Source: Planctomycetota bacterium
GTDB lineage: Bacteria > Planctomycetota > Planctomycetia > Gemmatales > Gemmataceae
DNA length: 38,385 nt
Assembly (NCBI GenBank): GCA_026692965.1
Contig: JAPLNF010000125.1
Coordinates: forward strand, 1 to 38,385
Direction of reading: 5' to 3'
The translations under genes were made by a program, and so were the position numbers. Positions 1 to 38,385 of this stretch are shown here, piece by piece (the first letter of the stretch is position 1; each line of letters opens with the position of its first letter). The notes under the pieces were generated by a model. The model did no database searches. It saw only the letters and a list, made by a program, of their open reading frames with translations, and was not told the DNA's origin.

Positions 1-1697
1 CGGGTTTCATTTTGAATCAAGCCCCCGATGACAAAAGTCTGTCCAGTTTCCATTTCTACCGTTGCATTAACTTGCTTATCATCAAACCCAGTTACGAATC
101 CAAAGGAGGTTTGAATCCCAAACGCAGAGTTTGGTGTTCGAACTCTAGGATTAACCGTAAGTTGGATTTTACCATTGCCTAAAACGATAGGCAGGAAACT
201 AAGGGTGGTACCAATGGTTTGAAAAGCTGCACCAGGGCCGTTGACACCTGAAGCACCGCTTAGAACAGCTTGTTCACCACCCACTTGGAAGAAGGCTTGC
301 TTGCCACTGGAGGTGGTAAGTTTGGGTTCTGCCAAAAGTTTAGAAGCACTTTCATTGCGCAAGGCCTGAAGGAATCCGAGGAATCCACTATTGGAGTTTA
401 AAACACCGAACGGAATGTTAGGGCTTGTTGCGCTTGCAATAAAGCCATTAGCAGCCAAAATGGAGCCTTGAGCAGTCCCGCCTGAAGCAATTCTTCCAAT
501 TTGTGTTGGTTGGGCTGCGAGTCCATTTAAGGTGCTGCCGATAAAAGAACTATTTTGGGAGCTAAGAAAGTTGAACCCTAGTTGTCTGAATTCTGTACGG
601 GAAACTTGCGCTACGACAACATCTAATTGAACTTGTTGCACGCCTGCAACCCGAAGTGCATTGATAACTTTTGCGGAAGTTCTGGGTGTTGCTTGCGCAG
701 GTTGTGTAGTCGCAGCAGCATTGGGATCTGTGGGCATATTGCCCGCGGGGGGTGTAGTGGGATTGGTTTGTCCAGGATTATTTGTTGGCGTTGAACTACT
801 TTGCGATAGGGCATCAAATAAAGTAGGGTCAACAATATTTCCAGCAATGGAAAGAATCATGCCGATATCTTCTGCACGGGAAACATAACCAGAAAGTATA
901 ACCGCATCTTTGGTGACAGGAATGACTTGGATATTGGAATTGGGTACAGCATTGCTTATAACCTTTTTGAGGTAATCGAGATCAAAGGTGGTTTTTGGCG
1001 GTGCACCTGTTTTCAAACCCTGATTTTCAGCTTCGCTATTAAACCTAAGTTTTAATCCGTTTACTACTTTAGAGGAAACAGAAACAATCTTTTTTCCTGC
1101 TGCATCATTAAGATCATAGGTAGGACCTTCTTTTTCTTTATCCTGATAATTTGGATCAACCACTTTACTGGCAAGATGAAGAATTGTACGAAGGTCATCT
1201 GTTGAATTGACTACACCGTTTACAAAAACCGAGTCACTTGTTATTAGGCTAACTTCGATTGTTGTGTTGGACACTGCTTGTGCAAGCATTTTTTTCAAAT
1301 ACGCAATATCAATTGTGGTTTCTTTCAAAAACTTAATATTATTTACTGGTGTTTGTTGGCGAAGTACATAAATGCTAAGTTCTTCTCTTTCTTCATCCAT
1401 TGAAATCAATTCTAAGGTTGCGACGCCTTCAGCCAAACCCTTTAGATAAACAGATTTAGGATCATTCAGTACATCTTTTACTTCTAAAATTTTGTTGTTA
1501 AAAGTGCGGGCGTTCTTGATGAGCTTTTTGCTCTTCATCTGAATCTTGATGGTGAAATCAATGGGAATTGCGTAATCAGGGCCCTTTACCAAAGGCGGTG
1601 CATCCTGGGCCAATAGCGATGCTATACTGCAAACCATGATGATCATGGCTATGCAGGCTTGCAAGCTTTTAGCTAGGTAGTAATTTTTGTATGGCAT
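1..1697 (-). CDS. cpaC: Tad/Flp pilus outer-membrane secretin (CpaC/RcpA family), C-terminus outside window
   Basis: This gene is missing from the ORF track because it has no stop inside the window. Reading the minus strand from an ATG at 1697 gives about 565 open codons. The first ~30 residues form a signal peptide (hydrophobic AMIIMVCSIASLLA, then QDAPP). Two BON-like repeats follow, each containing a DxAYLKK or DLDYLKK start and ending near VVDP or IVDP. A Pro/Thr/Gln-rich linker leads to the secretin domain, recognisable from VQLDVVVAQVSRTEFRQLG and LLAEPKLTTSSGKQAFF. Secretins form the outer-membrane channel through which Flp pili pass. An AGAGG lies just upstream of the ATG. It is 70 bp downstream of cpaB on the same strand, so probably co-transcribed. 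The family call is firm; the cpaC symbol is by context. Confidence 0.93.
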   Translation of the reverse strand, partial: MPYKNYYLAKSLQACIAMIIMVCSIASLLAQDAPPLVKGPDYAIPIDFTIKIQMKSKKLIKNARTFNNKILEVKDVLNDPKSVYLKGLAEGVATLELISMDEEREELSIYVLRQQTPVNNIKFLKETTIDIAYLKKMLAQAVSNTTIEVSLITSDSVFVNGVVNSTDDLRTILHLASKVVDPNYQDKEKEGPTYDLNDAAGKKIVSVSSKVVNGLKLRFNSEAENQGLKTGAPPKTTFDLDYLKKVISNAVPNSNIQVIPVTKDAVILSGYVSRAEDIGMILSIAGNIVDPTLFDALSQSSSTPTNNPGQTNPTTPPAGNMPTDPNAAATTQPAQATPRTSAKVINALRVAGVQQVQLDVVVAQVSRTEFRQLGFNFLSSQNSSFIGSTLNGLAAQPTQIGRIASGGTAQGSILAANGFIASATSPNIPFGVLNSNSGFLGFLQALRNESASKLLAEPKLTTSSGKQAFFQVGGEQAVLSGASGVNGPGAAFQTIGTTLSFLPIVLGNGKIQLTVNPRVRTPNSAFGIQTSFGFVTGFDDKQVNATVEMETGQTFVIGGLIQNET

Positions 1698-1767
1698 CCT
1701 TGCAACCTCTTCTAACAAACTGGCGATTCCCTTCGCCAAAATTATAAAACTCCGCAACCATCCCTGG

Positions 1768-2721
1768 CTATTGCTTTACTTTATCAGGCGCATCACTCGG
1801 AACCTCATCTGGCTGTTCGACAGCAGTTGAATTCCGACTGTTTTTAATCACCGTACGCCATTTGCCTTTTTCGTATTCTTCAAACTCTACAGCATCATTG
1901 CTGGCAATATTTTCCTTAGAATCTTTAGTATTAAAGATGACAAGGGTGTGTTTATTATCGTTCCCACCAAAAATACCGGGTTTGATTTTCTTTTTCTCAG
2001 GATCCTTCTTTAACACATCATTAGGTTTCAATTCTTCATTAAGCTTGGTGGTTTTGGTGTTAGCTTTATCGTTATCATCCTTGGCCCTTGCGGAAAGCTT
2101 GATTTCGCCAACAGATTTCCACATTGCTAAGATCTGTGCTTCTTCAGGGCTAACCTCAAGAGTCACAGTATTTTCAACAATGGAATGGCGTACATCGCCG
2201 GGCTTTTCATTAATGGTCGATTTATCGCCTACAGCCATCACTCGAATGTTTTCCAAAACGGTTTGAGTTTCGATGTTGTTATTGGCCAGTCGTTTGGTGC
2301 CAATCAGATCTACCGTGGAGCCCGGGAGAATAAACCCGCCAGCAAGGGATTCAGCATTAACAGTGAGGCCAAACAGCCTTTTACCCTTATTGAGTTGGTC
2401 GGTAAGGTAGTGTTGATTGGGGTCAAGAAGATCATCTTTGGTAATAAAGGATTGCTCGGCAAGACCCTTATTAAGGGTTTTATCTTTTATTAGATCAAAC
2501 GAAATCAAAATATTTGATGGAAGATTAAGTTCCGGAACAGCAACAACCTCAAAGTACTTCTGAGGATCAGAAATCTTCTCGCGGAAAGGTACCTTGCCTT
2601 TAGTTCTAAGAACTTCAACCATTTTTGGACCTTGATTTCCTTTATTGTAAGTCATCGCCAAGTAGGCTGCAGCTAAGCCGCAAAAAACCGCCATCCCAAG
2701 TGCCAACATTCTAGGATTCAT
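1768..2721 (-). CDS. cpaB: Flp pilus assembly protein CpaB/RcpC
   Basis: The 317-aa product has one N-terminal membrane anchor (about residues 5-24, LALGMAVFCGLAAAYLAM) and a periplasmic SAF-like domain in the middle (YFEVVAVPELNLPSN, then GKRLFGLTVNAESLAGGFI and PGSTVDLIGT). This order is typical of CpaB/RcpC, which works with the secretin in Tad pilus assembly. The C-terminal third is charged and low in complexity (a DDNDKANTKTTKLNEE-type stretch), longer than a minimal family member. The start is ATG with AGAGG nine bases upstream. The 273-bp gap upstream (2722-2994) is AT-rich; a perfect minus-strand TATAAT sits at 2840-2845 but I see no convincing -35, so the promoter is unproven. The gene precedes the secretin as in other Tad loci. 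Confidence 0.92.
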   Translation of the reverse strand: MNPRMLALGMAVFCGLAAAYLAMTYNKGNQGPKMVEVLRTKGKVPFREKISDPQKYFEVVAVPELNLPSNILISFDLIKDKTLNKGLAEQSFITKDDLLDPNQHYLTDQLNKGKRLFGLTVNAESLAGGFILPGSTVDLIGTKRLANNNIETQTVLENIRVMAVGDKSTINEKPGDVRHSIVENTVTLEVSPEEAQILAMWKSVGEIKLSARAKDDNDKANTKTTKLNEELKPNDVLKKDPEKKKIKPGIFGGNDNKHTLVIFNTKDSKENIASNDAVEFEEYEKGKWRTVIKNSRNSTAVEQPDEVPSDAPDKVKQ

Positions 2722-2994
2722 CGTTCTAGGCCTCTCGTCGCTGAGGCACCGGATATATCCTGAGTTCTAATCCCTACAAGCGGACTATCCCTCATATATT
2801 TCATCGGCACAAAAGCGTGACCAGCTTTAAGATTTATCGATTATAACGAAGATATCGATAATTCATGCTGATCTTGGGGTAACAAGCAAAGATAGGAAGT
2901 CTTGTTTGCTATAAATTAGCATCTTGCGAAAGGAACCGCAGCGCAATCGTTGGCTGCACATAGATACTTTAGCTTATTTTTTAAGAAAAGCTAA

Positions 2995-3612
2995 TTATTG
3001 AATTGGATAAACAGGTAAAGGAAAGTGTAAGTAGAGGTGCAGGTAAGCCAGATAGCCCAGAAACCCAAGGCAAAGTGGGATACCATAAGGTAGCAAATGC
3101 ATCCTTGGTTTGCGAGCAGCAGCTTTTTGTTCAGTTTCGTCCACGCTTTTGGTTGCAAGGTCGGAAAGGATTTCACGGGTATTTAATATATTGGTTGATA
3201 TTTGCCTACGGAAGAGAATCATGAAGAAAGCAATGATGCCCCCGATGATTGCGCCCCAGCAAAAAGCAATCAATACGATGTACTGGGCCTGACCAAAAGA
3301 GTAGTAAGCACCAACCCAGGCGCCAAACCCCATTTGCATTTTGACATCTCCCGCCCCCATGCCCCCAATAGCATAAACAGGGAAGATAAGAGCGAAACCT
3401 AAAACGGTGGCAGTGAGGCTACCACCGATTCCACCAATTCCGGAATCAGGAAGGATTTGAAAAGTATTGAACAATCCTAAAATCCAACCCGAGATGATTA
3501 GCGGGAAGGTGAGTGCGTTAGGAACTTTAAGTTTCCAGCCATCGATGATTGCAGCAACGATCATTGCAAGGCTAACCAACGCGATAGGCCAGATATTCAA
3601 TGTAAAATCCAT
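2995..3612 (-). CDS. cpaA: Prepilin peptidase, A24 family (TadV/CpaA type)
   Basis: This is a polytopic membrane aspartic peptidase that removes leader peptides from Flp prepilins. Both catalytic aspartates of A24 enzymes are visible: one in AAIIDGWKLKVPN near the N-terminus and one in the GxGD motif GMGAGDVKM. There are about five to six hydrophobic segments and no methylase domain, as expected for the short TadV/CpaA form. The ORF track begins at a TTG at 3624. I prefer the ATG at 3612 (205 aa), because GGGG lies six bases before it and the upstream codons GGGGTGCGTG look like a Shine-Dalgarno region. It lies directly downstream of three pilin genes, which are its probable substrates. Confidence 0.92.
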   Translation of the reverse strand: MDFTLNIWPIALVSLAMIVAAIIDGWKLKVPNALTFPLIISGWILGLFNTFQILPDSGIGGIGGSLTATVLGFALIFPVYAIGGMGAGDVKMQMGFGAWVGAYYSFGQAQYIVLIAFCWGAIIGGIIAFFMILFRRQISTNILNTREILSDLATKSVDETEQKAAARKPRMHLLPYGIPLCLGFLGYLAYLHLYLHFPLPVYPIQ

Positions 3613-3650
3613 CACGCACCCCAATTAAAAGACATTAACTCTCAATGAAC

Positions 3651-3824
3651 TTACTGAATAGCCGAGGTTGTGGCTGAAAAAACACCACTAGTTTTTTGCC
3701 CAAGCACGGTGATAGCGCTTATTGCAACCACAATGATAAGTGCCACCATAACGGCATATTCTACCGCAGTGGGGCCGTCTTCGCTTTTGAAAAACTTGAC
3801 CAACTTTTCGTGTAAAGTGCGCAT
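3651..3824 (-). CDS. flp: Flp pilin 1
   Basis: This small prepilin (57 aa) is the subunit type of Tad pili. The leader MRTLHEKLVKFFKSEDG ends in Gly and is followed by PTAVEYAVMVALIIVV, so the conserved G|xxxxEY processing site and hydrophobic assembly helix are intact. Predicted mature length is 40 residues. The ORF track start (3884) adds an unlikely 20-residue extension; the ATG at 3824 has AAAGGAG six bases upstream and is clearly the start. It is the closest pilin to the peptidase gene. A strong hairpin terminator (3917-3949) separates it from pilin 2, so it probably has its own promoter in 3825-3916. Confidence 0.93.
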   Translation of the reverse strand: MRTLHEKLVKFFKSEDGPTAVEYAVMVALIIVVAISAITVLGQKTSGVFSATTSAIQ

Positions 3825-3916
3825 GAGAGACTCCTTTGGGAAGTGGAAAGGGAGAGAGAACAAAAAGGGAAACATAAATAACACTTAATGATCTTTAAGT
3901 ATTATTACTCGGCTTT

Positions 3917-3949
3917 AAAAAGCGCCCCTAAATGTAAGGGGCGCTTTTT
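3917..3949. terminator. Bidirectional intrinsic terminator between pilin 2 and pilin 1
   Basis: A perfect 13-bp inverted repeat (AAAAAGCGCCCCT / AGGGGCGCTTTTT) encloses a 7-base loop and has A and T tracts on both sides, so it should work in either direction. It would stop minus-strand transcripts from flp2 before flp1, allowing the two pilins to be expressed at different levels. Confidence 0.85.
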
Positions 3950-3997
3950 ATTACGCCCTAGTTGTAAAAAACATTCCCGCAAAGGGGGACATTTAAA

Positions 3998-4189
3998 CTA
4001 ACTTGCTGTTGTCGCACTAGGAATTGCAGTTGCGGTATTAGTGAAGGTAGTGCTTACCTTGGAACCAAGGGCGGTGATCGCAGCGATCGATACCACGATA
4101 ATCAGAGCCACCATAACAGCATATTCAACTGCAGTGGGGCCATCTTCGCTCTTCAAAAACTTAACCAACTTTTCGCGTAGAGTATTCAT
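3998..4189 (-). CDS. flp: Flp pilin 2
   Basis: This 63-aa Flp prepilin is closely related to pilin 1. The leader MNTLREKLVKFLKSEDG keeps the terminal Gly, followed by PTAVEYAVMVALIIVV, so cleavage by the neighbouring prepilin peptidase is expected to give a 46-residue pilin ending in a Ser/Thr/Ala-rich tail. The ATG at 4189 has AAGGAG six bases upstream, a much better start than the ORF-track start at 4225. It is followed by a terminator, which fits a highly expressed single-gene unit. The 265-bp upstream gap (4190-4454) is AT-rich and presumably holds its promoter; no convincing boxes were found. Confidence 0.92.
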   Translation of the reverse strand: MNTLREKLVKFLKSEDGPTAVEYAVMVALIIVVSIAAITALGSKVSTTFTNTATAIPSATTAS

Positions 4190-4454
4190 CGTAAACTCCT
4201 TAAAATGGAATAAAACCAAATACAAAAAAAACCTTTATCGATTAGTCAGGTGTTACAAAACCCTGTAAAATCAGGTTATCAGTGCCCCAAGGATCGTGCT
4301 TGATCATTTTCTGATATTTAAGCGTAGGTTTTTATTTAAGCCTAGTCAAATAATTATAAATATTATTATGTGGATTTTTTGAAATTTGCCAATATGCACT
4401 ACTTTCTAAAACTCTTTTTGTTAAAAATAGGCTTATTCTAAGCAATAAATTAAG

Positions 4455-4646
4455 TTAACTTGCTGTAGTGGTGGTGCTGATTTTTGTTGAAGTATTGGTG
4501 AAAGTAGTACTTACTTTGCTCCCTAGGGCGGTGATTGCAGCGAGCGATACCACAATGATAAGGGCAACCATAACGGCATATTCTACTGCAGTGGGGACAT
4601 TCTCATCCTGCAGGAACGAATAGAGTTTATTTTGAATAAAGTTCAT
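4455..4646 (-). CDS. Flp-like pilin 3 with altered cleavage site
   Basis: This 63-aa paralog is nearly identical to pilin 2 from PTAVEYAVMVALIIVV onward, but its leader reads MNFIQNKLYSFLQDENV. The residue before the scissile bond is Val rather than Gly, a GGC to GTC type change. Its ribosome site is also weak (TGAG where pilins 1 and 2 have GGAG). A24 peptidases normally need Gly at -1, so this protein may be uncleaved, a regulatory or minor subunit, or a decaying duplicate. I chose the ATG at 4646 because it aligns with the starts of the other two pilins; the ORF track starts ten codons earlier. Confidence 0.85.
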   Translation of the reverse strand: MNFIQNKLYSFLQDENVPTAVEYAVMVALIIVVSLAAITALGSKVSTTFTNTSTKISTTTTAS

Positions 4647-4775
4647 TTTAGACTCATTTTTAAGGTGTTCAGGCAAATCTAGATGTAGTCAACGAATATT
4701 GCCCTTAAATTAATCTTATTTGAAAAACATCGATCAATCAACTAATAAAAATTTATTAATACAATTTTAACTGAT

Positions 4776-6278
4776 TCAGGGAAGTTGCCAGATAGCGTGA
4801 GTTTTGCCTGAAAAAATAGGTTTTATAGGTAGATTAGTGCTTTGTAATAATTTTCCCAAAGGGGAATCTTTAGGTGCGATTGCGAGTTTGATATCTCGGT
4901 TTTGTAATTCTAAAAGAAGTTGGTCAGGAGCTTTCATTTCCAATTTCATGGTTTCGGTAATCCAAGAACCATCATCCTTCCCATCGCGAAACGCATGAAT
5001 TTCACAGCGATCATCTTGAAACACCCGCCATTTGGGAGCATAGAAAATAAGAAAGCCGCCATCATTTACTGCATTGTAAATTTTGGTATCTGGGCCGTAA
5101 TCTTGTGCCAACTGTTGCATGGGTTCAATAAGATCGACTGGCCATTTTTTAGGATCGACCGGAATTTGATACCAGCCGAAAACAGATGAAATTAAAAGGC
5201 TCATCACAATAAGGGATAAAGTTACGATCATTTTTAGGCTGGGCTTTTTAGGCTGCCTGATAATCCAGTCTTCTCTTATTTTTTTTGAACTGACAAGATT
5301 AAGCCAGATTTCTTCAAACATAACTGCTGCAATGCTTATAAAGATGGGGGCATTGCGGGCGCGCTTTAGTGCCAAGAAAAACCAGGCCCAAATACTTGCA
5401 GTAATCCCTAGATATTGTGCGCCTTTGCCAGACAAGAAAAAAAAGATTGTAACCGCAGCAAATGCTGCAAAAGCCCCCAGCATGTAAAAATCTAATAATT
5501 TGGGCGCAGCGTGCTCAATAATGTAGCTTGGAAGATCGAGTTTAAACCAGATTTTTAGCCATGTTTCATACATCCCTATTCCGAAAGGCGAGATGCAAGG
5601 TGCGAGCAGCCACATTAAATTACTGCACCACATTATTAAAAGATTGCGAAAGTCTTTGATTGGCCCTTGTGAAAACAAAAACTGTGTGGTCCATATTAAT
5701 GTGGAAAAGCCGAGGATTGAAAGGCCCCCCAGATATCCACCATGGCAGTTGGCCCAAAAAACTGCGAGAGGGAAGGACAATAATAGCCAGTAAGGCTTTG
5801 AGCGACCGTTGCTGAAATCGAGAATAAAATAAGAGAGCAGGGTGATGCCGAGATAATTGATTAGCAAAGGCCTTGCGAGAAAATGGACTGCCCCAATCTT
5901 TAATACTAATATTGCCAGAAACCAAACGAGAATTGGGTGCATGCCGGCTAAAAACCATCTGCGTGCCAGAATAGAGATCCAGACCGCAATGATGAATGAT
6001 GAAAGTGTAGTCAGTGTTGCAAAGCCTCCCATTCGGTAGGAGTAAGCCATTAAAATTTCAGCAAGCCATTGGGTGGGAACCCAGTTTGATTCAGATTGCG
6101 AGAAGGGATCGGTGCGAAGAATTTCGAGATGATCGATCATCCATTCGCCGGTGCGAATATGCCAGAAGGTGCCGGGATCGCTTAAAAACCATGAGGGGAT
6201 AATCAGCGCCAAGATGGTGAATGTAAAGAGAAAGATTCCAGGCCAGGTGGTAAGCCATCGTTGTAGAAGGGGTATCAT
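4776..6278 (-). CDS. Polytopic membrane protein, GT-C glycosyltransferase-like
   Basis: The 500-aa product has roughly ten hydrophobic helices and a short soluble C-terminal region (about residues 385-500). After the first helix comes LSDPGTFWHIRTGEWM followed by TDPFS and WLAEILMAYSY. Many bacterial membrane proteins with GT-C-like architecture carry an acidic DPxxxWH motif in the first extracytoplasmic loop, and this resembles them. No soluble catalytic domain is visible. Donor and acceptor are unknown; because it lies upstream of three pilin genes on the same strand, modification of pilin or surface sugars is possible but only inferred. No good Shine-Dalgarno sequence precedes the ATG. Confidence 0.6.
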   Translation of the reverse strand: MIPLLQRWLTTWPGIFLFTFTILALIIPSWFLSDPGTFWHIRTGEWMIDHLEILRTDPFSQSESNWVPTQWLAEILMAYSYRMGGFATLTTLSSFIIAVWISILARRWFLAGMHPILVWFLAILVLKIGAVHFLARPLLINYLGITLLSYFILDFSNGRSKPYWLLLSFPLAVFWANCHGGYLGGLSILGFSTLIWTTQFLFSQGPIKDFRNLLIMWCSNLMWLLAPCISPFGIGMYETWLKIWFKLDLPSYIIEHAAPKLLDFYMLGAFAAFAAVTIFFFLSGKGAQYLGITASIWAWFFLALKRARNAPIFISIAAVMFEEIWLNLVSSKKIREDWIIRQPKKPSLKMIVTLSLIVMSLLISSVFGWYQIPVDPKKWPVDLIEPMQQLAQDYGPDTKIYNAVNDGGFLIFYAPKWRVFQDDRCEIHAFRDGKDDGSWITETMKLEMKAPDQLLLELQNRDIKLAIAPKDSPLGKLLQSTNLPIKPIFSGKTHAIWQLP

Positions 6279-6339
6279 GTGGGTAGTGACCTGAAATAAA
6301 AGAAATATGCAGGTGCCATAAAATTACCAAATCAATTCA

Positions 6340-6368
6340 TTGTTCCACACAGATTTATACCTTATAAC
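6340..6368 (+). promoter_or_regulatory. Possible sigma70-type promoter for the kinase gene
   Basis: TTGTTC (6340-6345), a 17-base spacer and TATAAC (6363-6368) lie 44 bp before the kinase ATG in the divergent AT-rich gap. The -10 is good and the -35 is weak, so this is a candidate only. Confidence 0.35.
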
Positions 6369-6411
6369 TAATATTAATTAATTATATTCTTATTTTAGCG
6401 CGGATCCATCA

Positions 6412-8442
6412 ATGAAACCAGAAGTAGACCTAGCGATTGGTGAACTAGTAAAGCATGGCGTACTCCACAAGGATGAAATTGATTCTGCGTTTGAGAAATA
6501 CCCCGAAGCTGTAAGCATAGATGATCGCGATGCCTTGGGTGATTTTTTAGAACAAATAGGGCTGATCACTGCATTTCAAGCCGGTGAACTTCGTAATAAG
6601 CGAATTGCTGATTTGGCCATGGCCAATTATCTCATTCTTGATCGCCTTGGTGAAGGTGGCATGGGAACGGTTTTTCGTGCCAGGCACAAACGCATGCGCA
6701 GGATAGTTGCGCTTAAGGTGCTTAACCCTGAAATTCAAGAAAATCCAGATCATTTGCAACGCTTTCAACGCGAAATAGAAACCCTTGCGCGCCTTAATCA
6801 CCCCGGAGTAATACAAGCTTATGATGCAGATTTCGGGCCCTCCGGATTCTTTTTAGTTCTCGAACTTGTTGAAGGCAGCGATCTTGATGGGATTGTTCGC
6901 AAGAATGGCCCTCTTCCCGTAAGCGAAGCCATCGATGCCATGATTCAATCTGCTAAAGCTTTGCAGTATGTACACGATCAGGGGATGGTGCATCGCGATA
7001 TCAAACCGCAAAACTTGATGAGAAACAGGCAGGGTGATATTAAAGTTGCAGACCTTGGCCTTGTTCGCCTAACCGAAGCAGAATCTGCGGATGATCACAA
7101 TAAGCAGGGCCTTACCCAGCAATTCACCATCGCAGGCACATTGGAATTCATGGCTCCTGAACAAGCCGAAAACACCAGTGGTGTTGATAATCGCGCAGAC
7201 ATTTACAGCCTTGGTTGTTCCTTATATTACATCCTAGCTGGTAAAAATGTTTACACGGGTAAATCTGTGATGGATAAGTTGATGGCTCATATGACCCATC
7301 CCATTCCAAGCATCAGAGAATTAAGGACCGATGTTTCTGAAAAACTAGATAATGTCTTTAAGAAGATGGTTGCAAAGACAGTTGATCAGCGATACCAGAC
7401 AATGAATGAAGTAGTTGTCGATCTTGAAAATATCAAGATGATGGAGAAAGTTTCTAATGTCGCCCCAACTAATATCATAATTGCTCCGGAGACTGCCCAA
7501 GCAGATACAGGTACTGCCTTTTTTGAAAGCCCGATGGTAAAGCCTGCTCCCGTTGAACCAGAAGGCACGTTGATTTTCAACCCAGGCCAAAAGACTTCCA
7601 TTCAGAATAATTTGAATAACGCTGCAACTGCATTTATCGAACGCCCCAGCCAATCCACTGTAGAACCATCCCAAATCGATAGCGCCAAGGTTCTGCTGGT
7701 TGAACCTTCTAAACTTCAAGGCATGATGATTGGCAATCAGCTTAAATCGCTTGGTATTGCTGATGTAAAATTTGCGCTTTCGGGAGCGGATGCATTCGAA
7801 CAGTTTAGCAAAGGGGGATTTAAGGCAATTGTTTGCTCGCAAAATCTACCCGATTGCAGTGGTATTGAACTTGCTCAAAAGATAAAAGCAACCCCTTCGG
7901 GCAAAGGCATTTCTTTTATCTTGATTACCTCGAACATTGATAATGAAATGGAATCCCTGGCTGCAAAAGTCGATTTCAAAATTCTTAGAAAGCCCTTCAC
8001 TCCAGAACAACTTAAATCAACTTTACCTGTAAATGCGCCTAGCGTTTCCCAACCTACGGTTGTACAGCCCACCACCAAAACCGTACTTTTGGTTGATGAT
8101 AGTTCCTTTGCTAGGAAAAGAATGCTGGGGATTTTAAAATCCTTGGGATTCGATGATGTTGTAGAAGCTGTGGATGGTGCGAAAGGTTTGGCCATGGCTC
8201 AGGGCCGGCCTTTTCTTTTTATCGTCTCTGATTTTCACATGCCTATCTTAGATGGTAAGGGCTTTGTCGAGAGCCTTAGCCAAGATCCTAAACTGAAAAA
8301 TATCCCCGTTTTGCTGATCACCAGCGAACCGGATTCTTTCCTGCTCGATCCTATTCGAAACTTGAAGTCATGCAGAATTCTTTCGAAATCCGCAGAGGCC
8401 TCTACTCTTAAGATGGAAATCTCTAAGTTTATTGCTCTTTAA
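6412..8442 (+). CDS. Hanks-type Ser/Thr kinase with two C-terminal receiver domains
   Basis: The 676-aa protein starts with a ~60-residue helical domain (ELVKHGVLHKDEID, GLITAFQAGEL) of a kind seen in planctomycete kinases. The kinase domain spans about 72-345: glycine loop GEGGMGTVF, Lys102 in VALKVL, HRDIKPQN at 194-201, DLG instead of DFG at 214-216, and APE at 248-250. A linker (345-424) contains TAFF, TLIF and TAFI motifs. Receiver 1 (about 425-540) has lost the acidic pocket and phospho-Asp (VCSQNLPD) but keeps KPF. Receiver 2 (about 557-676) is intact: VDDSS at 561-565, Asp607 in VSDFHMP, Lys659. No transmembrane segment is visible. It precedes cheA on the same strand and supplies the only non-CheB receivers in the cluster, so it may be the CheA-controlled output. 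Confidence 0.93.
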   Translation: MKPEVDLAIGELVKHGVLHKDEIDSAFEKYPEAVSIDDRDALGDFLEQIGLITAFQAGELRNKRIADLAMANYLILDRLGEGGMGTVFRARHKRMRRIVALKVLNPEIQENPDHLQRFQREIETLARLNHPGVIQAYDADFGPSGFFLVLELVEGSDLDGIVRKNGPLPVSEAIDAMIQSAKALQYVHDQGMVHRDIKPQNLMRNRQGDIKVADLGLVRLTEAESADDHNKQGLTQQFTIAGTLEFMAPEQAENTSGVDNRADIYSLGCSLYYILAGKNVYTGKSVMDKLMAHMTHPIPSIRELRTDVSEKLDNVFKKMVAKTVDQRYQTMNEVVVDLENIKMMEKVSNVAPTNIIIAPETAQADTGTAFFESPMVKPAPVEPEGTLIFNPGQKTSIQNNLNNAATAFIERPSQSTVEPSQIDSAKVLLVEPSKLQGMMIGNQLKSLGIADVKFALSGADAFEQFSKGGFKAIVCSQNLPDCSGIELAQKIKATPSGKGISFILITSNIDNEMESLAAKVDFKILRKPFTPEQLKSTLPVNAPSVSQPTVVQPTTKTVLLVDDSSFARKRMLGILKSLGFDDVVEAVDGAKGLAMAQGRPFLFIVSDFHMPILDGKGFVESLSQDPKLKNIPVLLITSEPDSFLLDPIRNLKSCRILSKSAEASTLKMEISKFIAL

Positions 8443-8461
8443 GTTTAAAAGAGTGCACTTA

Positions 8462-8522
8462 TTTAGTACAGTTTTAACGGTTATGCGAATAAAAGCCCTT
8501 CCTTGGGCTATTTTGTACTAAA
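8462..8522. terminator. Nested inverted repeat, probable terminator between kinase gene and cheA
   Basis: An inner hairpin (AGCCC, six-base loop, GGGCT followed by ATTTT) is enclosed by a second perfect 9-bp inverted repeat (TTTAGTACA / TGTACTAAA). The inner part looks like an intrinsic terminator. The outer arms could extend the stem or form a separate operator. It suggests cheA has its own promoter in 8523-8611, where I see only AT-rich sequence. Confidence 0.55.
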
Positions 8523-8611
8523 AATCACGCTTTCCCTTAAAGTTTACGCACACTTCCCATGCTATCCTAGCTGTTAACATTAACTTTTATTTCTTACTAA
8601 TTAAGTTACTT

Positions 8612-11356
8612 ATGAGCGAAATGGACGAGGCATTAGTAGAATTTCTCATCGAGTGTCAGGAAAACCTGTCTCGTATGGATCTTGAACTTCTCGAACTCGA
8701 GAAGTCTACCGATCCTGAATTGGTAAAAAGTATCTTCCGAGTGATGCACACCATCAAGGGTAGTGCAGGGTTTCTTGGATTATCGAAACTCGAAAAGCTG
8801 ACCCATGCAGCAGAAAATCTGCTGAGCAAAATACGCGATGGTTCGCTTCAACCCACTACTGCAATTACTTCTGCGTTGTTAGCTGCAATCGATGGAACCC
8901 GAGCCATTCTTTCCAGCCTTGAATCGAATCAGAACGAAGGTAATTCAGATTCAGAAGCCATTATTAAAGTGCTTAACGATTGCACCAAGGCGCCAGCAGC
9001 CTCTGTTGGTAAAGCGCCTGCCATCGTTGAGGAAACCGCCGTCCCGGTTGCAAGCTCTGCAAATGTTGAAATGGACGAAGCCCTGAAAGAATTTCTCATC
9101 GAGTGTCAAGAAAACCTTTCTCGAATGGATCTTGAACTTCTCCAACTTGAGAAGTCTACTCATCCCGAATTGGTAAAAAGTATCTTTCGTGTAATGCACA
9201 CCATTAAGGGTAGTGCAGGGTTTCTTGGATTAGCGAAACTCGAAAAGCTGACCCATGCGGCAGAAAATCTGCTGAGCAAAATACGCGATGGTTCGCTTCA
9301 GCCTACCGCACTTATTACTTCCGCACTCTTAGCTGCAATCGATGGCACCCGAGCCATCCTTTCTAGCCTTGAATCGAATCAGAACGAAGGCACTTCAGAT
9401 TCAGAAGCCATTATTAAAGCGCTTAACGATTGCACCAAGGCGCCAGCAGTATCTGTTGGCAATGCACCTGCTGCCAAAACGTCTGCCCCAGAGATCAAAC
9501 CGAATCCTGCACCAGTTATTGCGCCAACTATGGTGTTTCCAAAGGATGCTGGAAATTCGTTTTCAGATGCATTAAAGCCAGCAACTCCAGTAACATCAGT
9601 GATGGAAAAGGCCCCAGATACGGTTTCTGCAATGAAGGAAAAAATTGAAGAACCACAGCGAGAGATGGCTTCTGCGCTTTCCGATTCCTCGGTTCGTATC
9701 CCGGTAGATGTTCTTGATAAATTAATGTCGCTTGCAAGTGAGTTGGTTTTATCGCGCAATCAATTATTGCAATGTTCTACAAGGTTGAACGATTCTTTGT
9801 TGCAGGTGGCATCAAGGCAATTCAATCTGGTGACTTCCGAATTGCAGGAAGCACTGATGAAGACCAGGATGCAACCCATATCGAATGTATGGAACAAATT
9901 CCCGCGAATGGTGCGTGAAGTTGCATTCAAACTGGGCAAACAAATCAATCTGCAGATGCAGGGCGCAGAAACTGAACTTGATAAAACCTTAATCGAAGCT
10001 ATTAAAGATCCCTTGACACATCTCGTGCGTAATTCAATCGATCATGGGATTGAATCTCCCGATGGCAGGGCCCGGGCCAATAAAAAACCTGAAGGTACTC
10101 TTCTGCTTCGGGCGTATCACGAAAGCGGCCGTGTTAATGTTGTGATTTCTGATGATGGTAAAGGAATCGACCTTAACCGAGTCAAAGCAAAGGCGCTTGA
10201 AAAGCAGTTGCTTTCTTCAGATCAGCTTTCGCAAATGGGTGATAACTCGGTATTACAGTTGATATTCCTTCCCGGCTTTTCGACTGCCGAAAAAATCACC
10301 AGCGTTTCAGGCAGAGGCGTTGGCATGGATGTTGTAAAAAACAACATCGAAAAAATTGGTGGCATGATTGATATTCAAAGCGAAGTGAATAAAGGCACAA
10401 CGATCCATCTGCGTATTCCGCTTACCCTTGCAATTATCAAAGCTCTTAGCATTACCGCTGCAGGCCAAAGTTTTACCATCCCACAAACCCATATCACCGA
10501 ATTACTCCGGATTAAGGATGATAGTAAAATTGGTGGCATTGAGTTTGTGCATGAGACTCCCGTATTCAGATTTCGTGGCAAACTAATTCCCTTGATCAAT
10601 CTTGCTGAACTTTTACAAATCAAAGGAAAGTCTGAAACTCAATCGCAACCGAATCATCTGGTGATTTTGCAGGCTGAAGATCGGCAGTTTGGTCTCTTGG
10701 TGGATTCCGTCAAGGATACCAATGAAATCGTTGTTAAGCCGCTTCCTTCGAGGTTGAAAGGTGTGGGTTGTTTTGCTGGGGTGACCATCATGGGCGATGG
10801 GTTGGTACAACTTATCCTTGATGTTTCCGGGGTTGCTAGGTTGGGCAGAGTTCTGCCAAAAATCCGCGATCTTGGCATCAAAGATCTTTCAGCACAAGAT
10901 GAAATTAAAGCTGATAATCAAAGTGCAGGTGAGGGCCTTCTTTTGGTTAGTGCAGGTGGTGAAAGCCAGATTGCAATTCCTTTGGAGCAGGTGGTCAGGT
11001 TGGAAGAATTCAGACCTCATCAATTGGAAAAGACAGGCGAAATGCATTTGGTTCAATATCGCGAAGGCATCATGCCAATCTACAATCTAGGAAATATTTT
11101 GGGTATCAAAGGTAGCGTAGAGACTCGGGATAAAACCAAAAAAATACAGGTTGTCGTTCATAAGTATGCTGGCAAGTATGTGGGCCTAGTAGTTGAGAAA
11201 ATTCTCGATACTGTTTATGAATCGATAAAAATCAATGGTGATAGTACGGGCCAGGGAATAAAGAAAACTGGTGTTGTTAGCGGGAAAATCACCGAATTTG
11301 TTGACCTTGGCGTCCTTTTAGCCCTGACAGTTAAAAAACTGGAGGTCGTTTCTTGA
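8612..11356 (+). CDS. cheA: Chemotaxis histidine kinase CheA with duplicated HPt and CheW-like domains
   Basis: CheA autophosphorylates on a His and passes phosphate to receiver domains under receptor control. This 914-aa version has two near-identical HPt domains (about 3-120 and 153-270), with phospho-His46 and His196 in MHTIKGSAGFLG. There is then a Pro/Ala-rich linker (about 285-355) with no recognisable P2 docking domain, the dimerisation domain (about 360-425) and the HATPase. ATP-site motifs are HLVRNSIDHGIE (N box), SDDGKGID (G1) and GRGVGMDVV (G2). Two CheW-like domains follow (about 612-745 and 770-905), where most CheA proteins have one. No receiver is fused. The ATG has little Shine-Dalgarno. 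The TGA stop overlaps the cheW start by three bases. Confidence 0.95.
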   Translation: MSEMDEALVEFLIECQENLSRMDLELLELEKSTDPELVKSIFRVMHTIKGSAGFLGLSKLEKLTHAAENLLSKIRDGSLQPTTAITSALLAAIDGTRAILSSLESNQNEGNSDSEAIIKVLNDCTKAPAASVGKAPAIVEETAVPVASSANVEMDEALKEFLIECQENLSRMDLELLQLEKSTHPELVKSIFRVMHTIKGSAGFLGLAKLEKLTHAAENLLSKIRDGSLQPTALITSALLAAIDGTRAILSSLESNQNEGTSDSEAIIKALNDCTKAPAVSVGNAPAAKTSAPEIKPNPAPVIAPTMVFPKDAGNSFSDALKPATPVTSVMEKAPDTVSAMKEKIEEPQREMASALSDSSVRIPVDVLDKLMSLASELVLSRNQLLQCSTRLNDSLLQVASRQFNLVTSELQEALMKTRMQPISNVWNKFPRMVREVAFKLGKQINLQMQGAETELDKTLIEAIKDPLTHLVRNSIDHGIESPDGRARANKKPEGTLLLRAYHESGRVNVVISDDGKGIDLNRVKAKALEKQLLSSDQLSQMGDNSVLQLIFLPGFSTAEKITSVSGRGVGMDVVKNNIEKIGGMIDIQSEVNKGTTIHLRIPLTLAIIKALSITAAGQSFTIPQTHITELLRIKDDSKIGGIEFVHETPVFRFRGKLIPLINLAELLQIKGKSETQSQPNHLVILQAEDRQFGLLVDSVKDTNEIVVKPLPSRLKGVGCFAGVTIMGDGLVQLILDVSGVARLGRVLPKIRDLGIKDLSAQDEIKADNQSAGEGLLLVSAGGESQIAIPLEQVVRLEEFRPHQLEKTGEMHLVQYREGIMPIYNLGNILGIKGSVETRDKTKKIQVVVHKYAGKYVGLVVEKILDTVYESIKINGDSTGQGIKKTGVVSGKITEFVDLGVLLALTVKKLEVVS
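8618..9010 (+). repeat. Tandem intragenic repeat, copy 1 (HPt domain)
   Basis: Codons 3-133 of cheA. They are repeated at 9068-9460 with a 450-bp period and high DNA identity by eye (roughly nine bases in ten), including many silent matches, pointing to a fairly recent in-frame duplication of the HPt module and its linker. Confidence 0.9.
9068..9460 (+). repeat. Tandem intragenic repeat, copy 2 (HPt domain)
   Basis: Codons 153-283 of cheA, the second copy of the duplicated HPt module. The phospho-accepting His and the MHTIKGSAGFLG context are conserved in both copies, so both could be phosphorylated. Confidence 0.9.
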
Positions 11357-11817
11357 GCAAGGAACTTTCTTACGCCACCTTTACCATTGATGGTAAACTA
11401 TTTGGAATTCTCATTGAGGATGTGCAGGAAATACTGCGCCCTCTTGAAGTAACGGAAGTGCCTTTGGCTTCCTTGGCGTTTAACGGGCTTATTAATCTTC
11501 GAGGCAATATTGTCCTTGCGGTTAGGATGCGTCAACAACTTAGTTTGCCTCCCATGGAGGCCAAGTTTTGCATGAATATAATTCTTAAGCTTCGAGATGA
11601 ATTTTACAGTTTGCAAGTTGATTCGGTGGCAGATGTGGTTGTGGTGCAAAAGGATGATTTTGAAATCCCGCCTGAAACTCTCCCAGTAGAAATTAGGCGA
11701 TTCATCACTGGCACTTACAAGGTTGATAATAAGTTACTACATATTTTGGACATTGAGCAAATCCTTGAGGATAAATCTTTGTCTCTTAAAGAAAAACAAA
11801 GTGAGATTTTAGTATGA
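11353..11817 (+). CDS. cheW: Chemotaxis coupling protein CheW
   Basis: The 154-aa single-domain CheW links receptors to CheA in the signalling array. Family features are [22 protein letters not shown] at the start, then [16 protein letters not shown] and the VDSVADVV segment. It starts with TTG at 11353, overlapping the cheA stop (TTGA). The start is supported by a perfect GGAGG seven bases upstream, which lies inside the end of cheA and implies translational coupling. It ends in an ATGA overlap with the first receptor gene, so cheA, cheW and the receptor are one operon. Confidence 0.95.
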
Positions 11818-13676
11818 GTATTCTGCAAAGGCTTCTTCTTATTTCTGCAAGTTTCCTTCTGCCGATTTCTGTGTTACTCTATTTCACAGTCGATGGCATT
11901 CAGGATCGTATTGATTTTGCAGTCCTTGAAAAACACGGGAATAGCTTTCAGAGACCGCTGGAGAAAATTCTTCGCTCCCTGCTGGTTCATAAGAGTGCAG
12001 CCCTTTCAGTTCTTGGGGGTGACCCTACTGCCTTAACAACTGCAACCAAGGAAGAGGTAAGTTTGGATTCTGCGATTCGAAATCTTGAAGTGCTTGAAAA
12101 ATCTTTTGGTACCATTTTGCAATTCACTCAGGATGGCCTTGCTAAGAGAAAACGAGAAGAAGCTAAAATTGATAATTTCTCGAGGAAGTGGGATCAGTGT
12201 AGGAAATTTTGGCAGACTATGACCCCCGATGCTTGCAAAAGCGAGCATGATAATCTGATTATGATTGTTCGTATGATGATTACTCATTTGGGCGATACCT
12301 CCAATCTTATTCTTGATCCGGATCTGGATTCCTTTTACTTGATGGATGTAAGCGTTGTTGCGTTGCCTAGTGCCCAAGAACGAATTTCAACTTTGATTAC
12401 AATCTATAATTCGCTGATTAAAAAGGGCCCAAATGATCAGGAAGACAAGTTAGCTCTTGCGATCCAAAACGCTCTCTTTCAACAAAGTGATTTGGATAGG
12501 ATTTTCTCTAGCATCGATACTGCCCTTAATGAAGACAATAATTTTTATGGTAAATCGGAGTCTTTGCAAAAGAATATCAGTGCTCCTTTGGAGAAATTTA
12601 AGAAGTCTACGGGGAATTTTACCAAGCTGCTTTTATCTCTTAAGGCTGAACAACTTACTAAAGCTGACCCAAAAATTCTAGAAGCTGGTAATGAGGCTCT
12701 GGAAGATTCTTTTAGCCTTTGGGATACCTGCTCTGCTGAACTTCAAGTGTTGTTGGAATTGAGAATTCTCAAGTTTCAGAATGACAGGCTTTCTTCTTTA
12801 ATGCTTTCAGCATTAGCATTAGTTATTTCTTTCTTCCTTGTTTGGTACATAGGACGGGGATTAAACAATTCGTTTATTCACATATCAGGCAATTCTAAAA
12901 AATTGATCGTGTCTTCTAATAACCAGAAATTGGTTAGCAAGAGTATGGTAGCCAACGCAACCGAAACTTCTGCCCAAGCTAATGCCATTGCAAGTGCCGC
13001 AGAAGAAGTCAGCGTGAATATTCAATCAGTTGCAAGCGCAGCAGAGGAAATAGGCGCAACAATCCGAGAAATAGCGAGACAATCGCAGCAAGCAGCCCAG
13101 GTTGCAAATGAAGCAGTTAGCATTGCAGAAACTGGAAATAAGGCAGTACTTAGGTTGGGCGAGAATAGTAATATCATTGGCAATGTGATAAAGGTAATCA
13201 CCTCGATTGCAGAGCAGACGAACCTGCTGGCATTAAACGCGAGCATCGAAGCCGCCCGAGCTGGCGAGTTTGGCAAAGGTTTTGCAGTGGTAGCTAGCGA
13301 GGTAAAAGAGCTTGCCAAGGAAACCGCCAAGGCGACTGAAGATATTCGAACGAAAATAGAGGGGATTCAATCAGATACCCGGGAAGCGGTAAGTTCCAAC
13401 GAGAAGACCCGAAATATCATCAGTAAAATTCATGAGATTCAAAGTACGATTGCGGGAGCAGTGGAAGAGCAAGCTGCTACTACGCGAGAGATCACCAGAA
13501 ATGCAGCGGATGCAGCCACGGGTAGTTCGGAAATCGCCAAGAATATCTCGGGGCTAGCAGAAGCTGCCCGAAGCACTTCCAAGGGCGCGACTGAATTGGA
13601 AACAGCAGCATTGGGATTGGATACCATGGCTTCTGAGTTGGAAAAGATTGTAAAAACTTTCCAGATAAAATCGTAG
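11814..13676 (+). CDS. Methyl-accepting chemotaxis protein 1 (no HAMP domain)
   Basis: This 620-aa receptor has TM1 (about 7-25), a ~300-residue helical sensor domain with [18 protein letters not shown]2 (about 327-346) and a cytoplasmic MCP domain whose tip reads [19 protein letters not shown]. The periplasmic part looks like a four-helix-bundle sensor; the ligand is unknown. Compared with the adjacent paralog, 45 residues covering HAMP are missing: YIGRG is followed directly by LNNSFIHIS, where the paralog has HAMP and then MNNAIVLIS. The rest of the cytoplasmic domain is intact. Its ATG overlaps the cheW stop (ATGA). Confidence 0.94.
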
Positions 13677-13744
13677 GATTTCAACAGAAAACAAACGTAG
13701 GGTCCGACCTAGAAAATAACGAAAGATAAAGCGAGGGATTATTC

Positions 13745-15745
13745 ATGAGTATTCTGCAAAGGCTTCTTCTAATTTCTGTCAGTTTTTTACTTCCAATTTC
13801 TGTACTTTTGTATTTTGCAATCGATGGAATACAAGATCGGATTGATTTTGCAGAACTCGAAAAGCAAGGAAACATCTACCAGAGGCCACTGGAAAAAATC
13901 TTGAAAGCGCTTTTGATTCACAAAAATGCAGCATCTGCAGTCCTTGCAGGGGATAATGCTTCTAGCATCATTATTGCAAAAGAACAATCTGCTTTGGATT
14001 CTGCTCTTCGCACTTTGGAAAGTTTGGATAAAGAACTCGGACCGATTTTGCAATTCACCCAAGATGGCCTAGCCAAGAGAAAAAGAGATGAAGCAAAGGC
14101 TGATAACTTATCTAAAAAATGGGACCAATTACGAAAGTCTTGGCAGACATTATCTGTGGATGTTTGCAAGGCTGAACATGATAACCTAATTAAAATTATC
14201 CGCACCATGATCACCCATTTGGGCGATACCTCGAATCTTATTCTTGATCCTGATTTGGATTCCTTTTACTTGGTGGATGTAAGCCTTGTTGCGTTGCCTC
14301 AAGCTCAGGAACGAATCTCAACATTGATTTCACTTTATAACGCAGTCGTAAAAAACGGTTCTAAGAAAGATGAAAATAGTATTGAAATGAGTGCTCAGTT
14401 GACTCTTTTTTCGCAGAGTGATATCGATAGGATTTTTGCAAGTATTGAAACCTCAATGAATGAAGATAATAATTTTTATGGGAAGTCAGAATCCCTGCAC
14501 AAAAATCTACCTGCCCCTACCGAAAAGCTTAAGAAAAACACGGACAACTTTGTGAAATTGCTACTTAACCTCAAACCCGAGCAACTCAACAAAGCCGACC
14601 CAAAAATTGTCGAGGCGGGTAATGAATGCCTTGAAGATTCCTTCAGCCTTTGGGATACCTGCTCTGCTGAACTTGAAGAATTGCTTAATAAAAGAATAAC
14701 GAAGTTTAAGTACGATAGGTTTTACTCGATATTGCTTTCCGCACTTGCACTTTCAGTATCATTTGGTCTTGTTTGGTATATTGGCAAGGGGATTACCGTG
14801 CCTATACGCACCAGTAGTGCAAGGCTTGATAAACTTGCCAAGGGCGATCTTGCATCAGTGGTTGATGTCCTCGGGCAGGGGGAATTGGGAGCAATGTCGC
14901 AATCCCTGTCCAAAGCTGTTTCAGGTATGAATAATGCCATCGTTTTAATTTCAGTCAATGCCCAAAAATTGATCCATTCTTCCACCAACCAAAGGCAGGT
15001 TAGTCGGAGTATGGTTTCCAATGCTACCGAAACTTCTGCCCAAGCTAATGCAATTGCTACTGCCGCCGAGGAAGTTAGTGTAAATATTCAATCAGTTGCG
15101 GGGGCAGCCGAAGAAATGGGCGCAACCATCAGGGAAATCGCCAAGCAGGCGCAGCAAGCAGCCCAGGTTGCAAACGAAGCGGTTACCATCGCAGAAAGTG
15201 GGAATAAAGCGGTGCTTAGGTTGGGCGAAAATAGTGCTATCATTGGTAATGTAATCAAGGTGATTACCTCGATCGCAGAGCAGACGAATCTGCTGGCATT
15301 AAATGCGAGTATCGAAGCTGCCCGAGCAGGAGAGTTTGGCAAAGGTTTTGCAGTGGTAGCTAGCGAGGTAAAAGAACTTGCCAAGGAAACAGCCAAGGCG
15401 ACAGAAGATATTCGAACGAAAATAGAGGGGATTCAATCGGATACCCGGGAAGCGGTAAGCGCCAACGAGAAGACCCGAAATATCATCAGCAAAATTCATG
15501 AGATTCAAAATACGATTGCTGGAGCGGTGGAAGAGCAGGCGGCTACTACCCGAGAGATAACCAGAAATGTTGCGGATGCTGCAACCGGCAGCACCGAAAT
15601 TGCCAAGAATATTACAGGGCTTGCTGAAGCTGCCCAGAGCACTTCCAAGGGTGCAACGGAGTTAGAGAAAGCTGCAATGGGCTTAGATTCAATGGCCACT
15701 GAGTTGGAGCAATTGGTAAAAACATTTCAAACCAAGGCGTCGTAA
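13745..15745 (+). CDS. Methyl-accepting chemotaxis protein 2 (with HAMP)
   Basis: The 666-aa receptor is paralogous to the preceding gene from the first codon onward (both start [11 protein letters not shown]). It has TM1, a periplasmic helical sensor with [18 protein letters not shown]2 (about 330-347), a HAMP domain beginning at ITVPIR and including [15 protein letters not shown], and the MCP signalling domain with [22 protein letters not shown] identity with MCP1 is much higher in the cytoplasmic half than in the sensor half, so the two may sense different ligands but feed the same array. GAGGG lies nine bases before the ATG. The 68-bp gap from MCP1 holds no clear terminator. Confidence 0.95.
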
Positions 15746-15786
15746 TCGTTGATGAATAGAGATTGATAAAGCTTTGATGAATTTTT

Positions 15787-15815
15787 TTGGTAATGGCTGT
15801 TATTATACCTATAAT
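15787..15815 (+). promoter_or_regulatory. Sigma70-type promoter upstream of cheB
   Basis: TTGGTA (15787-15792), a 17-base spacer and a perfect TATAAT (15810-15815) lie 59 bp before the cheB ATG. The -35 matches four of six consensus bases. It would drive cheB-cheR independently of the upstream operon. Confidence 0.55.
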
Positions 15816-15874
15816 GTTAGTTGCGATCATTTATATGTTTGGCAATTAACATTTTTTTATTAGTGGAATAATTT

Positions 15875-16927
15875 ATGCCTTTAATTCGTGTGCTTATTGT
15901 TGATGATTCTTCAGTAGTACGCAGAACATTAAAAACAGTACTATTATCTGATCCAGATTTTTCCGTAGTGGGTGCAGGGTCTGATGGTAAAGAAGGAATA
16001 GAACTGGCTTTAAAATTAAAACCAGACTTGGTGATTCTTGATGTTGATATGCCGAGGATGAATGGGCTTGAGGTTCTCGCTGAACTTAAAAAGAAAAATC
16101 CCGAATTAGCAATCATCATGTTTAGTTCCTTGGTGCAAAAAGGAAGCGTTATTACCCTTGATGCAATTTCCCTAGGCGCGGATGATTATTTTTGCAAACC
16201 TTCCACAGGGTCAGCAGAAGAAACCATTGAATTGTTGAAAAAAGATTTGTTGCCTCGCCTGAAAGCTATTCTTAAAAAGAATCAGTCTAGCAGTGGGGTA
16301 ATTAACTTGCCCCAAGCTGCAAAAAAAGTATTCAAAGAAACTATAAAATCCATCACCCCTAAAATCTTAGCAATTGGGGTGTCTGCGGGCGGCCCAGAAG
16401 CCCTTAAAGTATTGCTGACGGCACTGCCACCTTTACCAGTTCCTGCCGTAATAACCCAACATATGCCAGCAGGTTTTACCAAAAGCTTGGCAGATCATTT
16501 AAACACCCAAACCAAGCATGCTGTTACCGAAGCGGTAGATGGGGATACCCTTGTTGTTGGGAAGTTTTTGCTTGCCCCAGGGGATTATCACATGGTGATT
16601 GAGCCGTGCTTAGCTGGAAATAAAGTGCGGTTAAATCAGGACGCTCCAGAAAATTATTGCAGGCCAGCAGTTGATCCGATGTTACGTTCGGTTGCTAAAA
16701 TATATGGGGCCTCTGTTCTTACGGTTATTTTAACAGGCATGGGGCAGGATGGCCTAGAGGGGTGCAAGGCAATTCATAAAGCGGGTGGGAAAATTCTGGT
16801 TCAAGATCAGGCCACCAGCGTTGTTTGGGGAATGCCAGGCAGTGTTTATAAGGAAGGATTGGCAGAAGAATCCCTTTCCATTCATGATCTTTCGTCAGCA
16901 ATCATGGGTCGACTGAATCAAAAATAA
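15875..16927 (+). CDS. cheB: Chemotaxis protein-glutamate methylesterase CheB
   Basis: CheB removes methyl groups from receptors and is activated by CheA. The 350-aa protein has a receiver domain (residues 1-125; Asp10/Asp11, phospho-Asp56 in VILDVDMP, Lys108) and a methylesterase domain (about 160-345). The catalytic triad is visible: Ser170 in GVSAGGPEAL, His196 in ITQHMPAG and Asp292 in GMGQDGLEG. Length and architecture are standard. It sits 129 bp after MCP2 behind its own likely promoter and 32 bp before cheR. With receiver 2 of the Hanks kinase, it is one of two intact phosphate acceptors for CheA in this window. Confidence 0.96.
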   Translation: MPLIRVLIVDDSSVVRRTLKTVLLSDPDFSVVGAGSDGKEGIELALKLKPDLVILDVDMPRMNGLEVLAELKKKNPELAIIMFSSLVQKGSVITLDAISLGADDYFCKPSTGSAEETIELLKKDLLPRLKAILKKNQSSSGVINLPQAAKKVFKETIKSITPKILAIGVSAGGPEALKVLLTALPPLPVPAVITQHMPAGFTKSLADHLNTQTKHAVTEAVDGDTLVVGKFLLAPGDYHMVIEPCLAGNKVRLNQDAPENYCRPAVDPMLRSVAKIYGASVLTVILTGMGQDGLEGCKAIHKAGGKILVQDQATSVVWGMPGSVYKEGLAEESLSIHDLSSAIMGRLNQK

Positions 16928-16959
16928 ACTATTTTAAATTTGAACATCTGGATCATTAA

Positions 16960-17805
16960 ATGCTATTTGACAGCGCAGGTATAACCCAAGAAAACTATCG
17001 TATTTTTGTTGATTTTCTCAAAATCAAACTTGGCCATGATTTGGGCGAGGGTAAGGAATATTTGATTGAAAACAGGCTAAATCCTGTTTGTGAAGCCCAG
17101 AAAATTGCGAATGTAAATGAGCTTGCAAGGGAAATAAAAATCAACCCTTACTCCGCCTTGGGGAATCTGGTTGTAGAGAACATGACCATCCAGGAAACGA
17201 GTTTTTTCAGAGGCCCCAGAGTCTTTGACAATTTGAAGAAATACATCATTCCAAAATTGATCAACGAAAATGTTTATTCCCACACCATTAAAATTTGGTG
17301 CGCATGTTGTTCCACAGGTCAGGAACCTTATTCAATCATGATGCTGCTGATGCAGAATTTTCCACAACTGGAAAATTGGAACATCAACCTTCTTGCGACT
17401 GATGTTTCTGAAAACGCACTTACCAAGGCGCGATCTGGAATTTACTCCAGATTTGAAGTCATTCGCGGGCTTTCCACTGACCTTAAAGAAAAATATTTAC
17501 TCGAAACCCCGGACAGTCAGTATCAAATTCGTTACGACTTGCGCCAAAAAATCAAGTTTCAGCAGGTCAATCTGCTGGAAGGATTCTATGCACTTGGTGG
17601 CCCATTCGATATTATTCTTCTTCGAAATGCTCTTATTTATTTCGCCCCTGAAGTCATCACTGGGATTTTTCAAAAACTTCGTGGCGCAATCAAGGACAAT
17701 GGTTTTCTTATTCTAGGTGAATCTGAATCTATCATGGGAAAAACCACCATGTTCAACCTTCCAATTGAAGGAACGGATTACTTTACACCCACTCCACTTC
17801 CCTAA
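16960..17805 (+). CDS. cheR: Chemotaxis protein methyltransferase CheR
   Basis: CheR methylates receptor glutamates with SAM. The 281-aa protein has the N-terminal helical domain (1-85) ending in NMTIQETSFFR and the SAM-dependent methyltransferase domain, with the SAM-binding loop IWCACCSTGQEPYSI (112-126), LLATDVSENALTKA and LLRNALIYF. The family usually reads CRNVLIYF, so Cys is replaced by Leu before Arg. No TPR extension or VHR-type tether is present. The ATG is 32 bp after cheB; the next gene starts 17 bp downstream and may be co-transcribed. Confidence 0.95.
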   Translation: MLFDSAGITQENYRIFVDFLKIKLGHDLGEGKEYLIENRLNPVCEAQKIANVNELAREIKINPYSALGNLVVENMTIQETSFFRGPRVFDNLKKYIIPKLINENVYSHTIKIWCACCSTGQEPYSIMMLLMQNFPQLENWNINLLATDVSENALTKARSGIYSRFEVIRGLSTDLKEKYLLETPDSQYQIRYDLRQKIKFQQVNLLEGFYALGGPFDIILLRNALIYFAPEVITGIFQKLRGAIKDNGFLILGESESIMGKTTMFNLPIEGTDYFTPTPLP

Positions 17806-17822
17806 TTCTTTTGGTATTTGAA

Positions 17823-18389
17823 ATGGAAATGCCCATCGGATTTTGGAAGCCTTCTAAGGAGCAAATCGCCCTTGCTGCCAACAAGCAGATTTCTGATGTC
17901 ATAGCGTCAGGAATCAAGCTGCTGTTTTGTGGCATCAATCCGGGTTTGTATACCGCAGCAATTGAAAAACATTTTGGCAGGCCAGGAAACAGGTTTTGGC
18001 CCGCATTATTTGCAGGAGGCTTTACCCCTCGACTTTATTCCCCCTTTGAGCAACACCTTCTTTTGCTTGAAAATCTCGGTATTACGAATCTGGTGAACCG
18101 GGCAACTGCCCGAGCTGATGAAGTCGGGGATAATGAACTTGAAAAAGGGGCAGAGATACTTTCAGAAAAAATAGCAAGGTATAAGCCGGAAGCAGTTGCA
18201 TTTCTTGGCATCACCACTTATCGTACTGCATTCAAGAGACCGCGAGCTAAATTGGGGCTTCAAGAAGATAAAATTTCAGGTGTCAAGATTTGGGTGCTGC
18301 CCAATCCAAGCGGATTAAATGCACATTTTCAAATCAAGGAACTGGGATTGTTATTCTCCCAATTAAAAACTGGTGTTTTTGGTCTGTAG
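17823..18389 (+). CDS. mug: G/U mismatch-specific uracil-DNA glycosylase (Mug/TDG family)
   Basis: The enzyme would excise uracil or related bases from G:U and similar mismatches. The Mug/TDG motif 1 is LLFCGINPGLYTA, followed by HFGRPGNRFWPAL, and the second active-site motif is LPNPSGLNAHF. The family Asn in GINPG is present. The ORF track begins at a TTG (17811); I use the in-frame ATG at 17823 (188 aa), although neither has a clear Shine-Dalgarno and the ATG two codons later is also possible. It lies 17 bp after cheR, probably read from the same transcript, with no functional link evident. Confidence 0.88.
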   Translation: MEMPIGFWKPSKEQIALAANKQISDVIASGIKLLFCGINPGLYTAAIEKHFGRPGNRFWPALFAGGFTPRLYSPFEQHLLLLENLGITNLVNRATARADEVGDNELEKGAEILSEKIARYKPEAVAFLGITTYRTAFKRPRAKLGLQEDKISGVKIWVLPNPSGLNAHFQIKELGLLFSQLKTGVFGL

Positions 18390-18417
18390 ATGTGAAGATA
18401 ACTAAAAGGAGATTTTG

Positions 18418-18810
18418 ATGAACGATAGTAAAATTGTTGATGAATTGATTGCATTGAACCAGAAGCTTTTGGATAGCATTGCTAACGCTGACTGGAAAAC
18501 CTATAAAAATTTGTGTGATGCAAAAATCACAGCGATCGAACCTGAAGCACCAGGTCAGGTAGTTGAAGGCCTCGATTTCCACAAATATTATTTTGATCTT
18601 GGGTCTTCTAAAACCAAAGTGCAAACCACGATGTGCCACCCTGTTGTGCATCATAACGGCGATATGGCTGTGATTGCTTATGTACGATTGGTACAAAAAT
18701 TAAATGCAAATGGATCGCCCATAACTGCAGCATCTGCGGAAACCAGAGTTTGGGAATGCAAAGACGGGAAATGGTTGCATGTGCATTTTCATCGTACTCC
18801 GCTTGTTTGA
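18418..18810 (+). CDS. CaMKII association-domain-like protein (NTF2 fold)
   Basis: This 130-aa soluble protein closely resembles the C-terminal hub domain of animal CaM kinase II: KITAIEPEAPGQVVEGLDFH corresponds to the hub TAFEPEALGNLVEGLDFH, and ETRVWECKDGKWLHVHFHR to ETRVWHRRDGKWQIVHFHR. In animals this domain builds the 12- to 14-subunit ring; stand-alone bacterial relatives with NTF2-like folds are known. It is encoded alone, with no kinase in the same polypeptide. The ATG at 18418 has AAGGAG six bases upstream, so the TTG at 18415 used by the ORF track is unlikely. The stop codon lies inside the terminator hairpin. Confidence 0.88.
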   Translation: MNDSKIVDELIALNQKLLDSIANADWKTYKNLCDAKITAIEPEAPGQVVEGLDFHKYYFDLGSSKTKVQTTMCHPVVHHNGDMAVIAYVRLVQKLNANGSPITAASAETRVWECKDGKWLHVHFHRTPLV

Positions 18811-18834
18811 TAACAACCGTGGTTATCAAATTTT
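18806..18834 (+). terminator. Intrinsic terminator after the CaMKII-AD gene
   Basis: A 9-bp perfect stem (TTTGATAAC / GTTATCAAA) with a 7-base loop is followed by TTTT. The stem includes the stop codon of the upstream gene. Confidence 0.65.
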
Positions 18835-18849
18835 AAAAGGTGTTCTGTT

Positions 18850-20688
18850 ATGTTTAAAATCCAGATAAAAAACTCCACTCAAGATGCTTCATTCGAGCAT
18901 TTTGAGGGTAAATTATTTGGAGGCAGAGCACCTTCAGGAGCGGGAAACGCTCTGATTATAATAGATCCTTCTGTTTCCCGCACGCATTTTTGTATTGAAG
19001 CTGGGCAGGATGGTAGTTTCCTGCTCAGTAATATCAGTTCGGGAAATACCATTGTTTTTGAAGATGGCAAAAGCTTGGATCCAGGGTCTACTGCTGAGTT
19101 TTCAACCCCCAATCATTTTGTTATTGGCGGTACCAGTATCTTTATCCAGTCTGGAATACATGGTAATCCTTCCGACTTTTTCAGCAGGGAAAAAAAAGCC
19201 AGCACTGTCTTTTATTCCCCTATCAAACCAGAAATTCAGAAATCTCCCCCTGTCATCAATTTTGAATTCCCATCTAACTCGCGTTTCCTTGATGATCAAT
19301 CCAACCCCATAATTTTAGAAAATCAATCTGCCCCCGCAGTCATTGGGAAAATTCTCAAGGCACTCGAAAATATTAATAAATTGCAAGCTGAATTATCTGT
19401 GGGAGAGCATTACAACAATCAGATAGCTAGGCAGCTTGTAGAAATGGCTGACCTTGATATTGGCATGGTTCTGTTGCTTACAAATGATAAGTGGGTTATT
19501 TCGGGTTGTTATACCGCTAATGAAAATGTTTCTGTTCGATACAGTACAACGCTGGTTAAAAATGTTGTGGAGCAGAAGAAAACCTTCTTTCAGGATTTAT
19601 CAAACCTTGAAGAAAAAGGCCAGTCTTTGGTAAACCTTGAGGCTGCAGTCATTTCGCCTATCTTGGATTTTCATGACAATATCATTGGCGCACTGTATGG
19701 CGCACGCAGCAAAAATATTATTGCAAAAGGTGGGATCACAAGCCTCGATGCGCAATTGGTGCAAATGCTTGCAAGTACTGTAGGAGCAGGGATTATTCGG
19801 GATAGGGCTAATAAATCCAAGGCTCAATTTGAACAATTCTTTTCCTCTGAGTTAGCAAAAGAATTGGATAGAAACCCAAACTTGCTCGCAGGAAGAGAAC
19901 AGGAAATAACTGCAATGTTTTCTGATTTGCGAGGGTTTACCGCTCTTTCCAACATTCTAAAGCCCGCTGATATTTGCATGCTCCTTCAAGACATCATGGA
20001 ACATCTTAGCGAACAAATTCAAATTGAAGGTGGCGTTATTGTTGATTATGCAGGAGATGGAATTCTTGCAATGTGGAATGCCCCGGTTGAACAACCAGAT
20101 CATGTAGAGAGGGCTTGTAAAGCTGCACTTGCGATGCACAAGGGGTTCCCTGATGTCTGTAAAAGGTGGAGCCATCTGCTGGGTGATTTCCCTATCGGAT
20201 TGGGAATTGGTATTAATACCGGTGTTGCATTAGTCGGAAATACGGGGAGCAAAAGAAAATTTAAATACGGGCCCATGGGCCTTACCGTAAATCTAGCAAG
20301 TCGATTGGAAGCCTCGACTAAATTACTTGGTTTGCCTCTGGTTATCAGTGCAGCTTCTAAAGCAAAACTTTCGACAAATTATCCCACACGAAGATTAGGG
20401 CAGGCTATGTTCCCGGGCATCTCTTTGCCTGTGGAAATTTTTGAATGTAAGGATTCATCCGCAACCAGCGAATGGCAAGAAAATAAAATTCTATATGAAA
20501 CAGCATTGCAGCATTTTGAAGCTAAATTGTTTGGGCACGCAATTAAAACTCTGACCCCTTTGATCGAAAAACATGGTCAAGGTAAGCTGATTGATAGCCC
20601 CTCGCTGAAATTGATCCGAAAATCCTTAGAAGGTCTGGAATCCACCTCGGGAGAGTTTTCGTCCATACTTTGGTCTATGACCAAGTAA
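18850..20688 (+). CDS. FHA-GAF-class III nucleotide cyclase
   Basis: The 612-aa soluble protein has three domains. The FHA domain (about 1-100) has GGRAPS and DPSVSRTHFCIE, typical phosphothreonine-binding elements. The GAF-like domain spans about 165-320. The class III cyclase domain (about 348-520) has metal Asp359 (FSDLRGFT) and Asp403 (YAGDG), and VNLASRLEA with Asn481 and Arg485. At the two base-selecting positions I see Asp399 instead of the usual Lys and Gly474 instead of Asp/Thr, so ATP specificity cannot be assumed. The ~90-residue C-terminus is helical and unrecognised. It could link Ser/Thr kinase activity, through the FHA domain, to a cyclic nucleotide. It follows a terminator and has its own AAAGG near the ATG. 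Confidence 0.92.
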   Translation: MFKIQIKNSTQDASFEHFEGKLFGGRAPSGAGNALIIIDPSVSRTHFCIEAGQDGSFLLSNISSGNTIVFEDGKSLDPGSTAEFSTPNHFVIGGTSIFIQSGIHGNPSDFFSREKKASTVFYSPIKPEIQKSPPVINFEFPSNSRFLDDQSNPIILENQSAPAVIGKILKALENINKLQAELSVGEHYNNQIARQLVEMADLDIGMVLLLTNDKWVISGCYTANENVSVRYSTTLVKNVVEQKKTFFQDLSNLEEKGQSLVNLEAAVISPILDFHDNIIGALYGARSKNIIAKGGITSLDAQLVQMLASTVGAGIIRDRANKSKAQFEQFFSSELAKELDRNPNLLAGREQEITAMFSDLRGFTALSNILKPADICMLLQDIMEHLSEQIQIEGGVIVDYAGDGILAMWNAPVEQPDHVERACKAALAMHKGFPDVCKRWSHLLGDFPIGLGIGINTGVALVGNTGSKRKFKYGPMGLTVNLASRLEASTKLLGLPLVISAASKAKLSTNYPTRRLGQAMFPGISLPVEIFECKDSSATSEWQENKILYETALQHFEAKLFGHAIKTLTPLIEKHGQGKLIDSPSLKLIRKSLEGLESTSGEFSSILWSMTK

Positions 20689-20837
20689 CTTTGCTTCTCT
20701 ATTTTCTCTAAACTCAAACCCAGACTGCCCATCTTTATCCAATTTATTTAGTTTTCCAAAGCATTCAGTTCTTATGCCCTTTTAACCGATATATCCTGTG
20801 TATATTTTGGTTTGGATTATTTCTGTTTAGGTTTTTT

Positions 20838-22739
20838 ATGCTGAAGGCTTTTACGATATTTCGAAGTCTCTTCCTTTGCTTGTTTATTCTAGCGGGCTCG
20901 GGTTGTCTTTATAATGTACATGAATTGATGGATCATTCGATTTGCGAACGCTCGAAAGAAGTGATCGATTTAGAACCGTTGACTCATTTCGAGAAAAAAT
21001 CTGAGCTGCCTAAAGCGAATCCAGAAAATAAGTCTTACAAAGAAAAAGCAGTTGATAATAAAATTGATGGGAGTCTAGAATTTGCAAGATACGAAGCAGG
21101 TCCGAACTCCTCAAAAAATCGTTTAGTTGTACCTGCCGACCTTCCGGGTGCTCAAGAACCCCCTATAAAACTTCCTAAATTTACCAAAGAAAACATGGAA
21201 CAGAGAAAAGAAATTCTCGCCAAGTTGTATCCACCACTGCCTGTAATGTTACCAGAACCAGAGTTGGCATTAGGGCCAGATGGCAAACCTTACTCCCTTT
21301 CAGATCTGCAAAAAATTGCACTTACATCAAGTCCGAAAATTAAACAGGCAGTTGCAGCAGTTGCTGCAGCAAGAGGTGCTGCTATTCAAGCGGGACTTTA
21401 TCCTAACCCAGATTTTGGTTACGAAGGTGATACCATGCAAACCATGGGCACTGCAGGATACCAGGGCGGTTACATTCAGCAAACCATTGTGACTGCAAGC
21501 AAGTTGCCTACCGCAAGGCAGGCGGCTTTGATGGATGTTCGAATCACTGAACTTTCGCTTCGAAAAGCTGAAACAGATCTTTCGCGAGAAGTACGCAATG
21601 GCTACTTTGCGGTATTAGTTGCGGATCAGAATATTCGAGTATCGAAAGCCTTGGCGAATCTTTCTGGTGAGGTGTACGAAACAATCATCGAGCAGGTTAA
21701 TAAAGGTGGGTTTGCAGCACCTTATGAACCATTTCAAATTCGAGTGCTTGCATTGCAAGCGTATGGACAGCTTGTTCAAGCTAGAAATCGGTATACCAGT
21801 GCTTGGAAACAGTTGACCGCAGCCATGGGCGTACCAGGGCTTCCGCTTTCTCAACTTGCAGGCAATATTAATATTCCCATTCCTGTTTATAAATATGATG
21901 AGTGTGTCAAGCGAGTTACTTTGTTGCATACCAGTGTAGCGACAGCAGAATTTGATTTGTTAAAGGCTCAGTCATTATTAAAGCTTGCTCAGATAACTCC
22001 AATTCCAGATGTAACAGTGCGAGTACTGATGCAAAAAGATTTTACCGCACCACCTTATCCATTGTCGCCTACTGTGCAGGTTGGCATGCCTGTGCCCATC
22101 TGGAATCGTAATCAAGGAAATATATTGCAGGCGGAAAGCCAGATGATCTCAGCTTCCGAAAACAAACATAAAGCCCGGAACCAACTTACTGCGGATCTTG
22201 CAGAAGCATTTGAACGCTATGAAAATAGCCGAGTCTTGCTTGGATATTATCGTGATCAAATACTCCCTGATCAGATTCGAACCTATCGTGGTTTGTTTGA
22301 AAGATTTCATGCGGATGTTAAAGTGGGTGATAGCGATACCCTTACTTTTGCAGATGTTGTTAACGCCCAGAACATTCTTTCAGCAAGCGTTGTGCAGTAT
22401 CTTCAAGTCTTGGGGGTCATGTGGATATCTGTGGTGGATATCGCAAATTTATTGCAAACAGATGATCTTTTTCAGATCGCAGGAGAAAAAGTTTCTACTG
22501 AATGGATCAATAGTTCCGAAGCTTTGGAACAATTGATTAATCTGCCATGCAAACACCAATGTTCGCCACTCGGTGACCCTAAATACTTTGGGGTGGATGG
22601 AAAATGGGCACCAGCAACCAAGTCTGAAAAAGAAACAGGAGGCAAGCCTTTACAAGAGAAATCAATCCCAGTATTAAATACTAAGCCCTTGCCTGCACCA
22701 AAGCCTGTAGATTCAAAACCTGATCAACTTTTAAAGTAA
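20838..22739 (+). CDS. TolC-family outer-membrane efflux protein
   Basis: The 633-aa product has a signal peptide (LFLCLFILAGSGC, possibly a lipoprotein signal although the lipobox is poor), a ~120-residue low-complexity N-terminal region and two outer-membrane-efflux repeats (from about 150, starting LSDLQKIALTSSPKIKQAVAAV, and from about 350). A Pro/Lys-rich tail follows from about 590. TolC-type proteins form outer-membrane and periplasmic tunnels for RND or ABC exporters; heavy-metal efflux (CzcC-like) members have a similar arrangement. No pump or adaptor gene is adjacent, so its partner is unknown. It ends in a 16-bp convergent overlap with the next gene. Confidence 0.85.
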   Translation: MLKAFTIFRSLFLCLFILAGSGCLYNVHELMDHSICERSKEVIDLEPLTHFEKKSELPKANPENKSYKEKAVDNKIDGSLEFARYEAGPNSSKNRLVVPADLPGAQEPPIKLPKFTKENMEQRKEILAKLYPPLPVMLPEPELALGPDGKPYSLSDLQKIALTSSPKIKQAVAAVAAARGAAIQAGLYPNPDFGYEGDTMQTMGTAGYQGGYIQQTIVTASKLPTARQAALMDVRITELSLRKAETDLSREVRNGYFAVLVADQNIRVSKALANLSGEVYETIIEQVNKGGFAAPYEPFQIRVLALQAYGQLVQARNRYTSAWKQLTAAMGVPGLPLSQLAGNINIPIPVYKYDECVKRVTLLHTSVATAEFDLLKAQSLLKLAQITPIPDVTVRVLMQKDFTAPPYPLSPTVQVGMPVPIWNRNQGNILQAESQMISASENKHKARNQLTADLAEAFERYENSRVLLGYYRDQILPDQIRTYRGLFERFHADVKVGDSDTLTFADVVNAQNILSASVVQYLQVLGVMWISVVDIANLLQTDDLFQIAGEKVSTEWINSSEALEQLINLPCKHQCSPLGDPKYFGVDGKWAPATKSEKETGGKPLQEKSIPVLNTKPLPAPKPVDSKPDQLLK

Positions 22740-23542
22740 CGATTAAAACAATCGATGGTGTGATTCGCAGCCTTGGAAGAATCAGGCAAGGGCAGAGCCT
22801 CTGCTGAAACAAATCCTTGGTAGTTAATTTCTTTTAAGGCTGCTGCGATAGGTTTAAAATCAGTATGCCCCAACCCAGCAGGTTTTCTATTGGAATCTGC
22901 AAGGTGCACATGCCCGACCATTGCCCCACATTTTCTGAGCGAGTCAGCAATGTTTGTTTCTTCAATGTTCATGTGAAACAAATCACATAAAAGCTTAAGT
23001 GAGTTACTTTGACCCATCTTAGAAATTAATGAAATTCCTTCTTCAACTGTGCGAATCAGGTTGGATTCATAACGGTTGAGGGGTTCAAAAAGTAAGATAG
23101 TTCCTACACTTTTTGCTTTTTGCGAAAGGTGTACCAATGCTTCCTCTAGATAAGCGTGCGCCTGAATCTGATCCACTGATTCGCAATGCCTGCCTTGAAG
23201 CGAACCAATAATTGCTGGTGCGCCATGGGGTGCGCCTGATTCTATCATCCGTGCTATAAAATCTTTGGCATTGTTGCGGATTTTTTCATCTGGAGAAGTT
23301 AAAGTCCATTTATGGAGGACCCATCCGCCACCGGTTCCCAATGCTGCAATTTTCAAGCCATGATCGGTAGCAATTTTCGTAGCTTCAGATTTAGCCAAGG
23401 CTTCTGGCCCTGGTGCGAATATTTCGATGCCTGTAAATCCAAGAGCTTTGGCTTCTTTGCAAGCTTCTTGAACATCTGCCCAATAAACAAATGGCCCACC
23501 CCGCGCTTCATTTACAAGGCTTATTGTTACGCTAGATTTCAT
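22724..23542 (-). CDS. Sugar phosphate isomerase/epimerase, TIM-barrel (AP endonuclease 2 superfamily)
   Basis: The 272-aa protein has the xylose-isomerase-like barrel with the usual metal ligands: Glu in LLFEPLNRYE, Asp in LLCDLFHMNIEE, His in GHVHLADSNR and Glu in FVSAEALPLP. The segment LADSNRKPAGLGHTDF resembles ketose 3-epimerases and hydroxypyruvate isomerase-like enzymes. The substrate cannot be told from sequence. I use the ATG at 23542; the ORF track starts one codon earlier at a GTG. Its 3' end overlaps the TolC gene convergently. Confidence 0.85.
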   Translation of the reverse strand: MKSSVTISLVNEARGGPFVYWADVQEACKEAKALGFTGIEIFAPGPEALAKSEATKIATDHGLKIAALGTGGGWVLHKWTLTSPDEKIRNNAKDFIARMIESGAPHGAPAIIGSLQGRHCESVDQIQAHAYLEEALVHLSQKAKSVGTILLFEPLNRYESNLIRTVEEGISLISKMGQSNSLKLLCDLFHMNIEETNIADSLRKCGAMVGHVHLADSNRKPAGLGHTDFKPIAAALKEINYQGFVSAEALPLPDSSKAANHTIDCFNRYFKS

Positions 23543-23646
23543 CACTTTTAATAATCCTTAAATTGGGCTACAAGTAAAGGTACGATTTATGCTAAGTTTT
23601 CAACACGATGATGCGGTTCAGAATACTCGATTGAAAGAAAGAAACC

Positions 23647-24387
23647 ATGGCTAATTTAAAGATTGCAACAACTGTTCTATTTAGCGCAACACTGTTTTTA
23701 AACTCCGTAGCTCTAGCACAACAAGATGCACAGGAAACCATCAAGAAAGCTGTTGAAGCCCATGGGGGAAAAGAAGCGCTTACCAAGGCCCAGCAATACA
23801 AGCGCACCAGTGCAGGCACTATATTTTTTGGCCAAACTCAAAAATTTACCGATGAATTGATTGTTGCTTTGCCCGCAAAAATCAAACTAGATATAAAGCT
23901 TGATACCAAGGAAAATCTTCTTATGTGTTTGGAAGGCGATACCGGTTGGAGCATTGCAAGTGGATTCCCTATCGATCTATCGAAGGAAAAAATCGTGGAG
24001 CTCAAGGAAGAATCCTACTTCCTTCAAGTGACTAATCTTGTATCTCTTTTGGAACCCAGTTCGAAGCTGACCTCGCTGGGGGAATCTAAACTTATGAATA
24101 AACCGGTCTTGGGAATTAAGGTTTCGCTTGCAGGTGGGCCCGAAGTCTCGTTGTATTTCGACAAGGAAACCAATCTTTTAACCAAGGCAGAAAGAAAAGG
24201 AAAGCAATCCGGGGTCGAGATACTCAAAGGGGTACAATATTCAGATTTTGAGACTTTTGGGTCTGCCAAGTTTGCAACAAAAGAAACGCACTTTCTCGGG
24301 GGCAATAAATTCGTGGAAAATAAAAACATCACCTACACTATCCTAGAGAAGGTTGATGCTTCGGTTTTCAAAAAACCAGGGAAGTAG
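23647..24387 (+). CDS. Secreted LolA-like protein
   Basis: The 246-aa product has a clear signal peptide (LKIATTVLFSATLFLNSVALAQQ) and a mature domain beginning AVEAHGGKEALTKAQQYKRTS. This is the pattern of outer-membrane-lipoprotein-sorting-like proteins common in Planctomycetes and Acidobacteria, with beta-rich segments such as VSLYFDKETNLLTKAERKGK. The role is unknown; a periplasmic lipid or lipoprotein-binding function is a family-level guess. It ends one base before the convergent mlaD gene, with no terminator visible between them. Confidence 0.6.
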   Translation: MANLKIATTVLFSATLFLNSVALAQQDAQETIKKAVEAHGGKEALTKAQQYKRTSAGTIFFGQTQKFTDELIVALPAKIKLDIKLDTKENLLMCLEGDTGWSIASGFPIDLSKEKIVELKEESYFLQVTNLVSLLEPSSKLTSLGESKLMNKPVLGIKVSLAGGPEVSLYFDKETNLLTKAERKGKQSGVEILKGVQYSDFETFGSAKFATKETHFLGGNKFVENKNITYTILEKVDASVFKKPGK

Positions 24388-24388
24388 T

Positions 24389-25669
24389 TTATCTGTTGGG
24401 CGAAAGAATTAAGGGGTTGGCACTAGGGGAGTTATCTTTCAACCCACTACCAGGCCTGACCACACCACCCAACCCGATTGATTCTGGATGCCTTGCAATC
24501 TTATCTGTGAAAATTTCAACATCCTTTAAAACGCGTTCAATCTTTGGTGTCATGCGAGTCACTGCGCCGATAGCGTTATCAAGATTGTTGTAAATCCCTG
24601 GGTCGGTTAGAAACCTTTTGATTGTGCCATCTGCTTGGCCAATAACTCTTACAAGTTCTCTTATATCTGAAATAGTGAAAACGCTTTTCTCAAAAATTTC
24701 GTCAATGTTCTTCGCCAGCGATTCGCTTCTATTTGCAAAAGGCTTGATCAAAACAGAAATATCGTTGATCATTTCTTCAACCACGGAGAATTGATCGTTC
24801 ACTTTTTTCACCAACGTTTTCAATTCCTTCATCATTTCGTCTGTATTCTTGGCAAGTTGGTCGATGTCTTCGGTGCCTTTGCGTACATTCTTAAGGATTG
24901 AACTTACTTGTTTTTGATTCTCATCATTTAAGATGTTTCCCAGTTTGTTTAAATCATCTGCAGCTACTTCAATAATTTTCACAACTTTGTCTTGGTTCGC
25001 TTGAATCAATAAGTCGATTCGCTCGCCAATGCGGTTATACTGCCTGGCAACAGCACTGTATTCGTCCAGAGTTTTTTTGACTTCGGGAACCACATCTTGA
25101 ATTTTCTTAGCAGTGTTGGTGAATTCCTTTAGGGCTTCCTCGACTTTAGGGGCGATTTTTTCGAGCTTTTGTATCGACTTGCTCATCTCATTAAGTGTTT
25201 CTTGCGTACTAGGAACGATATCGGAAGCTCGGTTTAAAAGGCTTGCAACATTCGCAGCACGAACCCCTTCAATCGTTGTTCCAAGTGCGACTTCCTCGCG
25301 ATTAGGATCTATCATGTCATCATCTTTGGGAATTAAATCGATGCTACTATCGTTACCCAATAACCCTGTAACCAAAGTAGGTTGTTCATATTTACGGATT
25401 TTATACGATCGTTCGATGGTGAGATTAACAATAACTTGGCCGTTTTTATCATCGAGTGTGATGTGTGAGACTTGCCCAATGCGGACCCCGGATCTTCTTA
25501 CGGGCGCTCCTGCAGAAATACCGGGCGCATCATTGAAACTAACCTGATATTGATTTACCGATTTAAATAATCCAGGGATACTGCCAAACATAATGACGAG
25601 TGTTCCCAGCAAAAGGAATCCCCCCAGTACCAAAAGCCCAATCTGTACTTTCATTGTCTGATTGCTCAT
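24389..25669 (-). CDS. mlaD: MlaD-like MCE-domain substrate-binding protein
   Basis: The 426-aa protein has one N-terminal membrane anchor (about 8-29), an MCE domain (about 36-115, with VSFNDAPGISAGAPVRRSGVRIGQV) and a long helical region (about 130-400) with recurrent heptad-like patterns, so a periplasmic coiled-coil extension is likely. MCE proteins carry phospholipids between membranes with the MlaFE ABC complex. At 426 aa it is much longer than E. coli MlaD. Its ATG overlaps the mlaF stop by four bases. It is the last gene of the mlaE-mlaF-mlaD operon; no mlaB or mlaC is adjacent. Confidence 0.93.
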   Translation of the reverse strand: MSNQTMKVQIGLLVLGGFLLLGTLVIMFGSIPGLFKSVNQYQVSFNDAPGISAGAPVRRSGVRIGQVSHITLDDKNGQVIVNLTIERSYKIRKYEQPTLVTGLLGNDSSIDLIPKDDDMIDPNREEVALGTTIEGVRAANVASLLNRASDIVPSTQETLNEMSKSIQKLEKIAPKVEEALKEFTNTAKKIQDVVPEVKKTLDEYSAVARQYNRIGERIDLLIQANQDKVVKIIEVAADDLNKLGNILNDENQKQVSSILKNVRKGTEDIDQLAKNTDEMMKELKTLVKKVNDQFSVVEEMINDISVLIKPFANRSESLAKNIDEIFEKSVFTISDIRELVRVIGQADGTIKRFLTDPGIYNNLDNAIGAVTRMTPKIERVLKDVEIFTDKIARHPESIGLGGVVRPGSGLKDNSPSANPLILSPNR

Positions 25670-26505
25670 GATGCTTCATCCCTATTCGCATGGTTTTCAG
25701 ATTCTAGCGTGCGTTCCTTAGCTTCGCCATGAATGAACTGTTGCACGCGGAGATCAGGGGTCTTAAACAGTTCATCAGTCGTGCCATCAAAAATCAATTG
25801 TGGTTCATTAGGTTTCAATCTGGATAGCGGATAAAACATGATTACCCGGTCTGCAACTTTGTGGACGGTACGCATTTCATGAGTAACCACAATGCTAGTA
25901 ACAGGCATATTTTTGCGTGTTTGCAGAATCAGATCATTGATAACATCGGTCATGATGGGATCTAGCCCGCTCGTAGGCTCATCATAAAGCATGACTTCTG
26001 GTTTAAGGATCAGGGCCCTTGCAAGGCCTATTCTTTTTTTCATACCGCCTGAAAGTTCTGCAGGTTTTTTTCCTAGAACACTTTCCTTCATCCCAACTTC
26101 CTTGACACGCATCAGCACAAGTTTTTCGATTTCTTTTTCATCACATTTGGAATGAGCCCTTAAACCAAATGCAACATTATCAAAGACAGTAAGGCTATCG
26201 AAAAGGGCAGCGCCTTGGAATAAAAAACCGAATCGAAGCCGTTGTTCATTTGTGCGTTGTTCATCAAGGGCACACCAATCCTGGCCGTCAAAAAGAACTT
26301 TTCCCGTTGAAGCCTGAAGCAGTGAAATTAAAAGTTTGAGGAGGACTGTTTTGCCACAACCGCTTTCCCCAATCACCACAAGAGTCTGTCCTTTGGGAAT
26401 ATTAAAGTTGATGTTGCGAAGAATATCCACGCCATTAAATGCCATGCCTGCATTTTGCAAGGAGAGGAAATTCGGATTAGAGGAGGAAGAATCCATTCGT
26501 AGCAT
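25666..26505 (-). CDS. mlaF: MlaF-like ABC transporter ATPase
   Basis: The 279-aa ATP-binding subunit of a lipid-transport ABC complex has Walker A GESGCGKT (46-53), the signature LSGGMKKR, Walker B VMLYDEPTSGLDP and a switch His in VVTHEM. SGGMKKR is typical of the MlaF/Ttg2A group. The start ATG at 26505 is 5 bp after the mlaE stop, and AAGG overlaps that stop, so translation is probably coupled. It overlaps mlaD by four bases. Confidence 0.95.
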   Translation of the reverse strand: MLRMDSSSSNPNFLSLQNAGMAFNGVDILRNINFNIPKGQTLVVIGESGCGKTVLLKLLISLLQASTGKVLFDGQDWCALDEQRTNEQRLRFGFLFQGAALFDSLTVFDNVAFGLRAHSKCDEKEIEKLVLMRVKEVGMKESVLGKKPAELSGGMKKRIGLARALILKPEVMLYDEPTSGLDPIMTDVINDLILQTRKNMPVTSIVVTHEMRTVHKVADRVIMFYPLSRLKPNEPQLIFDGTTDELFKTPDLRVQQFIHGEAKERTLESENHANRDEAS

Positions 26506-26510
26506 GATCC

Positions 26511-27344
26511 TTATTTGGGTCCAAAGGTTTTAATGGAATTATCAGGCCAAATGGCTTGATGTAAGTTATTGAAGAAAAGCGCCAAGAAAAAGTCGAGCAC
26601 CAATATCGACATAAACGACCAGACGAAAGCGGAGGTTGCAGCCTTGCCCACGCCTTCAGCGCCGGCTCGCGAATTCATGCCACGATGGCAAGAAATAAGA
26701 GAGATTGCTGCCCCGAAGAAAATAGGTTTGATCAAGCCAACCGAGAGATCCCAAATTTGAATGTGCCCGCGCGAGTTTTGCCAGTAGTGGTAAGGGTCTA
26801 CCTTGAATATTTCAGTGCAGACCATGCTGCCACCAAATACACCCATGAAATTTGCTAATACCGTCAATATGGGAATCAATAATACACATGCAAGAACCCT
26901 GGGTAAAACCAGATAATGCAATGGATTAACGCCCAGACAAATCAAAGCATCCACTTGTTCAGTGACCCGCATGGTCGCCAACTCCGCAGCCATCGAACTG
27001 CCAATTCTTCCTGCAAGCATCGTAGCAGCAAGCACCGGGCCAAGTTCTTTGATCACGGAAACATTGATGATCTGTCCGATTTGGGTAGCCATGCCTAATG
27101 ATTGAAACTGGGAATAAACTTGGATAGCCATCACCATGCCAATGAACATCCCGGTAATAGCAACGACGGGAACGCTTTGCACGCCAACTCGGAAGCAAAT
27201 GGGAATCATGGTACCGGCTGAGGGTTTTTTAATAATCGTTGCAAGGGAAAGAGCAGAAAAGGTAGTAAAATCTCCCAGTGCATCAAAGGCCTGTGAGACT
27301 TTATTTAGAGCAGATTTAAATTCTTTTCTTAAAGCTTCAGACAT
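26511..27344 (-). CDS. mlaE: MlaE-like lipid ABC transporter permease
   Basis: The 277-aa permease has five or six hydrophobic helices and the MlaE signature region IGQIINVSVIKELGPVLAA followed by RIGSSMAAELATMRVTEQVDAL. It would form the inner-membrane channel of a phospholipid transporter with MlaF and MlaD. The ORF-track start at 27368 is a TTG; the ATG at 27344 is preceded by GGGAGG and is preferred. It is the first gene of the operon. The 144-bp upstream gap has no clear promoter. Confidence 0.95.
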   Translation of the reverse strand: MSEALRKEFKSALNKVSQAFDALGDFTTFSALSLATIIKKPSAGTMIPICFRVGVQSVPVVAITGMFIGMVMAIQVYSQFQSLGMATQIGQIINVSVIKELGPVLAATMLAGRIGSSMAAELATMRVTEQVDALICLGVNPLHYLVLPRVLACVLLIPILTVLANFMGVFGGSMVCTEIFKVDPYHYWQNSRGHIQIWDLSVGLIKPIFFGAAISLISCHRGMNSRAGAEGVGKAATSAFVWSFMSILVLDFFLALFFNNLHQAIWPDNSIKTFGPK

Positions 27345-27488
27345 CCTGCCTCCCAAAAGCCCCGGCAATCCATGCCGAAATACTATCGTATCTAGAAGAT
27401 CGGCACAGTCAGGCCTTGTATAAGCGTAGAAAAAGAGGGAGAGGAAAAAGCAGGACGAAGAAGGTAAAGGTTGTAGGGGTTATGCTGG

Positions 27489-28337
27489 TTATTCTGGATT
27501 GTTAGAAAAAGGGGGTGTGTTGCCAGCGCCAAACTGGACCCAGATTTTTCGTTGGGGATCCCATGCCAATCCGGAGAAGTTAGCGGGGTTGGAGGCTCCG
27601 GAAGGAGTGGAAGTAAAGTTTCCATTGAGGTTGCGCTTGTTGTTTAACATCATAAGTTCTTGCCTGCCTGCAATAAAGACAAAGAATGCGAGTAAAATAA
27701 GAATGTAGTTCGAGGAAAAAAGCCCAAGGAAGACGAGAAAGATGGCGCCCAAATTACCCAGGGTTACAGAAATCACCGTAGCATTGGAAAAGCCTACCGC
27801 AAGGTTAAGCAAAGCCCTGAGCACACGCCCGCCATCCATAGGGAAAATGGGAAGTAGATTAAAAACTAAGAGCCCTAAGTTAGAAAACATGAGCATTTTC
27901 AAGTAATGATTCAAGCTGCCTGAAAGAGAGTTTGGGGGAGTAAGATTTTCGAAATCAAAAGGAGCCGCGGAAAAATAAAAGCAGATGGGTAAAAGTAGAA
28001 GAAAGATTAGCAAATTAACTGCAGGCCCTGCGAGAGAGATTACAAGTTCTTCAAAAGGATCTTCGCTCATTCTTTCGAGGCGTGCGACTCCTCCCATTGG
28101 ATAAATAGTTATATCACGGGTTTGGATTCCAAAAATTCGGGCAGCAAAAGCATGTCCAAATTCATGAAGAATGACACAGAAGAAAACCGCAAAAAGTAGG
28201 AAAACCTCTAAAACACTATGAAATAAAGATGCCTCTTTAAGATTCGAAAAGAGATAAAAAACAGGTAGCAACCAGAAGGCTGGATGGATGTAAACACTTA
28301 TGCCAAATGGTGATCCGAGTTTGATAGAGGTAAACAT
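27489..28337 (-). CDS. Site-2 protease family metallopeptidase (M50)
   Basis: The 282-aa intramembrane zinc protease has HEFGH in helix 2 (VILHEFGHAFAARIFG) and the third zinc ligand motif NLLPIFPMDGGRVL. About six hydrophobic segments are present and there are no PDZ or CBS domains, so it belongs to the short SpoIVFB-like type. A Gly/Asn/Pro-rich C-terminal tail of ~40 residues is cytoplasmic-looking. Substrates are unknown. The ATG has no clear Shine-Dalgarno. Confidence 0.9.
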   Translation of the reverse strand: MFTSIKLGSPFGISVYIHPAFWLLPVFYLFSNLKEASLFHSVLEVFLLFAVFFCVILHEFGHAFAARIFGIQTRDITIYPMGGVARLERMSEDPFEELVISLAGPAVNLLIFLLLLPICFYFSAAPFDFENLTPPNSLSGSLNHYLKMLMFSNLGLLVFNLLPIFPMDGGRVLRALLNLAVGFSNATVISVTLGNLGAIFLVFLGLFSSNYILILLAFFVFIAGRQELMMLNNKRNLNGNFTSTPSGASNPANFSGLAWDPQRKIWVQFGAGNTPPFSNNPE

Positions 28338-28632
28338 GATATTATTATTGCAAAACTACAGCGTACAGGCGGAATAATTTTTAAAAAAACCATCAGAAAT
28401 ATCGTTTTTATGTGAACTTTTTCCCCTCTCAGACTAATAAGATTATGTGTAAGCAAAGATGCAAAGCTTGTGCAGGTCCGGAACCCTGCCGAGTTCTATT
28501 TCTGGTAAATCACCTTACTTAGGTGGCTATCAGGGGTACATCAATAGCTTAAAGCTTAAAATCTAGGAGGCGGTACCCAAAAGGGAAGTTCTGGCCGTTC
28601 TCTCTTCCTTTAACATTAGGGAGGGCCTAGTC
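28338..28632 (+). other. Intergenic region with possible structured leader
   Basis: This 295-bp divergent gap has few stops for a simple spacer explanation and several short hairpins on the plus strand: CAGGT..ACCCTG around 28473-28490, CACCT-TACTT-AGGTG at 28511-28525, and GGAAG..CTTCC at about 28584-28608. It ends in GGGAGGG seven bases before the next ATG. It could be a 5' leader of the following gene; it matches no RNA family I can name. Confidence 0.25.
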
Positions 28633-29088
28633 ATGAAGCGCAATCCAGGAAAAAAACGGAAGCAGCAGCTAATTCAAGTTTGGTCTTATGATCAAACTAT
28701 AAAAGCTCTGCCTTACCTTCTTGAAGTAATACGCTCGTTGCGAGAAAACTACTTGGCAATGCAGTTTGCTAACCACCGTTTAGGCAAGATTGGTCAGCGC
28801 CTAGGGCGTCTAGATCGATCTGCGTTTATTGCAAAGCAAGAAGCTCAGACGGATTCTGAAACTGCGAGCTCAAAATACAATCAGGATGTTGCGGAGCTCG
28901 AGAGCATGGGAATGTTTGTGGCTTCGCCTGCAAATGGAGTTGTTGCGATCCCTTTCATCGAGGAGGAACAACTTGCTTGGTTTGTCTTGGAACTTTATCA
29001 TGAAGATCATGTGGTAGGATGGCGCTATCAATCCGATCCATTGGATACCCGCAGGGCCATATTGCCTAAGCATAAAGGCACTACTTGA
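28633..29088 (+). CDS. DUF2203-like protein
   Basis: The 151-aa soluble protein begins with a very basic stretch (MKRNPGKKRKQQ), then a helical part (ALPYLLEVIRSLRENYLAMQ) and ends with GVVAIPFIEEEQLAWFVLELY and WRYQSDPLDTRRAI. The arrangement of an N-terminal helical pair, a GVxxxP strand and a final W-H/R-Y-like strand resembles DUF2203, but conservation is weak. Function is unknown. GGGAGGG precedes the ATG by seven bases. A strong terminator follows at 29108-29145. Confidence 0.5.
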   Translation: MKRNPGKKRKQQLIQVWSYDQTIKALPYLLEVIRSLRENYLAMQFANHRLGKIGQRLGRLDRSAFIAKQEAQTDSETASSKYNQDVAELESMGMFVASPANGVVAIPFIEEEQLAWFVLELYHEDHVVGWRYQSDPLDTRRAILPKHKGTT

Positions 29089-29107
29089 CTCTGCCTGAGA
29101 TTTAAAC

Positions 29108-29145
29108 AAAAAGCCTTTGCAGGGTGATCCTTGCAAAGGCTTTTT
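29108..29145. terminator. Strong bidirectional terminator between DUF2203-like gene and mgtE
   Basis: A perfect 14-bp inverted repeat (AAAAAGCCTTTGCA / TGCAAAGGCTTTTT) has a short loop and T tracts on both strands. It sits between convergent genes and should end both transcripts. Confidence 0.9.
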
Positions 29146-29159
29146 TTATATTTATGAGG

Positions 29160-30767
29160 TTAATGTAACAAGTCGCCTAGGAAGATTCCAGCGATGGAAA
29201 AGTAAATAACGATTCCTGTAACATCGACAAAAGTTGCAACAAAAGGACTTGATGCAATGCCCGGATCAACACCAAACCGGTCAAATACGAGTGGGAGCAT
29301 GGAACCTACCACGGTGCCCCATAAGCAAATTCCTGCAACTGAAAAACCAATCACTGCTGCAAGTTTCCAGCGATCAACGGCGGGCGTGATCAACGAGCAA
29401 CCCTTGGGGAATTCGTAAACAAGTTGCCCATCATGGAGGGTAGGCTCCTTTAATTTTGAAGATTCAGGCAGGCGGATTTTTTCGGACTTAGGGCTATGGA
29501 TGACCTGTTCGGTATCTGGGATGATCTCATAGACGCCATCTTGATTGGGAACCAGGGGGGTACTTTGTGCAACTTTTACCTTGAAGGATTCATGCCTAGG
29601 GTGTGAACTTCCGCGGATATGGTCGGGGGTTAGTGCGGCCCTGATGAAACCAATGCCCCCAAGGGTCAGGCCCAATGCTAGGCCCATTAGAAGTTCATGT
29701 TTGAAAATGCGAAACCAGTTTTTACGGTTCACTTCATTAAGCGCCATGGCTCGGGTGATCAAAGTCGCTGCCTGCGAGCCAGAGTTTCCTCCCGTGGAAA
29801 TGCAAAGGGGAACAAATAAACTCAACACCACCACTTGGGCAATGGCATCTTCAAAATAAGCCAAAGCTGTAAAGGTGAATAACTCTGCAAGGAACAAGCA
29901 AGAAAGCCAGACGGATCTTTTTCGCCAAACAAGAGTGAAGCTTGCATCAAGGTAGCTATCTTTCATGGGTTCCATACCACCCATGCGATGCACATCTTCA
30001 GTTGCAGCAGAAACCACAGCGTCCATTGCATCATCATGCGTCACAATACCTACAAGCTTGGCATCCTTGTCGATGACAGGGATGGCAAGAAGATCATAAC
30101 GCGCCATCGATTGGGCAACCCTGTCTTTGGGATCGGTAACTTTGACCGTAACGATCTGAGTTTCCATGATATCTGCAAGAATATCTTTTCTGGGGGCGAG
30201 GATGAGGGTTCTTAAAGAAACCACACCTTGCAGCCTGCGATTTTCATCAACGAGATAAACATAATAAATCGTCTCGCGATCAGGGGCCTGCAATCTTAAG
30301 CGCTCTAAAGCTTCATCCACAGTAATGTTGGCGGGAAGCCAAGCATAATCTGTGGTCATGATAGCGCCCGCGGTATCTTCGGGGAAATTTACCAGCGAAG
30401 CAATATCCCTGCGTTCTGCATCATCGATCAGCCGTAAAATCGCCTCGGTTACAGTGGGATCTAAGTGCCTAAGAAGAGCAGCGCGATCATCATGCGACAT
30501 GCGTTCGATAAGTTTTGCCATATGAGGCCTGCCCACACCCTTCACCAGTCGAACTTGTTCTTCGGTGGGAAGGTAGGAAAAGATCTCGGCTTGATTGTCG
30601 ATCGGGGTTTCTTGAAGGAAGCGCCAGGTATCTTCAACCTTGAAGTTTCCATCTAAAGCCTCTGCGATGGTTGCAGGGTGCAATGCTTCTGAAAATTCCC
30701 GCATGGTTTCGGGATCATTGCTTCTGATGCAATGCTCTATTTCAGGAGTAAAAAGGGGGTGAGGCAT
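29160..30767 (-). CDS. mgtE: Magnesium transporter MgtE
   Basis: The 535-aa Mg2+ channel has the helical N domain (about 1-130), a CBS pair (about 135-255; MTTDYAWLPANITVDEALERL and VTVKVTDPKDRVAQSM) and a five-helix membrane domain. STGGNSGSQAATLITRA and the last-helix region FGVDPGIASSPFVATFVD are family hallmarks of the pore. It is longer than the usual ~450 aa because about 85 residues (about 380-465) are inserted between two membrane helices, in a hydrophilic Pro/Ser/Lys-rich segment. Otherwise it looks functional. It faces the terminator at 29108-29145. Confidence 0.95.
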   Translation of the reverse strand: MPHPLFTPEIEHCIRSNDPETMREFSEALHPATIAEALDGNFKVEDTWRFLQETPIDNQAEIFSYLPTEEQVRLVKGVGRPHMAKLIERMSHDDRAALLRHLDPTVTEAILRLIDDAERRDIASLVNFPEDTAGAIMTTDYAWLPANITVDEALERLRLQAPDRETIYYVYLVDENRRLQGVVSLRTLILAPRKDILADIMETQIVTVKVTDPKDRVAQSMARYDLLAIPVIDKDAKLVGIVTHDDAMDAVVSAATEDVHRMGGMEPMKDSYLDASFTLVWRKRSVWLSCLFLAELFTFTALAYFEDAIAQVVVLSLFVPLCISTGGNSGSQAATLITRAMALNEVNRKNWFRIFKHELLMGLALGLTLGGIGFIRAALTPDHIRGSSHPRHESFKVKVAQSTPLVPNQDGVYEIIPDTEQVIHSPKSEKIRLPESSKLKEPTLHDGQLVYEFPKGCSLITPAVDRWKLAAVIGFSVAGICLWGTVVGSMLPLVFDRFGVDPGIASSPFVATFVDVTGIVIYFSIAGIFLGDLLH

Positions 30768-30797
30768 ATTCTATTCCCGTTTATTATGGCGACCTTT

Positions 30798-31686
30798 TCA
30801 GGCGGAGGTATTTATAATTATGTTATCAATCAATCTGGTATTACCCAACTTTAATGCAAAGGCAACCAAAACTATACCGTTCATTTTTTCCAGAACTTCC
30901 AGCGAATCTGCATTCACTATTTCTACATAATCGACCACGCCATTTGGTATGGCTTCGAGTCGTTTTAACAAATCCACTCGATATTGTGCACTTGATTCAT
31001 GTTTTCTTAAAGCTACATCTTCCTTTAATGAACACAAAGCTTTGTAGATCAAAGGTGCAACAGATCTTTGCTCGTTTGAAAGATAGCGGTTGCGCGAACT
31101 CATCGCTAAAGCGGTTGCGCGAACTCATCGCTAATCCATCTTGCTCCCTAAGTGTTGGGCAAATCACCACATCGAGGGGTAAATCAAGATCACGAGCCAT
31201 CCTTTTAATCACCAATGCCTGCTGGGCATCTTTTTGGCCCAGATAGGCAGCATCGGGTTGTACCTGGCCGAATAATTTCATTACCACCGTGGTAACACCT
31301 TTAAAATGGCCCGGTCTACTTTTGCCACACAAGTTGTTCGTAAGCCCATTCACCTCTACTACCGTTGCAAAACCTGTGGGATACATTTCTTCGACAGAAG
31401 GATTAAAGACAAGATTCACGCCGGCATCGGTGCATAGTTTGAGGTCATCCTGCAAAGGCCGTGGATAGCGGTGAAAATCTTCGTTAGGGCCGAATTGCAT
31501 CGGGTTGACAAAGATTGAAACCACAACAAAATCACAGTGCTTTCGAGCTTCGTGGACCAAGCTGATATGCCCTTCATGCAGGGCACCCATGGTAGGGACA
31601 AATCCAATTTTGCTACCCGATTTCTTGGCGCAAGATACGAGCGTTCTTAATTGTTCAATCGTAGTCGCAGTTTGCATCTCAGCCAT
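30798..31686 (-). pseudogene. panC: Pantothenate synthetase, split by a 25-bp tandem duplication
   Basis: PanC joins pantoate and beta-alanine to make pantothenate. The N-terminal part (ORF 30997-31686) has FVPTMGALHEGHISLV and YLGQKDAQQALVIKRM; the C-terminal part (ORF 30798-31103) restarts at SSRNRYLSNEQRSVAP. The reading frame is broken inside the conserved MSSRN motif, where a 25-base unit is present twice (31085-31109 and 31110-31134). Removing one copy restores one 287-residue frame of normal PanC length. As written the protein is truncated in its catalytic region, so it is either a recent inactivation or a sequence error. Its start overlaps the end of the upstream CYTH gene by 8 bp. 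Confidence 0.9.
31085..31134. repeat. Exact 25-bp tandem duplication inside panC
   Basis: Two identical 25-base copies (31085-31109, 31110-31134) lie head to tail. Since 25 is not a multiple of three, they shift the panC frame. Confidence 0.95.
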
Positions 31687-32233
31687 TCATTTTCTCCAGA
31701 ACCAACCTCAGGTAAGATTTGGGTTGTACTTGATTCAATCCCAATTCATCTGAGAGTTTTTGCACTACTGCAATCGCTCGTGCAGAGTCTTGTTCTTCCG
31801 CCACAATTTCAACTTCCACATGTAGCCCGAGGGTTTCCACTTCATCAAGGCTCAAGGCGATATCAAAGCCCTCAATATTTAAACTATAGGTTCTTCTTCT
31901 TTTGCTTACCCTTGCAACAAATTTGTAGCCCAAAGCTAGGAACACTTTAAGGTGATCCTGAAACCCGAGATCTCCCGCAGGGATGGGCACTTCGATTTCT
32001 TCACGCATTTTAACTTTGGAATTTAGCTTCGGCCCCTTGTAGGTAAGAAAGTTCGAATCACCTATTCTTCGGATTCGAAACGCTTCGCCAGTCATTGCAA
32101 AATCTCGATCAGGAGCATTTAGATAATGATCCACTTCGTACTCTTCTTTTGCCAATTGCACATTTCTTGAAGCCAATTTCTTCTCAAGTTCTTGAAACGA
32201 TGCCACTTCAAATTTTTGTTCAATTTCAAGCAT
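31679..32233 (-). CDS. CYTH-domain protein (class IV adenylate cyclase / triphosphatase family)
   Basis: The 184-aa protein has the ExExK motif at its N-terminus (LEIEQKFEV), the basic AFRIRRIGDSNFLTYKGP strand and the acidic VEVEIV strand of the triphosphate tunnel fold. Members include CyaB-type adenylate cyclases and thiamine- or inorganic-triphosphatases; sequence alone does not decide. Its 3' end overlaps panC by 8 bp, so the two share a transcript. It is divergent from the Rieske gene. Confidence 0.85.
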   Translation of the reverse strand: MLEIEQKFEVASFQELEKKLASRNVQLAKEEYEVDHYLNAPDRDFAMTGEAFRIRRIGDSNFLTYKGPKLNSKVKMREEIEVPIPAGDLGFQDHLKVFLALGYKFVARVSKRRRTYSLNIEGFDIALSLDEVETLGLHVEVEIVAEEQDSARAIAVVQKLSDELGLNQVQPKSYLRLVLEKMNG

Positions 32234-32330
32234 GGGTTTATTTTCCTTAATGCTGACTTATTTCACTCTTCCCTTTGTACAATAAAAGTGTATTTTTATG
32301 CAACCGGGTAACTCATAAGGGGTCCTAGTT

Positions 32331-32660
32331 ATGTCGAAACTTCACAAGGTGTGCAAAGTCAGCGAACTTCCCGAAGGTCAGGTTCATACCATCGAAGTTG
32401 AAGAAAAGTATGTCGGCGTCTATCATCAGCAAGGAAAATACTTTGCAATCGATGATTTTTGCCCACACATGGGCGCTTCCCTTAGTGGTGGTCATGTAGA
32501 AGATGGTACGGTTACCTGCCCTTGGCATGCTTGGCGTTTCCGCTTATGCGATGGTGCTTGGGCCGATAATCCAAGATTAAAAGTTGGTTGCTACAATGTG
32601 TCTGTGGTGGATGATGAGATTTTTCTAGAGACCCCCGCAAACAACCAGCCTAAAAAGTAA
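32331..32660 (+). CDS. Rieske-type [2Fe-2S] ferredoxin
   Basis: The 109-aa stand-alone Rieske protein has both iron-ligand pairs: Cys44/His46 in FCPHMGASL and Cys63/His66 in TCPWHAWRF. This is the soluble type resembling the NirD or dioxygenase ferredoxin subunit, for electron transfer in the cytoplasm. AAGGGG precedes the ATG by nine bases. It lies 57 bp upstream of the putative selenoprotein on the same strand, so the two could be transcribed together and share a redox role. Confidence 0.93.
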   Translation: MSKLHKVCKVSELPEGQVHTIEVEEKYVGVYHQQGKYFAIDDFCPHMGASLSGGHVEDGTVTCPWHAWRFRLCDGAWADNPRLKVGCYNVSVVDDEIFLETPANNQPKK

Positions 32661-32717
32661 GCAATTAGTTGGAAGCAGCTCTAGATAACGGCCTATAGTA
32701 AATATAAGGAGAAAATC

Positions 32718-33068
32718 ATGACTGTAAAAATCGCTTGGCAGTACCATCGCAAAGGGTGAACAACCTGCAAAAAAGCTCAGGAGTTTCTTGAGCCAATCAG
32801 CCATACCATTACTGAAACTATTGATGCTTCTAAAACCAAAATAGGTTTGAAAGAAGCCTTGGCCCTCGCCCAAAAAGCCAGCACAATCATAGCTGCTAAG
32901 GGCAGTAAAATTACCGCTCTGGATTTGAAAAAAGATAAGCCAAGCAATGAAGATATTGCAGCGGTAATGATGGGCCCGACAGGTAACCTTCGAGCGCCCA
33001 CCCTTTTGGTAGGTAGCACCCTTTACATTGGGTTTAATGAAGAAGCGTACAAGAAGATGGGTTCTTAG
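32718..33068 (+). CDS. ArsC/Spx-like thioredoxin-fold protein, putative selenoprotein (in-frame TGA)
   Basis: The ORF track only shows the part after an internal Met (32847). Read from the ATG at 32718, which has AAGGAG six bases upstream, the frame gives a 116-residue protein interrupted only by TGA at codon 14 (32757-32759). The context is YHRKG-U-TTCKKAQEFLE. In ArsC/Spx-like proteins this place holds the first Cys of CxxC in xxCxTCKKA, so TGA falls at the redox residue, giving UxxC. A hairpin (32775-32793) follows. The rest fits the fold (GPTGNLRAPTLLVGSTLYIGF, a cis-Pro-like APT). TGA is a normal stop in neighbours such as cheA. A mutated pseudogene or sequencing error remains possible. 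Its stop overlaps the end of the convergent DUF1338 gene by 4 bp. Confidence 0.75.
32775..32793 (+). promoter_or_regulatory. Candidate bacterial SECIS hairpin
   Basis: GCTCAGGA-GTT-TCTTGAGC forms a stem of eight pairs (one G-U) with a small loop beginning in G, starting 15 bases after the TGA. Bacterial SECIS elements are stem-loops within about 40 bases of the UGA with a G (often GU) in the apical loop, so position and loop fit. The stem is short and the match is by eye. Confidence 0.45.
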
Positions 33069-34053
33069 GTCGCAATTTTCGTCATGTCGAAAAGGTTGGT
33101 AGCTTGGGGCCCTAGGAATCCTTCGTAGCGCAATAGTTTTCCCGATCCTAAATCCTTGAATGTATCCCGTTGTGCTAACTCGAAGTAAGCATACGTCCAA
33201 GGTATTGAGGTTAACTTACCGTTTTCTAATACAGGCACATCGATTACAACCGCTTCGGTGGCTGTCTGTCTAAGCTTGCTGCCCCTTGCACCTTCAATTT
33301 CTTTTTTCATGGGCACGCCCGAATTCAACAAGGCCATTGATGTTTTTTCGATGTCATCCAAGGCGGGTACCTTATGCGAGTTGATCAGCGAGGTAAAGTG
33401 ATTCACATTGTAGCCATGAACTAAAACCCAGGCAGCATACTGGGAATCGAGATTAAGTTCGAGTAGGTCGGATTTTTCGGGTAGATGCCAGGGAAGTTCG
33501 TGGAAGAATTCAATCGCCTCATCCAGAAGCGATTCTCGTGAGGATTCTGATTTTGTTTCAAGGTGATGAAGGTCTGCGAGGAAAGATTCAGGAAGATTGG
33601 TGCGGTGCGTTTTAAGTGCGCCATGAATGATGTGCTTGGAAGATGGTTTTAATTCCCATGTACGCAATTCGGAGATGAAAACTTTGGGGAAGGTGGGTTG
33701 CGGGTGTTGGAAATAAATAGCGCTTAGGTGTTTGTCTTCAAAGTTGTAACAATCAGCAGAACGATAGCCCAAAGCTTCAAAAATCAATCAGCAGCACGAT
33801 AGCCTAAAGCTTCAAAAATGCGCGAGATAGAAGAGATTCCAGCTAGGGGGTTTTGGCTGCAGAAGGTTCGTAGGGCAATATGATCGTTAAAGAACGATGC
33901 GCCAGCTTCTTGAATTAATGTTTCGTAGTTATTCACATAGCTGACCCGGGATCGATATTTTTCCCACAACCGATCGAACAGGTTTAGAACAAATCGTTCT
34001 GATGCATTTTTAGAATTCAAAGCGTGGTGTGGACCAAGGTTGGTGGTATGCAT
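33065..34053 (-). pseudogene. hglS: DUF1338 2-oxoadipate dioxygenase/decarboxylase (HglS), split by a 35-bp tandem duplication
   Basis: This family turns 2-oxoadipate into D-2-hydroxyglutarate in lysine catabolism, using a metal bound by two His and a Glu. The N-terminal part (33784-34053) contains SFFNDHIALRTF and ends IFEALGYRAAD-stop; the C-terminal part (33065-33787) begins IFEALGYRSADCYNFEDKHLSAIYF and includes YNVNHFTSLI, LRQTATEA, WTYAYFELAQR and GFLGPQATNLFDMT. The overlap is caused by a 35-bp tandem duplication; removing one copy gives one 317-residue frame. As it stands a TGA is created at the duplication junction. It is divergent from the aminotransferase. Confidence 0.85.
33750..33819. 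repeat. 35-bp tandem duplication (2 mismatches) inside the DUF1338 gene
   Basis: Copies 33750-33784 and 33785-33819 differ at two bases. The length is not a multiple of three, so the frame changes and a TGA arises at the junction. Confidence 0.93.
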
Positions 34054-34201
34054 GTGATGCTCCTGAAATCTTAGGAATTGATCAAGTCGCTGTGGTGCTC
34101 TAATTTATTTTATACCTTTGAAGGCTCAAAAGGTGCAATGAAGTATAGAATTAATCAGACAAATTAATGCTTGATGTAAGTCCCCCTTAAGGAGCCACGC
34201 C

Positions 34202-34225
34202 ATGACTTACCAAGAGTTGATTTAA
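34202..34225 (+). CDS. Seven-codon upstream ORF in frame with the aminotransferase
   Basis: ATG at 34202 has AAGGAG seven bases upstream, which is better than the start of the main gene. It reads MTYQELI then TAA, and is in frame with the ATG at 34232 only six bases after the stop. It may be a leader peptide with re-initiation, or the original N-terminus broken by a nonsense mutation. Confidence 0.45.
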   Translation: MTYQELI

Positions 34226-34231
34226 ATCCCG

Positions 34232-35545
34232 ATGATAAAAACCATGCTTCCGGGGCCTAATGCAAGCCGGATTATTGCTCAGGATGAGGAATACACCTCG
34301 CCTTCGTACACAAGATTTTATCCGCTTGTAGTTAGGCGCGGAAAGGGCGCAATCATAGAAGATGTGGATGGGAACTTGTTTCTTGACTTCACTTCTGGTA
34401 TTGCGGTTTGCTCTACGGGCCATTGTCATCCACGAATTGTGGATGCTATAAAAAAGCAATCAGAACTTCTTTTGCATATGTCGGGGACAGATTTTTATTA
34501 CGCCCCCCAAGCAGACCTTGCTAAAAAGCTCGCTCTTTTAGCTCCCGGAACTTCCCCTAAAAAAGTATTCTTCGCAAACTCAGGGACCGAAAGTGTCGAA
34601 GCAGCTTTTAAGCTTGCACGCTATCACACCAAACGAAAACAAATCATTTCGTTCTTTGGTGGATTCCATGGCAGAACCATGGGCTCGCTTTCGCTGACAG
34701 CTAGCAAGACCATTCAGCGGAAAGGGTTTGATCCCCTGATACCCGGTGTAAGCCATGCACCTTTTGGAAATTGCTACCGGTGCCCGGTAAACAAGACCTT
34801 TGGAACTTGCGGAATTGCTTGTGTTGAGAGCATTGAAAAACAATTGTTCAGGCACACGGTGTCACCTGATGAAGTAGCTGCAATTATTGTGGAACCCATC
34901 CAGGGTGAGGGTGGTTATGTGGTGCCTCCGTTGGAGTTTCATCGTGATTTGAAGGCCCTTGCAGAGAAACATGGCATACTTTACATCGCTGATGAGGTGC
35001 AATCTGGGATGGGTCGAACGGGAAAAATATTTGCCATAGAGCATTACGGAATCGAGCCAGACATCATCTGCCTGGCGAAGGGGATAGCCTCGGGATTGCC
35101 CTTGGGTGCGATGATTGCAAAAGCTGAAATTATGGATTGGCCCAAAGGTTCGCATGCCAGCACTTTTGGAGGCAACCCAGTGGCATGTGTTGCTGCCTTG
35201 GAAACCATTGCGTTATTGGAAGAGGGGTTGATGGATAACGCCCAACACGTGGGAGAATTCTTGTTTGAATTGTTGCTTGCCCTTAAAGATAAACATGCGT
35301 TGATAGGAGATGTAAGGGGCAAAGGCTTGATGCTTGCGATTGATCTGGTCAAGAACCGTGAAAGCAAAGAACCAGCAGGCGTGGAAAGAGATTCTATTGT
35401 TCAGGCCTGTTTTAAAAAAGGGTTGTTGTTATTAGGATGCGGGTTGAGTGGTATTCGCTTCTGTCCGCCTTTGATAATCAAAGATCATGAAGCAGCTACT
35501 GCGGTTAAAATTATCGATGAAGTTTTGTCTGAATTAAAAAGGTAG
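34232..35545 (+). CDS. Class III PLP aminotransferase (lysine/ornithine/GABA group)
   Basis: The 437-aa enzyme has the class III landmarks: NSGTESVEAAFKLAR, FFGGFHGRTMGSLSLT, the PLP Asp254 in IADEVQSGMGRTG, the Schiff-base Lys283 in LAKGIASGLPLGA and STFGGNPVAC. A cysteine set (CYRCP, GTCGIAC) after HAPFGN is shared with a subgroup of omega-aminotransferases of archaea and bacteria. Next to a semialdehyde dehydrogenase and HglS, a lysine 6-aminotransferase role fits. The ATG at 34232 has no Shine-Dalgarno of its own; see the uORF. It lies four bases before the dehydrogenase. Confidence 0.85.
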   Translation: MIKTMLPGPNASRIIAQDEEYTSPSYTRFYPLVVRRGKGAIIEDVDGNLFLDFTSGIAVCSTGHCHPRIVDAIKKQSELLLHMSGTDFYYAPQADLAKKLALLAPGTSPKKVFFANSGTESVEAAFKLARYHTKRKQIISFFGGFHGRTMGSLSLTASKTIQRKGFDPLIPGVSHAPFGNCYRCPVNKTFGTCGIACVESIEKQLFRHTVSPDEVAAIIVEPIQGEGGYVVPPLEFHRDLKALAEKHGILYIADEVQSGMGRTGKIFAIEHYGIEPDIICLAKGIASGLPLGAMIAKAEIMDWPKGSHASTFGGNPVACVAALETIALLEEGLMDNAQHVGEFLFELLLALKDKHALIGDVRGKGLMLAIDLVKNRESKEPAGVERDSIVQACFKKGLLLLGCGLSGIRFCPPLIIKDHEAATAVKIIDEVLSELKR

Positions 35546-35549
35546 ATTA

Positions 35550-37067
35550 ATGATCACAGAGTTACTTGAAAAATTTGGCATCCATCACACTCATTCTGGT
35601 GTTTATGCAGGAGATTGGATCACCAAGCCTGAAGGGGTGGAATTTGATTCGGTAAATCCTTCAGATGGGAAATGTATTGCAACTATTATGAGTGGCACGA
35701 AAAATAATTATGAACAAGTGATGGCGACGGCGGAGGAAGGATTTAAGAAATGGCGTGGAGTTCCTGCCCCAAAGAGAGGAGAGATCATTAGGCAGATTGG
35801 AATAGCACTGCGAAAAAATAAGAAAGATCTAGGTTTCCTCATTACTTTAGAAACCGGAAAAATCCTAAGCGAGGGGCAGGGCGAAGTTCAGGAAATGATC
35901 GATATGTGCGACTTTGCAACCGGCCTTTCCAGACAACTGCATGGACTTACCATTGCAAGTGAAAGAGAGGATCATAGGCTTTTTGAACAATGGCACCCAC
36001 TTGGGGTTGTTGGAATTATTAGCGCATTTAATTTCCCCGCTGCTGTATGGGCTTGGAATGCAATTCTTGCAGCAATATGTGGCGATACATCTGTTTGGAA
36101 ACCCTCGAATCACACACCAATTACTTCCATTGCTGTTATTAACATTGTTGCATCAGTCATGAAATCAAACGGTTATGAGAATGTTTTTTCGTTGTGCATA
36201 AGTGAAGGGCATCATGCAGCAGAATGGATTGCGGACGATAAAAGAATCCCGCTGGTGAGCGCGACAGGAAGTTGTGAGATGGGTAAGGTTATTGGTGTGA
36301 AAGTGGCTCAGAGACTAGGACGAAGCCTACTGGAGTTGGGCGGGAACAATGCCGCAATTATTTCGCCTAGTGCGAATGTTGATCTCGCACTTAGAGGCGT
36401 TGTATTTGCTGCGGTGGGTACTGCAGGGCAGAGATGCACCACGCTACGAAGGTTATTTGTACATGATTCCATCGAAAACATGTTTATGGAAAAGCTATGC
36501 AATGCCTATGGCAATGTAACAATTGGGAACCCATGGGAAGAAGGGGTGTTGATGGGCCCGCTGATTTCGGCAGATGCAGTTGAAAAAATGATGCATGCCA
36601 TTGAAGAAGCAAAGAAGCAGGGCGGGAAAGTCTTGGCGGGAGGCAACAGAATTCATGGCATTGGAAACTTTGTTGAACCGACGATCATACTTGCCAACTC
36701 TGAAATGCCAATCATCCAGCAGGAAACCTTTGCTCCGATTCTTTATGTGATGCCATACCGTCATCTGGGGGATGCCATCCGGTTTAACAATGAAGTCCCA
36801 CAGGGGCTATCTTCTGCAATTTTCACTGATAGCGTTAGTGAGGCTGAGCAGTTCTTAAGTACTCGGGGCAGTGATTGCGGAATTGCGAATGTCAATATAG
36901 GAACCTCTGGTGCAGAAATTGGAGGCGCCTTTGGGGGCGAGAAAGAAACAGGCGGTGGCAGAGAGTCTGGCAGTGATTGCTGGAAAGCTTATATGCGTAG
37001 GCAGACTTGCACCATTAATGGTGGCGACCAACTTCCCTTAGCACAGGGGATCCACTTTGATTTATAA
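35550..37067 (+). CDS. Antiquitin-like (ALDH7) alpha-aminoadipic semialdehyde dehydrogenase
   Basis: The 505-aa NAD(P)-dependent aldehyde dehydrogenase has catalytic Glu262 in LLELGGNNAAI and catalytic Cys296 in GTAGQRCTTLRRL. PLVSATGSCEMG and GRSLLELGGNNA followed by VGTAGQRCTT are characteristic of ALDH7/AmaB-type enzymes, which oxidise 2-aminoadipate 6-semialdehyde to 2-aminoadipate. It starts four bases after the aminotransferase, so the two form an operon that would convert lysine to 2-aminoadipate, with HglS later in the path. Length and motifs are intact. No terminator is visible after it. Confidence 0.9.
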   Translation: MITELLEKFGIHHTHSGVYAGDWITKPEGVEFDSVNPSDGKCIATIMSGTKNNYEQVMATAEEGFKKWRGVPAPKRGEIIRQIGIALRKNKKDLGFLITLETGKILSEGQGEVQEMIDMCDFATGLSRQLHGLTIASEREDHRLFEQWHPLGVVGIISAFNFPAAVWAWNAILAAICGDTSVWKPSNHTPITSIAVINIVASVMKSNGYENVFSLCISEGHHAAEWIADDKRIPLVSATGSCEMGKVIGVKVAQRLGRSLLELGGNNAAIISPSANVDLALRGVVFAAVGTAGQRCTTLRRLFVHDSIENMFMEKLCNAYGNVTIGNPWEEGVLMGPLISADAVEKMMHAIEEAKKQGGKVLAGGNRIHGIGNFVEPTIILANSEMPIIQQETFAPILYVMPYRHLGDAIRFNNEVPQGLSSAIFTDSVSEAEQFLSTRGSDCGIANVNIGTSGAEIGGAFGGEKETGGGRESGSDCWKAYMRRQTCTINGGDQLPLAQGIHFDL

Positions 37068-37434
37068 AAGCTTTCAGAGCCAGAGTTGCACCATTCCTAT
37101 TAGATAAGGACCGTTTTGTGCTCATTTCTTTTTAAACTCTTTGCAAATAATTCGGGATTTAGGAACTTCCATAGGGTTGCAAAACTGCTATAGTTGGGTA
37201 CGAGTTCTATTAGGGGAACTTTAATGTTTTTTAAGAAAACAAGAAAAGTTTTACTAAAAGAAGTTAAAAAGAGGCCCCCTATTCCTCCAAGGCTTCCTAT
37301 ACTTCTATAAATTTGGAAATGTTCGTCTGTATTTTGTGAATATTATAAGGTATGGTTCCGCCCCATCAAGGTGCAGGAAGCTCCTTGTTAAATGGTAAAT
37401 AAAGCCAAGCGCTAGTGAACGGAAGGGAATCTGT
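37068..37434 (+). other. Intergenic region with one possible small ORF
   Basis: The 367-bp gap holds no recognisable RNA or operator. The only coding candidate is the 28-codon ORF at 37224-37310. The remainder is AT-rich and presumably includes the promoter of the DUF1571 gene. Confidence 0.5.
37224..37310 (+). CDS. Possible 28-aa basic small protein
   Basis: Too short for the ORF track. ATG at 37224 has AGGGG seven bases before it, and the product is MFFKKTRKVLLKEVKKRPP then IPPRLPILL: about a third Lys/Arg, ending in a Pro-rich tail. There is no homology that I recognise. The ribosome site is the only support. Confidence 0.3.
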   Translation: MFFKKTRKVLLKEVKKRPPIPPRLPILL

Positions 37435-38385
37435 ATGGTTGTTGGAAACAAATGGCAAATCGCTTCTGCAATGCTCGGTATTTTATTCATCAATGGTTGC
37501 GGCCAGATGATGGCACAGCGCAATGGCACAGGCAGCAATGTTGCAATGCAACGGCCTGCAGTGCGTATGAGAGCAGTAAGCGCAGAACCCGGCCCTGAAT
37601 TACGCATTCCTGCAGCATCCAATCAAAACACAGGGGCACCTGCTCCAGCCGACGTTGCTTTAGTTCCCCTTCCTCCGATTCCAAAGTATAATCAAAATAC
37701 TACAGATGTGGTACGAACCAATAATACTGTGGCCAATAACATTCCTGAAAACCCCACTATAAACTCCACTAATCAAGTGGCGCTTGGCTCTTCTAATATT
37801 GCTAAGGCCAATAACTTGGTATCACCTTTTGGTGTTTTGGCCGTATCTGAAAACAATAATACCACTCCAAAACCAACCGAGATGTCTACGGATCCAACCC
37901 GCAATCTTTACCATAAAACCATGGCAAGGCTTGCAACTTTGGACTCTTATGTTGTTAGGCTGGTGCGTAAGGAAGTAATCAATAACAAAAAGAAGCCACA
38001 AGAAACTTTGCTGCTTAAATATCGTAAAGCGCCTTTAAGTATTTACTTTAAATGGCTCGATAGCGAAGGCATTGGCCGAGAAGTTGTTTATGTTGAAGGC
38101 ATGTACGAAAATAAAATTCATACACTTTTGGCCGGTGGGGATGTGCCTTTCATGCCCGCAGGAAAACGGATGGCATTTGCACCCGATAGCATTTTGGTAA
38201 GGAGTGCCAGCAGGCACAATATTAAAGAGGCAGGATTTGTACCTTTAGTTGAAGGTTTGGGTCGTGCAATCATTGGCCAATCCAAAGGCGATATGCGTTT
38301 TGGTACGGTCAAATACACTGCAGCGAACAAAAGGCCAGAGTTTGGCTTTCCTGTTGAATCTTTAGAACACTTCATCCCAATTGGT
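37435..38385 (+). CDS. DUF1571 family secreted protein, C-terminus outside window
   Basis: The frame is open from the ATG at 37435 to the window edge (317 codons), which is why it is absent from the ORF track. A signal sequence with lipobox-like FINGC is followed by a ~120-residue Asn/Pro/Ala-rich linker. The DUF1571 domain starts near residue 160 (RLATLDSYVVRLVRKE) and includes LLLKYRKAPLSIYFKWL and GREVVYVEG. DUF1571 is almost confined to Planctomycetes and its function is unknown. GGAAGGG lies upstream of the start. Confidence 0.85.
   Translation, partial: MVVGNKWQIASAMLGILFINGCGQMMAQRNGTGSNVAMQRPAVRMRAVSAEPGPELRIPAASNQNTGAPAPADVALVPLPPIPKYNQNTTDVVRTNNTVANNIPENPTINSTNQVALGSSNIAKANNLVSPFGVLAVSENNNTTPKPTEMSTDPTRNLYHKTMARLATLDSYVVRLVRKEVINNKKKPQETLLLKYRKAPLSIYFKWLDSEGIGREVVYVEGMYENKIHTLLAGGDVPFMPAGKRMAFAPDSILVRSASRHNIKEAGFVPLVEGLGRAIIGQSKGDMRFGTVKYTAANKRPEFGFPVESLEHFIPIG

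Follow-up and report, generated by a model that had tools for sequence, protein, structure and literature searches.

The last residue of a prepilin leader is invariably Gly or Ala (reviewed in PMC10191384), and pilins that are left unprocessed cannot be assembled (PMC13170266). Two described proteins bear on what a pilin might do when it cannot be recognized by its peptidase: unprocessed PilA of Pseudomonas is a ligand that lowers pilin expression via PilS (PMC13170266), and Flp2 of Bdellovibrio, which has neither the Gly nor the leader, is needed for predation (PMC5430801). In the open literature, we found no test of a Gly-to-Val change at position -1 of an Flp pilin.

The locus studied here lies in a stretch of 38,385 nucleotides, hereafter the window, which is one contig of a 360-contig metagenome-assembled genome (MAG) that is 73.86% complete and whose nearest named relatives are planctomycete MAGs, e.g. 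UBA969. On the minus strand of the window we found, in order, genes for pilin 3, pilin 2, pilin 1, an A24 prepilin peptidase, RcpC/CpaB, and a secretin, and this run of genes is a Tad/Flp locus (Table). Pilin 3 is the first pilin of the array to be transcribed, and it is linked to all three of the Tad genes used as markers (A24 peptidase, RcpC/CpaB, and secretin). No further close pilin copies were found in the window genome beyond these three. Beside the Tad locus, on the opposite strand (6412-17805), is a chemosensory cluster encoding a Ser/Thr kinase with two receiver domains, a CheA-like kinase with two Hpt domains, CheW, an MCP, CheB, and CheR.

Table. Features of the window Tad/Flp locus, by position in the window.
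Feature	Position	Strand	Basis or remark
Secretin, RcpA/CpaC-like, cut by window end	3..1757	-	
RcpC/CpaB Flp pilus assembly protein	1768..2721	-	
Linked A24 prepilin peptidase, probable start ATG at 3612	2995..3624	-	Motif GMGAGDVKM intact
Pilin 1, Flp_Fap prepilin, Gly at -1, AAAGGAG ribosome site	3651..3824	-	Pfam and sequence
Perfect 14-bp inverted repeat with T/A runs, terminator-like hairpin, between pilin 2 and pilin 1	3916..3950	.	Conserved in L033
Pilin 2, Flp_Fap prepilin, Gly at -1, AAGGAG ribosome site	3998..4189	-	Pfam and sequence
Pilin 3, 63-aa Flp_Fap prepilin, Val at -1	4455..4646	-	Pfam PF04964 and sequence reading
Codon 17 of pilin 3, GTC, Val (-1 position)	4596..4598	-	GGC in window pilins 1 and 2; three relatives have GGC in their pilin-3 orthologue
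Short frame ATG AGT CTA AAA TGA, stop overlapping the pilin-3 start (ATGA)	4643..4657	-	Read from sequence
TGAG in place of the GGAG ribosome-binding core, pilin 3	4653..4656	-	Also before the Gly-bearing L033 and L035 genes and the frameshifted L034 gene

All three window pilins exceed the Pfam cut-off for Flp_Fap, with pilin 3 scoring 34.9 bits against a curated PF04964 threshold of 32.2. Pilin 3 also has the Glu+5 and Tyr+6 of the family, followed by about 20 hydrophobic residues (PTAVEYAVMVALIIVVSLAAITALG). Around the cleavage site (marked here by a slash), pilin 3, read from 4646 to 4455, has the sequence MNFIQNKLYSFLQDENV/PTAVEYAVMVALIIVVSLAAITALGSKVSTTFTNTSTKISTTTTAS, whereas pilins 1 and 2 both read ...SEDG/PTAVEY. 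Our reading of the window therefore confirms what had been noticed from the sequence alone, namely that pilin 3 has Val (GTC) where pilins 1 and 2 have Gly (GGC). With Val at -1, pilin 3 lacks the Gly or Ala that marks a class III (prepilin) signal peptide, and no other Gly or Ala is present in its 17-residue leader. The -2 residue differs as well, being Asn in pilin 3 and Asp in pilins 1 and 2, and this Asn is common to the Gly-bearing orthologues described below. We found no frameshift, stop, or lost start in window pilin 3, so its frame is intact.

To judge how unusual the Val is, we scanned 95 genomes of the family for codons preceding the exact PTAVEY motif, to which all of these rarity scans were confined. 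A GGN codon directly before CCNACNGCNGTNGARTAY was counted 316 times, in 81 of the genomes. When the second base was anything but G, there were 14 matches; two of these are pilins, both with Val. HGN codons gave none. Of the 318 PTAVEY pilins, 2 thus have a residue other than Gly among the codons covered by the scans, and neither Ala nor Ser was found. The Gly at -1 is nearly invariant in the PTAVEY pilins of the family, in line with what the sequence-only reading had stated for A24 prepilin peptidases. A looser pilin pattern, run over the loci that were fetched, likewise returned Gly in every other pilin. The two Val pilins are window pilin 3 and a pilin from genome G074 (locus L099; G074:C209:11829), the latter an independent occurrence in a protein shortened to about 43 aa, which ends some 25 residues past the cleavage site. 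We also considered that Val might be a trait conserved within a clade, and rejected this: in 398 genomes of the class, scanned for codons other than HGN, there were no further non-Gly PTAVEY pilins, and the other pattern matches were unrelated frames. An exact-pattern scan of viral contigs found no second sequence of the window species.

We then compared the pilin arrays of the genus, for which seven genomes were sampled. Five of the seven have the pilin array and the linked peptidase; neither was seen in G004 and G005, which are 86-88% complete. Locus and genome handles were paired by matching coordinates and sequences (L033 with G006, L035 with G001, L036 with G002, and L034 with G003), and the pairing is inferred in this sense. 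In L033, L035, and L036, the third pilin at the equivalent place has Gly at -1 (ENG/P). The third pilin of L034 also has Gly at -1, but 2 nt inserted directly behind it (CCCACTAGCAGTT) disrupt the frame, and a stop follows four codons beyond the cleavage site. The same gene has lost 11 nt between CCTTAT repeats, a deletion that replaces the start codon with an upstream, in-frame ATG. This frameshifted locus occupies positions 4960-5170 of L034. By comparison, the genes for pilin 1 and pilin 2 in the array-bearing genomes, 10 in all from five genomes, are undamaged. A flanking protein of the window is about 84% identical to those of the three nearer relatives, which are 88-91% identical among themselves. 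Because Gly is found in G002 as well, Gly is the parsimonious ancestral state at -1 of pilin 3. On the same comparison, Val is the derived state, having arisen on the branch to the window genome by a single G-to-T transversion (GGC to GTC). Gly in close relatives is the result that the sequence-only reading had itself named as refuting its interpretation, and three relatives have it. In G002 (L128, G002:C29:7130-7273), only a remnant (residues 453-500, with one stop) is left of the membrane-protein gene that flanks the array in the other genomes.

The ribosome site of pilin 3 has a different history. The sequences ahead of the ATG are AAATGAGTCTAAA in pilin 3, AAGGAGTTTACG in pilin 2, and AAGGAGTCTCTC in pilin 1, in agreement with the earlier report of TGAG upstream of pilin 3 and GGAG upstream of its neighbors. 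That report had paired the weak site with the Val change, and this pairing fails: AATGAG lies ahead of the third pilin in three of four relatives (L033, L035, and L034), Gly-bearing ones among them, while L036 has GAAAAAG. Since the relatives' genes share AATGAG, the weak site is inherited and unrelated to Val, having not arisen with it. The ATG that opens the short upstream frame lies within AATGAG, and in L034 it is this ATG that replaces the original start codon. The ATGA overlap between the short frame and the pilin-3 start is repeated in L033 and L035.

Codon comparisons indicate how long pilin 3 may have been without constraint. Over codons 18-54, window pilin 3 differs from that of L033 by 22 synonymous and 6 replacement changes, a count that has to be read alongside possible exchange between paralogues and the recency of the change, and from that of L035 by 18 and 6. 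These counts argue that pilin 3 has not been free of constraint for long. In the leader, there are 4 synonymous and 6 replacement changes relative to L033, and 4 and 5 relative to L035; the pilin-2 leader has no replacements in any pair, against the 6 in the pilin-3 leader between window and L033. Constraint thus seems to have acted on the core of pilin 3 through most of the period after the split, and more weakly on the leader. The sequence-only reading had stressed an intact frame and an unchanged hydrophobic core. The frame is indeed intact and synonymous differences far outnumber replacements; the core, for its part, is not wholly unchanged, with I35L and further changes in the tail.

Some of this constraint may be that of the sister pilins, passed on through exchange of sequence. 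Codons 21-33 of pilin 3 are identical over 38 nt to pilin 1 of L034 (shuffle p about 0.01 for the pair, uncorrected for 13 comparisons). As an origin of the conserved core, gene conversion is suggested by this single 38-nt match with its uncorrected p, and we did not adopt it. The second half of pilin 1 in L034 and L036 is pilin-2-like (VSIAAITTLGTKVSSTFSG), where the window, L033, and L035 have VAISAITVLG, and the tandem pilins have probably exchanged sequence in pilin 1 of L034 and L036. Gene conversion can be ruled out as the source of the Val itself, as all copies of pilin 1 and pilin 2 across the genus carry GGC.

The linked A24 peptidase of the window is 97-98% identical to those of relatives with Gly in pilin 3, and with the enzyme so nearly unchanged, nothing suggests a compensating change for Val. 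A second A24 peptidase frame, of 388 aa, is present in the window genome. In L036 (6015-6100), the linked peptidase gene has lost one base near the first conserved Asp, which is either a real lesion or an assembly fault. Nearly all of the planctomycete Flp pilins that we saw have Pro at +1 (G/PTAVEY), so that the presumed scissile bond is Gly-Pro. Such a bond is an unusual one for a protease.

What remains after these comparisons is a single-lineage substitution in a redundant pilin. We consider it just about probable that this is a recent change at -1 which probably blocks prepilin cleavage, in a spare pilin drifting toward loss, a reading that draws on one genome of the window species. The G-to-T transversion on the window branch turned Gly at -1 to Val in the first gene of a three-pilin array. 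Because the peptidases cut after Gly or Ala, and the leader offers no other, pilin 3 would most likely stay uncut; it would then sit across the inner membrane, leader on the cytoplasmic side, and remain outside the pilus, and the normal pilins 1 and 2 would let pilus assembly continue. With two normal pilins remaining, the simplest interpretation is that a redundant third copy is in an early stage of loss, and the sister species represented by L034 would already have lost its own by frameshift, if that assembly is right. The earlier argument against random decay keeps part of its force, in that the core is constrained; it is weakened by the L034 frameshift, by the truncated Val pilin of G074, and by possible copying from the sister pilins.

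Alternatively, Val at -1 could be tolerated, with the small TadV-type peptidase of the locus still cutting, perhaps slowly, and pilin 3 serving as an ordinary or low-abundance pilin. The intact frame, the constrained core, the retained E+5 and Y+6, and a Pfam score still above the cut-off are all consistent with this, as is the presence of the 388-aa peptidase frame. We nonetheless regard it as unlikely, given the scarcity of non-Gly residues among the family's PTAVEY pilins, with no Ala or Ser, and the general Gly-or-Ala rule (PMC10191384). A constrained core would equally be expected if the uncut prepilin were kept for a function of its own, staying permanently in the inner membrane and there either regulating pilin expression or holding pilus assembly in check; Pseudomonas PilA and Bdellovibrio Flp2 provide the precedents. 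That no relative has the Val form speaks against an old, retained role, as do the frameshifted orthologue in a sister species and the absence of a conserved Val clade from the 398 class genomes, and we find this quite unlikely. The more specific proposal, that a single substitution left a Tad-locus Flp paralogue as a membrane prepilin which cannot be cleaved and is now kept to regulate or limit pilus assembly, seems to us very doubtful. The Val codon might, lastly, be a sequencing or assembly error. The draft state of the MAG leaves room for this, and frame faults are known in MAGs of the genus, including the base missing from the L036 peptidase at an otherwise conserved place. It would, however, be unusual for a consensus error in a contig of 38 kb to take the form of a single-base substitution, and the large neighboring frames are intact. 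With no more than about 82% likeness between the cores of pilins 2 and 3, mis-merging is unlikely as well; we judge an error quite improbable.

If the Val form truly is uncut, it would provide a natural test of the -1 Gly rule in a poorly studied planctomycete Tad system, and would show what an uncleaved pilin does beside normal sister pilins. If pilin 3 is merely decaying, it would be an example of tandem Flp arrays losing copies while paralogues exchange sequence. Under either reading, the effect is confined to one lineage.

Compared with the Flp/Fap pilins of Tad loci (PF04964), pilin 3 is alike in its length, hydrophobic segment, Glu+5, and Tyr+6, and in its place in a tandem array beside an A24 peptidase, RcpC/CpaB, and a secretin; it is unlike them in having Val for the -1 Gly and a weak ribosome site, the latter shared with its orthologues. 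The third pilins of L033, L035, and L036 resemble it in position, leader type (..DEN at -4 to -2), and core, those of L033 and L035 also in the AATGAG upstream, and differ in having Gly at -1. The V/PTAVEY pilin of G074 belongs to the same family, has the same Val, and is likewise encoded upstream of a normal pilin gene, but is cut short not far past the hydrophobic segment. Bdellovibrio Flp2 (Bd0118), a "trimmed" Flp, is similarly a Tad-locus paralogue without the residue that the peptidase recognizes (PMC5430801). Unlike pilin 3, Flp2 is missing the whole leader, is present across Bdellovibrio strains, and has a knockout phenotype (PMC5430801), whereas window pilin 3 still has its leader and carries a non-conserved Val.
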